From Faecalibacterium prausnitzii (GTDB taxonomy: Bacteria > Bacillota > Clostridia > Oscillospirales > Ruminococcaceae), in the NCBI RefSeq assembly GCF_003324185.1, contig NZ_PXUP01000003.1:62001-126000 (forward strand): DNA of 64,000 nt, read 5' to 3'. Positions 1 through 64,000 of this stretch are shown here, in pieces. The notes under the pieces are model-generated. The model saw only the letters and a list, made by a program, of their open reading frames with translations. It was not told the origin of the DNA and searched no databases. The translations under genes and the position numbers were made by a program. How positions within the stretch are numbered: the stretch's first letter is position 1; every line of letters begins with the position of its first letter.

Positions 1-96
1 GGACAGCGGCAGCTTTGGCAGCGCCATCCAGAACAGACTGAATACAATGGTGAATACGCAAAGCCCGTAGAACAGGCAGACAGACAGCTTGCGCAT
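1..96 (-). CDS. Membrane-anchored protein, N-terminus only
   Basis: The first 32 codons of a minus-strand gene are visible; the rest lies outside the window. The start is ATG with an AAGGGAG ribosome binding site about 8 bases upstream. The visible residues are a short basic start (MRKLS) followed by one hydrophobic stretch, which fits a signal peptide or an N-terminal membrane anchor. The family cannot be told from this fragment. It is divergent from the penicillin-binding protein gene on the plus strand, and the two share the 277-base region between them. Confidence 0.6.
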   Translation of the reverse strand, partial: MRKLSVCLFYGLCVFTIVFSLFWMALPKLPLS

Positions 97-230
97 AAAA
101 AACACTCCCTTCCCCGGTAAGTATGCCCCGTTTTGGCGGATGGCAGACAATTTTCACACGCAGATACTGTACTTTCCACAAGAGAGTGTGTTATACTATT
201 TATATCTGCTCAGCGCGCAAAGATTGGTTC

Positions 231-259
231 TTGCCCGGCTGGGGCTTGCGTGCTATAAT
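231..259 (+). promoter_or_regulatory. Promoter of the class A PBP gene
   Basis: TTGCCC (231-236), a 17-base spacer and a perfect TATAAT (254-259) form a sigma-A-type promoter about 115 bases upstream of the PBP start. The rest of the 97-373 intergenic region is AT-rich and probably also holds the divergent promoter for the minus-strand gene, but I cannot place that one with confidence. Confidence 0.65.
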
Positions 260-373
260 ATGGTATTGCAGTTTGAAATTTCGTGTCACAAACGTTGTGG
301 ATAAAGCCCGGTGCAGCTATGCCCGGCAACAGTCTTGAAATGTCAGGAGGCGATCCCTATCTCCAACAATGAG

Positions 374-2917
374 ATGAGAAAGATCCACCGGGGCGGCGAG
401 GAGCAGCCTGCCCGCCCGGTGGGACGTAAGGTCAATGTTTCCCAGAGCCGCCGCGAAGCACGCCCCGCAGCGGAAAACCGTACCCGCGCGCCCAAGGCAC
501 CCAAAAGCCCCAAGCCGCCAAAGGAAAAGAGCAAGCATCCCATCCTGCGGTTCATTGGCCGCACCGTCGCTACGGTGCTCTGCCTTGGCATCATGCTGGG
601 CAGCGTGGTGGCCGTGGGCATGGTGTTCTATGTGGTGCAGGCTACTGCCAACGACGGTGACCTGCTGGACTTGGACAACATTCAGCTGAGCCAGTCCAGT
701 ATGGTGGTAGCTACCGACCCGGATACCGGCGCACAGGTGGAGTATGCCACCCTGCGCTCTTCCAACAGCCACCGCGTTTGGGCAGACCTTGAGCAGATCC
801 CCTCCAATTTGCAGTATGCCTTCATCTGCACCGAGGATAAGGACTTCTACTCAGAGCCTGGCGTCAACTTCAAGCGCACCATCGGCGCAATGATCAATGA
901 GTATCTGCTGCCCATTTACAGCTCCAAGCAGGGCGCATCCACACTGGAACAGCAGCTCATCAAGAACCTGACCGATGACAACAGCGCCAGCGGTATCGAT
1001 GGCGCATTGCGCAAGGTGCGCGAGATCTACCGCGCCCTCTGCCTGAGCCGCAGCTACTCCAAGGAGACCATTCTGGAGGCGTACCTGAACACCATCAGCT
1101 TTACCGGCACCATTCAGGGTGTGCAGACGGCGGCCAACGAATACTTCAACAAGGACGTCAGCCAGCTGAGCCTGTGGGAGTGCGCCACCATTGCATCTAT
1201 TACCAAAAACCCCACCAACTATAACCCCTATACGAACCCCGAAAATCTGATCCACCGCCGCAACTTCATCATGTACAATATGTGGCAGCAGGGTGTGATC
1301 AGCGAGGAGGACTACCGCAACGGCGCTGCACAGCCCCTTGTGCTGGCCGAAGAAGACAGCGGCAAAAAGCCCAGCACCGTCACCTCCTACTTCACCGATG
1401 CACTGTTCAACGAGGTCGTGCAGGACATCATGACCAAGGAGGGCATCAGCGAGTCCGAGGCACAGAAGCTGCTCTACACCGGCGGCTTTACCATCGAAGC
1501 CACTGTCAACACCAAGCTGCAGTCCCAGATGGAAAACCTGATGCTGAACACCGACGATGCCTACTTCCCGGCGGGCTGGCATGAGGAAGAGGTCACCTCT
1601 ATTTCGGACGATGATGTGCAGGTGTTCAACGAAGACGGTACCCCCAAGACCCGCACCGGCGAAGATGGCACCGTCTACTATTACCGCAACGTGCGCACGC
1701 AGGCTGCTATGGTCACGCTGGACTATGACGGCAATGTGCTGGCCATTGCGGGCGGCCTGGGCGAAAAGACCAAGAGCCTTTCCCTGAACCGCGCCTATAA
1801 TGTGGAGCGGCAGACCGGTTCTACCATCAAGCCCATCGGTGCCTATGCGCTGGGCATTGAGTACGGTCTGGTCAACTGGTCCACCATGCTCAACAACTCC
1901 CCCCTGTACCAGAAGCAGGATATGATCATCCGGGACGAGGACTACTGCCGCAAGAATGGCCTGATGGGGCTCTCCGACAAGCAGCTCCGCGCTTACCCCA
2001 ACGCATGGCGCAGCTGGCCGCGCAACTACGGCGGCAACTATGGCGACGGCAGCGATCTCCCGCTGTGGAACGGCCTTGCCCGCTCGCTGAATACCATCGC
2101 AGTCCGCGTGGGCGACCTTGTGGGCGCAAGCAATATCTTCAACTTCGTCTACAACACCCTGCAGCTGAATACGCTGGACCCCACCAACGATGTGGGTCTG
2201 GCGCAGATGGTCATGGGCAGCCAGACCAAGGGTGTTACGCCCATGGCGCTGGCCGCAGCCTTCCAGATCTTCTATGACGGCGAGTACACCACCCCGCACC
2301 TGTACACCCGTGTGCTGGACCGGGAAGGCAACATCTATCTGGAAAACAACGCCACCAGCTATCAGGCACTGACCCCCGATACCGCTTATGTCATGAACCG
2401 TCTGCTGAAGAACGTTCTGTTCTCCAGCGTAGGTACTGCCAGCGGCCGCTACCCCAACTCCAACGGCATGGAGGCCTTTGGTAAGACCGGTACTGCCAGC
2501 GACGAAAAGGATCTGTGGTTCGTGGGCGGCACGCCCTACTATGTCACCGCTGTGTGGTGGGGATATGATGCACCTTACGATATGACCAAGACTCTGTCCA
2601 AGCAGCAAGCCAAGACCCGCACCTGTGTTATGGCGTGGAAGGCACTGATGGAGCAGGCACAGGCAGACCTGCCCTATAAGGCATTCCCCACCTCCGCAGG
2701 CGTGGTGGAGCGCCGTTACTGCACCCAGAGCGGATTGCTGGCCGGTGCAGGCTGCCCGAGCACTGCCGTGGGCTACTACCGTGCCGATGACCTGCCCGAT
2801 ACCTGCACCTATTCCCATGCCGCACCGCAGGCTGCTGCCCCTGCCGAGAACACAGACGATGCTGTGCCTACCCAGCCGGTCATCCCCACCGATACCAGCG
2901 CACTGGACACGGAATAA
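374..2917 (+). CDS. Class A penicillin-binding protein (transglycosylase/transpeptidase)
   Basis: Bifunctional peptidoglycan synthase of 847 residues that polymerises and cross-links lipid II-derived glycan strands outside the membrane. After a Lys/Arg/Pro-rich cytoplasmic tail comes one membrane segment at about residues 65-90. The GT51 domain follows, with EDKDFY (Glu154) and GASTLEQQLIKNL. The transpeptidase domain has STIK (Ser483 nucleophile), SLN (571-573) and KTG (704-706). A Thr/Pro/Ala-rich tail ends the protein. The start is uncertain. A perfect AGGAGG lies at 345-350, too far from ATG 374 (23 bases), and the only in-frame codon at normal spacing is ATC at 359. A GTG at 311 also keeps the frame but has no ribosome binding site. 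Confidence 0.95.
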   Translation: MRKIHRGGEEQPARPVGRKVNVSQSRREARPAAENRTRAPKAPKSPKPPKEKSKHPILRFIGRTVATVLCLGIMLGSVVAVGMVFYVVQATANDGDLLDLDNIQLSQSSMVVATDPDTGAQVEYATLRSSNSHRVWADLEQIPSNLQYAFICTEDKDFYSEPGVNFKRTIGAMINEYLLPIYSSKQGASTLEQQLIKNLTDDNSASGIDGALRKVREIYRALCLSRSYSKETILEAYLNTISFTGTIQGVQTAANEYFNKDVSQLSLWECATIASITKNPTNYNPYTNPENLIHRRNFIMYNMWQQGVISEEDYRNGAAQPLVLAEEDSGKKPSTVTSYFTDALFNEVVQDIMTKEGISESEAQKLLYTGGFTIEATVNTKLQSQMENLMLNTDDAYFPAGWHEEEVTSISDDDVQVFNEDGTPKTRTGEDGTVYYYRNVRTQAAMVTLDYDGNVLAIAGGLGEKTKSLSLNRAYNVERQTGSTIKPIGAYALGIEYGLVNWSTMLNNSPLYQKQDMIIRDEDYCRKNGLMGLSDKQLRAYPNAWRSWPRNYGGNYGDGSDLPLWNGLARSLNTIAVRVGDLVGASNIFNFVYNTLQLNTLDPTNDVGLAQMVMGSQTKGVTPMALAAAFQIFYDGEYTTPHLYTRVLDREGNIYLENNATSYQALTPDTAYVMNRLLKNVLFSSVGTASGRYPNSNGMEAFGKTGTASDEKDLWFVGGTPYYVTAVWWGYDAPYDMTKTLSKQQAKTRTCVMAWKALMEQAQADLPYKAFPTSAGVVERRYCTQSGLLAGAGCPSTAVGYYRADDLPDTCTYSHAAPQAAAPAENTDDAVPTQPVIPTDTSALDTE

Positions 2918-3007
2918 GGACAAAAATCGTACTTTTTCACCCCTTTGCTGAAAAATCCGGCAAGGACAGGGCGCACTTCACAAGACAAAACTGGACAAAG
3001 TGACAAA

Positions 3008-3060
3008 ATAGCATCCGGGCACTTGCATTGCAGGGGTTCGGATGCTATTATATTTTCTAC
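3008..3060 (+). terminator. Hairpin after the PBP gene, overlapping the next promoter
   Basis: ATAGCATCCG (3008-3017) and CGGATGCTAT (3039-3048) form a perfect 10-base stem followed by TATATTTTC. It can end PBP transcription. The downstream arm contains the -10 element of the following gene, so terminator and promoter share bases. Confidence 0.55.
3023..3051 (+). promoter_or_regulatory. Promoter of the ACT-domain/threonine pathway genes
   Basis: TTGCAT (3023-3028), a 17-base spacer and TATTAT (3046-3051) lie 40 bases upstream of the ACT-domain gene. No further promoter or terminator is evident before hom, thrB and lysC, so this may drive all four genes. Confidence 0.55.
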
Positions 3061-3090
3061 AAGAACACTTGTGTTTGAGAGGTGAACAAG

Positions 3091-3522
3091 TTGGAACGCC
3101 GTTTTTATCTGGTGGATGCGCAGGTGCTGCCGGAGGTTTTTCTCAAGGTGGTACGCGCCAAGGAGCTGCTGGCCAGCGGCGAAGCCCGCAGCATTTCGGC
3201 TGCGACCCGCGCCGTAGAGCTTTCGCGCAGTGCATTTTATAAGTATAAGGATTGTATCTTTGATTCAGAGAACGGCCGTGAGGTCATCACGGTCATGGCC
3301 ACCCTGCGGGACGAGACCGGTGCACTGCAAAGCCTTCTGGCCGGCATCAGCGCCGCAGGTGCCAGTATTGTGACCATCAACCAGTCCACCCCGGAGAATG
3401 GGGCTGCGCTGGTGGCGGTCACCATCCGCACCGATACCATGCAGATGTCCCCGGAGGAGTTGACCGAGAAGCTTTCGCGCCAGCGCATGGTGGTGAGTGT
3501 GCGCTGTGGGTATAACCTGTAA
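3091..3522 (+). CDS. ACT-domain protein, UPF0735/PheB-like
   Basis: Protein of 143 residues. The N-terminal half has a helix-turn-helix-like stretch (SISAATRAVELSRSAFYKYK). The C-terminal half is an ACT domain (about 70-143), a fold that usually binds amino acids. This is the architecture of the UPF0735 family, which often sits beside homoserine dehydrogenase and may act as an amino-acid-responsive regulator; its molecular role is not settled. I prefer the TTG at 3091 because GAGAGGTGA lies 6 bases upstream. The GTG at 3082 overlaps that ribosome binding site. It is 27 bases upstream of hom and presumably cotranscribed with it. Confidence 0.85.
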   Translation: MERRFYLVDAQVLPEVFLKVVRAKELLASGEARSISAATRAVELSRSAFYKYKDCIFDSENGREVITVMATLRDETGALQSLLAGISAAGASIVTINQSTPENGAALVAVTIRTDTMQMSPEELTEKLSRQRMVVSVRCGYNL

Positions 3523-3549
3523 CAAAACAGGAAACGAGGGAAAGAGAGT

Positions 3550-4785
3550 ATGGCTAAAATTGCAATTCTGGGCTTTGGCACGGTGGGCAGCGGCGTATAC
3601 GAGGTGCTGTGCCACAATGCTGCAAGCGTCTCCCGCCGGGCTGGCGAACCGGTGGAGGTAAAATATATTCTGGATCCGAAGGATTTTACCGGCAACCCGG
3701 TGGAGCCTTTGGTGGTCAAGAATATCGACGTGATCCTGCAGGACCCGGAGATCCGGGTGGTGGTGGAGACCATCGGCGGTACCCGCTTTGCTTACCCCTA
3801 CGTCAAGGCGTGTCTGGAGAGCGGCCGTAGCGTGTGCACCTCCAACAAGGAGATGGTGGCCACCTACGGTGCAGAGCTGCTGGCACTGGCCAAGGAGCAC
3901 GACTGTGCCTTCCTGTTCGAGGCCTCTGTGGGCGGCGGTACGCCCATCATCACCCCCATGCACCAGTGCCTGGCGGCCAACGTCATCACCGAGGTGGAGG
4001 GCATCGTGAACGGTACCACCAACTTCATGCTCACCAAGATGGTGCGGGAGGGACTGGGCTTTGAGGATGCGCTGCAAATTGCGCAGGAGCTGGGTTACGC
4101 AGAGACCAAGGACCCCAGCGATGACGTGGACGGCCGCGACGCCTGCCGCAAGATCGCCATCCTGTCCTCCATGGTGTGCGGCCACCAGATCTACCCCCAG
4201 AACATCCCCACCCGGGGCATCCGCGCCATTACCGCCGCCGATGTGGCCAGCGCCGAAAAGCTGGGCTGCGTTATCAAGCTGATCGCATGGATGAAGCTTG
4301 GCAAGGACGGCAGCGTGGCCGCCGGTGTAGAGCCGTGTCTGGTGCCCAAGGCAAACCAGCTGGCCAGCGTGGACGATGTGTTCAACGCGGTGCTGGTCAA
4401 GGGCGATATGCTGGGCGATGTGGTGTTCTACGGCAAGGGCGCAGGCAAGCTGCCTACCGCCAGCGCTGTGGTGGCAGACGTGGTGGATGCGCTGAAAAAC
4501 GGCGCACAGGTGCACGACAGCCTGTTCTGGCAGCCTGCGGACCCGGTGGACGGCATGCTCACCGACCCGGCTCCTGCTGCATATTATGTGCGTGTGGCGG
4601 GCATTGCACCCGCTGTGGTGGAGGCCATCTACGGCTACGGCAAAGTGGTGGATGAGCGGTACGAGGGCTGCGCCTACTTTGTGAAGCGCACCGATGAACG
4701 TGCGCTGGCAGAGGCCGCGCGCAAGGTGGAGGCCGTGGGCGGCAGCGTGAAGCTGGTGCTCAAGCGTCTGCCCGAGGAAGTGTAA
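3550..4785 (+). CDS. hom: Homoserine dehydrogenase
   Basis: Reduces aspartate-4-semialdehyde to homoserine, the branch point to threonine and methionine. The 411-residue protein starts with the Rossmann motif GFGTVGSGVYEV. The catalytic domain carries SNKEMVATYG and VEGIVNGTTNFMLTKM. A C-terminal ACT domain (about 340-411) suggests feedback control by threonine, which is known for this architecture. The ribosome binding site is AAAGAGAG. The gene sits 18 bases before homoserine kinase. Threonine synthase and aspartate-semialdehyde dehydrogenase are not in the window. Confidence 0.96.
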   Translation: MAKIAILGFGTVGSGVYEVLCHNAASVSRRAGEPVEVKYILDPKDFTGNPVEPLVVKNIDVILQDPEIRVVVETIGGTRFAYPYVKACLESGRSVCTSNKEMVATYGAELLALAKEHDCAFLFEASVGGGTPIITPMHQCLAANVITEVEGIVNGTTNFMLTKMVREGLGFEDALQIAQELGYAETKDPSDDVDGRDACRKIAILSSMVCGHQIYPQNIPTRGIRAITAADVASAEKLGCVIKLIAWMKLGKDGSVAAGVEPCLVPKANQLASVDDVFNAVLVKGDMLGDVVFYGKGAGKLPTASAVVADVVDALKNGAQVHDSLFWQPADPVDGMLTDPAPAAYYVRVAGIAPAVVEAIYGYGKVVDERYEGCAYFVKRTDERALAEAARKVEAVGGSVKLVLKRLPEEV

Positions 4786-4803
4786 CGGAAAGGAACTGCG
4801 GCA

Positions 4804-5709
4804 ATGAAGATCAAGGTTTCGGTCCCTGCCACCAGCGCCAACGTGGGCTCCGGCTTCGATGCGCTGGGTCTGGCAGTTACGTTGTACAACACGGTTACCT
4901 TTGAGGACAGCGAGGTGCTGGAGATATCGGCATCGGACGGCACCCGCATCCCCCGGGGCGAGTCGAATCTCGTGTACCGCTCCGCCAAGGGTCTGTTCGA
5001 AAAGGTTGGCAAGCAGATCCCGCCCCTTAAGATCACCCAGACGAACCCCATCCCCATGGCACGGGGTCTGGGCTCTTCTTCGGCCTGCATCATCGCGGGT
5101 CTGCTGGGCGCAAACCGGATGCTGGGCGATGTGCTCAACACGCAGGAGCTGCTCACGCTGGCAACTGCCATTGAGGGACACCCCGATAACGTGGCTCCGG
5201 CACTGCTGGGCGGCCTGACCAGCAGCGTGTTCGAGGACGGCAAGGTGTATTCGGTCAAGCGGAATGTGGATGAAAGCCTCTGCTTTGCTGCCATCGTGCC
5301 GGACTACAAGCTGCTGACCGAGGCAGCCCGCGCTGCCCTGCCTAAAGAGGTATCCCATAAGGACGCGGTGTATAACCTGTCCCGTGCGGCGCTGGTGCCC
5401 GCAGCTTTCTGCGAGGGGCGGCACGACCTGCTGGCCATTGCCACCGAGGATAAGCTGCACCAGCAGTATCGCATGCCCCTGATGCCCGGCTCCCGCGAGG
5501 TGTTCGATATGGCGCGGCTGTGCGGCGCAAAGGCCGTGTATGTGTCCGGTGCAGGCAGCACCGTCATGGCTGTGGCAGAAAAGGCCGAGGCCGAGAAGTT
5601 CTATTCCAAGCTGGAAAAAGGTCTGGAGCTGCTGGAAGGTCTGGACGGATGTGAAGCATTTACACTGTTGCAGCTGGATGCCGATAACACCGGCGCAACC
5701 GTGGAATGA
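4804..5709 (+). CDS. thrB: Homoserine kinase
   Basis: GHMP-family kinase of 301 residues that phosphorylates homoserine on the way to threonine. The ATP-binding GHMP motif is clear (PMARGLGSSSACI, about residues 81-93). The N-terminal VPATSANVGSGFDALGLA and the C-terminal GAGSTVMAVAE segment are also typical. The start ATG follows GGAAAGGA at proper spacing. It is 18 bases after hom and 84 bases before lysC, in the same orientation. Confidence 0.96.
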   Translation: MKIKVSVPATSANVGSGFDALGLAVTLYNTVTFEDSEVLEISASDGTRIPRGESNLVYRSAKGLFEKVGKQIPPLKITQTNPIPMARGLGSSSACIIAGLLGANRMLGDVLNTQELLTLATAIEGHPDNVAPALLGGLTSSVFEDGKVYSVKRNVDESLCFAAIVPDYKLLTEAARAALPKEVSHKDAVYNLSRAALVPAAFCEGRHDLLAIATEDKLHQQYRMPLMPGSREVFDMARLCGAKAVYVSGAGSTVMAVAEKAEAEKFYSKLEKGLELLEGLDGCEAFTLLQLDADNTGATVE

Positions 5710-5793
5710 TAAATGGGTAAGGGAAGTGCAAGGACGCTTCCGCCCGGCAAGCCCCCCGCAAGCGCGGGGCGTTAAAGAGGAGAGTGACAAGAT

Positions 5794-6993
5794 ATGGCGT
5801 TGATCGTACAGAAATTCGGCGGTTCTTCCGTAAAGGACCGTGACCGTATCTTCAACGTTGCGCGGATCGTGGCCAACACCCACAACGCGGGCAATGACGT
5901 AGTGGTGGTAGTCTCCGCACAGGGCGACACCACCGATGACCTGATCGCCAAGGCAGGGGAGATCACCCATAACCCCTCGGCGCGTGAGATGGATATGCTG
6001 CTGGCCTCCGGCGAGCAGATCAGCATCGCACTGCTGGCCATGGCGCTGAACGAGCTGGGCTGCCATGCCATCAGCCTGACCGGCTGGCAGGCGGGCTTCC
6101 GTACCGACCGTGCCTACACCAAGGCGCGCATCACCCGGCTGGAGACCGAGCGGATCTCCTCCGAGCTGGAGCGCAACCGCGTGGTGGTGGTGGCAGGCTT
6201 CCAGGGCTTGAACAAGCTGGATGACATCACCACTCTGGGACGCGGCGGCTCCGACACCAGTGCTGTGGCGATTGCCGCTGCCCTGCACGCTGACCGCTGC
6301 CAGATCTACACGGATGTGGAGGGCGTTTATACCGCCGACCCGCGCAAGGTGAGCAACACCCGTAAGCTGGAGGAGATCACCTTTGACGAGATGCTGGAAC
6401 TGGCATCTCTGGGCGCACAGGTGCTGAACAACCGCAGCGTGGAGCTGGCTAAAAAGTACAATGTGGAGCTGGAGGTGCTCTCCAGCCTGAACCCCATCCC
6501 GGGTACGGTGGTTAAGGAGGTTACAAAGGACATGGAAGGTATGCTGATCAAGGGTGTCGCCAAGGACACCGATGTTGCCGTTATCACGATTCTCAACGTT
6601 CCCGATGAGCCGGGCATGAGCTTTAGGATCTTCGGCCTGCTGGCACAGAAGAACATCAACGTGGACATCATTCTGCAGTCCACCGGCCGCGACGGCAAGA
6701 AGGACATCAGCTTTACCTGTTCCGAAGGCGAAGCCGAGCTGGCCATGCGTGTGCTGAAGGAAAGTGCACACTTCAGCGATGTCAGCGTGGACACCACCTG
6801 CGCTAAGGTCTCCATTGTGGGTGCCGGTATGCAGAGCCACAGCGGCGTTGCCTCCAAGATGTTCGAGGCAATGTCCAACAACAATATCAACATCAAAATG
6901 ATCTCCACCAGCGAGATCAAGATCTCCTGCATCATCGACCGTGCAGACGCCGACAAGGCTGTCGGTGCCATCCACGATATGCTGTTTGACTGA
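5794..6993 (+). CDS. lysC: Aspartate kinase
   Basis: Phosphorylates aspartate, the first step to lysine, threonine and methionine. The 399-residue protein begins VQKFGGSSVKD, the amino-acid-kinase signature, and has GRGGSDTSAVAIAAAL for nucleotide binding. Two C-terminal ACT domains (about 260-330 and 340-399) form the allosteric unit. The single-chain length fits the monofunctional Gram-positive class. The ribosome binding site is AAAGAGGAG. The 84-base gap after thrB holds a short GC-rich hairpin (CCCCGC/GCGGGG, about 5753-5770) without a T-run, so it is probably not a terminator. Confidence 0.96.
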   Translation: MALIVQKFGGSSVKDRDRIFNVARIVANTHNAGNDVVVVVSAQGDTTDDLIAKAGEITHNPSAREMDMLLASGEQISIALLAMALNELGCHAISLTGWQAGFRTDRAYTKARITRLETERISSELERNRVVVVAGFQGLNKLDDITTLGRGGSDTSAVAIAAALHADRCQIYTDVEGVYTADPRKVSNTRKLEEITFDEMLELASLGAQVLNNRSVELAKKYNVELEVLSSLNPIPGTVVKEVTKDMEGMLIKGVAKDTDVAVITILNVPDEPGMSFRIFGLLAQKNINVDIILQSTGRDGKKDISFTCSEGEAELAMRVLKESAHFSDVSVDTTCAKVSIVGAGMQSHSGVASKMFEAMSNNNINIKMISTSEIKISCIIDRADADKAVGAIHDMLFD

Positions 6994-7015
6994 TCTGCGT
7001 AAAATTTTCAGTTAT

Positions 7016-7060
7016 GGCCTGTCTGCTCCCTGCCGGGGGTGGGCGGGTCATAATTTTTTT
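7016..7060 (+). terminator. Terminator after lysC
   Basis: A long GC-rich stem starting GGCCTGTCTGCTCCC and closing at GGGCGGGTC (7050) includes several G-U pairs. It is followed by ATAATTTTTTT. It probably ends the threonine/lysine pathway transcript. Confidence 0.55.
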
Positions 7061-7073
7061 ACACACGGCGGCG

Positions 7074-7102
7074 TTTACACAAATTGCAAAGGGGTGTATA
7101 AT
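7074..7102 (+). promoter_or_regulatory. Promoter of the VanY-like carboxypeptidase gene
   Basis: TTTACA (7074-7079), a 17-base spacer and TATAAT (7097-7102), 60 bases upstream of the start codon. Confidence 0.65.
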
Positions 7103-7162
7103 ATAGTTTGAATCTGTGCGGCGCACCGGCGCTGCAACAATGCCGAAAAGGAGCCCCGCCGC

Positions 7163-7984
7163 ATGAGTGAATCCACCCGTACCTCCAGAGCGCCTGCTGA
7201 GAAGCGCCTGACCTATCAACAATGGAAGCGCCGCAAAATGCTGCGGCTGGCCCGCAACTGGGTACTGTTTCTGGCCGGCTGCGCGGCAGTGGTGGCGCTG
7301 CTGACCGGCGGCATCCTGTGGCTGCTGCCCAAGGTGCACGGCCTGCTGGCCGGGCCAAAGGTATTTGCAGCCAGCGTGTACGACGGCACAGACTATGTAT
7401 TTAACGCCGCAGATGCCCGGCTGGTACTGGTGAACGCCAACCTGCCCTATACCGCCGAGCCCGCCCCGCTGCTGGACACCGCCGACGAGGCCACCGGCCA
7501 GCAGCTGGAAGCCGAAGCAGCCATGCAGTATCGCAGCATGGCTGCCGCCGCGCAGGCGGACGGCGTCAGCCTGACCCTTGTGGCCGGTTATCAGGGCGCC
7601 GACACCCGTCAGGCCGCCTACGAGGCCCGGGTGCAGACCTACCGCGATAAGCGCAAGTCCGAAGAGGAAGCTGCCCGTCTGGCGGCTACCATCCAGCCCG
7701 CCGCCAACGCCAACGAGCACGGCACCGGCTACGCGGCAGATATCCTCAGCGCGGACAATCCGCAGCAGGACACCGGTTTTGCCGAGACCCGCGCCTACGA
7801 GTGGCTTACGGCCTACGCGGCGGAATACGGCTTTATCCTGCGCTACCCGCAGGACCGGCAGGCCGCCACCGGCATCGTGTTCGAGCCGTGGCACTGGCGC
7901 TATGTGGGGGTGGAAAACGCCCTTGCCATCCGCGCCAGCGGCCTGAGCCTGGAAGAGTTCATCGCCCTGCAGAGGGCAGACTGA
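7163..7984 (+). CDS. D-alanyl-D-alanine carboxypeptidase, VanY/M15B family
   Basis: Zinc peptidase of 273 residues expected to trim the terminal D-Ala of peptidoglycan stem peptides outside the membrane. One membrane anchor lies at about residues 32-57 after a basic cytoplasmic start. The M15B metal-binding residues are visible: His186 and Asp193 in EHGTGYAADI, and His244 in EPWHWRYVG, where Glu241 is the likely general base. The start ATG follows AAAAGGAG. It has its own promoter and stands ahead of the M16 pair, 43 bases away, with a small hairpin but no clear terminator between. Confidence 0.92.
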   Translation: MSESTRTSRAPAEKRLTYQQWKRRKMLRLARNWVLFLAGCAAVVALLTGGILWLLPKVHGLLAGPKVFAASVYDGTDYVFNAADARLVLVNANLPYTAEPAPLLDTADEATGQQLEAEAAMQYRSMAAAAQADGVSLTLVAGYQGADTRQAAYEARVQTYRDKRKSEEEAARLAATIQPAANANEHGTGYAADILSADNPQQDTGFAETRAYEWLTAYAAEYGFILRYPQDRQAATGIVFEPWHWRYVGVENALAIRASGLSLEEFIALQRAD

Positions 7985-8027
7985 ATCAAATGCTCTGTGC
8001 TGCGGCACAGAGAGAAGGGAACTATCA

Positions 8028-9329
8028 TTGGAACGTACTCTCATTGCACCGGGCGTGCATCTTTCCTGCGACCCGGCTTCTAAATTCAACCGCTGCCGCA
8101 TCAGCATCCATTTTGCTTTCCCGGCCCAGCGTAAAACGGCCACTGCCCATGCGCTTTTGCCGCTGGTGATGGAGCGCGGCTATGCGGACTGCCCGGATAT
8201 GACCCGCCTCACCAAAAAGCTGGCAAAGCTCTACGGCGCAGACCTGACCGTGGACGCCCGCCCCATGGGCTGCAACCATAACCTCTGCGTCAGTGTGACC
8301 GGCATCAAGGATGCTTTTGCGCTGGAGGGTGAGGCGCTGACCGCCGAGTACACGAAAATTGCGCTGGGTGCGGCCTTCCATCCGTATTTTGTGGACGGCT
8401 GCTTTGACCCGCAGGCCGTCAGCATTGAAAAGCAGATGCTGAAAAAGGGCCTTGAGGACGAGATCAACGATAAACGTATCTACTGTCTGCATCAGGCCAA
8501 CCGGGAATTTTTTGGCGACAGCCCGGCGGGCGTGCGGCAGGAGGGCTATCTGGAAGAGGTGGACGGCCTTACCCCGGCCATGCTGACCGCCGCCTACCGG
8601 CAGATGCTGCGCACCGCCAATATCGAGCTGCTGGTGCTGGGCTGCGATGCCGCCCAGACCGCCGCCATCCGGGACGCTTTGCTGGCAGAACTTGCCTGCA
8701 TCGACCGCGCCCCGCTGCCGCTGGTGGAAAACATGGCCATGCCCGCCATTGCACCGGTGCACAAGACCGAAAACTACGATATGGTGCAGGCAAAGTTGTG
8801 TATGCTGTTCACGCTGGGGCAGCCCATGCAGCCGCAGCAGCTGGCAGCCGTGCGCCTTGCCATGGCACTGTACGGCGGCAGCGTGACCAGCCGCCTGTTC
8901 CTCAATGTGCGGGAACGGGACCATCTGTGCTACTACTGCTCCTCCTCGTTCCAGAGCTTTACCGGCAGCATGGCGGTGAACAGCGGCGTGGAGCACGCCG
9001 ATGCCGCCCGCGCAGAGCAGGCGATTCTGAAAGAGCTTGCAGACCTGTGCACCGGCCCCATTACCGATGAGGAATTTGAGGACTGCCGCCGGGGTTTGCT
9101 CAGCGGCATGAACGGGGTAGAGGACAGTCTTGGCGGCATCGAGAGCTGGTACTACATCGAGGTGCTGCGCGCCGGTGCCAACAGCGCTGCGCCTATCCAG
9201 AGCCCGGAGCAGGCGCGGAATGCCCTGCGCACCGTGACCAAGGACGAGGTGCGGGATATCCTGCGCCGCCTGACCCTCTCGGTCAGCTATCTGCTTACAA
9301 AGGAGGATGCTGCCCATGCCGCAGAATAA
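8028..9329 (+). CDS. M16-family peptidase homologue lacking the zinc motif (YmfF-like)
   Basis: Protein of 433 residues related to the M16 insulinase-type peptidases. At the position where active members have HxxEH it reads TAHALLPLVMERG, so the zinc-binding residues are missing. Paired genes of this kind, one active and one inactive, are known in Firmicutes (ymfF/ymfH) and in other M16 heterodimers. The TTG start follows AAGGGA. Its last 14 bases overlap the start of the active partner, which suggests translational coupling and a heterodimer. Substrate unknown. Confidence 0.85.
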   Translation: MERTLIAPGVHLSCDPASKFNRCRISIHFAFPAQRKTATAHALLPLVMERGYADCPDMTRLTKKLAKLYGADLTVDARPMGCNHNLCVSVTGIKDAFALEGEALTAEYTKIALGAAFHPYFVDGCFDPQAVSIEKQMLKKGLEDEINDKRIYCLHQANREFFGDSPAGVRQEGYLEEVDGLTPAMLTAAYRQMLRTANIELLVLGCDAAQTAAIRDALLAELACIDRAPLPLVENMAMPAIAPVHKTENYDMVQAKLCMLFTLGQPMQPQQLAAVRLAMALYGGSVTSRLFLNVRERDHLCYYCSSSFQSFTGSMAVNSGVEHADAARAEQAILKELADLCTGPITDEEFEDCRRGLLSGMNGVEDSLGGIESWYYIEVLRAGANSAAPIQSPEQARNALRTVTKDEVRDILRRLTLSVSYLLTKEDAAHAAE

Positions 9330-10629
9330 CCAGACCCTGCTGGAAAAGACCGTGGCCGACCAGTGGCAGACCCTGCCCTCCGGCCTGACGGTGCTGGTGC
9401 GCCCCATGCCGGGCTATTCCAGCACCCATGTGATCTATGCCACCAAGTTCGGCTCTATCGACCGGGATTTCTGCCTGAACGGGCAAACGGTGCATCTGCC
9501 GGCGGGTGTGGCGCATTTTCTGGAACACAAGATGTTCGAGGACGAGGACGGCGACGCTTTTGCCAAGTACGCAAAGACCGGTGCCAACGCCAACGCCTTT
9601 ACCAGCTTTGACCGCACCTGCTACCTGTTCACCGCCACCCAGCAGCTGGACGAAAGCTTGGACGTGCTGCTGGGCATGGTAGGCCACCCCTACTTTACCG
9701 AGCAGACCATCGCCAAGGAGCAGGGCATCATCGGGCAGGAGATCAAAATGTACGATGACAGCCCGGACTGGCGGCTCATCACCGGCCTGTTCGAGTGCCT
9801 GTACCACAGCCACCCCATCCGCAGCGACATTGCGGGCACGGTGGAAAGCATTGCCGAGATCACGCCCGCCATGCTGTACAATAGCTGCAAGGCCTTTTAT
9901 GCCCCGGGCAATATGGTGCTGGCTGCTGCCGGCAACACCACCATGGAGCAGATTTTGGCTGCCTGCAAGCGGCACGGCCTGATGGAGCCCCGCCCGGCAC
10001 AGAAGGTGCAGCGGCTGTGGGCTTCGGAGCCCATGACCCTTGCCGCCACGGAAAAAACGCTGACCATGCCGGTTTCTAAGCCCTGCTTCGGCGTGGGCTT
10101 TAAGGAAGAGCCGCTGCCTGCGGATGATCTGCGCACCGAGGCGCTGTACGACCTTGTGCTCAGCTGCATCGTGGGCGGAATGTCGCCGCTGTACCGCCGC
10201 CTGTATGACGAAGGTCTTGTGAACCCCGGCTTTGGCGGCGAGGTGCTGCGGGTGGACGGCTGCTGCTGCATCCTGTTCACCGGCGAGAGCGATGTGCCGG
10301 ACACCGTGCGCCAGCTGCTGCTGGACGAGATCGCCCGGGTGCGCGCCGCCGGTGTGGACAGGGAAGTGTTTACCCTGTGCAAGAACGAAAAGTACGGCCA
10401 GCTGATCGAAAATCTGGAAAACGTGGAGGACTCCGCCAGCCAGATGGCAGACTTTGCCCTCAGCGGCCAGACGGTGGCGCAGCAGATCTCCATGCTGGCT
10501 GGGCTGACCGCAGAGGATGCGGACGCTGCCTTGCAGCACATCCTGTGCACCGACCGCATGGCTACCATGTACATCCAGCCGGACGGCACGGCGCAGGCGG
10601 CAGAAGAGGACGAGGAGGAAGAAGGATGA
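9316..10629 (+). CDS. M16-family zinc peptidase (YmfH-like)
   Basis: Active partner of the preceding protein, 437 residues. The inverted zinc motif HFLEH lies at residues 67-71, followed by KMFEDEDGDAF. The ATG at 9316 has AGGAGG at 9301-9306 with a 9-base spacer; the in-frame ATG at 9307 directly abuts that site and is unlikely. The last four bases overlap lgt (ATGA), so the three genes from 8028 form a coupled unit. The tail is acidic (EEDEEEEG). Confidence 0.93.
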   Translation: MPQNNQTLLEKTVADQWQTLPSGLTVLVRPMPGYSSTHVIYATKFGSIDRDFCLNGQTVHLPAGVAHFLEHKMFEDEDGDAFAKYAKTGANANAFTSFDRTCYLFTATQQLDESLDVLLGMVGHPYFTEQTIAKEQGIIGQEIKMYDDSPDWRLITGLFECLYHSHPIRSDIAGTVESIAEITPAMLYNSCKAFYAPGNMVLAAAGNTTMEQILAACKRHGLMEPRPAQKVQRLWASEPMTLAATEKTLTMPVSKPCFGVGFKEEPLPADDLRTEALYDLVLSCIVGGMSPLYRRLYDEGLVNPGFGGEVLRVDGCCCILFTGESDVPDTVRQLLLDEIARVRAAGVDREVFTLCKNEKYGQLIENLENVEDSASQMADFALSGQTVAQQISMLAGLTAEDADAALQHILCTDRMATMYIQPDGTAQAAEEDEEEEG

Positions 10630-11675
10630 ACCATCTTACAAATCTGGTACAGTTCCCGGGTCTGGGACTGAGTTTTCATCTGAACCGCGTGGCCTTTACC
10701 ATCGGCGGGGTCAGCATTTACTGGTACGGCGTGTGCATTGCGGTGGGTCTGTGTCTGGCACTGGTCTTTGCCTTCCGGCACAGCATCGAGTTCGGCGTAG
10801 ACCCGGACGGCATGGTGGACGTCATCCTCATCGGCGTGGTGCTGGGTATCATCAGTGCCCGCGCCTACTATGTGGCTATGGCACCTTTTAAATATGAAAG
10901 CATCTGGGAGATGATCGCCATCCGCGATGGCGGCCTTGCCATCTACGGCGGCATCATTGGCGGCTTTTTGTTCGGTGGTCTGGCCTGCAAGTGGCGGGGC
11001 GTGCCGGTGCTGCCCATGTTTGACCTGACCGCTATGGGCTTTCTCCTCGGGCAGGGCTGCGGCCGCTGGGGCAACTTTTTCAATCAGGAAGCCTTTGGCT
11101 GCAACACCACCCTGCCTTGGGGAATGTACAGCGAGACGACCCGTGCTTACCTGATGAGCAGCACGGTCACGGTGCCCAATGGTGTGGTCATCGACCCCAA
11201 CCTGCCGGTGCACCCCACCTTTTTGTATGAGAGCATCTGGTGCTTTGTGGGCTTCTTCCTGCTGTTCCGCTACATCAAAAAGCGCAAGTTCAATGGCGAC
11301 ATCACCCTGCGGTATCTGATCTGGTACGGCGCAGGCCGTTTCTGGATCGAGGGTCTGCGCACCGACAGCCTGATGCTGGTGCCCTCCATCGGGCTGCGGG
11401 CTTCCCAGCTGGTGGCAGGCATCGCCGTGGTGGCGGGCATTGCGGCAGAGGTGTACTTTACCCGCAAGTGCAAGGGCAAGCCTCTGCTGGTGCCGCTGGC
11501 GCTGAACGCCGAGAACAAGGCGGCTAAAAAGAAGCTGGACGGCCCCATCTCCTTTGCAGGTAAGGACACCCAGCTGCTGGCTTCCAGCCCGCGCAAGCTG
11601 TTTTTGGAAAAGACGGAGGCCTATAATGCGCAGGTGAAAGCCGCCATAGAGCAGGCCGGGCAGAAAAAAGCGTAA
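10626..11675 (+). CDS. lgt: Prolipoprotein diacylglyceryl transferase
   Basis: Membrane enzyme of 349 residues that transfers diacylglycerol to the lipobox cysteine of prolipoproteins, the first lipidation step. Several hydrophobic segments are present. The Lgt signature is clear (GCGRWGNFFNQEAFG, with Arg147 and Asn150), as is HPTFLYESIW further on. A basic, soluble C-terminal extension of about 70 residues goes beyond the usual family end (around residue 280). Start ATG overlaps the M16 stop. Two predicted lipoproteins in this window (25243 and 29555) would be substrates. Confidence 0.95.
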   Translation: MNHLTNLVQFPGLGLSFHLNRVAFTIGGVSIYWYGVCIAVGLCLALVFAFRHSIEFGVDPDGMVDVILIGVVLGIISARAYYVAMAPFKYESIWEMIAIRDGGLAIYGGIIGGFLFGGLACKWRGVPVLPMFDLTAMGFLLGQGCGRWGNFFNQEAFGCNTTLPWGMYSETTRAYLMSSTVTVPNGVVIDPNLPVHPTFLYESIWCFVGFFLLFRYIKKRKFNGDITLRYLIWYGAGRFWIEGLRTDSLMLVPSIGLRASQLVAGIAVVAGIAAEVYFTRKCKGKPLLVPLALNAENKAAKKKLDGPISFAGKDTQLLASSPRKLFLEKTEAYNAQVKAAIEQAGQKKA

Positions 11676-11703
11676 AAATCTGCGCAAAAGGGGAAATTTC
11701 CTC

Positions 11704-11732
11704 TTGCAATCCGGTTTGGTTTTTGCTATAAT
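11704..11732 (+). promoter_or_regulatory. Promoter of the L21/L27 operon
   Basis: TTGCAA (11704-11709), a 17-base spacer and a perfect TATAAT (11727-11732). This is one of the best-matched promoters in the window, as expected for ribosomal protein genes. Confidence 0.8.
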
Positions 11733-11738
11733 ATTCTA

Positions 11739-11822
11739 GCCGCATGGTGTGGGCGCCTGAAATGGCCCGCTGTAAGGGTCTGCCTTTACGACCAGCGAGT
11801 ACAACGAAAAGGAATGAACAAA
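11739..11822 (+). promoter_or_regulatory. Leader RNA of rplU, candidate L21 leader
   Basis: About 80 untranslated bases between the promoter and the L21 ribosome binding site contain GC-rich segments that can pair (for example GGGCGCC, GGCCCGC, AAGGGTCTGCCTTTACGACC). An autoregulatory L21 leader is known in Firmicutes at this position. I call it from position and pairing potential only; a covariance search would decide. Confidence 0.4.
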
Positions 11823-12134
11823 ATGTACGCAATCATTGTTACCGGCGGTAAGCAGTACCGCGTGGAGCAGGGCGACATCGTCTACATCGAAAAGCTGGAC
11901 GTTGAGGCCGACTCCGAAGTGAAGTTTGATCAGGTTCTCGCTATTGGCGAGGAGGGTTCTGTGAAGGTTGGCGCTCCTGTTGTTGAGGGTGCTACCGTTT
12001 CTGCCAAGGTCATCAAGAATGGCAAGGGCAAGAAGCTGAACATCATCACCTATCGCGCAAAGAAGCACAGTGCTCGCCGTATGGGCCATCGTCAGCCCTA
12101 CACCAAGGTTGAGATCACTGCGATCAACGGCTAA
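11823..12134 (+). CDS. rplU: Ribosomal protein bL21
   Basis: Protein of 103 residues, binds 23S rRNA in the large subunit. It begins [18 protein letters not shown] and ends with the basic [14 protein letters not shown] segment typical of bL21. The ATG at 11823 has AAAGGA about 9 bases upstream; the in-frame ATG at 11814 touches that site and is unlikely. Codons are strongly biased towards GTT, GCT and GGT, as in highly expressed genes. rpmA follows after 14 bases. Confidence 0.97.
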
Positions 12135-12148
12135 GGAGGTAAATTACA

Positions 12149-12400
12149 ATGGCACATAAAAAGGGCGTAGGCAGCACCAAGAACGGCCGCGATTCCGCAG
12201 CACAGCGTCTGGGCACCAAGCGTGCAGACGGTCAGTTCGTTCTGGCCGGCAACATCCTGGTTCGTCAGCGTGGCACCCACATCATGCCGGGTGAGAACGT
12301 TGGCAAGGGCAGCGATGATACCCTGTTTGCTCTGGTGGACGGCACTGTCCGTTTCGAGCGCGTGGGCAAGAGCGGCAAGAAGTGCAGCGTTAAGCAGTAA
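12149..12400 (+). CDS. rpmA: Ribosomal protein bL27, no N-terminal extension
   Basis: Protein of 83 residues whose N-terminus reaches the peptidyl transferase centre. It begins [16 protein letters not shown], the short form known from proteobacteria. Many Firmicutes make bL27 with an extension ending in a phenylalanine-rich cleavage site, removed by the Prp protease encoded between L21 and L27. Here both the extension and the prp gene are absent: the gap to rplU is 14 bases. Ribosome binding site AAGGAGG. Confidence 0.97.
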
Positions 12401-12425
12401 CTTCTTTCTGAATAACTGCAATCGT

Positions 12426-12456
12426 AGAGCCGGACCCTTGTGGCCCGGCTCTTTTT
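12426..12456 (+). terminator. Terminator of the L21/L27 operon
   Basis: AGAGCCGG and CCGGCTCT form the stem, followed by TTTTT. It lies 25 bases after rpmA and separates the operon from obgE. Confidence 0.85.
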
Positions 12457-12542
12457 GATGAAATAAGGCTATGTGTTCGGGTGGCGCTGTCTCGGATGAG
12501 GGCGCTGAAACGCAAAAGCCTATAAAGCTAAGGAGGGGCTGT

Positions 12543-13826
12543 ATGGCAGCACAGACTAACTTTATCGACATCGCCACGATATGGCTCCATGCGGGCAAGG
12601 GCGGCGATGGCGCGGTGAGCTTCCACCGCGAAAAATTCGTGGCCGCAGGCGGCCCGGACGGCGGTGACGGCGGCCGGGGCGGCGATATCATCTTTGTGGC
12701 GGACGACCATCTGTCCACCCTGATGGACTTCCGCTATAAGCGCAAGTATGTGGCCCCGGAGGGCGGCAAGGGCGGCGCAAGCCTGTGCCACGGCAAAAAT
12801 GCCGAAAATCTGGTCATCAAGGTGCCGCTGGGCACCGTGATCAAGGACGCAGAGAGCGGTCTTGTTATCGCAGACCTGTCCGACCACACCCCGGTCACCA
12901 TTGCTAAGGGTGGCCGCGGCGGCTACGGCAATGCACACTTTGCCACCCCCACCCGCCAGATCCCCAAGTTTGCAAAGCCCGGTATGCCCGGCGAGGATCT
13001 GCAGGTGACCTTGGAACTGAAGCTGATTGCGGACGTGGGTCTGATCGGTTTCCCCAACGTGGGTAAGTCCACCCTCATCTCCACCATCAGCGCGGCAAAG
13101 CCCAAAATCGCAAACTACCACTTTACCACCCTTGTGCCCACGCTGGGCGTTGTGTCGGTGGGTGAGGGCGCAAGCTTTGTCTGCGCCGACATTCCCGGCC
13201 TGATCGAGGGTGCCAGCGAGGGCGTCGGTCTGGGTCATGATTTCCTGCGCCATGTGGAGCGCTGCCGCCTGCTGCTGCACGTTGTGGATGTTTCCGGCAG
13301 CGAGTGCCGCGACCCCATCGAGGACTTTGAGAAGATCAACGAGGAGCTGGCAAAGTTCAGCCCCGTGCTGGCCGAGCGTCCGCAGATCGTTGTGGGCAAC
13401 AAGTGCGACCTTGCCACCGAGGAGCAGATCGAGACCTTCCGCCAGTATGTGGAGGGCAAGGGGCTGACCTTTGTGGCAATCTCTGCCGCCACCATGCAGG
13501 GCGTCAAGCAGCTGCCGGGCCTCGTGTACAACCGTCTCAAGGATATCCCGCAGGTGCCGGTGTTCACCCCCGAGTACAAAAAGCCGGAGCCCAAGAAGAA
13601 CGGCCGCGACTTCACCATCCAGCGCATGGAAGCCCATGTGTGGAGCGTGGATGCCCCGTGGCTGGAGTATATTCTGGCCGGCAGCAACGTGGACGACTAC
13701 GAGAGCCTGCAGTTCTTCCAGCGTCAGCTGGGCGAGAGCGGCATTCTGGACGCGCTGGTGCAGAAGGGCGTGGAAGAGAACGATACCATTCTCATCGGCG
13801 AGTATCAGTTCGACTATATCTTCTAA
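12543..13826 (+). CDS. obgE: GTPase Obg
   Basis: Ribosome-associated GTPase of 427 residues involved in large-subunit assembly and the stress response. The N-terminal Obg domain (about 1-160) is glycine-rich (GGDGGRGG, GGRGGYGNAHF). The GTPase domain has G1 GFPNVGKST, G3 DIPGLIEGA and G4 NKCD. The C-terminal OCT domain follows, as in Gram-positive Obg proteins. The ATG has AAGGAGG upstream. mrnC follows after 12 bases. Confidence 0.97.
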   Translation: MAAQTNFIDIATIWLHAGKGGDGAVSFHREKFVAAGGPDGGDGGRGGDIIFVADDHLSTLMDFRYKRKYVAPEGGKGGASLCHGKNAENLVIKVPLGTVIKDAESGLVIADLSDHTPVTIAKGGRGGYGNAHFATPTRQIPKFAKPGMPGEDLQVTLELKLIADVGLIGFPNVGKSTLISTISAAKPKIANYHFTTLVPTLGVVSVGEGASFVCADIPGLIEGASEGVGLGHDFLRHVERCRLLLHVVDVSGSECRDPIEDFEKINEELAKFSPVLAERPQIVVGNKCDLATEEQIETFRQYVEGKGLTFVAISAATMQGVKQLPGLVYNRLKDIPQVPVFTPEYKKPEPKKNGRDFTIQRMEAHVWSVDAPWLEYILAGSNVDDYESLQFFQRQLGESGILDALVQKGVEENDTILIGEYQFDYIF

Positions 13827-13838
13827 GGATAAAGCATC

Positions 13839-14243
13839 ATGAACGAATCAGAAAAGATCGACCTGCGGGAGCTCAGCCCGCTGGCGCTGGCCTTTGTAGG
13901 GGACAGCGTGCTGGAACTGCTGGTGCGCCAGCGTCTGGTGGAGCACCACCGCCTTTCAGCCGGAAAGCTGAACGCCGAAAAGGTCAAGTATGTCTCTGCC
14001 AAGGCGCAGTTCCGGGAAGAGCAGCTGCTGGAGCCGCTGTTCACCGAGGACGAGCTGGCTGTGTTCAAGCGCGGCCGCAACGCCAGCAAGGCCAGCGTCG
14101 CCAAGCACGCCTCCCCGGAGGAGTACCGTGCCTCTACCGGCTTCGAATGCCTGCTGGGCTGGCTGTACCTGAACGGACAGCTGGAGCGCGTGCACCAGCT
14201 GTTTGAGGTGCTGTGGCAGCAGTTTGACCCTGACCAGAAATAA
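13839..14243 (+). CDS. mrnC: Mini-ribonuclease III
   Basis: RNase III-like nuclease of 134 residues without the double-stranded-RNA-binding domain; in Bacillus it trims 23S rRNA ends. The catalytic domain is visible as LALAFVGDSVLELLVR near the start (Asp in the metal site), the RGRNA segment, and FECLLGWLYL, which resembles the second RNase III acidic motif. It is 12 bases after obgE, so probably one operon, and is followed by a strong terminator. Confidence 0.92.
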   Translation: MNESEKIDLRELSPLALAFVGDSVLELLVRQRLVEHHRLSAGKLNAEKVKYVSAKAQFREEQLLEPLFTEDELAVFKRGRNASKASVAKHASPEEYRASTGFECLLGWLYLNGQLERVHQLFEVLWQQFDPDQK

Positions 14244-14250
14244 GAATGCG

Positions 14251-14308
14251 AAAGCCCGCTGCTTTCCGCACTGGAAACCAGTGGTGGAAGGCAGCGGGCT
14301 TTGCTTGT
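14251..14308. terminator. Bidirectional terminator between mrnC and the small minus-strand gene
   Basis: AAAGCCCGCTGC (14251-14262) and GCAGCGGGCTTT (14291-14302) form a perfect 12-base outer stem. Inner pairs (TTTCC/GGAA, CACTGG/CCAGTG) extend it into a very stable hairpin. It separates convergent genes and can act on either strand. Confidence 0.8.
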
Positions 14309-14343
14309 TGGCATCTGCGGTCCGTCAGATGCCGCTTACGCCA

Positions 14344-14532
14344 TCAGCGGCTGTTCTTCGCGTTGGTGGAACGGCTGTTGGTGGAGTTCTTGGCGCTCTC
14401 GTCATCGGCACCCTTGGTGTACTGGTTGGGGTGCTTGTGCTCGTTGGTGGCGCTGTTGGTGGTCTTGCTGCTGGTACGGTTGGAGGTCTGGTTCTTGCAA
14501 TTGGTACTGCGGTTCTCACTGCGGTTTTCCAT
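14344..14532 (-). CDS. Small Asn/Ser/Thr-rich protein, unknown function
   Basis: A 62-residue protein (MENRSENRSTNCKNQTSN...) in which Asn, Ser, Thr, Lys and Arg make up most of the chain. There is one cysteine, no hydrophobic segment and no signal peptide. The ATG at 14532 has AAAGGAG about 10 bases upstream, and the gene ends just before a bidirectional terminator, so it looks real. Its composition suggests a disordered, soluble protein. It is antisense-free and sits between mrnC and the methyltransferase gene, with the opposite orientation. I do not recognise a family with a known role. Confidence 0.65.
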   Translation of the reverse strand: MENRSENRSTNCKNQTSNRTSSKTTNSATNEHKHPNQYTKGADDESAKNSTNSRSTNAKNSR

Positions 14533-14638
14533 GGTGTGAATGCTCCTTTCGGTCGTTGCTGTGGGGGCGGGGCCGCCCTCACAGTCCATAGTGTGGCCGC
14601 AGCCGGCGGCTTTATACATCCCATGGGAGGAAAAGAAT

Positions 14639-16177
14639 ATGCCTACGGAATATTTTGAGCAGCGGGAGCGTGCCCTGCTGGGCCAGCGGTACGAGCAGCT
14701 GTATGCCGCCCCGCAGCAGACGGCAGAGCGCGGGGTCACCGTGTCGGCGCTGCGCACCACACCGGAGCAGTTTGCGCAGAGGGCAGATTTCCCGCTGGAA
14801 CCTTCGCCCTTCTGCAAGGCAGCCTTTGTGGTGCATCAGCCGGATTTTAAGCCCGGGCGGCATCCGTACCACCATGCGGGTGTGTTCTATTCGCAGGAGC
14901 CCTCGGCTTCTTCGGCAGCGCCGCTGCTGGGGGTGCAGCCGGGGATGCGGGTGCTGGATCTGTGCGCCGCGCCCGGCGGCAAAAGCAGCCAGCTGGCGGC
15001 GGCGCTGCAGGGACGCGGTGTGCTGGTGAGCAACGAGTATGTGGCTGCGCGTGCCGAGATTTTAAAAAGCAACCTTGAGCGCATGGGCGTTTCCAACGCC
15101 GTAGTGCTCAACGAGACCCCCGCCCGCATTGCCGAGGCGCTGCCGGAGTTTTTCGACCGGGTGCTGGTGGATGCGCCCTGCTCCGGTGAGGGAATGTTCC
15201 GCAAGGAACCAGTAGCGCTGCAGCAGCACTGCGAAGCACTGGTAAAGCAGTGCGCAGAGCTGGGCGCGCAGATTCTGGACTGCGCCGCAGCGGCACTGGC
15301 TCCCGGCGGGCAGCTGGTGTACTCCACCTGTACCTTTGCGCCGGAGGAGGACGAAGCGCAGGTGGCGGCCTTTTTGCAGCGCCACCCGGAGTTTGCGCTG
15401 GCCGATGTACTGGGCAACGTGGACTACACCTTTGGCAGCGCGGGTGAAGAGAACCGCACCGGCGGCCTGTCGCTGGACGTAAGTAAGGTGCGCCGCATCT
15501 GGCCCTGTCAGGGCGGCGAGGGGCATTTTATGGCCCGGCTGGTCAAGGCGGGCACGCCCCGCACCCTGCCGCCGGAGGGGGAATACCCCCCGGAGGAGCA
15601 GCTCTGGCTTGCCGCTGCTGCACAGGCGGGCAAAAAGGGCAAGGGTAAGGCAAAGCCTGCCAAGGCGGCAGATGCCCGCAGCACTCGCCGCGCAGACAGC
15701 CGCGCCTGCCGGGACGCTGTGCAGGGCACGAGCCGCCGCACCCGGGACACCGGGGCAGGGGAAGCCACCCCGGCGCAGAGCCTTGCCGCATGGCAGGAGT
15801 TTGCCCGGCAGTATTTTCCCGCACTGGCGCAGCGCCCGGCTGTGGTGCACGGCGGCGGTGTGCTGCTGCCGGTGGCCTTTCCGCAGACGGGGCTCCATGT
15901 GCTGCGGGCGGGGGTGTTCGTAGGCAGTGTGCAGAAGGGGCGCTTTGTGCCGGAGCATCATCTGTTCACGGCCTTTGGCAGCCTGTGCACGAACTGCGAG
16001 CAGCTGACCCTTGCCGACTGCCGCTGCACCGAGTATCTCTCCGGCCGCGAGGTGGAAGCCCGCACGGCAGCGGACGGCTGGTGCTGCGTGACCGTGGACG
16101 GCTGGCCGCTGGGCGGCGGCAAGGTGTCCGGCGGGCGGGTGAAAAACCACTACCCCAAGGCACTGCGGCTGCTGTAA
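14639..16177 (+). CDS. rsmF: RsmF-like 16S rRNA cytosine-C5 methyltransferase
   Basis: SAM-dependent RNA methyltransferase of the NOL1/NOP2/Sun family, 512 residues. The SAM site is LDLCAAPGGKSSQLAAAL. The two cysteines used by this family are Cys181 in DAPCSGEGMF and Cys231 in YSTCTFAPEEDEAQ. The C-terminal part (about 385-512) looks like the RsmF-type RNA-binding region. A Lys/Ala/Arg-rich linker of about 50 residues before it (around 330-380) is unusual and probably disordered. ATG at 14639 follows GGGAGGAAAAG. The exact target base cannot be read from sequence. Confidence 0.88.
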   Translation: MPTEYFEQRERALLGQRYEQLYAAPQQTAERGVTVSALRTTPEQFAQRADFPLEPSPFCKAAFVVHQPDFKPGRHPYHHAGVFYSQEPSASSAAPLLGVQPGMRVLDLCAAPGGKSSQLAAALQGRGVLVSNEYVAARAEILKSNLERMGVSNAVVLNETPARIAEALPEFFDRVLVDAPCSGEGMFRKEPVALQQHCEALVKQCAELGAQILDCAAAALAPGGQLVYSTCTFAPEEDEAQVAAFLQRHPEFALADVLGNVDYTFGSAGEENRTGGLSLDVSKVRRIWPCQGGEGHFMARLVKAGTPRTLPPEGEYPPEEQLWLAAAAQAGKKGKGKAKPAKAADARSTRRADSRACRDAVQGTSRRTRDTGAGEATPAQSLAAWQEFARQYFPALAQRPAVVHGGGVLLPVAFPQTGLHVLRAGVFVGSVQKGRFVPEHHLFTAFGSLCTNCEQLTLADCRCTEYLSGREVEARTAADGWCCVTVDGWPLGGGKVSGGRVKNHYPKALRLL

Positions 16178-16222
16178 ACCGCAGATTTACACGCATCCGG
16201 GCGAAAATCAGGCTTTTCAGGC

Positions 16223-16251
16223 TTGAACGCGCCGGTGGATTGTGATAGAAT
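16223..16251 (+). promoter_or_regulatory. Promoter of yebC
   Basis: TTGAAC (16223-16228), a 17-base spacer and TAGAAT (16246-16251), 94 bases upstream of the yebC start. Confidence 0.6.
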
Positions 16252-16345
16252 AACAGAGTTAGATTTTGTGTGCTGCCACAAGCGGGCGACCACAGCCCGT
16301 CTGCCCGCAGGCGGAGATACCGATAAATTTAGGAGGCTCTTTCCC

Positions 16346-17083
16346 ATGTCTGGACATAGCAAATGGAACAACATTAAGCGCAAGAAGGAAAAGACTGACG
16401 GCGCCCGCGCCAAGGTCTTTACCAAGATCGGCCGCGAGATCAGCGTTGCCGTCCGTGACGGCGGCCCCAACCCGGCTTCCAACAGCAAGCTGGCAGACCT
16501 GATCGCCAAGGCAAAGCGCATGAGCGTGCCCAACGATAACATCCAGCGTATCATTAAGAAGGCCGAGGGCGGCGACAAGACCGAGTTCGAGGCCATCACC
16601 TACGAGGGCTACGGCCCCGGCGGCGTGGCAGTCATGGTGGAGACCCTGACCGACAACCGCAACCGTACCGCTGCCGACCTGCGCCACTACTTCGATAAGA
16701 ACGGCGGCAATCTGGGCGCTATGGGATGCGTGGCCTTCCTGTTCAACCAGAAGGGTGTCATCGACATTTCTCTGGAGGATAAGGACGCCGACGAGGCCAT
16801 GATGGACGCTCTGGATGCCGGTGCCGAGGACTTTGATGCCAGCGAGGACGCAGCCGAGGTCACCACCGATCCCGAGAACTACTCCGCTGTGGTCAAGGCT
16901 CTGGAAGAGAAGGGCTACGAGATCCTGTCCGATGATCTGGCCATGGTGCCCATGACCACCACCCGCCTGACTGATCCCGATCAGCTGAAGCAGATGGGCA
17001 AGCTGCTGGATTCTCTGGAAGATAACGATGACGTCCAGAACGTCTGGCACTCTCTCGAGAACGAAGAGGACCTGCCGGAATAA
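16346..17083 (+). CDS. yebC: YebC/PmpR-family regulator
   Basis: Protein of 245 residues beginning MSGHSKWNNIKRKK, the family signature. Members bind DNA as regulators in some species. Some have recently been linked to translation of difficult proline stretches, so the role here stays open. The acidic three-domain layout and the length match the family. The ATG has AGGAGG 9 bases upstream. The gene stands alone, between its own promoter and a terminator. Confidence 0.94.
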   Translation: MSGHSKWNNIKRKKEKTDGARAKVFTKIGREISVAVRDGGPNPASNSKLADLIAKAKRMSVPNDNIQRIIKKAEGGDKTEFEAITYEGYGPGGVAVMVETLTDNRNRTAADLRHYFDKNGGNLGAMGCVAFLFNQKGVIDISLEDKDADEAMMDALDAGAEDFDASEDAAEVTTDPENYSAVVKALEEKGYEILSDDLAMVPMTTTRLTDPDQLKQMGKLLDSLEDNDDVQNVWHSLENEEDLPE

Positions 17084-17120
17084 GCTTCCGCAAGGCTCTT
17101 TGCTCCTAGAATAAGACGAT

Positions 17121-17164
17121 AAAAAGCCGCTTTTTGTGCTGCAAGGCACGAAAGGCGGCTTTTG
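17121..17164. terminator. Bidirectional terminator between yebC and dsdA
   Basis: AAAAGCCGCTTTTTGTGC pairs with GCACGAAAGGCGGCTTTT. The hairpin has A-rich and T-rich flanks on both sides, so it serves the two convergent genes. Confidence 0.85.
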
Positions 17165-17168
17165 CTTG

Positions 17169-18539
17169 TTATCTCTGTGCCAGCGCTTTGCCTTTTGCGT
17201 AGTAGCGCTGCATTTCTTCCCGGGGAACCATATTTCCGCCGGTGGCCCAGACCAGATGGGTGGCGTTTGCCAGCGCACCGGCGGGCAGGGCGGTTTCGGT
17301 GTAAGCGCCAAGCAGCTGCCCGGGCTGGGTGAGCACCGGGCCGTACATTCCCGCCAGAGCACTGGGCTCAAGGAAAAGCTCTTCTGTATCAGCCAGCTGT
17401 GCCAGAAGGGTGTACATCCGCTCGTCCTGCAGGGTGTAGCAGCCGCTCATAAAGGGACGCATCAGCCCGCCCACAAAGCCGGAGGCGCGCCCCACGGCAA
17501 GACCATCGGCGGCGGTACGGTTATCGATGCCAAAGTCTTGCACACAGACGCTGCTGTTTTCGCCGGTAGCCATGCCCAGCATCATGCAGGGGGAGTGGGT
17601 GGGCTCGGCGAAGAAGCAGTGTGCGGCATCGCCGAACAGCATCTTCAGGCCAAAGGCCACGCCGCCGGGGCCACCGCCCACGCCGCAGGGCAGATAGGCG
17701 AAGAGGGGATGCTCCGCGTCCACGGTGACGCCCTGCGCGTCCAGCTGCTTTTTCAGCCGCAGGGCAGCCACAGCATAGCCCAGAAAGAGGGTCTTGGAGT
17801 TTTCGTCATCCACAAAGTGGCAGTGGGGGTCACCCGCCGCCAGCTTACGACCCTCGGTCACGGCGATGCTGTAATCAGAGGCGTACTCCACCACCTTGAC
17901 GCCCCGGCTGCGGAGCAGGTCTTTTTTCCATTGCCGCGCGTCAGCGGACATATGCACAGTGACCTGAAAGCCCAGCTTCGCGCTCATGATGCCGATGGAA
18001 AGCCCCAGATTGCCGGTGGAGCCCACCGCGATGGAATACTGTGAGAACAGCTTGCGGAAGCGCTCTTCTGCCAGAACGGCGTAGTTGTCGGTAAGGTGCA
18101 GCATCCCGCTGTGCAGGGCAATGTCCTCGGCGGTTTTCAGAACCTCGTAAATGCCGCCCCGCGCCTTGATGGAGCCGGAAATGGGCAGATGACTGTCCAA
18201 CTTGACCCATACCTGCCCGGCGACGGGGGTACCGCTGCGCTCCTCCAGCACTTTTTGCATCCGGGGGATGGGCTGAACAGGGGACTCGATGATGCCGCCC
18301 GCCGCAGCGGTCTCGGGAAAGACAACGGCAAGATAGGGCGCAAACCGCTCCAGCCGTGCGGCGGCGTCCTCAATGTCGGCCAAGCTCAGCGGGCAGGCAG
18401 CCGCAGCCTGTGCAAAGGGCAGCTTGTCCGGGTTTACCCATGCAGTCTCCTTCAGGGCGCAGAGGTCAGAGACCACGGGATATGCCGCGATCCAATCGGC
18501 AACAGAACGCCCGGCAATGCACTTGGTAGGTGAAACCAT
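17169..18539 (-). CDS. dsdA: D-serine ammonia-lyase
   Basis: PLP enzyme of 456 residues that deaminates D-serine to pyruvate and ammonia. The PLP lysine lies in [13 protein letters not shown], and the glycine-rich phosphate-binding loop is [15 protein letters not shown]. Length and motifs match DsdA rather than serine racemase. The ATG at 18539 has AAGGAGG upstream. The gene has a strong promoter of its own. No D-serine transporter or LysR-type dsdC is next to it. Detoxifying gut D-serine or using it as a nitrogen and carbon source are plausible roles. Confidence 0.93.
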
Positions 18540-18609
18540 AGAGGATCCTCCTTTATATATAAAACCAGATGGCGCGCCCGGCGGTTTTTGCGGAGCGCTG
18601 CATGTCTTG

Positions 18610-18638
18610 AATATAAAGGTTTTTACAGGAATTGTCAA
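18610..18638 (-). promoter_or_regulatory. Promoter of dsdA
   Basis: On the minus strand, a consensus TTGACA (18633-18638), a 17-base spacer and TATATT (18610-18615). This is the only perfect -35 hexamer I found. Confidence 0.75.
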
Positions 18639-18663
18639 CCGGCTGCTTTTTGTGCCGGGCGGG

Positions 18664-18849
18664 TCAGAGCGCCACGATCTCGGTGGTCACCAGCTGCTGC
18701 TCTGCGCCGTAGTTCAGCTTCATGGCATAGTCGGTCAGGGCGCAGAATTCCTCTGCCTCCTTCCGGGTGGCAAAATAGTTTTCGGTAAGTACCTCGGAGC
18801 TGCCGCGGGCGTGGAAGATGGTCTTTACCACAAAGTTGCTTTCGTCCAT
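18664..18849 (-). CDS. Small hypothetical protein (61 residues)
   Basis: Soluble 61-residue protein with no signal or membrane segment, mixed acidic and hydrophobic ([16 protein letters not shown]...). AGAGAGG lies 7 bases before the ATG. It ends 26 bases upstream of the dsdA -35 element, so it may be read with dsdA or alone. A possible -10 (TATACT on the minus strand, 18909-18914) lies 60 bases upstream. No family recognised. Confidence 0.6.
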
Positions 18850-18936
18850 AGTGTGCCTCTCTTTTTCCGGTTGATGGGGAGATGCTGCCGTCCCTCGGTG
18901 TAATTGCAGTATAACAGGGCAAATGTACCACAGAAC

Positions 18937-18969
18937 GGACTTTTAACGGAAACAGGACATATTTTTACG
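18937..18969 (+). promoter_or_regulatory. Possible AraC-type regulator site upstream of uxuA
   Basis: AAACAGGACAT (18950-18960) is an 11-base match to the element in front of the GH28 and TRAP genes. Two half-sites (TTTTAACG at 18941 and TTTTTACG at 18962) are 21 bases apart, two helical turns. Unlike the other two copies it is not next to a visible -35 on the plus strand; the uxuA promoter is 150 bases downstream. Confidence 0.35.
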
Positions 18970-19057
18970 CAAACCGGTCGAAAAGCTGTGCTGACCGCAA
19001 GAACAGGAAAAGCTTGGAAGAAGAGCAGCACACTGCCCAAAAACCTTGTTAAAAAAC

Positions 19058-19112
19058 TGGCATTTTGCCATTTTTGTGTAAAGTATACAAGAATAAACAC
19101 AAAAAAATGGCA
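19058..19112. promoter_or_regulatory. Inverted repeats upstream of the uxuA promoter
   Basis: TGGCATTTTGCCA (19058-19070) is a perfect short palindrome. TGCCATTTTTGTGT (19066-19079) is inverted at 19097-19112 with two extra A residues. A GTATAC palindrome lies between them. The array ends 10 bases before the -35 and looks like an operator for a dimeric regulator of the GntR or LacI type. Which protein binds is unknown. Confidence 0.45.
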
Positions 19113-19121
19113 TTGTGCGTA

Positions 19122-19150
19122 TTGCTATTTTAAAACTGATATATTAGAAT
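19122..19150 (+). promoter_or_regulatory. Promoter of uxuA-uxuB
   Basis: TTGCTA (19122-19127), a 17-base spacer and TAGAAT (19145-19150), 70 bases upstream of the uxuA start. Of the 370 bases between the small minus-strand gene and uxuA, the remainder (about 18970-19055) shows nothing I can name. Confidence 0.65.
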
Positions 19151-19219
19151 ATAAGCAAGAAGAGCGTGCAGGCGTACTGCGCGTGCCATAAGATAAATAA
19201 CGACAGGAGGAACTTCTCT

Positions 19220-20317
19220 ATGCCTATGAAAATGGGTTGGCGCTGGTATGGCGAGGGCAACGACCCCGTCACCCTGAGCGACATCAAGCAGATCCCCGGC
19301 GTGACCAGCATCGTCTGGGCACTGCACAACAAGATGCCCGGCGAGATCTGGGAAATCGACGAGATCCAGAAGGTTGCAGACCAGATCCACGCCTACGGCT
19401 TTGATATGGATGTTGTCGAGTCCGTCAACGTGCACGACGATATCAAGATCGGTCTGCCCACCCGCGACCAGTATATCGAGAACTACAAGCAGTGTATCCG
19501 CAACCTGTCCAAGTTCGGCGTCAAGGTCATCTGCTACAACTTCATGCCCATCTTCGACTGGACCCGTACCGACCTGTTCCACCCGGTAGGCGATGGCTCC
19601 ACCGCACTGTTCTACGAGAAGGACAAGATCAAGGGCGATTACAAGGCGATGGCTGAGTATATCATGTCCTTCACCGAGAAGTATAATATGACCTTCCCCG
19701 GCTGGGAGCCGGAGCGCATGGCAAAGCTGGACGAGCTGTTCAAGGCCTACGCCCCTGTCACCAAGGAGAAGCTGTGGGAGAACCTGAAGTACTTCCTGGA
19801 AGCTCTGATGCCCACCTGCCACGAGTGCGACATCAAGATGGCCATCCACATGGACGATCCTCCTTGGGATATCTTCGGCCTGCCCCGCCTGCTGGTGGAC
19901 GAGCCCAGCATCGACCGCTTCCTGAAGATGGTGGACGATCCGTACAACTGCCTGACCCTGTGCACCGGCAGCCTGAACGCAAACCCCAACAATAACTGTG
20001 CCGAGATCATCCGCAAGCACTGCGACCGCATTGCCTTCGGCCACGTCCGCAATATCCACCACTTCCCCAACGGCGACTTCTCTGAGGCTGCGCACCGCGA
20101 CTGCTGCGGCGAGACCGGCATCATTGAGGTGATGCGCGCTTACCATGACTGCGGCTTTGAGGGCTACATCCGTCCTGACCACGGCCGTCAGCTGTGGGAG
20201 GAAGGCCCCGGCGTCTGCCGCCCCGGCTATGGCAAGTATGACCGTGCTCTGGGCATCCAGTATATGCTGGGTATCTGGGATCTGCTGGACCGTCTGGATG
20301 AAGAAAAGAAGGGCTGA
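19220..20317 (+). CDS. uxuA: Mannonate dehydratase
   Basis: Dehydrates D-mannonate to 2-keto-3-deoxygluconate in glucuronate breakdown. The 365-residue protein starts MPMKMGWRWYG and has the family segments CYNFMPIFDWTRT, HMDDPPWDIFGLPR and HFPNGDFSEAAHRDC, which carry metal-binding His and Cys residues. The ATG at 19220 has AGGAGG 9 bases upstream. Codon use is strongly biased, suggesting high expression. The stop overlaps an ATG of the next gene. The upstream isomerase (UxaC) and KDG kinase/aldolase are not in the window. Confidence 0.96.
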   Translation: MPMKMGWRWYGEGNDPVTLSDIKQIPGVTSIVWALHNKMPGEIWEIDEIQKVADQIHAYGFDMDVVESVNVHDDIKIGLPTRDQYIENYKQCIRNLSKFGVKVICYNFMPIFDWTRTDLFHPVGDGSTALFYEKDKIKGDYKAMAEYIMSFTEKYNMTFPGWEPERMAKLDELFKAYAPVTKEKLWENLKYFLEALMPTCHECDIKMAIHMDDPPWDIFGLPRLLVDEPSIDRFLKMVDDPYNCLTLCTGSLNANPNNNCAEIIRKHCDRIAFGHVRNIHHFPNGDFSEAAHRDCCGETGIIEVMRAYHDCGFEGYIRPDHGRQLWEEGPGVCRPGYGKYDRALGIQYMLGIWDLLDRLDEEKKG

Positions 20318-20322
20318 TGATT

Positions 20323-21909
20323 ATGAAGCTGTCTGATATCAAAAACGGCAATCTGTCCGCCGAGTGGGCAGAAAAGGGCTACGAGCTGCCCAAATTCGAC
20401 ATCGAGGCTGTCAAGGCCAAGACCCACGCCGAGCCCACTTGGGTGCACTTCGGTGCCGGCAACATCTTCCGCGCTTTCCCCGCTGCCGTGCTGAACGATG
20501 CACTGAACAGCGGCAAGTACGACCGCGGCGTCATCGTGGCTGAAAGCTTCGACTACGAGATCATCGATAAGGCTTACCAGCCCTACGATAACCTGAGCCT
20601 GCTGGTTTGCCTGAAGTCCACCGGCGAGATCGAGAAGAAGGTCATCGCTTCCGTTACCGAGAGCTTGAAGGCTGACTACTCCTTCGGTGCCGACTGGGCA
20701 CGTCTGGTGGAGATCTTCCAGAACCCCAGCCTGCAGATGATCTCCTTTACCATCACCGAGAAGGGCTACGGCGTTGCTCCCGCTGATCTGGAGCGCGGCC
20801 TGACCCCCGTGCTGGCCATGGGCAAGGTCACCGCTCTGCTGTACGAGCGCTTCAAGGCCGGCAAGCTGCCCCTGACCGTGCAGAGCATGGATAACTGCTC
20901 TCACAACGGCGATAAGGTCAAGACTGCCGTCCACGCCTACGCTGCAAAGTGGGTGGAGCAGGGTCTGGTGCCCGCCGAGTTCCTGGCCTATGTGCAGGAC
21001 GAGACCAAGATCACCTTCCCCTGGAGCATGATCGATAAGATCACCCCGCGCCCGGACGCAAAGGTGCAGGAAATGCTGGCAAAGGACGGCTTTGAGGACA
21101 ACTACACCATCGTGACCGAGAAGCACACCTTCACCGCTCCCTTCGTCAACGCCGAGGAGACCCAGTACCTGTGCATCGAGGATCACTACACCAACGGTCG
21201 TCCTCCGCTGGAACTGGGCGGTGTGCTGTACTGCGACCGCGAGACCGTGGACAAGATCGAGAAGATGAAGGTCTGCACCTGCCTGAACCCCCTGCACACT
21301 GCCATGTCCATCTATGGTTGCATGCTGGGTTACAACCTCATCTCTGCCGAGATGGCAGACGAGGATCTGCGCTCCTTTATCCAGAAGATCGGCTATATCG
21401 AGGCTATGCCTGTTGTGGTCGATCCCGGCGTGCTGAACCCCTACGAGTTCATCGGCGCTGTCATCAACCGCCGTCTGCCCAACCCCTTCATGCCCGATGC
21501 TCCCCAGCGTATCGCTACCGATACCTCTCAGAAGCTGGCTATCCGCTTCGGCGAGACCATCAAGGCTTACGAGGAGCGCGGTCTGGACAAGTCCAACCTT
21601 GTGTTGATCCCGCTGGTGCTGGCAGGCTATGCCCGCTACCTGAAGGGCATCGACGACAACGGCCAGCCCTTCGAGATCTCTCCCGATCCGCTGCTGGCTG
21701 AGCTGCAGGCCATCGTCAACCCCTTGGAGGTCAAGGAAGGCGAGCAGGACTTCAGCTGCCTGAAGGCTCTGTACAGCCGTGCCGATGTGTTCGGCGTGGA
21801 TCTGTACGCCGTCGGTCTTGGCGAAAAGATCGAGGGCATGGTCAAGGAGCTGTACGCTGGTAACGGCGCAGTGCGCAAGACCCTGCACAAGTACACCCTC
21901 GCCCGCTAA
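20323..21909 (+). CDS. uxuB: Fructuronate reductase (mannitol dehydrogenase family)
   Basis: NAD-dependent long-chain dehydrogenase of 528 residues. It starts with a Rossmann segment (WVHFGAGNIFRAFPAA). The catalytic segment of the polyol dehydrogenase family is recognisable as MIDKITPRPD, and CLNPLHTAMSIYG lies further on. Next to uxuA the likely reaction is D-fructuronate to D-mannonate. The tagaturonate-specific branch is less likely because altronate dehydratase is missing here. The ATG at 20323 has AAGGG 9 bases upstream; the ATG at 20317 overlaps the uxuA stop and is closer to that site. Confidence 0.9.
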   Translation: MKLSDIKNGNLSAEWAEKGYELPKFDIEAVKAKTHAEPTWVHFGAGNIFRAFPAAVLNDALNSGKYDRGVIVAESFDYEIIDKAYQPYDNLSLLVCLKSTGEIEKKVIASVTESLKADYSFGADWARLVEIFQNPSLQMISFTITEKGYGVAPADLERGLTPVLAMGKVTALLYERFKAGKLPLTVQSMDNCSHNGDKVKTAVHAYAAKWVEQGLVPAEFLAYVQDETKITFPWSMIDKITPRPDAKVQEMLAKDGFEDNYTIVTEKHTFTAPFVNAEETQYLCIEDHYTNGRPPLELGGVLYCDRETVDKIEKMKVCTCLNPLHTAMSIYGCMLGYNLISAEMADEDLRSFIQKIGYIEAMPVVVDPGVLNPYEFIGAVINRRLPNPFMPDAPQRIATDTSQKLAIRFGETIKAYEERGLDKSNLVLIPLVLAGYARYLKGIDDNGQPFEISPDPLLAELQAIVNPLEVKEGEQDFSCLKALYSRADVFGVDLYAVGLGEKIEGMVKELYAGNGAVRKTLHKYTLAR

Positions 21910-21932
21910 AACTTTATAACGCTATTTCCGTG

Positions 21933-21975
21933 ACCCACGCTGCGCTTTTGCTTTGCCGCAGCGTGGGTTTTTGTT
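21933..21975 (+). terminator. Terminator of uxuA-uxuB
   Basis: ACCCACGCTGCG (21933-21944) and CGCAGCGTGGGT (21957-21968) form a perfect 12-base stem followed by TTTTTG. Confidence 0.85.
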
Positions 21976-21993
21976 TTGTGAAAATTGTTATGT

Positions 21994-22030
21994 AAAAATA
22001 GAATCCCGGAGCGTCCACAGACGCTCCGGG
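21994..22030 (-). terminator. Terminator of the YcxB-like gene
   Basis: CCCGGAGCGTC (22005-22015) and GACGCTCCGGG (22020-22030) form the stem. On the minus strand it is followed by ATTCTATTTTTAC. Confidence 0.75.
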
Positions 22031-22062
22031 AGTTCGAAAGAAAAATAGATTTTCCGCTGCCC

Positions 22063-22593
22063 TTATTTCCGGCAGTCGTGCAGGCTGGCGGCGGGCAGGG
22101 CGCTGCTCAGCAGGCTCCATGCGGCATCCATGCTCTCGTTCAGCAGATAGGCCTGATTCTTCTGGACGTAGATGTACACCGCCTCTTTGGTGCGGTAGGC
22201 GCAGTACACGGTGTTCCAAGTGTAGCGGTTGGTGGGCTCGGTCTTGTTCTGCTCACCGGCCATCCAGACCGAAAGCCCGGCGGCGTCCAGTTCCAGCCGG
22301 TAGAAGGGACGGGGCAGACCCAGCTTTTTGATCTGCTTGGAGAGGTTGGCAAAGAAGGTACCGAAGTATACGGCGGGCAGACCGATGGCTACGATGGCCA
22401 GCACGGCGGTCAAAAGCCCGGCACCCTCCCGCTTGCCGATCTGGCTCAGGCAGATGCCGGCACACACCAGCAGAATGGCGGTGAACACCGCCGGACGCTG
22501 CCAGCCCTTGTTGTGGCGCAGCAGGTCAAAAGATGCAAAATCGTGAAAGCTTTTTTCGTCCATCTGAACGGAAACGCAAATATTCTGGGTCAT
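22063..22593 (-). CDS. YcxB-like membrane protein
   Basis: Protein of 176 residues. Two hydrophobic segments lie at about residues 35-52 and 60-80. They are followed by a soluble domain with YRLELDAAGLSVW and a Tyr/Trp-rich strand pattern, as in the YcxB-like domain of Firmicutes membrane proteins. Function unknown. The ATG at 22593 has AAGGAGG 8 bases upstream. The gene is convergent with uxuB and divergent from the sensor kinase, with no evident link to the uronate genes. Confidence 0.65.
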   Translation of the reverse strand: MTQNICVSVQMDEKSFHDFASFDLLRHNKGWQRPAVFTAILLVCAGICLSQIGKREGAGLLTAVLAIVAIGLPAVYFGTFFANLSKQIKKLGLPRPFYRLELDAAGLSVWMAGEQNKTEPTNRYTWNTVYCAYRTKEAVYIYVQKNQAYLLNESMDAAWSLLSSALPAASLHDCRK

Positions 22594-22676
22594 AAAGTTA
22601 CCCTCCTTTTTGGGCATAGTACCACATTTACCGGCAAGAAGCAAGCAAAAGATGCATCGGCGGCGGTGCATCCGGC

Positions 22677-22706
22677 TTGCAAACCGCCCGCAAGGCGTGG
22701 TAAAAT
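22677..22706 (+). promoter_or_regulatory. Possible promoter of the sensor kinase operon
   Basis: TTGCAA (22677-22682), an 18-base spacer and TAAAAT (22701-22706). It lies just upstream of the 160-base palindromic element, so the transcript would run through that element before reaching the kinase gene at 22905. Confidence 0.45.
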
Positions 22707-22720
22707 AAGATATTATCTGG

Positions 22721-22880
22721 GGTGTATCTGAAAAGTCGAAAATTTAGTCTATTTCTACAAGCACAGCTGGCTTTTGCGTGAATCAGCCTTGAAATCCACA
22801 AAGGATTCCTGCGGCTATTTGCCTTAAATCCCGCTTGTGCTTGCGAAATATTCGTCATTTTCTTTGTTTTCAGATACACC
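22721..22880. repeat. 160-base palindromic element (MITE-like)
   Basis: GGTGTATCTGAAAA (22721-22734) is perfectly inverted as TTTTCAGATACACC (22867-22880). The similarity continues inwards: each arm is 45 bases and ends at AAGCACA (22759-22765) or TGTGCTT (22836-22842). A further small hairpin (ATCCACAAAGGAT) sits in the middle. There is no ORF of its own and no clear target-site duplication. It looks like a non-autonomous repeat; as RNA it would fold into one long hairpin in the leader of the kinase mRNA. Confidence 0.7.
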
Positions 22881-22904
22881 TTACGAAAAAGGGGGAAGCC
22901 TTGC

Positions 22905-24434
22905 ATGGAAAAGCGCAACTGGAAGCACATCGTTACGCTCAAGCAGCGCATGGTGCTGTGTCTGGCAGCATTTTTTGCGGCCTTTGCATTGCAGCTTGCC
23001 CTGAACGGCTATCAGGCACGGGCGGTGCAGCAGGTGCAGGACGACCAGATGGGCAACTTTAACGCCATCAGCCGCTTTCAGGGCGGTGTGGAAAGCTCCA
23101 TCAGCATTCTGGAAGCGTACCGCTGGGAGAACGGCGAGACTGAGGAAATGCTGGAAAAGCTTCAGGCAGCCTGCTCCACCAGCAACGCATGGCTGTGGCG
23201 CATCCGATCCAATATGGACGGCTTGCAGAACGTCAGCGATGAGCAGTGGGTGCTGTACGGCGCGGTGGAGACCACCTACGGCAGCTACAACACCCTGCTG
23301 GAAGAGCTGGAAGGCTACCTTTCCAGTGGGCAGGAAGCAAAGGCTTCCCAGCTGTACTACAACAAGGTCTCGGTCTGCGGCGGGTATCTGAGCCAGTACA
23401 CCATGCAGCTGCTGAAAGCCTCGATCTTGGATGCCCAGACTACTTACACCGAGATCTCGGAGCTGGGCGAGCGGATCGCCCTGATGCAGATCGTGGTGGT
23501 GGCACTGTGCGTGGCGCTGGGCTGTGCCTCCGGTCTGATGGTCATGCGGCTGCTGACTCCGGTGTCTCAGATGATCGTGGCCTCCCGCGCTATCAGCCGC
23601 AGCCAGTTCGATACCCCGGACATCCCGCTGCCCAAGCAGCCGGAGATCGGCCAGCTGGCGGAGTCCTTCAACCGCATGAAGCACTCTATGGCGCAGCAGG
23701 TGAACACCCTGCAGGAGAAAAACGAGATCGAGCGGGAGCTGCATCGCCAAAAGACCGAGGCGCTGGAACTGCAGAACCGCATGGAGCGCAGCCGGTTGCA
23801 GCAGCTGCGCAGCCAGATCGACCCGCATTTTCTGTTCAACACCCTGAACGTCATCCAGCAGATGGCGGGCACAGAGTCCGCCTACCGCACGCAGGCGCTC
23901 ATCATGGCGCTTTCCCATCTGCTGCGTTACAGCCTGATGAGCAACGATGAGCAGGTGCCCCTCTCCCGGGAGGTGCGCGTTGTGGATGAGTACTATTCCA
24001 TCTACCATGTGCGCTTTGGCGACCGGGTGCAGATGGAGTGGGCGTTCTCGGATTCACTGGACCTGACCGAGACGATGGTGCCGTCCTTTATCTTGCAGCC
24101 CATCGTGGAAAACGCTTTCAAGCACGGCATCTGCCCCAAGGAAGAGGGCGGCGTGGTGCGCATCCGCATGATCCCCCTGCGGGAAAAAGGTCTGCTGTGC
24201 ATCCGGGTACTGGACAACGGCATGGGCATTGAGCCGGAGCAGCTGCAGCAGCTGCGCACGGCACTGGAGCAGCCCGCGCCCCGCTGGGAGCATATCGGTA
24301 TTTATAACGTGGCCGCCCGCCTGCGGCTGCTGGATGCCCGCTGCCGGGTGGTGGTGCGCTCCCGGCCGGGGCGGGGAACTGCGGTGATCCTGTATCTGCC
24401 GCTGGTGGAGAATGAGGAGGAATTTGAGGAATGA
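22905..24434 (+). CDS. Sensor histidine kinase, YesM/LytS type
   Basis: Membrane kinase of 509 residues. Two membrane segments (about 15-36 and 190-214) enclose an extracytoplasmic sensing region of about 150 residues, rich in Gln and coiled-coil-like. A HAMP segment follows (about 215-270). The phospho-acceptor is His308 in QIDPHFLFNTLN, typical of the His_kinase subfamily that pairs with AraC-type regulators. The ATPase N-box and G-box (VENAFKHGI, DNGMGIEPEQ) are present. The ATG has AAGGGGGAAG upstream. The last four bases overlap the regulator gene. Inferred role: sensing a uronate through the lipoprotein encoded third. Confidence 0.93.
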   Translation: MEKRNWKHIVTLKQRMVLCLAAFFAAFALQLALNGYQARAVQQVQDDQMGNFNAISRFQGGVESSISILEAYRWENGETEEMLEKLQAACSTSNAWLWRIRSNMDGLQNVSDEQWVLYGAVETTYGSYNTLLEELEGYLSSGQEAKASQLYYNKVSVCGGYLSQYTMQLLKASILDAQTTYTEISELGERIALMQIVVVALCVALGCASGLMVMRLLTPVSQMIVASRAISRSQFDTPDIPLPKQPEIGQLAESFNRMKHSMAQQVNTLQEKNEIERELHRQKTEALELQNRMERSRLQQLRSQIDPHFLFNTLNVIQQMAGTESAYRTQALIMALSHLLRYSLMSNDEQVPLSREVRVVDEYYSIYHVRFGDRVQMEWAFSDSLDLTETMVPSFILQPIVENAFKHGICPKEEGGVVRIRMIPLREKGLLCIRVLDNGMGIEPEQLQQLRTALEQPAPRWEHIGIYNVAARLRLLDARCRVVVRSRPGRGTAVILYLPLVENEEEFEE

Positions 24435-25246
24435 TTCGTCTGTTGATCGCGGATGATGAGAGAATGGAGCGGGAGGCGCTGGCGGATATCGTCATGCGCC
24501 GGTTCGAGCATGAGGTGACGGTGGAGATGGCGGAAAATGGCCGCAAAGCCGCCGACACCGCTGTGCTCTGGGAAGCAGACCTGATTTTGATGGACATTGA
24601 GATGCCGGGCATGAACGGCCTGGATGCCGCCCGCGCGGTGCTGGAGCAGCGGCCGGAGTGCAAGGTGATCTTCATCACGGCGTACAGCCTGTTCCAGTAC
24701 GCCCACGAGGCGGTGCATCTGGGTGCCTGCGACTATCTGCTGAAGCCGGTGGACCCGGACGAGACCGAGGCCGCCATCCGCCGCGCTATCCGGCAGATCG
24801 AGGCCGGCCGCCGCTTGGCCGAGCTGGCTGCGGAAGCCCCGGAGCCGGAAACCGCCCCGGAGCAGGAGACCGAGCCCGCCGGGGAAGGGGAGAGCGACCG
24901 CAACGCACTGGTGATGGACCATGTGCGCAAGTATATGGAAGATAACTATATGGCAGACCTCTCGCTGGACAGCGTGAGCGAAATTTTGCACATCAGCCCG
25001 GCGTACCTTTCGGCGCAGTTCAAAAAATACCAGAAGATGAATTTTCTGGACTGTCTGACCGAGCTGCGCATCAACGCAGCTAAAGAACTGCTGGCCGACC
25101 CCTTCCGCTCCGCAGCGGAGGTAGCCTCTATGGTGGGCTACGAGGACGCCAGTTACTTTGCCCGCGCCTTTAAAAAGCGCACCGGCATGACCCCCACCCA
25201 GTACCGGAAGGAAGCGGCAAAGGCAGCCCGGGAGGCGCGGCTGTGA
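24431..25246 (+). CDS. Response regulator with AraC-type DNA-binding domain
   Basis: Protein of 271 residues. The receiver domain (1-120) has the acidic pocket IADDE and phospho-acceptor Asp55 in LMDIEMPGMNG, with Lys in LLKPVD. An acidic Pro/Glu-rich linker (about 135-155) leads to two helix-turn-helix units of the AraC family (about 165-265; VASMVGYEDASYFARAFKKR is the signature region). Start and stop overlap the kinase and lipoprotein genes by four bases each. It is the best local candidate to bind the repeated element upstream of the GH28 and TRAP genes. Confidence 0.95.
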   Translation: MIRLLIADDERMEREALADIVMRRFEHEVTVEMAENGRKAADTAVLWEADLILMDIEMPGMNGLDAARAVLEQRPECKVIFITAYSLFQYAHEAVHLGACDYLLKPVDPDETEAAIRRAIRQIEAGRRLAELAAEAPEPETAPEQETEPAGEGESDRNALVMDHVRKYMEDNYMADLSLDSVSEILHISPAYLSAQFKKYQKMNFLDCLTELRINAAKELLADPFRSAAEVASMVGYEDASYFARAFKKRTGMTPTQYRKEAAKAAREARL

Positions 25247-26247
25247 CCCGCCGTCAGCTGCTGCGTCTGCTTGCGGCAGCCCCGGCGCTGGCAGTTACAG
25301 GCTGTACGGCGCAGTCTGCTTCTTCGCAGCAGGAGAAGCCGCTCATCCTGCGCTATGCGGAGAACCAGCCGGAGGACTACCCCACCAGCAAGGCGGCAAA
25401 GGCCTTTGCCGAGCTTGTGGCGCAGCGCACGGGCGGCCGGGTGAAGGTGCTGGTTTACAGCGGGGCAGAGCTGGGCGCAGAGCAGAGCGTCATCCAGCAG
25501 ATGCAGTTCGGCGGGGTGGATTTTTCCCGCGTGTCCCTGAGCCAGCTGGCAGAGTACGAGCCGGAGCTCAGCGTGTTGCAGCTGCCTTACCTGTACAGCG
25601 ATGCCCAGCAGATGTGGCGGGTGCTGGACGGCAGCATCGGGGATGAGTTTCTGGCCATACTGGACGGGATGGACTTAGTGGGGCTTTCGTGGTTCGATGC
25701 CGGTGTGCGCAGCTTCTACACCCGGGAAAAGGTGACCGGGCTGGATGATTTGCAGGGGCTGACCATCCGGGTGCAGGAGTCGGACATGATGAGCGACATG
25801 ATCACCGCACTGGGTGCAAAGCCGGCGCAGGTGGTGTACAGCAAGGTATATGCCGCCCTGCATAACGCCGAGATCGACGGGGCAGAGAACAACTGGCCCA
25901 GCTACGAAGTGATGGGACACTACGAGGTGGCGCCTTTTTTCCTGAAGGACGAGCACACCCGGGTGCCGGAGGTGCAGCTGGCCAGCCCGGCGGTGATGGA
26001 AAAGCTTGCCGCATTGGACGAGAGCTTCCCGGAGGTGATCCGTGCCTGCGCCCGGGAGAGCGCACAGACAGAGCGGGAGCTCTGGGCACGGCGGGAGGCG
26101 AACGCAGAGCAGAATATGCGCAAGCGAGGCATCTGCGTCACCGAACTGGACGAGGCCGAAAAAGCCCGCTTCCGCGCAGCGGTACAGCCCATGTACGACC
26201 GGTTCCGCAGCCACGCCAAACTCATCCAGCGGATCCGGGAGAGCTGA
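25243..26247 (+). CDS. TRAP-type solute-binding lipoprotein, probable sensor component
   Basis: DctP-family binding protein of 334 residues with a twin-arginine-like start (TRRQLLRLL) and a lipobox (AVTGC, Cys about 20). The family arginine that binds the substrate carboxylate is in LTIRVQES, and EIDGAENNWPSYE resembles TRAP proteins known for hexuronates. A second DctP (29555) belongs to the transporter operon. This copy is translationally coupled to the kinase and regulator (GTG start overlapping by four bases). I infer that it presents ligand to the kinase rather than feeding transport. It could also be an alternative binding protein. Confidence 0.85.
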   Translation: MTRRQLLRLLAAAPALAVTGCTAQSASSQQEKPLILRYAENQPEDYPTSKAAKAFAELVAQRTGGRVKVLVYSGAELGAEQSVIQQMQFGGVDFSRVSLSQLAEYEPELSVLQLPYLYSDAQQMWRVLDGSIGDEFLAILDGMDLVGLSWFDAGVRSFYTREKVTGLDDLQGLTIRVQESDMMSDMITALGAKPAQVVYSKVYAALHNAEIDGAENNWPSYEVMGHYEVAPFFLKDEHTRVPEVQLASPAVMEKLAALDESFPEVIRACARESAQTERELWARREANAEQNMRKRGICVTELDEAEKARFRAAVQPMYDRFRSHAKLIQRIRES

Positions 26248-26266
26248 AGAACAAGATATACGAAAT

Positions 26267-26310
26267 AACTCGTCTCTATGTGATATATCAGTTTAGGGAC
26301 GAGTTTTTTT
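26267..26310 (+). terminator. Terminator of the two-component operon
   Basis: AACTCGTC (26267-26274) and GACGAGTT (26298-26305) form the stem, followed by a run of T. It separates the sensory trio from the GH28 gene. Confidence 0.75.
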
Positions 26311-26376
26311 GCGAACATTTTTCGGCAAGCTCGACAATATCCCCCAGGCGAACTTGTTGAATATGCACAGATACGT

Positions 26377-26410
26377 TTTCACTTTTTTGCAAAAAACAGG
26401 ACATTTTATC
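26377..26410 (+). promoter_or_regulatory. Predicted response-regulator site upstream of the GH28 gene
   Basis: AAAAACAGGACATTTT (26392-26407) is identical to the word upstream of the TRAP operon. A weaker upstream half-site (CACTTTTTTG, from 26380) lies about two helical turns away. The identical word starts 26 bases before the -35 hexamer in both promoters, the position expected of an AraC-type activator contacting RNA polymerase. Confidence 0.6.
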
Positions 26411-26417
26411 AATCCTC

Positions 26418-26446
26418 TTGATGGCTAAAATCTTTTGCGTTAGAAT
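26418..26446 (+). promoter_or_regulatory. Promoter of the GH28-type gene
   Basis: TTGATG (26418-26423), a 17-base spacer and TAGAAT (26441-26446), 92 bases before the start codon. Confidence 0.6.
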
Positions 26447-26537
26447 GAGGCCACGAGCAATCAGGCCATGCAAAAACGCCTAAATGTACCCTATCAAGAT
26501 TCAGATCGTGCAATGCAAAAAAGGAGGAAATTTGGTT

Positions 26538-29240
26538 ATGTTTTCCAAAAAGATCTCGCGCCGCAGCTTTCTGAAGGTCAGTGCTGTGACCACCGCCATG
26601 GCCGCCATGGGCCTGCCTGCCTTTGCCGCAGAGGACACGGCAGAGGAGAACTGCTTCCAGACCCTGAACATCCCCCGGGCCACCGGCAGCACCGTGGACA
26701 AAAGCGTCCTGCTGGACGAGAGCCGCCTGTACCTCATCACGGATTTTGGGGCTGTGTCGGAGGGAGACCCCGTCCAGAACACTAAAGCCATCAACGCCGC
26801 CATCCAGGCTGCCAGTGAGGCCGGCGGCGGCACCGTGGTGGTGCCGGCAGGTGACTTTAAGAGCTACACCATCCGTCTCCAGAGCGGCGTCAACCTTCGC
26901 ATCGACGCCAACGGCATCATCCGGGCTGCCCGGGCAGACCTGTACGACTGGTATGGCAACCAGACCATGGTGGGCGAGGGCGGAAACTACGATGAGCCGG
27001 AAGTGAACCTCTACGCCGGTCTCCAGGACCACGGCCACACCTACTTTGCCAACAGCCTGTTCTACGCCGCCGACAAGCACGACATCATGATCTACGGCGA
27101 GGGCCTCATCGACGGCAGCTACATGGACGACACCGGCACCCTCATCAATGTGCTGTCTGGCAACGACCCCTCCAACCCCAAAAACCGCACCGACCGGGGC
27201 TACAGCTCCACCTGGTACGGCAACAAGGCCATTGCACTGGTGCGCTGCGAGAATGTGGTGCTGGACGGCATCCGCATCCTGAACGGCGGCCACTTTGCCA
27301 TCATCGCTGAGGGCACCCGGAACATGACTGTCAACGACCTGATCGTGGACACCAACCGGGATGCCTACAATATCGACTGCAGCCAGGACGTTACCGTCAG
27401 CAACAGCCACTTCAACTCCCTTACGGACGACGCCATCGTCATGAAGGCTTCCTACGGTGCCGGCGTGTTCATGCCCACCCAGAACGTCCTGATCGAGGAC
27501 TGTGTGGTCAGCGGCTACGATGCCGGTTCTGTGATTACCGGAGCCTGCACTACCGATAAGATCGTGGCCACCGACGCCTGCGGTCCCACCGCCCGTGTCA
27601 AGTTTGGCACCGAGTCCACCTGCGGCTACCACACCGTCACCATCACCCGGGTCCGGTTCGAGCGTTCCCGTGGCTTCTGCATGGAGGCCGTGGACGGCAG
27701 CTCCCTCACCAACATCGTGATGACCGACTGCACCATGGACACCGTTTCCTCCTCTCCCATCTTTATTCGGGTAGGCGATCGTGCCCGGTACCCCGTCACC
27801 GGCCACACCACTGAGCAGGCTATCAACGCCGCCAACGATGTGCGTCTGGACAATTCCGGCTGGGTGCTGCCCAACCGTGCCGAGTATCAGCTGTACCCCG
27901 TGGCCCGCTACAGCCCCTCTTATAATAAGAGCAAGACCGTCTCCATCGATGGCGTCTCCTCCTTTAAGGTGGTAGACCCTGCCAACCCCACCCGGATCAA
28001 CAACGCCAACCTAGCAGAGATCGACGGCAAGCTGTACCTCTACCGCTGGGATGATGCCCAGCACCAGTATGTGCCGGATATGACCCGGGAGATCAGTCGG
28101 AAAGACGCTGTCTACTACGCCAACGCCACCGCTGCCAAGGACCTGGCCAGCGTCAGCAATGTGGAAATCAGCAACATCCGCATCACCAACGTAGATCCCC
28201 GGTACCCCATCCTGCTGGAGGGCCTGGTGGACAGCAAGGTGAAGAACGTGATCCTGCGGAACATCTCGGTGCAGTACCGGGGCGGCCTGTCTCTCCAGGA
28301 GGCTGTGGAACAGCGGCAGCTGGGCACCTACTGGGTCTACTCCCAGAGCGGCTCTGCCCCCACCGTGCAGAAACTGCCTTGGCTGGTGAACACCTTCTTC
28401 AGCAAGTGCGAGGGCCTGCTGCCCCGTGTGGCCTGGAAGAACGGCACCTGGGTAGACGACCCCTACAACGTACCGGAGATGGTAGCCGAGTACCCGGAGC
28501 CCTCCATCCTGGGCATCCTGCCGGCCTACGGCATCTACGCTCGTCACGTAGAGGGTCTGGTGCTGCAGAATGTGGCCCTGAACTATGTGATCCAGGATAA
28601 GCGTCCGGCTATCGTGCTGGATGACGTTTCCAACGCCGACCTGCGTACCGTGGCCGCCAAGACCGCTCTGGGCGTCAAGGCTGTAGTCACCGTGACCAAC
28701 CACTACAAGCGTCATGTGGGCAACGAGTATGTGCCTGAGGAGCCCTATTTCACCACCACCTGCGAGAACTTGAAGCTGGGCCTGCTGAGCCGTGAACAGG
28801 TCACCGTGGATACCCCGGCACCCGGCACCCCGGCGGACAGCCTCTATGGCGACATCCGCCTGCCCATCCCGGAAAATGGCTATCAGTTCGCCACTAAGAC
28901 CCAGGACTATCCCCTGCCTCTGACGGTGCACCGCCCCTACTTCAGCCACATCGGGGACCAGACCCTCCAGTTGGGCCAGACCCTGACCCTGACTGTCTCG
29001 GGCCGGAACCCGGCCAACGGCGTCCGCACCACTCAGCCCCAGCCTGCTGCCGTCATCGAGGCTCTGGACGGCGGCCTGACCTACGGCACCGCCGGTCTGC
29101 TGCCTCTGGGCGCATCCTTTGACGCCGGTTCTCACACCCTCACCTTTACCCCCAAGGCCAAGGGCACCTATAAGGTCACCTTTACCCTGGACGACGATGT
29201 CATCCCCGTAAGCAAGACCGTTAAGATCACCGTAGTGTGA
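26538..29240 (+). CDS. Secreted GH28-type right-handed beta-helix enzyme
   Basis: Exported protein of 900 residues with a twin-arginine-like signal (SRRSFLKVSA, then AFA). The beta-helix domain starts FGAVSEGDPVQNTKAINAA, the classic opening of GH28 and pectate-lyase-like enzymes. NSLTDDAIVMK holds the paired aspartates of GH28, and a GYHTVTITRVRF strand repeat follows. The segment YPEPSILGILPAYG is shared with large GH28-like proteins of gut bacteria. A C-terminal Ig-like domain begins about residue 810 (HIGDQTLQLGQTLTLTV). No cell-wall anchor is seen. A role in pectin or another uronate polymer is inferred from the family and neighbours. AAGGAGG lies 11 bases before the ATG. Confidence 0.82.
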   Translation: MFSKKISRRSFLKVSAVTTAMAAMGLPAFAAEDTAEENCFQTLNIPRATGSTVDKSVLLDESRLYLITDFGAVSEGDPVQNTKAINAAIQAASEAGGGTVVVPAGDFKSYTIRLQSGVNLRIDANGIIRAARADLYDWYGNQTMVGEGGNYDEPEVNLYAGLQDHGHTYFANSLFYAADKHDIMIYGEGLIDGSYMDDTGTLINVLSGNDPSNPKNRTDRGYSSTWYGNKAIALVRCENVVLDGIRILNGGHFAIIAEGTRNMTVNDLIVDTNRDAYNIDCSQDVTVSNSHFNSLTDDAIVMKASYGAGVFMPTQNVLIEDCVVSGYDAGSVITGACTTDKIVATDACGPTARVKFGTESTCGYHTVTITRVRFERSRGFCMEAVDGSSLTNIVMTDCTMDTVSSSPIFIRVGDRARYPVTGHTTEQAINAANDVRLDNSGWVLPNRAEYQLYPVARYSPSYNKSKTVSIDGVSSFKVVDPANPTRINNANLAEIDGKLYLYRWDDAQHQYVPDMTREISRKDAVYYANATAAKDLASVSNVEISNIRITNVDPRYPILLEGLVDSKVKNVILRNISVQYRGGLSLQEAVEQRQLGTYWVYSQSGSAPTVQKLPWLVNTFFSKCEGLLPRVAWKNGTWVDDPYNVPEMVAEYPEPSILGILPAYGIYARHVEGLVLQNVALNYVIQDKRPAIVLDDVSNADLRTVAAKTALGVKAVVTVTNHYKRHVGNEYVPEEPYFTTTCENLKLGLLSREQVTVDTPAPGTPADSLYGDIRLPIPENGYQFATKTQDYPLPLTVHRPYFSHIGDQTLQLGQTLTLTVSGRNPANGVRTTQPQPAAVIEALDGGLTYGTAGLLPLGASFDAGSHTLTFTPKAKGTYKVTFTLDDDVIPVSKTVKITVV

Positions 29241-29266
29241 TCCTGTCGGTTTTCTGCCTGCTCATA

Positions 29267-29306
29267 GGCCCCGGCTGGTTTCTCCCACAGCAGACCGGCC
29301 GGGGCC
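29267..29306 (+). terminator. Hairpin after the GH28-type gene
   Basis: GGCCCCGGCTGG and CCGGCCGGGGCC form a near-perfect GC-rich stem, but no T-run follows. It may stabilise the mRNA end or terminate weakly. The 314-base gap to dctP otherwise holds only the dctP operator and promoter. Confidence 0.5.
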
Positions 29307-29408
29307 AGAGCAGTTTCGGAGCTACTTGAACCGTAAGTTGTATCCAACGTGTCGGTAGTGTTGCACAAACAAGATAGAAAACGGCTGTGCAATATGGCAA
29401 AAACTATC

Positions 29409-29446
29409 TTGACATTCTTTCGAAAAACAGGACATTTTTCGAAAGC
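29409..29446 (+). promoter_or_regulatory. Predicted response-regulator site upstream of the TRAP operon
   Basis: AAAAACAGGACATTTT (29423-29438) matches the GH28 copy exactly. Half-sites GACATTCTTTCG (29411) and GACATTTTTCG (29431) are 20 bases apart. The region also reads as an 11-base inverted repeat, CTTTCGAAAAA and TTTTTCGAAAG, with a 7-base centre. It ends a few bases before the -35. Confidence 0.65.
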
Positions 29447-29448
29447 CC

Positions 29449-29477
29449 TTGTTTCATTTCGGAAAATTTGCTAAAGT
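29449..29477 (+). promoter_or_regulatory. Promoter of the TRAP transporter operon
   Basis: TTGTTT (29449-29454), a 17-base spacer and TAAAGT (29472-29477). The -10 is weak, which fits a promoter that depends on an activator. Confidence 0.55.
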
Positions 29478-29554
29478 GTGTACAGTCAATGAACGAAAGC
29501 TCCGGCACCTGTGCGCCCGGAGAATTTCACAATTATTTAAGGAGGACGATTCCT

Positions 29555-30649
29555 ATGAAAATGATCTCTCGTCGTAGCTTTATGGCCGTTGCCGGTGCAG
29601 CTACCGCTGCTGTTGCTCTGACCGCCTGCGGTGGTTCCAAGAGCGGCTCCACTTCTACCGCTGCTTCCACCTCTACCGCAGCTTCTGCTTCTGCTGCTGC
29701 CGGTGATGCAGCTGCTGCTGCCAACGATCCCAAGGTGACTCTGGTCTACGCCGAGGTCAACCCGCTGGATACCATCGTTGGCCAGACCGGTTCTCACTTC
29801 AAGGAGAAGGTCGAGGAGCTGAGCGGCGGTTCTGTGGTCGTCGATGTGCAGGCTTCCGGTGTTCTGGGCTCTGAGAACGACGTTCTGGACGCTATTCTGG
29901 GCGGCTCTACCTCCATCGATATCAGCCGTATCTCTGCTTTCGCTCTGACCAGCTACGGCTGCAACAAGTCTAAGCTCCTGTCCATCCCCTTCACCTTCAA
30001 CAACCGCGCTCACTTCTGGAACTTCGCCAACAGCGATCTGGCTCCTGAGTTCCTGAACGAGCCCCAGGAGCTGGGTCTGCCCGTTCGCGGCCTGTTCTAC
30101 GGCGAGGAGGGCTTCCGTCACTTCTTCACCGTCAAGCCCGTTGCAACCATCGATGATCTGAAGGGCATGAAGCTGCGTGTGTCCAACGACCCTGTTATGA
30201 ACGGCATGGTCGAGGGTCTGGGCGCTAACCCCACCGTCGTTGCTTTCGGCGAGCTGTACAGCGCACTGCAGACCGGCGTTGTGGATGGCGCTGAGCAGCC
30301 CATCGCAAACTACAAGTCCAACGCTTTCCCCGAGGTTGCTAACAACCTGATCTTGGACGGCCACACTCTGGGCGCTGTGCAGGCTGTTATCACCGACAAC
30401 GCATGGGGCAAGCTGACCGCTAACCAGCAGGCTGCTGTTATGGCTGCTGCTGCCGACACCCAGAAGTTCAACGCTGATCTGTCTGAGACCGCTGAGAACA
30501 AGGTTCTGGAAGAGCTGCGCTCCTCCGGCTGCAACGTTGTGGATGTGGACGACAAGACTCCTTGGCAGGAAGCTTGTGCCAAGGTCATCAAGGACAACAC
30601 CTCTGATCAGGCTGAGCTGTACCAGAAGCTGCTGGACATGAAGGCATAA
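29555..30649 (+). CDS. dctP: TRAP transporter solute-binding lipoprotein
   Basis: Extracytoplasmic substrate-binding protein of 364 residues for the TRAP importer encoded next. The start SRRSFMAVAG resembles a twin-arginine signal, followed by a lipobox (LTACGG). A Ser/Thr/Ala-rich linker of about 40 residues then leads into the DctP domain. KLRVSNDP holds the conserved carboxylate-binding arginine, and GVVDGAEQPIANYKS is the typical hinge segment. Codons favour GCT, GTT and TCT, as in L21/L27, so high expression is likely. AGGAGG is 12 bases before the ATG. Confidence 0.95.
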   Translation: MKMISRRSFMAVAGAATAAVALTACGGSKSGSTSTAASTSTAASASAAAGDAAAAANDPKVTLVYAEVNPLDTIVGQTGSHFKEKVEELSGGSVVVDVQASGVLGSENDVLDAILGGSTSIDISRISAFALTSYGCNKSKLLSIPFTFNNRAHFWNFANSDLAPEFLNEPQELGLPVRGLFYGEEGFRHFFTVKPVATIDDLKGMKLRVSNDPVMNGMVEGLGANPTVVAFGELYSALQTGVVDGAEQPIANYKSNAFPEVANNLILDGHTLGAVQAVITDNAWGKLTANQQAAVMAAAADTQKFNADLSETAENKVLEELRSSGCNVVDVDDKTPWQEACAKVIKDNTSDQAELYQKLLDMKA

Positions 30650-30682
30650 GCTGGCTTTCCATCCAATCTAGGTAGTACATTG

Positions 30683-30730
30683 CCCGGCGGAGGCCCACGG
30701 GAATACGCCCGCAGGCTTCGCCGGGTTTTT
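30683..30730 (+). terminator. Intra-operon hairpin between dctP and dctQ
   Basis: CCCGGCGGAGGCC and GCAGGCTTCGCCGGG pair and are followed by TTTTTAT. It would act as a partial terminator or 3' end stabiliser, giving much more binding protein than membrane subunits, as is common for binding-protein-dependent transporters. Confidence 0.7.
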
Positions 30731-30746
30731 ATATGGAGGAATTTCT

Positions 30747-31268
30747 ATGCCGAAAATCTTTACCACTCTGGATAAGATCAGACCGGCGTACGACTTTACC
30801 TACAAGGTGGTTCTGTTCATCTGCAAGATCCTGCTGATCGCAGATATCCTCATTACCACGATGTCGGTCATTGGCCGTTACGTCCCCTTTATCCCGGACC
30901 CCTCCTGGTCTGAGGAGGTCGTTCTGACCTGCATGAGTTACATGGCTGTGCTGAGCGCTGCGCTGGCCATCCGCCGCGGCGCACACATCCGCATGACTGC
31001 CTTTGATATGTACCTGCCCAAGAAAGTGGTCAAGGCGCTGGACATCCTGTCTGACGTGGCCGTGATGATCCTTGGTGTGGTGATGATGGCGGTCGGCTGG
31101 AACTACGCCACCACGCTGGGCGGCCGTGGCTTCTATGTTTCCATGCCCTGGCTGAGCCGCTTCTGGATGTACTTCCCGGTGCCGCTGGCCGGCGTTGCCA
31201 TGGTCATCTTCGAGATCGAGTCTCTGTATAACCATATCAAGAGCTTTTTTGTAAAGGAGGAAATGTAA
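30747..31268 (+). CDS. dctQ: TRAP transporter small membrane subunit
   Basis: Protein of 173 residues with four predicted membrane segments, the size and topology of DctQ. SWSEEVVLTCMSYMAVLSAA is the typical DctQ stretch near the second helix. It joins DctM in the sodium- or proton-driven importer. ATG preceded by ATGGAGGA. The stop lies 1 base before the dctM start. Confidence 0.93.
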   Translation: MPKIFTTLDKIRPAYDFTYKVVLFICKILLIADILITTMSVIGRYVPFIPDPSWSEEVVLTCMSYMAVLSAALAIRRGAHIRMTAFDMYLPKKVVKALDILSDVAVMILGVVMMAVGWNYATTLGGRGFYVSMPWLSRFWMYFPVPLAGVAMVIFEIESLYNHIKSFFVKEEM

Positions 31269-31269
31269 T

Positions 31270-32610
31270 ATGACAGTTCAGACACTGGCAATCATTGTCC
31301 TTCTTGTCAGCTTTTTTGTTATGATCTTCCTGCGCTTCCCCATTGCATACGCCGTTGGTCTGTCCAGCGTGCTGTGCATGCTGGTGCAGGGTCAGGCACT
31401 GACCGACGTCTGCCGCCTGATGGTCAAGGGCATCTCCTCCTTCAGCCTGATGGCTGTGCCGTTCTTTATCACCATGGGCGTGCTCATGGGCTCCGGCGGC
31501 ATCTCTGAAAAGCTGATCGCACTGGCTGACGCCTGCGTGGGCTGGATGCGCGGCGGTATGGCCATGGTCAACATCGTGGCTTCCTACTTCTTCGGCGGCA
31601 TTTCCGGTTCTGCTTCCGCCGATACCGCTTCCATCGGTTCTATCATGATCCCCATGATGGTGGATCAGGGCTACGGCGCAGACTTCTCCACCGCTGTTAC
31701 CATCACCTCCTCCTGCGAGGGTCTGCTGGTTCCCCCCAGCCATAACATGGTCATCTACGCTACCACCGCCGGTGGTATCTCCGTGGGCAGCCTGTTCCTG
31801 GCCGGCTACCTGCCCGGCGCTCTGCTGGCTATCGTGCTGATGATCGGCTCCTACATCATCTCGGTCAAGCGCAACTACCCCAAGGGTGATCCCTTCAGCA
31901 TCAAGGCTTTTGTCAAGCAGCTGGGCACTTCCATCTGGGCACTGGCCGCTGTCATCATCGTGGTGTTCGGCGTTGTCGGCGGTGTGTTTACCGCTACCGA
32001 GTCCGCTGCTATCGCCGTTATCTACTCTCTGCTCGTTTCCGTGTTCGTCTATAAGGGTCTGGACTGGAAGGGCGTGTGGCACGCTCTGGACGAGTGCGTC
32101 AACACCCTGTCCATCGTGCTGATCCTGATCGCTACCTCTGCAGTGTTCGGCAACTGCCTGACCATGCTGCATGTGCCTGATCTGGCAGCAACCGCCATCA
32201 CCGACCTCACCGATAACCCCTACATCATTGCACTGCTCATCGACCTGATCCTGCTGGTGCTGGGCATGATCATGGATATGGCTCCCATCATCCTGATCGC
32301 TACCCCCATCCTGCTGCCCATCGCCACCTCCATCGGCATCGATCCCATCCAGTTCGGTATCATCGTGGTTCTGAACTGCGGCATCGGTCTGCTGACTCCT
32401 CCCGTTGGCTCCGTTCTGTTCATCGGCTCTGCCGTTGCAAAGCGTCCCATGGAGAAGGTAGTCAAGGCGACCCTGCCGTTCTACCTGTGCATGTTCATTG
32501 CACTGCTGCTGCTGACCTACATCCCCGACATCAGCCTTGCTATCCCCAAGCTGCTGGGCGGCTATGTAAGTCCCATTGCAAACCCGCTGGGTCCTGTGTT
32601 CATCCACTAA
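31270..32610 (+). CDS. dctM: TRAP transporter large membrane subunit
   Basis: Polytopic protein of 446 residues with a dozen or so hydrophobic segments, the DctM permease that moves the substrate. Signature stretches include FFGGISGSASADTASIGSIM and GLLTPPVGSVLF. AAAGGAGG lies 7 bases before the ATG at the end of dctQ. The substrate is inferred to be a hexuronate from the neighbouring uxuA-uxuB, the GH28-type enzyme and the shared regulatory word. Confidence 0.95.
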   Translation: MTVQTLAIIVLLVSFFVMIFLRFPIAYAVGLSSVLCMLVQGQALTDVCRLMVKGISSFSLMAVPFFITMGVLMGSGGISEKLIALADACVGWMRGGMAMVNIVASYFFGGISGSASADTASIGSIMIPMMVDQGYGADFSTAVTITSSCEGLLVPPSHNMVIYATTAGGISVGSLFLAGYLPGALLAIVLMIGSYIISVKRNYPKGDPFSIKAFVKQLGTSIWALAAVIIVVFGVVGGVFTATESAAIAVIYSLLVSVFVYKGLDWKGVWHALDECVNTLSIVLILIATSAVFGNCLTMLHVPDLAATAITDLTDNPYIIALLIDLILLVLGMIMDMAPIILIATPILLPIATSIGIDPIQFGIIVVLNCGIGLLTPPVGSVLFIGSAVAKRPMEKVVKATLPFYLCMFIALLLLTYIPDISLAIPKLLGGYVSPIANPLGPVFIH

Positions 32611-32641
32611 GCGCAGCATAAGGGAAACCCCTTGCATCTTT

Positions 32642-32689
32642 AAGACCGGAGCCTGTCAGCCCTTTGGGCTGCGGGCCCCGGTCTTTTTT
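32642..32689 (+). terminator. Terminator of the TRAP operon
   Basis: AAGACCGG and CCGGTCTT close a stem that contains CAGCCC/GGGCTG, followed by a run of T. Confidence 0.85.
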
Positions 32690-32714
32690 GCGTGTGCACC
32701 AAAATGCGGACAGC

Positions 32715-32743
32715 TTGCACGGCGGGGAACACTATGATACAAT
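32715..32743 (+). promoter_or_regulatory. Promoter of the pseudokinase gene
   Basis: TTGCAC (32715-32720), a 17-base spacer and TACAAT (32738-32743), 36 bases before the start codon. Confidence 0.6.
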
Positions 32744-32778
32744 AAAGTGTATAGAAGCTTGGAAGGGGAGAGAACACT

Positions 32779-34485
32779 ATGGAGCAAAAACGCCTGTGTC
32801 CGTTCTGCATGGGGGAACTGCCGCCTGCGGCGACCGTCTGCCCCCATTGCGGGAAGATCTTAGAGGAATGCAACCCGGCGGGCTGCCTGCCGGTGGGCAC
32901 GGTGCTGGCCGGGCGCTACACCGTGGGCGAGATGCGCAGTCTGGACGGCGAAGGCGTGCTGTACAGCGGCGTGGAGAATCTGGGTGGCTTCCGAGTGACC
33001 ATCAAGGAGTACCTGCCGGTCACCCTGTCTGCCGAGCGCGGGGCGGACTGCATCCTGCGCCCCAAGCAGGGCAGCGAAGTGCTGTTCAAGACCACCCGCA
33101 TGGACTTTGCAGACCTGTACCGCGCCATCCAACGCATTACCCCCGCCAGCGGTCTGGAGGCCGTGCTGGACGTGGTGGAGGCCAACAACACCGTGTATGC
33201 GGTGCTGGAAAACCTGGGCGGCACCCCGCTGGAGCAATGGCTGGAAAATCGTCCCGCTCCGGTGCAGGCAGAGGATGCCTGCGCCATGCTGCGGCCGGTG
33301 TTTGAGGGCGTGGCGGCCATGCACAAGGCAGGGCTGGTGCACCGCGGCATCTGCCCGGAGAATATCCGGGTGATGTCGGATGGCCGCTGTCGTCTGGCCG
33401 GGTACGCCACCGTGGGTCTGCGCACCGCAGGCAGCGGTCTGCACGAGCAGCTGTACGAGGGTTACTCCGCGCCGGAGCAGTACACCACCGCCGAGTTTGA
33501 GGGGCGCTACACCGACGAATACAGCCTTGCCGCCGTCTTTTACCGCATGGTATGCGGGCAGGCGCCCATGCCCGCTGCCCAGCGTGTGGTGTCGGACTCT
33601 AACCCCCGGGCACGCACCGTAGAGCCTGCCGTACCGGCCTATGTTTCCGATGTATTGCAGCTGGGGCTGCGGCTCAAGGTCATGGAGCGCATCCAGACCG
33701 TGCCGCAGCTGTATCAGGCGCTTTCTTCCAAGGAATATACCGCCGAGCTGACCCGCACCATGAAGCCGGAGACCCCGATGCATCCGGCGCGGACAGAGCA
33801 GAGCGGGCAGGGCAGGGAACACCTGCTCAGTTTGAAAGGGTTGCTGGCGGGCATCCTGATCCTGCTTTCCGTTCTGATCTTGCTCACCCTGTGGGGCATC
33901 GTGAGCAGCAAGGAGGAACAAACTCCCTCTTCGGAGCCGAGCTCGGAAGCTGCCAGCAGCGAGGAAATGAAGCCCCAGCACCTTGTGCCCAACTTTGTGG
34001 GCATCGATTACGAGCAGATCAAGAATAACCGCGAGTACACCAGTATGTACCTGTTCCGGGCGGTGCTGGAGTACAGCGATACCGTGCCTTCCGGGCAGAT
34101 CATCCGGCAGGAGCCGGAGGCCGGCGAGGTGATGGAGAACGGCGAGGTGATCCAGATCGTGGTCAGTCAGGGCCCGGAGAAGGTGGAGATGCCCAAGATC
34201 GTCGGTGCATCGCAGGATAAGGCTATTGAGATCCTGAGCAGCCGGGGGCTTGTGGCCAGCTGCTTTATGGTGGTGAATGATGGCTCCTACGCTACGGGCT
34301 GTGTGGTCTCTGCCAGCGAGGAAGAGGGCGCCATGGTCACGGTGGGCACGGTGATCACTGTGTATATCGCCGCAGACCCCAGTGTGCAGATCACTGCCAC
34401 CCCGGAGGAGCCTGCCGCTACCGAGCCTACCACCCCGGAAACGCCCCCGGAGGGCAGTACAGAGCCGGAATACGATACCAATTAA
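32779..34485 (+). CDS. Zinc-ribbon, pseudokinase and PASTA-domain membrane protein
   Basis: Protein of 568 residues. An N-terminal zinc ribbon (CPFC and CPHC, within the first 30 residues) precedes a Ser/Thr-kinase fold. The ATP-binding Lys76 (TIKEYLP) and APEQY are kept. The catalytic loop reads HRGICPEN, with Gly190 in place of the HRD aspartate, and the DFG motif is replaced by AGYA (Gly208). I therefore call it a pseudokinase. One membrane helix (about 352-378) leads to two extracellular PASTA domains (about 395-540), which in active kinases bind muropeptides or lipid II, and a Thr/Pro/Glu-rich tail. It stands alone between its own promoter and a terminator. Role inferred: cell-wall sensing or scaffolding. 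Confidence 0.85.
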   Translation: MEQKRLCPFCMGELPPAATVCPHCGKILEECNPAGCLPVGTVLAGRYTVGEMRSLDGEGVLYSGVENLGGFRVTIKEYLPVTLSAERGADCILRPKQGSEVLFKTTRMDFADLYRAIQRITPASGLEAVLDVVEANNTVYAVLENLGGTPLEQWLENRPAPVQAEDACAMLRPVFEGVAAMHKAGLVHRGICPENIRVMSDGRCRLAGYATVGLRTAGSGLHEQLYEGYSAPEQYTTAEFEGRYTDEYSLAAVFYRMVCGQAPMPAAQRVVSDSNPRARTVEPAVPAYVSDVLQLGLRLKVMERIQTVPQLYQALSSKEYTAELTRTMKPETPMHPARTEQSGQGREHLLSLKGLLAGILILLSVLILLTLWGIVSSKEEQTPSSEPSSEAASSEEMKPQHLVPNFVGIDYEQIKNNREYTSMYLFRAVLEYSDTVPSGQIIRQEPEAGEVMENGEVIQIVVSQGPEKVEMPKIVGASQDKAIEILSSRGLVASCFMVVNDGSYATGCVVSASEEEGAMVTVGTVITVYIAADPSVQITATPEEPAATEPTTPETPPEGSTEPEYDTN

Positions 34486-34500
34486 ACAGCATACAACAAA

Positions 34501-34544
34501 AGCAGAAGCGGGAGCCTTGAACGGGCTCCCGCTTCTGCTTGTTT
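34501..34544. terminator. Bidirectional terminator between the pseudokinase gene and gltD
   Basis: AGCAGAAGCGGGAGCC and GGCTCCCGCTTCTGCT form a perfect 16-base stem, with TTGTTT on the plus side and T-rich sequence on the minus side. Confidence 0.85.
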
Positions 34545-34567
34545 AGGATAGGAAAGAGAATGGCAAA

Positions 34568-36046
34568 TTAAAGGTTCGAGTAGCCCATTAGGCAGCGGTC
34601 CACCTCGGCGGCGCAATCGCGGCCCTCGCGCAGACCCCACACCACAAGGCTCTGGCCGCGGCGCATATCGCCGCAGACGAACACCTTGTCCACATTGGTC
34701 TTAAAGCTGTGGTCGGCTACATTGCCCCGGGCGGTCAGCTCCACCCCAAAGGCATCGGCTGTGTAGTTTTCGCAGCCGGTAAAGCCTGCGGCGATAAACG
34801 CCAGCTGGCAGTCGTAGGTAAATTCCTTGCCGGTGGGCACCATGCTGGTGCGGCCGGTCTCGGGGTCGCGCTCCGGCTTCAGGCAGCTGATGACGGCACC
34901 GGTCAGGTTACCGGCCTCGTCCTTCAAAAACTCCTTGACGGTGGTCTGGTACACGCGCGGGTCCTTGCCGAACTTGGCAATGCACTCGGTCTGACCATAG
35001 TCCACCTTCAGCACCCGGGGCCACTCCGGCCACGGGTTTGCGGCGGTGCGCTCGACAGGGGGCTGCGGCATCATTTCCAGCGCCATCAGGTCGGTGCAGC
35101 CCTGCCGCAGGGCAGTGCCCTGACAGTCGTTGCCGGTGTCGCCGCCGCCGATGACCAGTACGTTTTTACCGGCTGCATTGATGGCCTTGCCGTCTGCAAA
35201 ACCCGAGTCCAGCAGGCTCTTGGTCACGCTGGTCAGGTAGTCCACGGCAAAGTGTACACCCTTGGCGTCCCGGCCGGGCACGTTCAGGTCACGGGGCTTT
35301 TTTGCGCCGCAGCACAGCACCACGGCATCAAAATTTGCCAGCAGCTGCTCGGCGGGCACGGCACCGCCCACATCCATGCCGGTGCGGAACACAACACCCT
35401 CGGCCTGCATCAGCTTGACCCGGCGCTCGATGACCGCCTTGTCCAGCTTCATGTTGGGGATGCCGTACATCAGCAGACCGCCTACACGATCGGCGCGCTC
35501 AAACACCGTAACGGCGTGGCCGCGCTTGTTCAGGTACTCTGCCACCGAAAGCCCCGCAGGGCCGCTGCCCACCACGGCAACGCTCTTGCCGGTGCGAGTC
35601 GGCGGCGGGGTGGCTGTCAGCCAGTTCTTGGCGTAGGCTGTCTCAATGATGGCGTGCTCGTTTTCGCGTACGGTGACGCTGCTGCCAGTCACATCCCCGC
35701 AGGTGCAGGCGGCCTCGCACAGGGCGGGGCACACCCGGCTGGTAAACTCCGGGAAGCGGTTGGTGGCCATCAGGCGGTGGAGCGCAAGCTCCCACTTGCC
35801 GTGGTACACCAGATCGTTCCACTCCGGGATGAGGTTGTTCAGCGGACAGCCGGAGGCCATGCCGCCGATCATCATGCCCGCCTGACAGAAGGGCACGCCG
35901 CAGTCCATGCAGCGGGCGGCCTGCGTCTGCTGCTGCTCCCGCGAGAGCCAGATGTGGAACTCGTTAAAATTTTCAAGGCGCTCCAGCGGCGCAACGTCCG
36001 TGCTGGTCTTGCGCGCATAATCCATAAATCCTGTTGTCTTACCCAT
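34568..36046 (-). CDS. gltD: Glutamate synthase small subunit
   Basis: Flavoprotein of 492 residues that supplies electrons from NAD(P)H to the large subunit. N-terminal iron-sulfur cysteines are present (CMDCGVPFC and SRVCPALCEAACTCG). The FAD site is VAVVGSGPAGLSVAEYL and the NAD(P) site is LVIGGGDTGNDC. The ATG is preceded by AAGGAGG. It lies 14 bases after gltB in the same transcript. Confidence 0.97.
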   Translation of the reverse strand: MGKTTGFMDYARKTSTDVAPLERLENFNEFHIWLSREQQQTQAARCMDCGVPFCQAGMMIGGMASGCPLNNLIPEWNDLVYHGKWELALHRLMATNRFPEFTSRVCPALCEAACTCGDVTGSSVTVRENEHAIIETAYAKNWLTATPPPTRTGKSVAVVGSGPAGLSVAEYLNKRGHAVTVFERADRVGGLLMYGIPNMKLDKAVIERRVKLMQAEGVVFRTGMDVGGAVPAEQLLANFDAVVLCCGAKKPRDLNVPGRDAKGVHFAVDYLTSVTKSLLDSGFADGKAINAAGKNVLVIGGGDTGNDCQGTALRQGCTDLMALEMMPQPPVERTAANPWPEWPRVLKVDYGQTECIAKFGKDPRVYQTTVKEFLKDEAGNLTGAVISCLKPERDPETGRTSMVPTGKEFTYDCQLAFIAAGFTGCENYTADAFGVELTARGNVADHSFKTNVDKVFVCGDMRRGQSLVVWGLREGRDCAAEVDRCLMGYSNL

Positions 36047-36060
36047 GCTGCTGCCCCTCC

Positions 36061-39000
36061 TTACTTATGCTTCTGCACTGCATAAAATGCTTCGATCTGT
36101 GCCTGCTCGCCGTCCAGACCACGCTCCTCTACCGAGGCGATGACCCGCAGCATGCGGTCGTAATCGTAAGGCAGCACCTTTTTGAATTTGGGCAGGAACG
36201 CGCTGAAATTGTCCAAGATCTCCTTGCCGCGCGGAGAGCCGGTGGCCTCCACATGGGCGCGGATCAGCTCCTTCAGGGTGGCAACATCGTACTTGTGCTC
36301 CACCGGCTCCAGGCTGACGGTCTCCTTGTTCACCCGCTGGTAGAAGTCCCAGTTTTCGTCCAGCACATAGGCAATGCCGCCGGTCATACCGGCTGCAAAG
36401 TTCTTGCCGGTCTGTCCCAGCACCACCACGGTGCCGCCGGTCATGTACTCGCAGCCGTGGTCGCCCACGCCCTCCACAACGGCGGTCGCGCCGCTGTTGC
36501 GCACACAGAAGCGCTCACCGGCCACGCCGGAGATGAACGCCTTGCCGCTGGTAGCGCCGTACAGCGCCACGTTGCCGGTGATGATGTTCTCCTCGGGCTT
36601 GAAGTCGATGCCCTGCGGCGGGCGCACCACGATCTTGCCGCCGGAAAGGCCCTTGCCCATGTAGTCGTTGCAGTCACCCACCAGCTCCAGCGTCAGGCCA
36701 TTGGGGATAAAGGCACCAAAGCTCTGGCCGCCTGCACCGTTGCAGTGCACGGTGTACACATCGTCCGGCAGGTCGTTGCCGTATTTACGGGTGATCTCGC
36801 TGCCAAAGATGGCACCAAAGGCGCGATCCACGTTGGAAACATTCAGGCTGACGCTCTGGGGAGCCTTGCTGCCCAGCTTGAACTTCTTCATCAGCACCTT
36901 CATGTCCAGCGTGTTTTCCAGATGGAAGTCGTAGCTGTCCTCCTTGATAAAGTGGACGTTGCTGTTTGCAATGGCGGGGTTGTGCAGGATGCAGTCCAGA
37001 TCCAGCTTTGCGGCGCGGCTGCCCGGGGCAGCGGGCTTGACCCGCAGCAGATCGGTGCGGCCCACCAGCTCGTCCACGGTGCGCACGCCCAGCTTTGCCA
37101 TGTACTCCCGCAGCTCCTCTGCCACAAAGGTGAGGTAGTTGATGATGTACTCCGGCTTGCCCTTGAAGTTCTTGCGCAGCTCGGGGTTCTGGGTGCAGAT
37201 GCCCATGGGGCAGGTGTCCAGATTGCACACGCGCATCATCACGCAGCCCTCGGCCATCAGCAGGGTAGTGCCGAAGCCGAACTCCTCTGCGCCCAGCATA
37301 CAGCTGATGGCCACATCCCGGCCGGACAGCAGCTTGGAGTCGCTCTCAATGCGCACGCGGGTGCGCAGACCGTTCAGGATCAGGGTCTGGTGAGTCTCGG
37401 CGATGCCCAGCTCCCAAGGCAGACCTGCGTGCTTGATGGAGGTGCGGGGCGCAGCACCGGTGCCGCCGTCATAGCCGGACACCAGAATGACCTGTGCGCC
37501 GCCCTTGGCAACACCGGCGGCAATGGTGCCCACACCGGCCTCGCTGACCAGCTTGACGTTGATGTTAGCGCTGCGGTTGGCGTTTTTCAGATCGTAGATC
37601 AGCTCTGCCAGATCCTCGATGGAGTAGATATCGTGGTGGGGCGGGGGAGAGATCAGGCCCACGCCGGTGGTGCTGTGGCGGGTCTTGGCGATCCACGGAT
37701 ACACCTTGGCACCGGGCAGGTTGCCGCCCTCACCGGGCTTTGCGCCCTGTGCCAGCTTGATCTGGATCTCCTCGGCGCTGACCAGATATTTGCTGGTCAC
37801 GCCAAAGCGGGCAGAGGCCACCTGCTTGATCTTGGAATTGCTCTCGCTGTGGTAGCGCTCCTCAGGCTCGCCGCCCTCACCGGTATTGCTGCGGCCGCCC
37901 AGACGGTTCAGGGCAATGGCAACGGTCTCGTGCGCCTCACTGCTCAGTGCGCCGTAGCTCATGGCAGCGCCCTTGAACCGCTTGACGATGCTGGAGACCG
38001 GCTCTACTTCTTCCAGCGGGATGCCGCCGTCTGCGGCGTAGTTGAAGTCCAGCAGACTGCGCAGATGCACGCCCTCGGCACCCATGTTGTCCACCGTCTG
38101 GGTGAACTGCTTGAAGGTGTCGTAATCGCCGGTGCGGCAGGCCTTCTGGAACAGGTGGATGGTCTGGGGGTTGAACAGGTGCTCTTCCTTGCCGCTGCGG
38201 AACTTGTGGGCACCGCTGTCGGCCAGCTCCATGTTGATATCCAGTCCCAGCGGGTCAAAGGCAGCGTTATGCAGCGCCTCCACATCGGCCTGAATGTCTG
38301 CCATGCTGATGCCGCCCACGCGGCTCACCGTGCCGGTAAAGTATTTATCAATGACCTCCTTCGAGATGCCCACAGCCTCAAAGATCTGGCTGCTCTGGTA
38401 GCTCTGGATGGTGGAAATGCCCATCTTGGAGGCGATCTTCACGATGCCGTTGAGGATGGCGTTGTCGTAGTCCTGCACAGCGGCGTAATAGTCCTTGTCC
38501 AGCAGACCCTCGTCGATCAGCTGCCCGATGGTCTCGTGTGCCAGATAGGGGTTGATGGCGCAGGCACCGTAGCCCAGCAGGGTGGCAAAGTGGTGCACCT
38601 CCCGGGGCTCGGCGCTTTCCAGGATCAGCGCCAGCGCGGTGCTCTTTTTGGTGCGGATGAGGTACTGGGACACTGCCGACACCGCCAGCAGGCTGGGGAT
38701 GGTCACATGGTATTCATCCACGTCACGGTCGGACAGGATGATGATGTTCGCACCCTCCTTGTAGGCGCGGTCAACTTCCAGAAATACCCGGTCGATGGCC
38801 TTTTCCAGACTGGTGTTCTTGTAGTAGTTGATGGACACCGTAGCCACCTTGAAGCCCGGCACGTTCATGTACTTGATCTTCAACAGGTCGGTGTTGGTCA
38901 GGATGGGGTTGTGCACCTTGAGCACCTTGCAGTTCTCCGGCTTATCCTCCAGCAGGTTGCCGTGGGCACCGATGTAAACGCTGGTGGAGGTGACCACCTT

Positions 39001-40596
39001 TTCCCGGATGGCGTCAATGGGCGGGTTCGTCACCTGTGCGAACCGCTGCTTGAAGTAGTTGAACAGCGGGGGATGCTGGCTGCTGAGCACAGCCAGCGGG
39101 GTGTCGGTGCCCATGGCACCGGAGGGCTCTGCGCCCGCCCGCGCCATGGCAAGGATCATGGTGTTCACGTCCTCGTACTTGTAGCCGAACACTTTCTGCA
39201 GCCGGGTCAGCTGCTCGCCGGTGTAGCCTTCCACCTTCACGTTGGGGATCTTCAGCCCGCTCAGCTGCACCAGATTGCGGTCGATCCACTCGCCGTAGGG
39301 CTCGCGGCTGGCGTAAAGCTCCTTCAGCTTTTCGTCGTCCACCACCTCGCCCTTGACGGTATCCACCAGCAGCATCTTGCCGGGACGCAGGCGCTCCTTG
39401 ACCAGAATGTTCTCCGGGTCGCATTCCAGTACACCCACCTCAGAGGACAGGATCATGCGGCCGTCCTTGGTGATGTAGTAGCGGCTGGGGCGCAGACCGT
39501 TGCGGTCCAGCACCGCGCCCATCACATCGCCGTCCGAGAACAGGATGGCGGCGGGGCCGTCCCACGGCTCCAGCATGGTGGCGTAGTACTGGTAGAAATC
39601 CCGCTTTTTCTGGCTGATGTTCTTGTTGTTCTCCCACGGCTCGGGAATGGTGATCATCACGGCCAGCGGCAGATCCATACCGTTCATCACCATAAACTCC
39701 AGAGTGTTATCCAGCATGGCGGAGTCCGAACCGGAGGTGTTGATGATGGGCAGGATCTTGTTCATATCGTCCTGCAGAATGGGGCTGGAGATGCTCTCCT
39801 CACGCGCCAGCATGGCGTCGGTGTTGCCCTTGATGGTGTTGATCTCGCCGTTGTGCAGGATAAAGCGGTTGGGGTGTGCACGCATCCAGCTGGGGTTGGT
39901 GTTGGTAGAAAAGCGGCTGTGCACCATGCCGATGGCGGATTCATAATCCGGGTCCTGCAGATCAGCGTAGAAGCGGCGCAGGTCGTGCACGAGGAACATA
40001 CCCTTATACACGATAGTGCGGCTGGACAGGCTGGGCACATAGGTGCCGTTGCTGGCCTGCTCGAACACGCGGCGCACGATGTACAGGCGGCGGTCAAACT
40101 CGATGCCCTTGCTTACCTTGGCGGGCTTTTTGATGAAGCACTGCCAGATGGCGGGCATGCAGTCCCGGGCCTTCTGCCCCACGGCATCGGGGTCTACGGG
40201 CACTTCGCGCCATGCCAGAAACTCCAGCCCCTCCTTGCGGGTGACCACCTCGAACAGCTTCATGGCCTGTGCCCGCAGGTGCTCGTTCTGGGGGAAGAAG
40301 AACATACCCACGCCGTACTCCCGCTCGTTGCCCAGCCGAATGTTCAGCTCCTCGGCAACCTTGGAGAAGAACTTGTGGCTGATCTGCAGCAGGATGCCCA
40401 CGCCGTCGCCGGTCTTACCCTCGGCGTCCTTACCGGCGCGGTGCTCCAGCCGCTCCACGATGGACAGTGCATCGTCCACCGTCTGGTGGCTTTTACGTCC
40501 CTTGATGTCCACCACAGCGCCGATGCCGCAGGCATCGTGCTCGAACTGTGGGTCGTACAGACCAAGGGTGGTTTTCTGCTCTGTAAAGTTTTCCAT
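36061..40596 (-). CDS. gltB: Glutamate synthase large subunit
   Basis: Protein of 1511 residues that makes two glutamates from glutamine and 2-oxoglutarate. The class II glutamine amidotransferase domain starts at Cys23 (HDACGIG), so a 22-residue propeptide is expected to be removed. The central and FMN-binding synthase domains follow. The 3Fe-4S cysteines lie in VCNLDTCPMGICTQ. The C-terminal beta-helix (GXXGXXXG-like repeats) completes the usual layout. The ATG at 40596 has AAGGA 11 bases upstream; the in-frame ATG at 40608 overlaps that site. A long leader with an attenuator precedes it. Confidence 0.97.
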   Translation of the reverse strand: MENFTEQKTTLGLYDPQFEHDACGIGAVVDIKGRKSHQTVDDALSIVERLEHRAGKDAEGKTGDGVGILLQISHKFFSKVAEELNIRLGNEREYGVGMFFFPQNEHLRAQAMKLFEVVTRKEGLEFLAWREVPVDPDAVGQKARDCMPAIWQCFIKKPAKVSKGIEFDRRLYIVRRVFEQASNGTYVPSLSSRTIVYKGMFLVHDLRRFYADLQDPDYESAIGMVHSRFSTNTNPSWMRAHPNRFILHNGEINTIKGNTDAMLAREESISSPILQDDMNKILPIINTSGSDSAMLDNTLEFMVMNGMDLPLAVMITIPEPWENNKNISQKKRDFYQYYATMLEPWDGPAAILFSDGDVMGAVLDRNGLRPSRYYITKDGRMILSSEVGVLECDPENILVKERLRPGKMLLVDTVKGEVVDDEKLKELYASREPYGEWIDRNLVQLSGLKIPNVKVEGYTGEQLTRLQKVFGYKYEDVNTMILAMARAGAEPSGAMGTDTPLAVLSSQHPPLFNYFKQRFAQVTNPPIDAIREKVVTSTSVYIGAHGNLLEDKPENCKVLKVHNPILTNTDLLKIKYMNVPGFKVATVSINYYKNTSLEKAIDRVFLEVDRAYKEGANIIILSDRDVDEYHVTIPSLLAVSAVSQYLIRTKKSTALALILESAEPREVHHFATLLGYGACAINPYLAHETIGQLIDEGLLDKDYYAAVQDYDNAILNGIVKIASKMGISTIQSYQSSQIFEAVGISKEVIDKYFTGTVSRVGGISMADIQADVEALHNAAFDPLGLDINMELADSGAHKFRSGKEEHLFNPQTIHLFQKACRTGDYDTFKQFTQTVDNMGAEGVHLRSLLDFNYAADGGIPLEEVEPVSSIVKRFKGAAMSYGALSSEAHETVAIALNRLGGRSNTGEGGEPEERYHSESNSKIKQVASARFGVTSKYLVSAEEIQIKLAQGAKPGEGGNLPGAKVYPWIAKTRHSTTGVGLISPPPHHDIYSIEDLAELIYDLKNANRSANINVKLVSEAGVGTIAAGVAKGGAQVILVSGYDGGTGAAPRTSIKHAGLPWELGIAETHQTLILNGLRTRVRIESDSKLLSGRDVAISCMLGAEEFGFGTTLLMAEGCVMMRVCNLDTCPMGICTQNPELRKNFKGKPEYIINYLTFVAEELREYMAKLGVRTVDELVGRTDLLRVKPAAPGSRAAKLDLDCILHNPAIANSNVHFIKEDSYDFHLENTLDMKVLMKKFKLGSKAPQSVSLNVSNVDRAFGAIFGSEITRKYGNDLPDDVYTVHCNGAGGQSFGAFIPNGLTLELVGDCNDYMGKGLSGGKIVVRPPQGIDFKPEENIITGNVALYGATSGKAFISGVAGERFCVRNSGATAVVEGVGDHGCEYMTGGTVVVLGQTGKNFAAGMTGGIAYVLDENWDFYQRVNKETVSLEPVEHKYDVATLKELIRAHVEATGSPRGKEILDNFSAFLPKFKKVLPYDYDRMLRVIASVEERGLDGEQAQIEAFYAVQKHK

Positions 40597-40670
40597 AGTC
40601 TTTCCCATCCTTTTTACTTGTTTACCGGGGGCCGCGGCACCCTCCGCAGCTTTTTATCCCCTGCAAAAAG

Positions 40671-40713
40671 AAAAAAGCGCCCCGCAAGAGCATAGGATGC
40701 CCCTGCGGAACGC
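40671..40713 (-). terminator. Attenuator terminator in the gltB leader
   Basis: On the minus strand GCGTTCCGCA (40704-40713) pairs with TGCGGGGCGC (40677-40686), and GGGGCAT pairs with ATGCTCT. This gives a 17-base stem with a CCT loop, followed by TTTTTTCTTTTT. It lies between the predicted promoter and gltB, so it must be overcome for the gene to be expressed. Confidence 0.7.
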
Positions 40714-40723
40714 CTTTGTTCCG
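40706..40723 (-). promoter_or_regulatory. Antiterminator hairpin in the gltB leader
   Basis: CGGAAC and GTTCCG (minus strand) form a 6-base stem around the hexaloop AAAGGC. The 3' arm is part of the terminator stem, so the two structures exclude each other. The loop has A at position 1 and G at position 4, as in ANTAR protein targets, but the second hairpin of the ANTAR motif is not found. Confidence 0.45.
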
Positions 40724-40732
40724 ATACCTGAT

Positions 40733-40760
40733 ATTATACAGATTCCTGAAAAATCTTCAA
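40733..40760 (-). promoter_or_regulatory. Promoter of gltB-gltD
   Basis: On the minus strand TTGAAG (40755-40760), a 16-base spacer and a perfect TATAAT (40733-40738). This gives a leader of about 130 bases that holds the attenuator. The rest of the gltB-hcp gap contains the hcp terminator and nothing else I can name. Confidence 0.65.
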
Positions 40761-40844
40761 GTGACAGCTGCACCAAATATGCTACACACATTGCGCCGCT
40801 TCTTGTGCGAAACGCCGCGAGCCCCCGCAGCTGTGCGCGGTATA

Positions 40845-40889
40845 CAAGCAAAACCGTCGCACCCGGCGTTGTGCACGCGGGTACGGCGG
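40845..40889 (-). terminator. Probable terminator of hcp
   Basis: On the minus strand CCGCCGTACCCG pairs with CGGGTGCGACGG, followed by TTTTGCTTGT. A second small palindrome (CCTGAGT/ACTCAGG, about 40907-40923) lies closer to the gene. Confidence 0.5.
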
Positions 40890-40980
40890 TTTGGAGGAAT
40901 TTGCCCTGAGTGATGCGGAACACTCAGGACTCAGGAATGCTTTGATTTGCGGGTTTGTTGTAAAATAACCAAACGAAACC

Positions 40981-42558
40981 TCACCCGCCCAGAATGGCCT
41001 GCAGGTCGGCTTCCGGGGTGGCAATGGGCTTGAGGCCGTACCGTTCCTGCAGGGTGCGCACCACCCCCGGCGAGAGGAACGGGGGCAGGGTAGGCCCCAG
41101 CCGGATGTTCCGGATGCCCAGCGCCAGCAGCGCGATGAGGATGCACACGGCCTTCTGCTCAAACCAGCACAGCACCAGCGAGAGGGGCAGGTCGTTGACG
41201 CCGCAGCCAAAGGCGTCGGCCAGCGCCAATGCGATGCGGATGGCGCTGTAGGCGTCATTGCACTGGCCCACGTCCAGGATGCGGGGCAGGCCGGTGCCCG
41301 GCACGGTGCCAAGGGGCAGGTCGTTCAGGCGGAACTTGCCGCAGGCCAGGGTCAGCAGGATGGTGTCGGGCGGGGTAAGGCGGGCAAACTCGGTGTAGTA
41401 GCGGCGGCTGGGCCGGGTACCGTCGCAGCCGCCCACCAGAAAGAAGTGCCGCAGCTTACCGTCCCGCACCGCCTGCACGATCTCGTCCGCGTGCTGCAGC
41501 ACGGCGGTGCGGGCAAAACCGGTGGTCACCGTGGAGCCGCCGTTCAGGCCGGGTAGCAGGGTGTCCTGCGCGTAGCCGCCCAGCTCCAGCGCCTTTTCAA
41601 TCACCGGGGAAAAGTCGCGCCCTTCGTCGATGTGGGGCACGCCGGGGTAAGCCACCACCGAGGTGGTGAACACCCGGTCGGCGTAGCTGGCGCGCAGGGG
41701 CATGATGCAGTTGGTGGTGAACAGGATGGGCGCGGGGATGTCCTCGAACTCCCGCTGCTGGTTCTGCCATGCGGTGCCAAAGTTGCCCTTGAGGTGGGGG
41801 TAGCGGCGCTTCAGCTCCGGGTAGCCGTGGGCGGGCAGCATCTCCGAGTGGGTGTAGACGTTGACGCCCCGGCCTGCAGTCTGTTCCAGCAGCTGCTGTG
41901 CGTCGTAGAGGTCGTGGCCGGAAATCACAATGAACGGCCCCTTTTCAATGGTCAGGGGCACCTGCACCGGTTCCGGATCGCCAAACGCGCCGGTGTTGGC
42001 CGCGTCCAGCAGCTCCATGCAGCGGTAGCTGGCTTCTCCTGTGGCCTGCACCAGCTGCCACAGGGCGTCGGTGGTCTGGCCGGGGTCGCCCACGGCCTGC
42101 AGGGCGGTACAGAAGAACCGGTCCAGCTCCGGGTCGATGCGGCCCAGCACCCGGGCGTGGTAGTTGTAGGCGGCCATGCCCCGCAGGCTGAACAGCACAA
42201 AGCATTTCAGGCTGCGCCGGTCGGCATCCGGTTCCCGCCAGAGGGCCTGCATGTCGTAGTCCGGGCCGGTGCCGGGGCTGGCGTCGTGCACCCGGCGGGT
42301 CAGCGCGTCCACGGCGGCGGGGTCAAAGTTCACGTTGGTAATGGTGGTGAACAGCCCCTGCATCAGCAGCCGGGCCTGTTCCGGGGCCGGGCCGCGCCCC
42401 GCCGCGATGAGCTGCCCGGCAAACGCGATGAGCGCCCCGGTGAGCCGGTCCTGTGCGGCGGCTGTCTCGGCCGACTTGCCGCACACCCCCGCTGCGCCGG
42501 TGCAGGCGGTGCAGCCCGCCGCCTGCTCACACTGAAAACAAAACATCTGCTCGTCCAT
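40981..42558 (-). CDS. hcp: Hydroxylamine reductase / hybrid cluster protein
   Basis: Iron-sulfur protein of 525 residues, active on hydroxylamine or nitric oxide. Four N-terminal cysteines for the first cluster are Cys7, Cys10, Cys19 and Cys26 (with an additional Cys16), starting MDEQMFCFQCEQ. Hybrid-cluster ligands are recognisable in TNCIMPL and in C-terminal Glu, His and Cys segments such as LACGKFRLNDL and VGQCNDAYSA. The ATG at 42558 has AAGGGAG 8 bases upstream. It is downstream of gdhA but separated from it by a terminator. The ammonia it can produce would feed GDH and glutamate synthase next door. Confidence 0.94.
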   Translation of the reverse strand: MDEQMFCFQCEQAAGCTACTGAAGVCGKSAETAAAQDRLTGALIAFAGQLIAAGRGPAPEQARLLMQGLFTTITNVNFDPAAVDALTRRVHDASPGTGPDYDMQALWREPDADRRSLKCFVLFSLRGMAAYNYHARVLGRIDPELDRFFCTALQAVGDPGQTTDALWQLVQATGEASYRCMELLDAANTGAFGDPEPVQVPLTIEKGPFIVISGHDLYDAQQLLEQTAGRGVNVYTHSEMLPAHGYPELKRRYPHLKGNFGTAWQNQQREFEDIPAPILFTTNCIMPLRASYADRVFTTSVVAYPGVPHIDEGRDFSPVIEKALELGGYAQDTLLPGLNGGSTVTTGFARTAVLQHADEIVQAVRDGKLRHFFLVGGCDGTRPSRRYYTEFARLTPPDTILLTLACGKFRLNDLPLGTVPGTGLPRILDVGQCNDAYSAIRIALALADAFGCGVNDLPLSLVLCWFEQKAVCILIALLALGIRNIRLGPTLPPFLSPGVVRTLQERYGLKPIATPEADLQAILGG

Positions 42559-42620
42559 ACGAAACTCCCTTTCTGCCATAAGATACTGCCAGTGTGGGCA
42601 GAGCGGGGCGGGGTTATACC

Positions 42621-42655
42621 AAAAAAGAGCCGCACCCCTGCGGGCGCGGCTCTTG
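42621..42655 (-). terminator. Terminator of gdhA
   Basis: AAGAGCCGCGCCCGC and the matching GTGCGGCTCTT form the stem. On the minus strand it is followed by TTTTGG. It lies between gdhA and hcp. Confidence 0.8.
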
Positions 42656-42671
42656 GACGATGCAGTATGAC

Positions 42672-44176
<1,505 letters not shown>

Positions 44177-44180
44177 TATT

Positions 44181-44209
44181 ATTATAAAGCTTTGCGGTGG
44201 GTTTTACAA
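44181..44209 (-). promoter_or_regulatory. Promoter of gdhA
   Basis: On the minus strand TTGTAA (44204-44209), a 17-base spacer and a perfect TATAAT (44181-44186). Confidence 0.7.
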
Positions 44210-44378
44210 TAGCAAAAAGCAGAATTTGTTTAAAAAAACAGATAAAAAGTCACAGCTGCTTCACAAAACGAAAATTAAAAGCCGGAATGTGCCGCGAACC
44301 TTGTTTTTTAAAGTGCGCTGCCGCTCCAAAGCCGCACGGAAAAGAATGTCTTTTGCACGGCAGCGGGCTTATCTAAGC

Positions 44379-44410
44379 AAAAAGCCCTGTGTCACAACGG
44401 GCACAGGGCG
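44379..44410 (-). terminator. Terminator of the Mrp ATPase gene
   Basis: GCCCTGTG and CACAGGGC form the stem; on the minus strand TTTTTG follows. It begins 9 bases after the stop codon. Confidence 0.8.
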
Positions 44411-44418
44411 GGGTGCAG

Positions 44419-45252
44419 TTACTTCTTCAGCAGCTTTTCGCAGGCGTCTGCGGCACCTTCCAAAAATTCGCCGCCATAGGTCTCGATCATGCCGGCATCG
44501 GAAAGCTCTGCCAGTTTGGGGTCGATGGGGCACTTGGCCAGCACGGGCAGGTGATGCTTTGCGGCCACCTCGTCCACATGGCTGTTGCCAAACACATTGA
44601 TGTGCTTGCCGCAGTCCGGGCAAACGATGTAGCTCATGTTCTCCACGATGCCCAGCATGGGCACCTTCATCATCTCAGCCATGTTCACGGCCTTTGCCAC
44701 GATCATGCTTACCAGCTCCTGCGGGCTTGCCACCACAACGATGCCATCCACCGGCAGGCTCTGGAACACGGTCAGGGGCACATCACCGGTGCCCGGGGGC
44801 ATATCCACGAACAGAAAATCCACGTCCTTCCAGACCACATCGGTCCAGAACTGCTTGACCGCACCGGCAATGACCGGGCCGCGCCACACAACGGGGTCTT
44901 CCTCGTTCTCCACCAGCAGGTTGATGCTCATTACATCAATGCCCATGCGGCTCTGGATGGGCCAGCAGCCCTTGTCGTCCGCCATGGCACGGCCATGAAT
45001 GCCGAACAGCTTGGGGATGGACGGGCCAGTGATATCGGCATCCAGAATGCCGCAGTGGTAGCCGCGGCGGGCCATGGCACAGGCCAGCAGGGCGCTGGTC
45101 ATGCTCTTGCCCACGCCGCCCTTGCCGGAAACAACGCCGATGACCTTTTTCACACTGCTGTTAGGGTTGGGGGCATCGTGCTGCGGAGCGGCATCGCGGG
45201 AAGAACAGGCTGCACTGCAATTAGAGCAGTCATGGGTACATTCTTCGCTCAT
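44419..45252 (-). CDS. mrp: Mrp/NBP35-family iron-sulfur carrier ATPase
   Basis: P-loop ATPase of 277 residues that assembles or carries iron-sulfur clusters. The N-terminus is cysteine-rich (CTHDCSNCSAAC). The deviant Walker A is SGKGGVGKS, and the switch segment is VDMPPGTGDVPL. The cluster-binding CxxC is CPDC in the C-terminal half. Glutamate synthase and Hcp, both nearby, are iron-sulfur enzymes, but clustering alone does not prove a link. Own promoter and terminator. Confidence 0.93.
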   Translation of the reverse strand: MSEECTHDCSNCSAACSSRDAAPQHDAPNPNSSVKKVIGVVSGKGGVGKSMTSALLACAMARRGYHCGILDADITGPSIPKLFGIHGRAMADDKGCWPIQSRMGIDVMSINLLVENEEDPVVWRGPVIAGAVKQFWTDVVWKDVDFLFVDMPPGTGDVPLTVFQSLPVDGIVVVASPQELVSMIVAKAVNMAEMMKVPMLGIVENMSYIVCPDCGKHINVFGNSHVDEVAAKHHLPVLAKCPIDPKLAELSDAGMIETYGGEFLEGAADACEKLLKK

Positions 45253-45349
45253 TCTCTTTGTCGCGCACGGCAGGGGCAGGACCCGGGCGGTGCGCTTCCT
45301 CCTTGCTCAAAATACAGGCGGGGGCTTGCGCCCTGCCTGACCACTGTTA

Positions 45350-45378
45350 ACTATACCATAAAAAGTGCGCAGAAACAA
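45350..45378 (-). promoter_or_regulatory. Promoter of the Mrp ATPase gene
   Basis: On the minus strand TTGTTT (45373-45378), a 17-base spacer and TATAGT (45350-45355). A GC-rich hairpin (45315-45339) lies in the leader. Confidence 0.6.
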
Positions 45379-45460
45379 CCCATAGCGCCGCTCATGTTTT
45401 GCAAAGCCGCTGCATAGGCTGAACCGTGAACGCCCATTCCGGGGCAGGGGGAGGTGCAGG

Positions 45461-47026
45461 GTGCGGCAGAGTTATTTTAAGAACGCGGCGCTGCTTACCG
45501 GCTCGGACGTGGTGCTGCGGCTGGCAGGCATGGGGCTGCGCATCTGGCTGGCCAACGCCTTGGGCGGGGTGGGTATGGGGCTGTATCAGCTGGTGCTGGC
45601 AGTGTACGGGCTGTTCGTCACGCTGGCCACGGCGGGCATCTCGGTGGCCGCTGCCCGGCTGCTGACCGAGGAGCTCAGCCGGGATAAAGCCGCTGCGCGC
45701 GGGATGCTGGTGCGGCTGGTGCTGGCAGGGCTTACGCTGGGCGGGTTTGCCATGCTTGTCCAGATTGCCACCGCAGGCCTTGCGGCAAAATGGTGGCTGG
45801 GGGATGTCCGCGCCGCTGCCGCGCTGCGCACCTCGGCGCTGGGGCTGCCGTGGATGGCGATCTCGGCAGTGCTGCGCGGCTTTTTTCTGGCGCGGCGGCG
45901 GGTGGAACCCAACGTGCTCAGCCAGCTGGCAGAGCAGACAGTGCGCATTGCCGCGGTGGTGTGGGCGCTTTCCCGCACGCAGGGCTGGCCGGACGGCAGC
46001 CGCTGTGCACTGGTGCTGGCTGCCACCGCCTTGAGCGAGGCCGTATCCACCGCCCTGATGGCATTGTTTTACCGGCGGGAGGCGGCACGCTGCTTCGGCA
46101 GCACAGCGCCGCGCCCGCCAAGGGAGGCGTCCCGGCGGCTGTGGGACATCCTGTGGCCGGTGGAGGGCGGCAGGGTGCTTTCCAGCGCGCTGCACACCGC
46201 CGAGAATATGCTGGTGCCCGCCTGCCTTGCGGTGTATCTGGGGGCTTCCGGCGGGCGCACCGCTGCGCTGGAGCAGTACGGCACCTTAAAGGGCATGGCG
46301 CTGCCGCTGCTCAATTTCCCCTTTGGGCTGCTGGGCAGTCTGGCGGTTTTGCTGATGCCGGAGATCACGCAGGCACATATCGAGGGGCAGACCGCCCGGC
46401 TGAACGCCCTGCTGGACCGGATGCTGCGGCTTACGGGATACTTCTCCATGCTGGCGGGCACGCTGTTCTGGGTGTGGGGCAGGCCGCTGGCGCAGCTGCT
46501 CTACCATAGCCCGGAGGCCGGGTTCTATCTGGAGACCCTTGCCCCGGCCATGCCGCTGATGTATCTGGAAAGCATGGTGGACGGCGCCATGAAGGGCATC
46601 GGGGAGCAGAAGGCCGCTTTCCGGTACAGCGTGTGGGACGCGGTGCTGCGCATTGGCGGGGTGGCGGTGCTGCTGCCCCGGTACGGGATGCGGGGCTTTC
46701 TGACGGTGATCTTACTTTCCAGCTTTTACACCTGCGCAGCCAACACCGGGCGGCTACTGCTTTCCAGCGGTACAGGGCACGCTTTCCGCCGCTGGCTGGG
46801 TGCGCCGCTGCTGGCTGCTGTTGCCGCCGGTGCGGCAGGGCGGGGTGTGCGCCGGGCGCTGACGGGCTTTCCGGCACAGGGGCTGTGGGAACAGCTGGCA
46901 GTGCTGACGGCGGGCGGCATGGTGACTGCCATCGTGTTTTTGCTGGCGGCGCTGCCGCTGGGGCTTTGGGAGGAGCTGCGGGCGGTGCTGCGGCAGGCAA
47001 AGACCGGGAAAAACAGGGGAAAGTGA
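45461..47026 (+). CDS. Polysaccharide flippase of the SpoVB/MATE-like family
   Basis: Polytopic membrane protein of 521 residues with about a dozen or more hydrophobic helices, starting SYFKNAALLTGSDVVLRLAG. It belongs to the MOP superfamily exporters that flip lipid-linked sugars, related to SpoVB and MurJ-like proteins. Which lipid it carries cannot be read from sequence. The GTG start has GGGGGAGG about 6 bases upstream. A nucleotide-sugar dehydratase gene follows in the same direction, so a surface glycan role is plausible. Confidence 0.82.
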   Translation: MRQSYFKNAALLTGSDVVLRLAGMGLRIWLANALGGVGMGLYQLVLAVYGLFVTLATAGISVAAARLLTEELSRDKAAARGMLVRLVLAGLTLGGFAMLVQIATAGLAAKWWLGDVRAAAALRTSALGLPWMAISAVLRGFFLARRRVEPNVLSQLAEQTVRIAAVVWALSRTQGWPDGSRCALVLAATALSEAVSTALMALFYRREAARCFGSTAPRPPREASRRLWDILWPVEGGRVLSSALHTAENMLVPACLAVYLGASGGRTAALEQYGTLKGMALPLLNFPFGLLGSLAVLLMPEITQAHIEGQTARLNALLDRMLRLTGYFSMLAGTLFWVWGRPLAQLLYHSPEAGFYLETLAPAMPLMYLESMVDGAMKGIGEQKAAFRYSVWDAVLRIGGVAVLLPRYGMRGFLTVILLSSFYTCAANTGRLLLSSGTGHAFRRWLGAPLLAAVAAGAAGRGVRRALTGFPAQGLWEQLAVLTAGGMVTAIVFLLAALPLGLWEELRAVLRQAKTGKNRGK

Positions 47027-47043
47027 TAAAAACGTAAATTTTC

Positions 47044-47072
47044 TGGACACAGGCGGGGATTGTGAGTATAAT
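47044..47072 (+). promoter_or_regulatory. Promoter of the nucleotide-sugar dehydratase gene
   Basis: TGGACA (47044-47049), a 17-base spacer and a perfect TATAAT (47067-47072). The leader of about 100 bases has a CCGGCATTGCCGG palindrome near 47096. Confidence 0.65.
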
Positions 47073-47176
47073 ACAAACGTGTAGTTGTATCCTTCCGGCA
47101 TTGCCGGGGGAGAACACTGCCGAAAAAGCAGCGCAGGGCAAACCCTTGGCGCTGAGAGGAAAAAAGAGGATCGTAA

Positions 47177-49075
47177 GTGAAAGATAGAACCAAGAATACC
47201 CCGCAGGTGCTGCTGCGCCGTGCGCTGCTGGTGCTGCTGGATGCAGCCATTGTGGCATTCAGCTTTTATTTTGCCCTGCTGCTGCGGGCAGACGGTGCCG
47301 TGGAGGCCGGGTGGTGGCCGCACAACCGTGCCCTGCTGTACGAAAACCTGCCGTGGATCGTGGCGGTGTATATCGTCTGCTTCCTGGCAGGCGGGCTGTA
47401 CTCGGTGCTGTGGAAGTACGCCGGCGAGCGGGATCTGATCCGCCTTGCCGGGATGATCGCCGTGCCCACCGCCGTGGTGTATGTGGTGAACCGCCGTTTT
47501 ATCCACGGTGTGCTGTTTAATTCCGCCAACTGCATGGCCTCGGTGCTCATCTTTTTGTTTATCGGCGGTAGCCGCTTGGCTTGGCGGCTGTTTTTGAACC
47601 ATCCGCTGGGTGAGCGGATGCGCAAAGTGCCCGCCAAGGACCCCAACCGCCCGGTGTTGATCGTGGGTGCGGGCGAAGCCGGTGCATGGGCCATCAATGT
47701 GTGCAAATCCAACAAGGAATACGGCCACGCCGTGGTGGCGGTGGACGATGACCCCGCAAAGCTGAACCAGACCATCCACGGCGTGCCGGTCAAGGGCACG
47801 CTGGAGGATATCCCGGAGCTGTGCACGCGCTACGGCATCCACAGCATCATCATTGCCATCCCAACCTTAAAGGGCAGCAAGCTGAGCCACGTTATCGACC
47901 TGTGCGTCAGCACCCACTGCGCGGTGCAGCTGCTCAGTGACCCGCAGCTGGTGGGCAGCGGCGCACCCCAGCAGGAGGTGTTCCGCGAGCTGAACCCCGC
48001 CGACTTCCTCTCCCGCGAGGAGGTCACGCTGGATACCGACAAGATCTCCGGCTACCTCACCGGCAAAACGGTGCTGGTAACGGGCGGCGGCGGTTCCATC
48101 GGCAGCGAGCTGTGCCGTCAGGTCATGCGCTTCAAGCCCGGCAAGCTGCTCATCTTTGATATCTACGAAAACTGCGCCTACGAGCTGCAGATGGAACTGC
48201 AGCAGAAGTACGGCCGCGATATCCCGGTCACGGTGCTTATCGGCTCTATCCGGGATAAAAAACGTCTGGACGAGGTTTTTGATACCTACCACCCCACGGT
48301 GGTGTTCCATGCGGCGGCACACAAGCACGTGCCGCTGATGGAGGTAAGCCCTGCCGAGGCCGTGAAAAACAACGTGCTGGGCACCAAAAACCTGCTGGTC
48401 AGCGCCAGCGAGCACGGGGTGGAGCGCTTTGTGCAGCTTTCCACCGATAAGGCCGTGAACCCCACCAGCGTCATGGGCTGCACCAAGCGCATCTGCGAGA
48501 TGCTCATCCAGACCTTTGCGGGCAACACGGATATGAAGTGTGTGGCAGTGCGGTTCGGCAACGTGCTGGGCAGCCACGGCAGCGTTATTCCGTTGTTTGA
48601 AGCCCAGATCAAAAAGGGCGGGCCGGTCACCCTGACTGACCCCAACATCGTGCGCTACTTTATGACCATCCCGGAAGCAGCCCAGCTGGTGCTGCAGGCG
48701 GGTGCACTGGCAGAGAGCGGCAATATCTATGTGCTGGACATGGGCGAGCCGGTGCGCATTATGGATCTGGCCAAGCAGCTCATCCGCTTTTACGGCTACG
48801 AGCCGGGCGTGAATATGGAAATCAAGATCGTGGGCCTGCGTCCCGGTGAAAAGCTTTACGAAGAGCTGATGATGGACGAGGAGCAGGACAAGATGCGCCG
48901 CACCCAGCACAATAAGATCTTTGTGGCAAGCCCCCGCACCATTGATCTGGCCGAGTTCTACGAGCAGCTGCAGGCGCTGGAAGCCGCTGCTGCCCACAAC
49001 GATGAGGGCGTGGTGCGTCAGCTGGCGGCTATGATCCCCACCTTTACCCCCACCCGGGAGAACCTGAAACTGTAA
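47177..49075 (+). CDS. Membrane-bound nucleotide-sugar 4,6-dehydratase, CapD/PglF type
   Basis: Protein of 632 residues. Four membrane helices (about 13-135) are followed by a CoA-binding-like Rossmann domain (VLIVGAGEAGAWA). The SDR catalytic domain has NAD site VLVTGGGGSIGSELCRQV, the catalytic STDKAVNPTSVMGCTKR segment (Met replacing the usual Tyr, as in this subfamily) and the end segment LRPGEKLYEEL. Family members turn UDP-GlcNAc into a 4-keto-6-deoxy sugar for capsule or glycoprotein sugars. The GTG start follows AGAGG. No glycosyltransferases are adjacent. Confidence 0.92.
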   Translation: MKDRTKNTPQVLLRRALLVLLDAAIVAFSFYFALLLRADGAVEAGWWPHNRALLYENLPWIVAVYIVCFLAGGLYSVLWKYAGERDLIRLAGMIAVPTAVVYVVNRRFIHGVLFNSANCMASVLIFLFIGGSRLAWRLFLNHPLGERMRKVPAKDPNRPVLIVGAGEAGAWAINVCKSNKEYGHAVVAVDDDPAKLNQTIHGVPVKGTLEDIPELCTRYGIHSIIIAIPTLKGSKLSHVIDLCVSTHCAVQLLSDPQLVGSGAPQQEVFRELNPADFLSREEVTLDTDKISGYLTGKTVLVTGGGGSIGSELCRQVMRFKPGKLLIFDIYENCAYELQMELQQKYGRDIPVTVLIGSIRDKKRLDEVFDTYHPTVVFHAAAHKHVPLMEVSPAEAVKNNVLGTKNLLVSASEHGVERFVQLSTDKAVNPTSVMGCTKRICEMLIQTFAGNTDMKCVAVRFGNVLGSHGSVIPLFEAQIKKGGPVTLTDPNIVRYFMTIPEAAQLVLQAGALAESGNIYVLDMGEPVRIMDLAKQLIRFYGYEPGVNMEIKIVGLRPGEKLYEELMMDEEQDKMRRTQHNKIFVASPRTIDLAEFYEQLQALEAAAAHNDEGVVRQLAAMIPTFTPTRENLKL

Positions 49076-49159
49076 CTGGTTGAACTGCGGCACTGGGCCG
49101 CATGGGATAGACCGCAGGCCGGAATATGCCGGGCTGCGCAAAACGAGAGGGATGTTATT

Positions 49160-50446
49160 ATGGAAAAGAAACCGTTTCTGACCGAGGCGATGGCACAGGA
49201 GATCATCGAGGATGTGCCCACGCCGTTCCACGTCTACGACGAAAAGGGCATCCGGGAGAATGTCCGCCGCATCAACAAGGCCTTCAGCTGGAACAAGGGA
49301 TTCAAGGAGTATTTTGCGGTCAAGGCACTGCCGAACCCTGTCATCCTGCAGATCCTCAAGGAGGAGGGCTGCGGCGTGGACTGCTCCTCCCTGACCGAGT
49401 TGATGCTCAGCGAGGCCTGCGGCTTTACCGGCCACGAGATCATGTTCTCCTCCAACCAGACCCCCGTGGAGGATATGCAGAAGGCCTACGAGCTGGGCGC
49501 TTACATCAATCTGGATGACGCCACCATGGTGGAGTTTCTGGAGCGGGTGGCCGGGGTGCCGCAGGAGATCTTCTGCCGCTATAACCCCGGCGGGACCTTC
49601 CAGCTGGGCGAGAGCGAAGAGGGCTTTCAGGTCATGGACAAGCCCGGCGATGCCAAGTACGGTATGACCGAGCAGCAGATGATCGACAGCTACAAAAAGC
49701 TGATGCAGAAGGGCGCAAAGCAGTTCGGCATCCATGCTTTCTTGGCCTCCAACACCATCTCGGACGCCTACTACCCGGAGCTGGCAGGCATCCTGTTCCA
49801 GCTGGCTGTCCGGGTGCAGCAGGCTACCGGTGCGCACATCAGCTACATTAACCTGTCCGGCGGTGTGGGCATCCCGTACCGCCCGGAGCAGACCGAGAAC
49901 GACATCATGGCCATTGGCGAGGGTGTGCGCAAAAAGTTTGAGGAGATCCTTGTGCCCGCCGGCATGGGCGATGTGGCCATCTTCAGCGAGATGGGCCGCT
50001 TTACCACCGGCCCCTACGGCGCACTGGTGTCCACCGTCATCCACGAAAAGCACATTTATAAGGAGTACATCGGTCTGGACGCCTGCGCCGCAAACCTGAT
50101 GCGCCCCGCCATGTACGGCGCTTATCACCACATCACCGTGCTGGGCAAGGAGAACGAGCCCTGCGACCACAAGTACGACGTGGTGGGCGGCCTGTGCGAG
50201 AACAACGACAAGTTTGCCGTTGACCGGATGCTGCCCAAGATCGACATCGGGGACATCCTTTACATCCACGATACCGGTGCCCACGGCTCTGCTATGGGCT
50301 ACAACTACAACGGCAAGCTGCACTGCGCCGAGGTGCTGCTGTGCGAGGACGGCTCTCACCGGCTGATCCGCCGCGCCCAGACCCCCCGCGATTACTTTGC
50401 AACGCTGGACTTTTTGCCCTTTATGAAGCCCCTGTTTGAGGACTGA
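49160..50446 (+). CDS. lysA: Diaminopimelate decarboxylase
   Basis: PLP enzyme of 428 residues that makes lysine from meso-diaminopimelate. The PLP lysine is in YFAVKALPNP, the glycine-rich phosphate loop is INLSGGVGIPY and the second-substrate segment is EMGRFTTGPYGALV. The active-site cysteine segment GGLCENNDKFA fits this family. With lysC it covers both ends of the lysine branch in this window. The ATG has GAGAGGGATG upstream, 84 bases after the dehydratase stop. Confidence 0.94.
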   Translation: MEKKPFLTEAMAQEIIEDVPTPFHVYDEKGIRENVRRINKAFSWNKGFKEYFAVKALPNPVILQILKEEGCGVDCSSLTELMLSEACGFTGHEIMFSSNQTPVEDMQKAYELGAYINLDDATMVEFLERVAGVPQEIFCRYNPGGTFQLGESEEGFQVMDKPGDAKYGMTEQQMIDSYKKLMQKGAKQFGIHAFLASNTISDAYYPELAGILFQLAVRVQQATGAHISYINLSGGVGIPYRPEQTENDIMAIGEGVRKKFEEILVPAGMGDVAIFSEMGRFTTGPYGALVSTVIHEKHIYKEYIGLDACAANLMRPAMYGAYHHITVLGKENEPCDHKYDVVGGLCENNDKFAVDRMLPKIDIGDILYIHDTGAHGSAMGYNYNGKLHCAEVLLCEDGSHRLIRRAQTPRDYFATLDFLPFMKPLFED

Positions 50447-50484
50447 TCCGCTTTTCGTATCCTGATAAAAACGAGGTATGACCC

Positions 50485-50883
50485 ATGTTTTTTGGCTTTC
50501 AGCTTACCCTTGGCCTGATGATGGCCTTTTACGGTTTTTCGGTGATGAAAAATCCCCGCGTGTGGGGCGATCAGGGGCGCAGGGCGGTCAAGGCCGAAAA
50601 CTTTGAGGAATACTGCCGCCAGAACGGCCAGTTCTTTTTAAAGGCAGGCTGTGTTGTGGCAGTGATCGGCGCACTGGATGCCCTGATCACGCTGGATGCC
50701 CTGCTGTACGCCCTGCTGTACATTTTTGGCTTGGCCTTTGCCTTCTACCCCCTTACCCGCTGGTGCAAGCAGAACGAGGGTTTCTCATGGCCGTGGCCCC
50801 ACGTCCAGAGCGAGAAAAAGCGCATCAAAGAGCTGCGCCGCGAACAGCAGGCACAGGAGAACGAGGAAAAAGGGGAGAAGTGA
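50485..50883 (+). CDS. Small membrane protein, unknown function
   Basis: Protein of 132 residues with three hydrophobic stretches (about 1-18, 53-70 and 74-90) and a charged Lys/Glu/Gln-rich C-terminal tail. The start ATG is preceded by AACGAGGTATGACCC. It lies 38 bases after lysA in the same direction and before a bidirectional terminator, so it may be cotranscribed. No family recognised. Confidence 0.65.
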   Translation: MFFGFQLTLGLMMAFYGFSVMKNPRVWGDQGRRAVKAENFEEYCRQNGQFFLKAGCVVAVIGALDALITLDALLYALLYIFGLAFAFYPLTRWCKQNEGFSWPWPHVQSEKKRIKELRREQQAQENEEKGEK

Positions 50884-50911
50884 TCCCCCGGATAAAGCAT
50901 AAATAGCAAAA

Positions 50912-50958
50912 GAACAGCTCCCGGTCACGCCGCTTAACGTGATCGGGAGCTGTTTTAG
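50912..50958. terminator. Bidirectional terminator between the small membrane protein and SPFH genes
   Basis: AACAGCTCCCG and CGGGAGCTGTT with inner TCACG/CGTGA-like pairs form the stem. TTTTAGC follows on the plus side and TTCTTTTGC on the minus side. Confidence 0.8.
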
Positions 50959-50981
50959 CTTACTGCTGGATAAGTGGGCGC

Positions 50982-51887
50982 TTACTCGGCGTCCTTCGGG
51001 TCGGTCATCAGCTCCTTGATGCTGGGCACAACGCCGCCCAGATTCTGCAGCTCAGAGGGGATGATGATCTTGGTGGCCTTGCCGTTGGCAACTTTCGCCA
51101 GCGCTTCAAGGCTGCGGATGGCCAGCACCTTGTCGCTGGGCATGGCCTCGTTCAGCAGACGGATGGCATCGGCGTTGGCCTTCTGCACAGCCAGAATGGC
51201 CTGTGCCTCGCCCTCGGCCTCCAGAATGCGCTGCTGCTTCACAGCATCGGCGCGCAGGATAGCGGCTTCCTTTTCGCCCTCGGCGGCGGTAATGGCAGCC
51301 TGCTTTTCACCGTCTGCCTTCAGGATGACGGCGCGCTTCTCGCGTTCAGCCTTCATCTGCTTTTCCATGGCTTCCTGAATTTCCCGCGGCGGGATGATGT
51401 TCTTCACCTCCACGCGGTTCACCTTGATGCCCCACTTGTCAGTGGCTTCGTCAAGGATGGCGGTGATCTTGCCGTTGATGACATCGCGGCTGGTCAGGGT
51501 ATGATCCAGCTCCATCTCACCGATGATGTTGCGCAGGGTGGTGGCAGAAAGGCTCTCGATGGCGGCAATGGGCTGGTTGACGCCGTAGGTGTACAGCTTT
51601 GCGTCCATGACCTGAAAGAACACCACCGTGTCGATCTGCATGGTCACGTTATCGCGGGTGATCACAGGCTGAGGGGGAAAGTCTGCAACCTGCTCCTTCA
51701 GGCTTACCTTTTTGGCAATGCGCTCAATAAAGGGGATCTTGACGTGCAGGCCGGCAGTCCATGTATCGGAGTAGCTGCCCAGCCGCTCAATGACATATAC
51801 CTTGGACTGCGGCACAATGACGATGTTGGAAACAATGACCAGCACCAGAACAAAAACAAGCGCAAGGATGACAAAAAACAGGACCAT
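50982..51887 (-). CDS. SPFH/stomatin-like membrane protein
   Basis: Protein of 301 residues. An N-terminal membrane anchor (about 1-22) precedes a band 7 (SPFH) domain (VIVPQSKVYVIERLGSY, then TLRNIIGEMELDHTLTSRD). A coiled coil rich in Ala/Glu/Lys follows (about 185-250). Such proteins form large membrane microdomain assemblies. The NfeD-like gene lies 15 bases upstream, the usual SPFH-NfeD pairing, so the two are probably cotranscribed and interact. Confidence 0.92.
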   Translation of the reverse strand: MVLFFVILALVFVLVLVIVSNIVIVPQSKVYVIERLGSYSDTWTAGLHVKIPFIERIAKKVSLKEQVADFPPQPVITRDNVTMQIDTVVFFQVMDAKLYTYGVNQPIAAIESLSATTLRNIIGEMELDHTLTSRDVINGKITAILDEATDKWGIKVNRVEVKNIIPPREIQEAMEKQMKAEREKRAVILKADGEKQAAITAAEGEKEAAILRADAVKQQRILEAEGEAQAILAVQKANADAIRLLNEAMPSDKVLAIRSLEALAKVANGKATKIIIPSELQNLGGVVPSIKELMTDPKDAE

Positions 51888-51902
51888 AATACATCTCCTT
51901 TG

Positions 51903-52364
51903 TCAGGTGGTTGTGTGGGGGTTGCGGCTTTCGGTCAGAACAGGCTCTACGATGAGCAGGGTGCTGTGGATCTCGGTAACGCGGCAAAGCGAACCGGGTG
52001 TGAGGGTGTCGCCGGGGGTGGCGCAGCGGGCGTTCCAGTCCACGCCGTCCAGCCGCACCCGGCCGGGGACCTCGGCAGTGACAGGGGAAAGCACGATGGC
52101 CTCCCGTCCCAGATTGCGGTCGCCGTTGGTGGCGGTATGCTTGAGCCGCAGCTTTGCCGCCAGCGGGCGGAAGGCTGCCAGACACAGGATGCTTACCACC
52201 AGAAAGACCACCGCCTGCACCCGGAACGACCCGGTGAACACGCAGCACAGCAATGCGGCGGCAGAGCCGATGGCAAACCAGATGGAGGTCATATTAAAGG
52301 TACTGGCCTCCAGTGCCAGAAAGCCCACGGCTGCAGCCAGCCAGAGAATGGGGGAGATCTGCAT
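51903..52364 (-). CDS. NfeD-like membrane protein
   Basis: Protein of 153 residues. Two or three hydrophobic segments (about 1-70) are followed by a small beta-barrel, OB-fold-like domain (LGREAIVLSPVTAEVPGRVRL, shortened here: VTAEVPGRVRLDGVDW). It is the short NfeD form without the ClpP-like domain. Ribosome binding site AGGAGG. It precedes the SPFH gene by 15 bases. Confidence 0.85.
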   Translation of the reverse strand: MQISPILWLAAAVGFLALEASTFNMTSIWFAIGSAAALLCCVFTGSFRVQAVVFLVVSILCLAAFRPLAAKLRLKHTATNGDRNLGREAIVLSPVTAEVPGRVRLDGVDWNARCATPGDTLTPGSLCRVTEIHSTLLIVEPVLTESRNPHTTT

Positions 52365-52505
52365 GGTATGTTACCTCCTTATGCTGCTATTATACGGCAT
52401 CCCCTTGGGGGAAGGTCAAGAGCTTTTTACTGGAACGTTGCACAGAAAACAAAATATAGACAAAAATGGGAAAAAAGCCCGTAAATCACTGCGCCCCACC
52501 CTGTG

Positions 52506-52547
52506 AAAAAAGTAAGTCGGGAGGCTCCGCAGAGCCTCCCGACTTAC
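52506..52547 (-). terminator. Terminator of the GH13 gene
   Basis: A perfect 16-base stem, GTAAGTCGGGAGGCTC and its complement, with a 4-base loop (52512-52547). On the minus strand TTTTTT follows. Confidence 0.85.
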
Positions 52548-52625
52548 AAATAAAGAATAGGATCCCGCTATGGATGCTCAGAGCGCAAGCGGAGAGCATT
52601 TTAAATGGTTACAGCCTCGCAGGCA

Positions 52626-54482
52626 TCACTGGATATCGTAGTAGCTGTGGTTGGGGTTATGGCCGTTTTCCTCCACCACGATGGTGAAGCCCATGGGGTT
52701 TACCTCAGTGTGCTTGCCGGAAGCCAGCGGCTCCACGATGATGTGCTCAGAACGGTTCACGATGATCTCCGCAGTCTCGGTCTTACCGATGCGCTGGTAG
52801 TGCAGAATGCCGTCCTCAGCCCGCAGCACCCGCAGTTCACCGGTGCGGAAGGCCTCGCAACTGTGGCGCAGCTGCGCCAGCTGTGCCAGCACCGGGCGCA
52901 GACGCTCCTCGTGGCTGTCCCAGCAGAAGAAGGCGCGGTTGAAGGGGTCGCGGTAGCCCTGCATCCCGATCTCGTCGCCGTAGTACAGGCAGGGCACGCC
53001 GGGCAGGGTGTAAATGATGGCATAGGCCATGCGCAGGCGCAGCATCCCTTCCTCGTAGGCTTCGCCGGTCACGCTGCGGCCGCTCTGCCACTCCCGGCCG
53101 CGTCCGTTGGCGGGCTCGTCCGCAATCACGGTCAAAGCGCGCTCGGTGTCGTGAGTGGACAAAAAGTTCAGCGCCGTGTTGATGGCAGGGGCAGGGTAGT
53201 GCTCGCAGATGGAAAGGATCTCGTTGGCGGCCTGCTGGGCGGGCTTGCCCTTTACAAAATCCAGCACGGAGTTCTTGAAGGGGTAGTTCATCACGCTGTC
53301 CAGCCCCTTGCCCAGCAGGTAGGTGCGGCGGTGGTCAAAGCCGAACTTGGTTGTGGCGTCCTCCCACACCTCGCCCAGCAAAAACTTCTCCGGGCTTACC
53401 CGCTTGACGGCGGTGCGGATCTTCTCGATGAATTCGTCCGGCAGCTCGTCGGCCACATCCAGCCGGAAACCGGCAGCACCCCGGCGCAGCCATGTGTCGA
53501 TCACGCCGCCCTCGCCGGTGATGAATTCCACAAAGGAGGGGGTCTCCTCGTTGACCTCCGGCAGGGTCTCAAAGCCCCACCAGCTGCGGTAGCCGCCCTT
53601 GTACTTGGGGTCAAAATCGTACCAGCTGCGGTAAGGGGAGTTGGGGTCGCGGTAAGCGCCGCCCTCGCCGTAGCGTCCCTCGCGGTTGAAGTACCGGCTG
53701 TCGGAGCCGGTGTGGCTGAACACACCGTCCAGCACGATGCCGATGCCGTACTTGGCGGCCTCGCGGCAGAGTACCTCAAACTCCTCGTTGGTGCCCAGCA
53801 GCGGGTCCACGTTCAGGTAGTCGGCGGTGTTGTAGCGGTGGTTGGAGTGTGCCTCAAAGATGGGGTTCAGGTACAGGTAATCCACGCCCATCTCCCGCAG
53901 GTAGGGGAGTTTGATGCGGATGCCCTCCAGATCACCGCCGAAGTAGTCCTCGTTCAGGTGGCCGCCAGTCTCGTTGGGCTGCCAGAAGGGTTCGGCGTGC
54001 TTATCGGCCTGATACAGCCGGTCCGGGAAGGGCATGGGCTTGTTCTCGATGCCCTCGCAGAACCGGTCCGGGAAGATCTGGTAGAACACCTTGCCTTTAA
54101 TGCACTCCGGCGTCTGGAAATCCGGCTCGTAGACCGTGATCTGCCAGCTTTCACCCTCCTGCCAGCTGACCACGCCGCAGTTATCGGCCCCGCGCACGAT
54201 GCGGCGGAAGTCAGTATACAGGTCAAAGTAATAGAAGTATAAGCCCGGGTCGCCCAGCACAACATCCACCGAAAAGTGGTTCTGGTGAGGCGTCTGGCCG
54301 TCAAATTTCATGCGGTAGTGCACGGGCACATCGTATTTGCCCTCCTTTTGCAGCACAAGGTGCGGGTCCACATAGCCCAGTTCCTCGGGGATGCACAGGG
54401 ACAGGTGCACGGTCTGCCCGGCGCGCACGGCACCAAAGGGCTGCTTAAAGTAGGGGTCGTAGCTGTTGAACAGACAAGACAA
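52626..54482 (-). CDS. GH13 alpha-amylase family enzyme, neopullulanase/cyclomaltodextrinase type
   Basis: Protein of 618 residues without a signal peptide, so probably cytoplasmic. An N-terminal beta-sandwich (about 1-125) is followed by the GH13 barrel. Catalytic segments are GFRLDVADE (nucleophile Asp), LLGEVWED (acid Glu) and FLSTHDTER (third Asp). It would shorten imported maltodextrins or glycogen. The TTG start has AAAGGA about 9 bases upstream. It lies after glgP in the same direction but behind a terminator. Its TTG start may lower translation. Confidence 0.9.
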   Translation of the reverse strand: MSCLFNSYDPYFKQPFGAVRAGQTVHLSLCIPEELGYVDPHLVLQKEGKYDVPVHYRMKFDGQTPHQNHFSVDVVLGDPGLYFYYFDLYTDFRRIVRGADNCGVVSWQEGESWQITVYEPDFQTPECIKGKVFYQIFPDRFCEGIENKPMPFPDRLYQADKHAEPFWQPNETGGHLNEDYFGGDLEGIRIKLPYLREMGVDYLYLNPIFEAHSNHRYNTADYLNVDPLLGTNEEFEVLCREAAKYGIGIVLDGVFSHTGSDSRYFNREGRYGEGGAYRDPNSPYRSWYDFDPKYKGGYRSWWGFETLPEVNEETPSFVEFITGEGGVIDTWLRRGAAGFRLDVADELPDEFIEKIRTAVKRVSPEKFLLGEVWEDATTKFGFDHRRTYLLGKGLDSVMNYPFKNSVLDFVKGKPAQQAANEILSICEHYPAPAINTALNFLSTHDTERALTVIADEPANGRGREWQSGRSVTGEAYEEGMLRLRMAYAIIYTLPGVPCLYYGDEIGMQGYRDPFNRAFFCWDSHEERLRPVLAQLAQLRHSCEAFRTGELRVLRAEDGILHYQRIGKTETAEIIVNRSEHIIVEPLASGKHTEVNPMGFTIVVEENGHNPNHSYYDIQ

Positions 54483-54500
54483 AAAAGATCGTCCTTTCTC

Positions 54501-54538
54501 AAAAAAGCCCCGGCGGGCGAAATGCCACCGGGGCTTTG
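54501..54538 (-). terminator. Terminator of glgP
   Basis: AAAGCCCCGGTGG and CGCCGGGGCTTT form the stem, followed by TTTTG on the minus strand, 19 bases after the glgP stop. Confidence 0.8.
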
Positions 54539-54556
54539 CGGCTTTACAGGGGAAAA

Positions 54557-56962
54557 TTACTTGCCCATGGGCACGGGGGAAGCGTACCAGATATCGCGGG
54601 CGTAGTCCAGCACGGCGCGGTCTGCGCTGAAGATGCCGCTGTTGGCAATGTTCTTCAGGCTCATGCGGGCCCAGGTCTCGCGGTCAGCATACAGCTTCTG
54701 CAGGTCGGCCTGTGCACGGCGGTAGTCCTTGAAGTCGGCCATGACCATGTACGGGTCGCTGCTGCGCAGGTTCTCGGTGACCTCGTGGAAGTTCTCGCCG
54801 TTCCAGCCGCGCTCCAGGAAGTTCAGGGCGCTGTTGGCAACGTCGTCGCCCATGATAAAGGCGTTGGGGTGGTAGCCCACCCGCTTCAGGTTGTTCACCT
54901 CAGGGGTCAGCATACCGAAGATCAGCTCGTTCTCCTTGCCGGCAGCATCGGCGATCTCCACGTTTGCACCGTCCAGAGTGCCCAGCGTGATTGCACCGTT
55001 CAGCATGAACTTCATGTTGCCGGTACCGGAAGCCTCGGTGCCTGCCAGAGAGATCTGCTCAGAAACCTCGGCAGCGGGCATCAGGTGCTCGCTCAGGGAG
55101 ACGCAGTACTCTTCCAGATACACCACGCGCAGCTTGTCGCGCACAGCGGGGTCATTGTTGATCAGATCGCCCAGCTTGCAGATCGTGCGGATCATCTGCT
55201 TTGCCATGTAGTAGCCGGGAGCAGCCTTTGCGCCGAAGATGTAGGTCTTGGGGATAAAGTCGGCGTTGGGGTTCTCCTTCAGGTACAGGTACTGTGCAGC
55301 GATGTTCAGCGCATTCAGGTGCTGACGCTTGTACTCGTGCATACGCTTGACCTGGCAGTCAAAGATAGAATTGGGGTCGATGACCTGACCGGTGCTCTTT
55401 GCCAGATAGCTTGCAAAGTCCTTCTTGTTGGCCAGCTTGATCTCGTTCAGCTTCTTCAGCACGGTCTTGTCGTCGGCGTACTTGTTCAGCTTGGTCAGAT
55501 CAGAAGCATCGTGCTTGTAGCCGTCGCCGATGGTCTCGTCCAGCAGCTTGCACAGGCCGGGGTTAGAGGCCAGCAGCCAGCGGCGGTATGCAATGCCGTT
55601 GGTCACGTTCTTAAAGGCGTTGGGCTTGAACAGGTAGTAATCGTGGAAAACGCTCTCCTTGATGATCTCACTGTGCAGCTTGGAAACGCCGTTGATGCTG
55701 TTGGCGGTGTAGGCGCAGATATTGGCCATGCGCACCTGATTGTCGCCGATCAGTGCCATGTAGTCGATCTTGCCCTGATCGCCGGGGAAGGCCTTTGCCA
55801 GCTCCTCGCGGGCGCGGCGGTCCATCTCCACCACGATCTGGTAGATGCGGGGCAGGGTCATCTTGAAGATGTCCACGTTCCACTTCTCCAGAGCCTCGGC
55901 CATAACGGTGTGGTTGGTGTAGGAGAACACCTTCTGGCAGATGCTGAAGGCCTTGTCCCAGTCAAAGCCGCACTCATCCAGCAGGATGCGCATCATCTCG
56001 GGGATGGCCAGCGTGGGGTGGGTGTCGTTCAGCTGGATAGCGACCTTGTCGGGCAGGTTCTCCAGCGTAGCGTAGCTGGACAGGTGGTTCTGCACGATAT
56101 CGCCGATAGAAGCAGCGGACAGGAAGTACTGCTGACGCAGGCGCAGGATCTTGCCCTCAACGTGGTTATCGTTGGGGTACAGCACCTTGGAGATGAGCTC
56201 AGCGTTGGCGTTCTTGCTCATAGCAGTGTTGTAGTTGCCCAGAGAGAAGCTGGACATATCAAAGTCCGGGGCCTTTGCCTGCCACAGACGCAGCTTTGCA
56301 ACGCCCTTTCCATCGTAGCCCTGCACATACATATCGGAGGGAATGGCCATGACGCTGTTGTAGTTGGTGTGCTGGATGTAGTGGAAGCCGTTGTCCCAGT
56401 TCTCGTGGATCTCGCCGTCAAAGCGGATCTCCACAGCCTGATCCGGGTGGCTCTTCAGCCACACCTGACCGCCGGGCAGCCAGTTGTCGGCGCGCTCCTG
56501 CTGCCAGCCGTCCACGATCTTCTGCTTGAAGATGCCGTACTCGTACAGGATGGAGTAGCCGGTGCCGCAGATATCGGTGGTGGCCATGCCGTCCAGATAG
56601 CAGGCAGCCAGACGGCCCAGACCGCCGTTGCCAAGGCCTGCATCGGGCTCTTCCTCAAAAATGCTGTCCAGATTGATGTCGGCGTCGGCCAGTGCCTTCT
56701 TGGCAACCTCGTCCAGACCCAGATTGAACAGGCTCATCTTCAGGCTGCGGCCCATCAAGAACTCCATGCAGAGGTAGTAGACCTGCTTGGTGCCGGTGCC
56801 GATGGCCTTGGACTGGAACTTTTTGTGGTTCTCGCTCATCATCTGACGGCAGATCAGAGCCAGAGAACGGTAGATCTGCTGGTTGGAGGCAACATTCAGC
56901 TCCACACCGTACTCACTGGTGAGCTTGTCCTGAAGAATTTTGCCAAATTCTTTTGATGTCAT
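54557..56962 (-). CDS. glgP: Glycogen/maltodextrin phosphorylase
   Basis: PLP enzyme of 801 residues that releases glucose-1-phosphate from alpha-1,4-glucans. The PLP lysine segment is EASGTGNMKFMLNGA. The N-terminal region has DAGLGNGGLGRLAACYLDG. Length and motifs match GlgP. The minus-strand promoter is 105 bases upstream. Glycogen synthesis genes are not in the window. Confidence 0.96.
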   Translation of the reverse strand: MTSKEFGKILQDKLTSEYGVELNVASNQQIYRSLALICRQMMSENHKKFQSKAIGTGTKQVYYLCMEFLMGRSLKMSLFNLGLDEVAKKALADADINLDSIFEEEPDAGLGNGGLGRLAACYLDGMATTDICGTGYSILYEYGIFKQKIVDGWQQERADNWLPGGQVWLKSHPDQAVEIRFDGEIHENWDNGFHYIQHTNYNSVMAIPSDMYVQGYDGKGVAKLRLWQAKAPDFDMSSFSLGNYNTAMSKNANAELISKVLYPNDNHVEGKILRLRQQYFLSAASIGDIVQNHLSSYATLENLPDKVAIQLNDTHPTLAIPEMMRILLDECGFDWDKAFSICQKVFSYTNHTVMAEALEKWNVDIFKMTLPRIYQIVVEMDRRAREELAKAFPGDQGKIDYMALIGDNQVRMANICAYTANSINGVSKLHSEIIKESVFHDYYLFKPNAFKNVTNGIAYRRWLLASNPGLCKLLDETIGDGYKHDASDLTKLNKYADDKTVLKKLNEIKLANKKDFASYLAKSTGQVIDPNSIFDCQVKRMHEYKRQHLNALNIAAQYLYLKENPNADFIPKTYIFGAKAAPGYYMAKQMIRTICKLGDLINNDPAVRDKLRVVYLEEYCVSLSEHLMPAAEVSEQISLAGTEASGTGNMKFMLNGAITLGTLDGANVEIADAAGKENELIFGMLTPEVNNLKRVGYHPNAFIMGDDVANSALNFLERGWNGENFHEVTENLRSSDPYMVMADFKDYRRAQADLQKLYADRETWARMSLKNIANSGIFSADRAVLDYARDIWYASPVPMGK

Positions 56963-57066
56963 AGTGTGCTCCTATCCGCATAAGCGTTTGCTTTGCTAAA
57001 ATAATTGAGTAGATAATAGCAGCAGAAACGTTCCCTCTTTCGCCCGGCTGCCAACATAACAAAGTT

Positions 57067-57095
57067 ATTATAATATGAACGATTTATAAATGCAA
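57067..57095 (-). promoter_or_regulatory. Promoter of glgP
   Basis: On the minus strand TTGCAT (57090-57095), a 17-base spacer and a perfect TATAAT (57067-57072). Bases 56963-57060 form a leader without a clear structure. Confidence 0.65.
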
Positions 57096-57199
57096 GGAAA
57101 CAGGCGCTTTTTTTCCGTAACTGCTATTTTTTCAGGCCACTTTCTGACAAATATGCCGAAATTTCAAAAATTCCACTTTTTCTTGCGGCGTATTTATAT

Positions 57200-57386
57200 T
57201 ATAATAGAAGGCAGAACTGAGCCGCGAAACGTTTTTCGGGGAGTAATTCCGGCAGTAATGGCACAGGAAACTCCGCCGAAACGTTTTCGGAAGCCGAAAC
57301 GTTACCGGGAACGATACCGAATCCCGGTAAGATGCAGAACAAACGGCCTTGCGCCGTACAGATACAGGAAAAAAGGGGAAAACACC
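57200..57386 (+). promoter_or_regulatory. Leader of zapA with repeated GAAACGTT motifs
   Basis: A TATAAT at 57200-57205 (weak -35) probably starts this transcript. The leader then holds three copies of GAAACGTT (57226, 57278, 57296); the second sits in the palindrome CCGAAACGTTTTCGG (57276-57290). A perfect 9-base inverted repeat, TTACCGGGA and TCCCGGTAA, lies at 57302-57330. The roughly 180-base region looks structured. I cannot assign it to a known RNA family. Confidence 0.4.
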
Positions 57387-57851
57387 ATGGTAAACAAGGT
57401 AAGGGTCAACATCGCGGGCACACCGTATGCCATCGCCACCACAGATTCGGAAAAATACATCCTGGGTCTTGCCAAAAAGCTGGACGAGGACATCACAAAG
57501 CTGCTGGACACCAACGATAACCTCTCGGTGACCAAGGCGGCGGTGTTCTGCGCGATGGATTATCTGGACGAATACCGCAAGAGCACCGGCAGCGCCGAGA
57601 ATATGCGCAGTCAGATCCAGGACTACATTGCAGATGCAGCCCGGGCAAAGCTGGCTGAGGACAAGGCACTGGCGGAAAACGCCGTGCTGCGCCGGGAAGC
57701 TGCCGCCCTGCGGGAGCAGCTGGCCAAGGAGCGCCAGCGCGAGACCCGCCGGGAGGAGCGCGCCGCCCGCGCTGCGGCAGAGACGGAACGGGAGCAGCCC
57801 GCCCCGGAAGCCCCGGCGGCAGACAGTGCGCAGACAGACGAGACCAACTGA
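57387..57851 (+). CDS. zapA: Cell division protein ZapA
   Basis: Protein of 154 residues that binds FtsZ and stabilises the division ring. The ZapA domain (about 1-85) is recognisable from KVRVNIAGTPYAIATTDSEKY and the helix around VTKAAVFCAMDYLDEY. A long charged Arg/Glu/Ala coiled coil and an acidic tail extend it beyond the usual 80-100 residues. The ATG at 57387 has AAAAGGGG about 9 bases upstream. The U32 gene follows after 36 bases. Confidence 0.85.
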   Translation: MVNKVRVNIAGTPYAIATTDSEKYILGLAKKLDEDITKLLDTNDNLSVTKAAVFCAMDYLDEYRKSTGSAENMRSQIQDYIADAARAKLAEDKALAENAVLRREAAALREQLAKERQRETRREERAARAAAETEREQPAPEAPAADSAQTDETN

Positions 57852-57887
57852 ACGCACCTTATATAAATAGAAGTCAGAAGGAGAACT

Positions 57888-59957
57888 ATGGCAAGGATCG
57901 AAATCTTAGCCCCGGTGGGCAGTGAAGAAATGCTCCGCGCTGCGGTGTTCAGCGGCGCGGACGCAGTATATCTGGGCTTTTCGGGCTTCAACGCCCGCAC
58001 GGGTGCCGGCAACTTTGATGCAGACAGCCTGCAGGAGGCCGTGCGCTTCTGCCACGCCCGGGGCGTGGCGGTGCACGTTGCGCTGAATACGACCGTGTAT
58101 GGCACCGAGCTGCCTGCGCTGGAGCAGGCTATCCGCGCGGTAGCAGCCAGCGGCGCGGATGCAGTTATCTGTCAGGATCTGGCAGTGGCTACTTTAATTG
58201 GTAAAATTGCCCCGCAGCTGCCCCGGCACGGCTCCACCCAGATGAGCGTCCACACCCTGCAGGGTGCACTGGAGCTGAAAGAGCTGGGCTTTACCCGGGT
58301 GGTGCTGGCGCGTGAGCTGAGCCTGCCCGAGGTGGAGCACATCACAAAGCACTGCGGCATTGAGACCGAGTGCTTCATCCACGGTGCGCTGTGCATGAGC
58401 GTGAGCGGCCAGTGCTATATGTCCGCCTTTCTGGGCGGGCGCAGCGGCAACCGCGGTTCCTGTGCGGGCCCCTGCCGTCTGCCCTTTGAAGCCAATGCCC
58501 TGCCGGAAGGCAAGCCCGGACGGCTGCACCACCTCTCCCTTAAGGACAACTCTGCCATCGATAAGCTGGACAAGCTGCAGGCGCTTGGCGTAGCATCGGC
58601 AAAGATCGAGGGTCGTCTGCGCACGCCGGAGTATGTGGCAGCGGCGGTCAGTGCCTGTCTGGCAGGCCGCGAGGGCCGCGCCTACGACCGCGACCTGCTG
58701 AAGAACGCCTTCAGCCGCTCCGGTTTCACCTCCGGCTATCTGGACGGAAAAATCGACGGTACCATGTTCGGTGTGCGCAGCGAGGCCGATGCCGAGCTGA
58801 CCAAAAAGACCCTGCCCATGCTGCGCGAGCTTTACCGCCGCGAGCGCTCCCGCGTGCCGGTGCAGATGAAACTGGAGATCGAGGAGGGCGGCGAAAAGCT
58901 GACCGTTACCGATGCCGACGGCAACAAAGCCTTTGCCTATGGGGATGCCGAGCCGCAGCCCGCCCGCACCGACCCCACCGAGAGCCTGAACCGCAGCCTG
59001 ACAAAGACCGGCGGCACCCCCTTTACGGCGGAGAAGATCACTGTGGAAATGGACGGCGGGCCGTGGTTCATCCCCGGCAGTGCCGTGAACGAGCTGCGCC
59101 GGGAGGCACTGGATGCCCTGCTCAAAAAGCGGGAGGCGCTGCGTCCTTGGCCCACCACCGAGGAGCACGTCGCCGCCCTGCCGCAGCGCACTCTGCCGCC
59201 CCGCCGCACCCTGCGTGCCCGGTTCGAGCGCTGGGAACAGGTGCCGGAGCGGGCACTTGACGGGGTGGAATGTCTCATTCTTCCCATTGCGCAGGCCGAC
59301 CGTGTGCCCCGGGAGTGGCGGGCAAAGACCCTTCTGGAGCTGCCACGGGTCATGTTTGGTGCGCTGGAACAGGACACTGCCCGCCGCATTGCTGCCACGC
59401 AGGACGCGGGCTTTGCCGGATACGAGGTCAGCAACATCGCCCATCTGCGGCTGTGCCGCGGCCTGCCCATGACCGGCGGCTTTGGACTGAACATCACCAA
59501 CAATGTGGCAGCACAGTTCTATGCAGAGCAGGGACTTTCCAGCCTGCTCATCCTGCCGGAGGTGAAAGATAGCGATATTGCGTCTATTGCACCCGCCCGG
59601 AACGGTAAACCGGTGCCCACCGGCGTAATGATCTACGGCCATATGCCGCTGATGCTTACCCGCGCCTGTCCGCTGCAAAATATCCACGACTGTGCTCACT
59701 GCGACAAGACCGGCGTGCTGACCGACCGCAAGGCCAAAAAGTTCCCGGTGCGGTGCGGCCTTGGGGTGCGCACCATCTATAACCCGGTGCCTATCTACAT
59801 GGGCGATAAGCCCGGCGCACTGGCGGTGGACTATGGCGTGGCCTACTTTACGCTGGAATCCCGCGAGAAAGCGGCGCAGATCTTGGACAGCATCCGCACC
59901 CACGCCCCCTTTGAGGGCGATTTTACCCGCGGTCTGTATTTTAAAGGAACGAACTGA
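57888..59957 (+). CDS. U32 family protein (RNA hydroxylation type) with DUF3656-like region
   Basis: Protein of 689 residues. It opens IEILAPVGSEEMLRAA, and the U32 signature is ECFIHGALCMSVSGQC, followed by NRGSCAGPCR with cysteines that in relatives hold an iron-sulfur cluster. Relatives such as RlhA and TrhP hydroxylate rRNA or tRNA, though older annotation says collagenase-like peptidase. The C-terminal half (about 390-689) matches the longer form. The ATG has AAGGAG upstream. It is 33 bases before dut. Confidence 0.9.
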   Translation: MARIEILAPVGSEEMLRAAVFSGADAVYLGFSGFNARTGAGNFDADSLQEAVRFCHARGVAVHVALNTTVYGTELPALEQAIRAVAASGADAVICQDLAVATLIGKIAPQLPRHGSTQMSVHTLQGALELKELGFTRVVLARELSLPEVEHITKHCGIETECFIHGALCMSVSGQCYMSAFLGGRSGNRGSCAGPCRLPFEANALPEGKPGRLHHLSLKDNSAIDKLDKLQALGVASAKIEGRLRTPEYVAAAVSACLAGREGRAYDRDLLKNAFSRSGFTSGYLDGKIDGTMFGVRSEADAELTKKTLPMLRELYRRERSRVPVQMKLEIEEGGEKLTVTDADGNKAFAYGDAEPQPARTDPTESLNRSLTKTGGTPFTAEKITVEMDGGPWFIPGSAVNELRREALDALLKKREALRPWPTTEEHVAALPQRTLPPRRTLRARFERWEQVPERALDGVECLILPIAQADRVPREWRAKTLLELPRVMFGALEQDTARRIAATQDAGFAGYEVSNIAHLRLCRGLPMTGGFGLNITNNVAAQFYAEQGLSSLLILPEVKDSDIASIAPARNGKPVPTGVMIYGHMPLMLTRACPLQNIHDCAHCDKTGVLTDRKAKKFPVRCGLGVRTIYNPVPIYMGDKPGALAVDYGVAYFTLESREKAAQILDSIRTHAPFEGDFTRGLYFKGTN

Positions 59958-59989
59958 CGAAAGCAGAAAAAACGAAACGAGGTTATACG

Positions 59990-60436
59990 ATGGAACCCAT
60001 CACTGTAAAATATAAGGTACTGGATGCCCGGGCAAAAGTGCCCGCCTATGCCACCCCCGGCGCAGCTGCCGCTGACCTGTGCGCTGTGCTGGACGCACCA
60101 CTGACCGTTGCCCCCATGCAGCGGGTGCTGGTGCCCACCGGCCTTGCCATCGAGCTGCCCGGCGCCCATAGTGTGGCGCTGGTGTATGCCCGCAGCGGCT
60201 TGTCCATCAAGCACGGCCTGTGCATGGCCAACGGCGTGGGTGTGGTGGACAGCGACTACCGCGGCGAGCTGAAGGTGCCCATGGTCAATCTGGGTGCCGA
60301 GGCTTATACCATTCAGCCCGGCGAGCGGGTAGCGCAGCTGTGCATCGCCCCGGTGTACACCGCCGCCTTTGTGCCAGCCGAGGAGCTGGGCGACACCCAG
60401 CGCGGTGTGGGCGGCTTTGGCTCTACCGGAAAATAA
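59990..60436 (+). CDS. dut: dUTP diphosphatase
   Basis: Trimeric dUTPase of 148 residues, removes dUTP and supplies dUMP for thymidylate. The conserved motifs are present: AADLCAV, ARSGLSIKHG, GVVDSDYRGEL, PGERVAQLCI and the C-terminal GVGGFGSTG. Ribosome binding site AACGAGG. A composite repeat follows before maf. Confidence 0.96.
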   Translation: MEPITVKYKVLDARAKVPAYATPGAAAADLCAVLDAPLTVAPMQRVLVPTGLAIELPGAHSVALVYARSGLSIKHGLCMANGVGVVDSDYRGELKVPMVNLGAEAYTIQPGERVAQLCIAPVYTAAFVPAEELGDTQRGVGGFGSTGK

Positions 60437-60557
60437 CCCTCTTCGTCAATGCTTCGCATTGACACCCGAGAGGGGAGAATTTAAAAGAGTAAACCGATTG
60501 ATGAAAAAAGCTCTCCCCTTCGGGAGAGCGGTCACCGCAGGTGACTGAGAGGGTTTT
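60437..60557 (+). repeat. Composite intergenic repeat between dut and maf
   Basis: Three perfect hairpins in a row: GTCAATGC-TTC-GCATTGAC (60445-60463), GCTCTCCC-CTTC-GGGAGAGC (60510-60529) and GTCACC-GCA-GGTGAC (60531-60545). The outer CCCTCT and AGAGGG (60437 and 60548) can close the structure. The second part resembles a dispersed intergenic repeat common in gut Clostridia, from memory. AGAGGG at its right end is placed to serve as the ribosome binding site of maf. Confidence 0.7.
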
Positions 60558-61115
60558 ATGAATCATTTGATCTTAGCCTCTGGCAGCCCCCGCAGACGGG
60601 AGCTGCTTTCCCTGTACACCACCGATTTCACGGTCTGTGTCAGCGATTTTGATGAGAGCGCCGTCACTGCCCCCACTCCGGCGCAGCTGGTGGAGCAGCT
60701 GGCCATCGGCAAGTGCCTTGCAGTGGCAAAACAGCACCCGGATGCCGTGGTCATCGGCTGCGACACCGTGGTGGACGTGGACGGCGCTGTGTTCGGCAAG
60801 CCCCATGACGCAGAGGATGCCAAGCGGATGCTGCGCGCGCTCTCCGGCAAGACCCATCAGGTGCACACCGGCGTGTGCATTGCAAAAGGGGACAGGGCAG
60901 AGCATTTTGTGGACAGCTGCAAGGTGACCTTTTTCCCGCTGGGGGAGGAAGAAATCGCGTTCTACACTGCTACCCCGGAGCCCTACGATAAGGCCGGTGC
61001 CTATGCCATTCAGGGGCGCGCAGCCCTGTGGCTGGACCGCATCGAGGGCGACTATTACACCATTATGGGGCTGCCGGTCAGCCGCACCGTACAGACGCTG
61101 GCGCATTTTTTGTGA
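60558..61115 (+). CDS. maf: Maf-family nucleotide pyrophosphatase
   Basis: House-cleaning pyrophosphatase of 185 residues for non-canonical nucleotides such as dTTP/UTP-like or m7GTP substrates. Signature ILASGSPRRRELLSLY at the start and VVIGCDTVVDVDG in the middle; the closing segment is YYTIMGLPV. The start lies 4 bases after AGAGGG of the repeat. Maf next to mreBCD is a common order in bacteria. Confidence 0.94.
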   Translation: MNHLILASGSPRRRELLSLYTTDFTVCVSDFDESAVTAPTPAQLVEQLAIGKCLAVAKQHPDAVVIGCDTVVDVDGAVFGKPHDAEDAKRMLRALSGKTHQVHTGVCIAKGDRAEHFVDSCKVTFFPLGEEEIAFYTATPEPYDKAGAYAIQGRAALWLDRIEGDYYTIMGLPVSRTVQTLAHFL

Positions 61116-61152
61116 GAAAAATGGAAAAATGATAGAAAACTTGCCGAAACGC

Positions 61153-61181
61153 TTGAGAAATGGAGCACTTGCGGCTATAAT
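61153..61181 (+). promoter_or_regulatory. Promoter of mreB
   Basis: TTGAGA (61153-61158), a 17-base spacer and a perfect TATAAT (61176-61181), 97 bases before the mreB start. Confidence 0.7.
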
Positions 61182-61277
61182 AGAACCGTGTTATTCTGCG
61201 CAGGAGGGACTGTTTGCAGCAGACCGTCCGGCATTCTGGGATAGATTTAAGGAACGATCGTAAGGAGATTTGGAACA

Positions 61278-62300
<1,023 letters not shown>

Positions 62301-62390
62301 GAGCGGCTCTCTGCGGAGAGTGCTGCTCAGAATGCGGAAAAGTTTCAGACACAGCAGCTGTGCGTTTTTCCGCTGCAAACACTGCATCTT

Positions 62391-62421
62391 GCGCGGATGG
62401 CACGGCTGTCCGCGCTTTTTT
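62391..62421 (+). terminator. Terminator between mreB and mreC
   Basis: GCGCGGA (62391-62397) and TCCGCGC (62409-62415) with TTTTTT directly after. It would make mreB more abundant than mreC and mreD, or be read through in part. A second, weaker hairpin follows the mreB stop. Confidence 0.75.
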
Positions 62422-62474
62422 CATGCAAAGGCCTGCGGTAGGGCGCGGGCATCCCGACAGGAGGGAAGCACCCT

Positions 62475-63305
62475 TTGAAAGATTTTTTTGATACCTGGAA
62501 ATTCAAGATCCTTGTGGCCGTGGCGGTGTTTCTGGTGGGCATCATGGCCTATGCCGGTGCCAACGGACGCCTGACCGCTGCCCCGCAGGAACTGCTGGGC
62601 GTGATCCTGACCCCATTCCAGAAGGCAGGGGCTGTGGTCAGCGGCGGTGTAGGCGCGATGTGGGAAAAATATGCCAGCATCGACAAGGTTATGGAACAGA
62701 ACGAGCAGCTGACGGCGGAAAACGCCGAGCTGCGCCAGCAGATGGTGGATTATGACCGCATCAAGGCTGAAAACGAGGCCTACAAGGCACTGGCCAACAT
62801 TCAGGAAAAGAACAGCAATGCCACCTATGTGTCCGGCTTTGTCATTGGCCGCGACCCGCTGGACGAGTTCGGCGGCTTCACGCTGGACAAGGGCACCGCA
62901 GACGGCGTAGCGGTGAACGATGCGGTCATCAGTGACCGGGGCTATCTGCTGGGCATGGTGGTAGAGGCTGATCCGACCAGCTGCAAGGTGATGACCATTC
63001 TGCACCCCAGCTTCAACGCGGCGGGCGTGGTATCCCGCACCCGGGAAAACGGCATTCTGAACGGCAATACCACCTATGCAGCGGACGGCCTGTGCACCCT
63101 GACCAATCTGGAGCGCAGCACCGAGACCCATGCGGGGGATCAGGTCATCACCACCGGTCTGGGCGGGGTGTTCCCCCCGGATCTTCTGGTGGGTACGGTG
63201 CAGGACGTGGTGCCGGAGACCAGCGGCAAATCCTCCATTGCGGTGGTGCGCCCCGGTGCCGACCCCCGCACCGCCAAGCACGTTTTTATCGTTACTGCGT
63301 ACTAA
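62475..63305 (+). CDS. mreC: Rod-shape-determining protein MreC
   Basis: Bitopic protein of 276 residues linking MreB to the wall-synthesis machinery. One N-terminal membrane helix (about 11-29), a coiled coil (about 65-105, EQNEQLTAENAELRQQM) and the extracellular beta domains follow. GYLLGMVVEADPTSCKV and TGLGGVFPPDLLVGTV are typical. The TTG start has GGAGGGAAG upstream. mreD follows after 15 bases. Confidence 0.95.
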   Translation: MKDFFDTWKFKILVAVAVFLVGIMAYAGANGRLTAAPQELLGVILTPFQKAGAVVSGGVGAMWEKYASIDKVMEQNEQLTAENAELRQQMVDYDRIKAENEAYKALANIQEKNSNATYVSGFVIGRDPLDEFGGFTLDKGTADGVAVNDAVISDRGYLLGMVVEADPTSCKVMTILHPSFNAAGVVSRTRENGILNGNTTYAADGLCTLTNLERSTETHAGDQVITTGLGGVFPPDLLVGTVQDVVPETSGKSSIAVVRPGADPRTAKHVFIVTAY

Positions 63306-63320
63306 GGAGGACACACTGCT

Positions 63321-63854
63321 ATGGAATCTCGCCGCAGGCGCAGCCGCAGCCAGCTGCTGAAGTGGGGCTGTTATGTGCTGGCGCTGTTTGTGTGCGCCGC
63401 TTTGCAGACCACGCCCGGGCTGTTTCAGCTGGGGGAGGCAAAGCCGCTGCTGGTGCTGCCGCTGTGTCTGGCGGTGGCGGTATTTGAAGGAGAATTTGCC
63501 GGAGCACTGCTGGGCACGGTGGGCGGCCTTTTGTGGGATTGCACAGCCGGACGCACGGTAGGTATGCTGGCGCTGGAGCTGCTGCTGCTCTGCTTTGCGG
63601 TATCGGTGCTGGTGCAGTTGTATCTGCAGGTGAACCCCGGCAATTTTGCCGCAGTAAGCACCGCAACGGCGCTGGTGGTGCTCTCGCTGGACTGGCTGTT
63701 TTTCTACTATATGCCGGGTTATACCGGCGCAGCGCTGCGGTATGTCACCTTTGTACTGCCCGGCGCGGCGCTGACCATCCCGGCGGCGCTGCTGGCCTTC
63801 TGGCTGGTGCAGCGCATCCATGACGGGTTCAGGATCGACAACGGTGTGGTCTAG
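63321..63854 (+). CDS. mreD: Rod-shape-determining protein MreD
   Basis: Membrane protein of 177 residues with five or so hydrophobic helices after a basic start (MESRRRRSRSQLLKW). The size, topology and place after mreC support MreD more than motif content, which is low in this family. AAGGAGG lies 10 bases upstream. The PBP2 gene follows after 19 bases. Confidence 0.9.
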   Translation: MESRRRRSRSQLLKWGCYVLALFVCAALQTTPGLFQLGEAKPLLVLPLCLAVAVFEGEFAGALLGTVGGLLWDCTAGRTVGMLALELLLLCFAVSVLVQLYLQVNPGNFAAVSTATALVVLSLDWLFFYYMPGYTGAALRYVTFVLPGAALTIPAALLAFWLVQRIHDGFRIDNGVV

Positions 63855-63873
63855 CCCATAAAAGGAGAACCAG

Positions 63874-64000
63874 ATGAACGAAAATGAACGCAAGGTCGTG
63901 GTGCGGCGGATGCTGCTGCTCATCGCAGTGGCCTGCACCATCATGGGGCTGTACACCTTCCGGCTGATCTTTTTGCAGCTGGTCAACGGGGACGACTTTA
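63874..64000 (+). CDS. mrdA: Penicillin-binding protein 2 (elongasome), N-terminus only
   Basis: The first 42 codons are visible: a basic start (MNENERKVVVRR), one membrane helix and FRLIFLQLVNGDDF, which fits class B penicillin-binding proteins of the elongation complex. The mreBCD context supports PBP2. Catalytic domains lie beyond the window end. Ribosome binding site AAAGGAG. Confidence 0.8.
   Translation, partial: MNENERKVVVRRMLLLIAVACTIMGLYTFRLIFLQLVNGDDF

Follow-up and report, generated by a model that had tools for sequence, protein, structure and literature searches.

A probable sugar-acid sensing system and its candidate DNA switch for uptake and pectin cutting in Faecalibacterium

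Faecalibacterium prausnitzii appears to rely on a single sugar-acid sensing system and a single DNA switch to activate an uptake pump and also a probably secreted pectin-cutting enzyme in genomes that have gained it. The window analysed is a 64,000-nucleotide stretch of the genome (contig NZ_PXUP01000003.1, positions 62,001 to 126,000). A word repeated in it is proposed to be one half-site of a direct-repeat operator, with 20-bp spacing, that is read by the response regulator encoded at 24431-25246. A probable lipoprotein of the TRAP binding-protein family (25243-26247) would capture a hexuronate outside the cell and signal through a histidine kinase. The phosphorylated regulator would then bind two half-sites ending beside the -35 element and recruit RNA polymerase to two weak promoters, those for the TRAP operon and the GH28-type gene, by class II activation rather than repression. 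We assign this full explanation a probability of about 0.6. The narrower claim, that the regulator reads the conserved site, is highly probable.

A shared word within a direct repeat

The features concerned are as follows.

22905-24434, + strand: sensor histidine kinase (Pfam His_kinase PF06580, HAMP, HATPase_c), first gene of the regulator operon
24431-25246, + strand: AraC-type (YesN-like) response regulator (Pfam Response_reg, HTH_18), candidate binder of the site; overlaps the kinase gene by 4 bases
25243-26247, + strand: candidate sensing TRAP-type binding protein (Pfam DctP, PF03480), probable lipoprotein; overlaps the regulator gene by 4 bases
26263-26309, + strand: terminator-like inverted repeat and T run (16-nt arms, 88% complementary) between the regulator operon and the GH28 unit
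26380-26413, + strand: candidate operator of the GH28 gene, half-sites 26380-26393 and 26400-26413, 20 bp apart
26418-26446, + strand: GH28 gene promoter, read from sequence (TTGATG, 17 bp, TAGAAT)
26538-29240, + strand: GH28-type enzyme of 900 aa with Tat signal, nearest to the rhamnogalacturonidase BT4146 model
29267-29306, + strand: terminator-like inverted repeat 3' of the GH28 gene (13-nt arms, 92% complementary)
29411-29444, + strand: candidate operator of the TRAP operon, half-sites 29411-29424 and 29431-29444, 20 bp apart
29449-29477, + strand: TRAP operon promoter (TTGTTT, 17 bp, TAAAGT)
29555-30649, + strand: TRAP transporter binding protein (Pfam, DctP family), distinct from the candidate sensor
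30747-31268, + strand: TRAP small membrane subunit DctQ (Pfam)
31270-32610, + strand: TRAP large membrane subunit DctM (Pfam)

The word AAAAACAGGACATTTT has exactly two copies in the 3.03-Mb genome, at 26392-26407 and 29423-29438 of the window. The -35 hexamers start 26 bases past the start of the word (TTGATG at 26418-26423, TTGTTT at 29449-29454), and 17 bases separate each from its -10 element (TAGAAT at 26441-26446, TAAAGT at 29472-29477). The original prediction had described this geometry, and the exact copies confirm it. With up to three mismatches the window holds three matches, against a mean of 0.16 and a maximum of 2 in 100 shuffles. Genome-wide, at up to two mismatches, there are four matches (two exact, two with two mismatches) and the reversed control pattern gives eight, so only the exact copies stand out.

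The word forms the downstream half of a direct repeat of 20 bp. At the TRAP promoter the half-sites 29411-29424 and 29431-29444 lie 20 bases apart, as predicted. For the GH28 promoter a partner 21-22 bases upstream had been proposed, but the best placement is 20 bases: CACTTTTTTGCAAA (26380-26393) and GACATTTTATCAAT (26400-26413) agree at 9 of 14 positions, compared with at most 6 at spacings of 15-19 and 21-25. One spacing is therefore common to both promoters. Direct half-sites about two helical turns apart and adjoining the -35 have the layout of a class II operator.

The regulator operon and its probable ligand

The original prediction spoke of a two-component uronate or pectin regulon. 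The locus looks more like a three-component system, in which a dedicated TRAP-type binding protein joins the kinase and the AraC-type response regulator. The binding-protein gene follows in the same row of overlapping genes, an arrangement that points to one operon, and the order of the three genes is kept in 14 of 14 fetched relatives that have the regulator. The uronate or pectin theme is supported, because a GH28 gene of another genome (G002) carries the site and the sensing protein has hexuronate-pocket residues; membership of the uxu genes in the regulon is not convincing. The N-terminus of the sensing protein contains VTGC in the alignment consensus, which we take to be a lipobox-like motif. 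The DctP protein encoded at 29555 is a separate binding protein, 28% identical to the sensing protein.

The pocket residues named for the TRAP protein STM3169 are N35, Q36, E74, R150, R170, N210 and D237, according to the available part of PMC7660916. At a constant offset of 6 the sensing protein has N41, Q42, E80, R156, R176 and N216, which are six of these seven residues as placed by the published residue numbers, with STM3169 itself outside the alignment. All six are invariant in 15 sensing-protein sequences, and the seventh position (Asp237) is E243. The close solved relatives of the sensing protein include Bpro_3107, which has alternative residues at some STM3169 pocket positions and binds D-glucuronate and D-galacturonate (same part of PMC7660916). 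Bpro_3107, Apre_1383 and STM3169 are the hexuronate-binding TRAP proteins that serve as the comparison class for this pocket. The sensing protein most likely captures a hexuronate, either galacturonate or glucuronate.

The operator could serve the local regulator and yet respond to a pectin oligomer or another sugar acid instead of a hexuronate monomer. Such a signal would suit the targets, which resemble a rhamnogalacturonidase and an alpha-galacturonidase (both below the model cut-offs). It would also suit the transporter's own binding protein, which departs from the hexuronate pocket and whose cargo may therefore differ from the sensed ligand; the structure prediction for this protein is poor (pLDDT 39.7). 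The six invariant STM3169 residues and the ligands of Bpro_3107, as far as the available part of PMC7660916 describes them, argue against such a signal, and we regard it as unlikely.

Conservation of the candidate operator and the regulator in the genus

The genus sample comprised 31 genomes, with G000 as the own genome. Orthologues of the regulator (threshold at least 55%) occur in 15 of them, the own genome counted in. The site model matches before the TRAP operon in 14 of the 15 genomes with an adjacent regulator and in none of the five that have the transporter without the regulator, where the promoter differs. Since these five form a clade with G016, the co-absence may be a single event. 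The remaining genome, G010, keeps the regulator and has no model match at its TRAP operon.

Over the 31 genomes, site model R1 gave 16 matches at E <= 1e-10 (14 TRAP and 2 GH28 promoters; next best 1e-4), and its training set includes the sites that it recovers best. Model R2 was built from eight TRAP sites, none of them from the own genome, G009 or any GH28 gene. In the own genome it scores the TRAP site at 56.4 bits and the GH28 site second, at 30.9 bits (E = 6.1e-7), with the next place at 15.8 bits; the GH28 promoters of G009 and G002 score 36.3 and 22.6 bits. The best untrained match in the genus, that of G002, has the same geometry and lies before another, distantly related GH28 gene. 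A two-box pattern, drawn up after all three promoter types had been seen, occurs at 16 places with 0-1 mismatch, before TRAP (13) or GH28-type genes (3); a further 16 places all have three mismatches, compared with 8 for the control.

Across eight divergent genomes the half-sites are 88-89% identical, compared with 58% for the spacer and 35-48% for the DNA 110 to 25 bases upstream. The distance from GGACATTTT to TTG is 19 in 13 of 13 TRAP promoters, and that to TAAAGT is 42 in twelve and 41 in one. Among the 11 spacings from 15 to 25, a spacing of 20 is best in 15 of 16 promoters, and A/T runs, which weaken the repeat signal, leave it tied with another spacing at the G002 TRAP site. Promoter elements are partly conserved simply as promoters. 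A 13-base core word is found at up to one mismatch in 31 of 31 genomes, hence is not diagnostic alone, and is exact also in the regulator-less G001 and G003.

The recognition helix of the regulator, SPAYLSAQFKKY, is identical in all 13 genomes with a strong site. It has one change in G016, where the site has diverged, and is much altered in G010. This covariation of helix and site comes from two genomes in which the whole DNA-binding domain has diverged (75/110 and 66/110 identical). A tblastn search with the regulator's own helix-turn-helix domain found no second AraC-type domain in the window at E <= 1, which agrees, within that search, with the claim of a sole AraC-type regulator. Conservation, co-absence and covariation support the predicted AraC-type activator layout and a link between the site and the local response regulator.

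A real site could instead be read by another transcription factor encoded elsewhere, with the neighbouring system controlling something else. The genome encodes a second response regulator of the same type (contig C11, 36% identical), and the own TRAP copy is also a perfect 11-bp inverted repeat that could suit a symmetric dimer. The C11 system, however, has a different repeat, and the inverted repeat was rejected as a functional element: it is perfect in 3 of 13 TRAP promoters (G000, G009, G017), matches at 8-10 of 11 positions in the other ten and at 5-6 of 11 at the three GH28 sites. Site and adjacent regulator also occur together in 14 of 15 genomes and are both missing from the five transporter-bearing ones, and helix and site change together in the two diverged genomes, which makes an outside factor quite improbable. 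Hardly any weight can be given to a duplicated promoter or to chance similarity in A/T-rich DNA with no specific regulator behind it. In its favour, CTTG and an A/T-rich context are common to both promoters, the short core word is common in the genus, and the GH28 cassette may have acquired a copied TRAP promoter. Against it, the word and half-sites have been kept while spacer and flanks drifted apart, exact copies of the 16-base word are rare across the genome, and the third GH28 promoter (G002) has the same boxes amid different surroundings.

The window's GH28-type gene scores 427.8 bits against NCBIfam NF049898 (rhamnogalacturonidase BT4146; cut-off 500, E = 4.3e-128) and 21.9 bits against Pfam GH28, just below the cut-off of 22.9, and its Tat signal match is above the cut-off for that model. 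It is GH28-like, short of a certified GH28 member. It occurs in 2 of 31 genus genomes, G009 being a carrier, and is therefore an add-on rather than a core target; among 247 family genomes it is found in one, its own. A pattern-seeded scan of named genome contigs gave three loci: F. prausnitzii, one in Lachnospiraceae (56%) and one in Gastranaerophilales (54%). The Lachnospiraceae gene is closely preceded by another open frame, and the one model match there (14.5 bits) lies within that gene itself, on the opposite strand. The G002 gene (L170:2868-5186) reaches 98.3 bits against Pfam GH28, above the same cut-off, and its Tat-signal match of 20.8 is below the cut-off of 22.7. By eye, the other GH28 places in the genus have no R1 match within 5 kb, except for the G012 TRAP site, which is about 5 kb from a convergent GH28 gene.

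We give even odds to a broader idea, that a uronate-sensing three-component system with a TRAP-type binding protein at its core repeatedly captures horizontally gained secreted pectinases in the genus. Two GH28 genes from separate lineages, whose enzymes are distantly related, both have this 20-bp direct repeat, placed alike relative to the promoter, and one operator would join sensing, uptake and newly gained polymer cutting.

Several other candidates were rejected. The third window match of the word (three mismatches) lies at 18948 before uxuA; it is missing from six other uxuA-bearing genomes (fetched stretches, by eye), and R2 gives no match there at E <= 1. Autoregulation of the kinase operon was dismissed because the two known sites are all that R2 finds across the window at that threshold. 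A match in G010 (C96, E = 4.7e-4) lies before a gene that by eye resembles a phosphoglycerate-mutase-type gene, and is probably chance. A handover to a uronate repressor in regulator-less genomes is an idea; no motif common to uxu and transporter promoters was seen there in the 14 of 26 uxuA upstream regions compared, the 12 minus-strand matches being left out.

Significance and comparison with known systems

Faecalibacterium ranks with the most common butyrate producers of the gut. Among the literature matches listed, no title or abstract opening dealt with control of pectin or uronate feeding in this genus. The proposal is directly testable, given a defined operator and regulator and a likely inducer, and the regulator-less relatives with a changed promoter provide a natural comparison. 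Knowing the system would help to forecast pectinase induction strain by strain, and the known three-component systems would gain one with a TRAP-type sensor.

Class II activators of the AraC family, AraC among them, bind two direct half-sites about 20 bp apart, of which the inner one adjoins the -35. The half-site layout here is similar, but a receiver domain takes the place of the sugar-binding domain beside the DNA-binding domain. XylFII-LytS-YesN of Clostridium beijerinckii has an ABC-type sugar-binding protein for D-xylose. There, as proposed here, an extracytoplasmic binding protein activates a kinase paired with an AraC-type response regulator; the transporter is of the ABC type, in contrast to the TRAP type here. 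BctC with BctDE of Bordetella pertussis resembles the proposed system in that the binding protein of a tripartite secondary transporter has a part in signalling to a two-component system activating the transporter operon, but it belongs to the TTT family (TctC), responds to citrate and uses one binding protein for both jobs, whereas here a second protein lies in the regulator operon (available part of PMC5812351). Like the present system with its probable lipoprotein, CuaD-CuaS-CuaR of Ruminiclostridium cellulolyticum has a lipoprotein binding protein beside a kinase and regulator pair, and the transporter under its control has its own separate binding protein (available part of PMC10384115). 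According to the same source, CuaD works for an ABC-type cellobiose system, whereas TRAP-type (DctP) proteins fill both binding roles here, with a hexuronate as the probable signal.

The proposed operator-promoter unit and its neighbourhood

The third gene of the regulator operon encodes a DctP-type protein, here called the sensing protein, which is distinct from the TRAP transporter's own binding protein. The locus is laid out as follows.

22905-24434, kinase gene, overlapping the regulator gene by 4 bases
24431-25246, AraC-type response regulator gene, with a 4-base overlap with each neighbour
25243-26247, DctP-type binding protein (sensing protein) gene, overlapping the regulator gene by 4 bases
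26263-26309, terminator-like hairpin 3' of the sensing-protein gene
26538-29240, GH28-type gene, between the two hairpins
29267-29306, second hairpin, between the GH28-type gene and the TRAP genes
29555-32610, TRAP genes DctP, DctQ and DctM, after the second hairpin

With a hairpin on either side of the GH28-type gene, that gene and the TRAP genes are probably separate transcription units, with a site before each. The shared word AAAAACAGGACATTTT is present in exact copies at 26392 and 29423, the only places in the whole genome (3,031,166 bases, 76 contigs) that match it with 0-1 mismatch. As first noted, 26 bases separate the word start from the -35 at both sites (TTGATG for GH28, TTGTTT for TRAP), and both promoters have a 17-base spacer (-10 TAGAAT and TAAAGT, respectively). 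The partner half-site of the first copy, earlier placed 21-22 bp away, lies at 20 bp, and each copy is the second half of a 20-bp direct repeat.

By eye, a GH28 cassette (26248-29330) with its own terminator and promoter stands in place of the sensing-protein gene's terminator in the window's genome (G000) and in G009, and G029 and G017 have the uninterrupted arrangement, without the cassette. Just 5' of the kinase gene lies a ~160-bp element (22720-22882) whose ends, GGTGTATCTGAAAA / TTTTCAGATACACC, are inverted and which resembles a small, non-coding mobile element. It is present in G000 and G029 and was not seen by eye in G009 and G017; similar ends also occur in another genomic stretch (L236).

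Conservation and specificity of the site

A regulator orthologue of at least 55% identity is present in 15 of the 31 genus genomes (own included), and the TRAP binding protein (at least 76%) in 20, including all 15. The kinase-regulator-binding protein trio lies directly 5' of TRAP in 12 of the 14 fetched regulator-bearing relatives; the GH28 gene lies between them in G009, and the G010 contig stops just past the apparent TRAP start. Across the genus sample the site is kept in position in 13 TRAP upstreams, and it also stands before GH28 genes of G000, G009 and G002. Both half-sites, CCTTG and the -10 are retained in the TRAP upstreams of 13 genomes, and the site of G016 is diverged yet recognisable. 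Among eight divergent genomes, identity is 88-89% in the half-sites, 96% in the -10 region, 58% in the spacer and 35-48% in the upstream region between positions 110 and 25. The unit of promoter and predicted operator is genuine and conserved. Five genomes with TRAP and without the regulator (G001, G004, G005, G007, G011) have a different TRAP promoter. In the tree they group (100/100 support) with G016, which has the regulator and the diverged site; the remaining 15 rows (one from another genus) are all regulator-bearing. Joint loss of system and site, which may have been one event, is the simpler reading.

Two site models were searched, with 150 candidates scored per genome. The 47-bp model R1, built from 12 sites, gave 16 matches at E <= 1e-10 among the 31 genomes, 14 before TRAP and two before GH28 (G000 and G009, the only genomes with the window's GH28 gene). 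Its next best match (E = 1e-4) is in G002, outside the training set. Model R2, built from eight TRAP sites of other genomes, ranked TRAP first in the window's genome (56.4 bits) and the GH28 site second (30.9 bits, E = 6.1e-7), with the third place at only 15.8 bits. R2 scored the G009 GH28 site at 36.3 bits and that of G002 at 22.6 bits, its training having included G002's own TRAP site. In the DNA examined from the five genomes that lack the regulator, R2 had a single match at E <= 1 (10.2 bits, in L111), which was on the strand opposite TRAP.

A two-box pattern, built after all three promoter types were known and so measuring specificity rather than discovery, occurs with 0-1 mismatch at 16 places in the 31 genomes (13 TRAP, 3 GH28-type); three mismatches gave 16 places versus 8 for the control. 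Since the 13-base core word is found with at most one mismatch in all 31 genomes and, among the matches listed, exactly (ACAGGACATTTTT) in regulator-less G001 (C62:464) and G003 (C1:1902501), only the two-box site is diagnostic. Relatives of the pattern with three mismatches occur in regulator-less genomes at G005:C102:8341, G007:C8:8679 and G011:C74:10890.

The G002 match stands 5' of a gene (L170:2868-5186, minus) ~37 kb from the three-component system. Its 772-aa product has a clear GH28 domain (PF00295, 98.3 bits), a weak Tat signal and alpha-galacturonidase as best NCBIfam (266 bits, where the cut-off is 800). Where it can be matched to the window's GH28 protein, the two share 27% identity. 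By reading, its promoter has the same geometry (GGACATTTTT, 19 to TTGAAA, 17 bp, TATACT). G005, G007 and G011, which lack the regulator, have homologues (41-43%); by eye, no such operator was seen upstream in G005 and G007. Another GH28 gene (G012:C4:999-1502, 82.8 bits), which faces the G012 TRAP operon close to its distal end, had no site of its own in the 31-genome R1 search.

The uxuA gene was rejected as a target, the weak word upstream of it (18948) not being conserved. It lies beside the system within the fetched stretch in seven of 15 regulator genomes (own included); in G002 and G013 it is on the opposite side, no more than ~12 kb away. Its promoter region (19080-19099) carries its own conserved element, AAAGTATACAAGAA plus following bases, unrelated to the operator and seen in 10 of 16 uxuA upstreams read.

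Regulator, signal and known relatives

The segment SPAYLSAQFKKY, presumably the regulator's first recognition helix, does not vary among the 13 strong-site genomes, differs by one change in G016 and is NASYFSSLFKRS in G010. Neither model matched at TRAP in G010 (for R2, at E <= 1 in stretch L116). This covariation points to the local regulator as reader of the site; it is suggestive rather than proof because in G016 and G010 the DNA-binding domain as a whole has diverged further too (75 and 66 of 110, versus 94-110 in the others). A second system in the same genome (C11) has a regulator 36% identical to the window's and, 5' of its own TRAP genes, a different direct repeat, by eye also ~20 bp apart. 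The site most likely belongs to the neighbouring three-component system, and confidence in this regulator-site link, taken on its own, is good.

The second kinase/regulator/TRAP locus, with the direct repeat ACAAAATCGTACTG / ACAAAATAATCCGG before its TRAP operon, was seen in stretches L160 (G000:C11:9000-27000), L166, L167 and L168. In each, the TRAP operon ends with the gene of a protein that shares 50-51% identity with the sensing protein, which points to a recurring design of two binding proteins per system.

By sequence and fold, the sensing protein is similar to TRAP proteins that bind hexuronates. The solved structures closest to it are 4n8y, 4ovr, 4x8r, 4p1l and 4mhf, and its structure model (pLDDT 87.3) matches the same group. 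Relatives at E <= 1e-60 occur in 8 of 247 sampled family genomes; a DctP-like open frame in G028 (C1:799731-800483) with one in-frame TGA is perhaps a pseudogene. According to PMC7660916, 4MHF binds D-glucuronate and D-galacturonate, and the STM3169 pocket includes N35, Q36, E74, R150, R170, N210 and D237. By that numbering, six of these fit invariant sensing-protein residues at a constant offset of 6, and the D237 position is Glu. A pectin oligomer or another sugar acid, instead of a hexuronate monomer, seems a rather unlikely signal. The full explanation, in which the local three-component system reads the site in response to a hexuronate, is less secure, with a probability of about 0.6: it takes in the ligand, the pocket departs from that of STM3169 at one of the seven residues, and overall divergence confounds the helix covariation. 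The TRAP transporter's binding protein has R188 and R208, carries Gln in place of the Asn of hexuronate binders, and lacks the Asn-Gln pair, as do 4n8y and 4ovr; its cargo may be a related but different acid.

Among the literature matches listed (titles and abstract beginnings), none dealt with this operator or with a sensing protein of DctP type that accompanies a YesM/YesN-like pair. Binding proteins act as signalling partners in CuaDSR (PMC10384115) and in BctC-BctDE (review PMC5812351). The binding protein of CuaDSR is ABC-type and BctC is TTT-type, whereas the sensing protein here is DctP-type.
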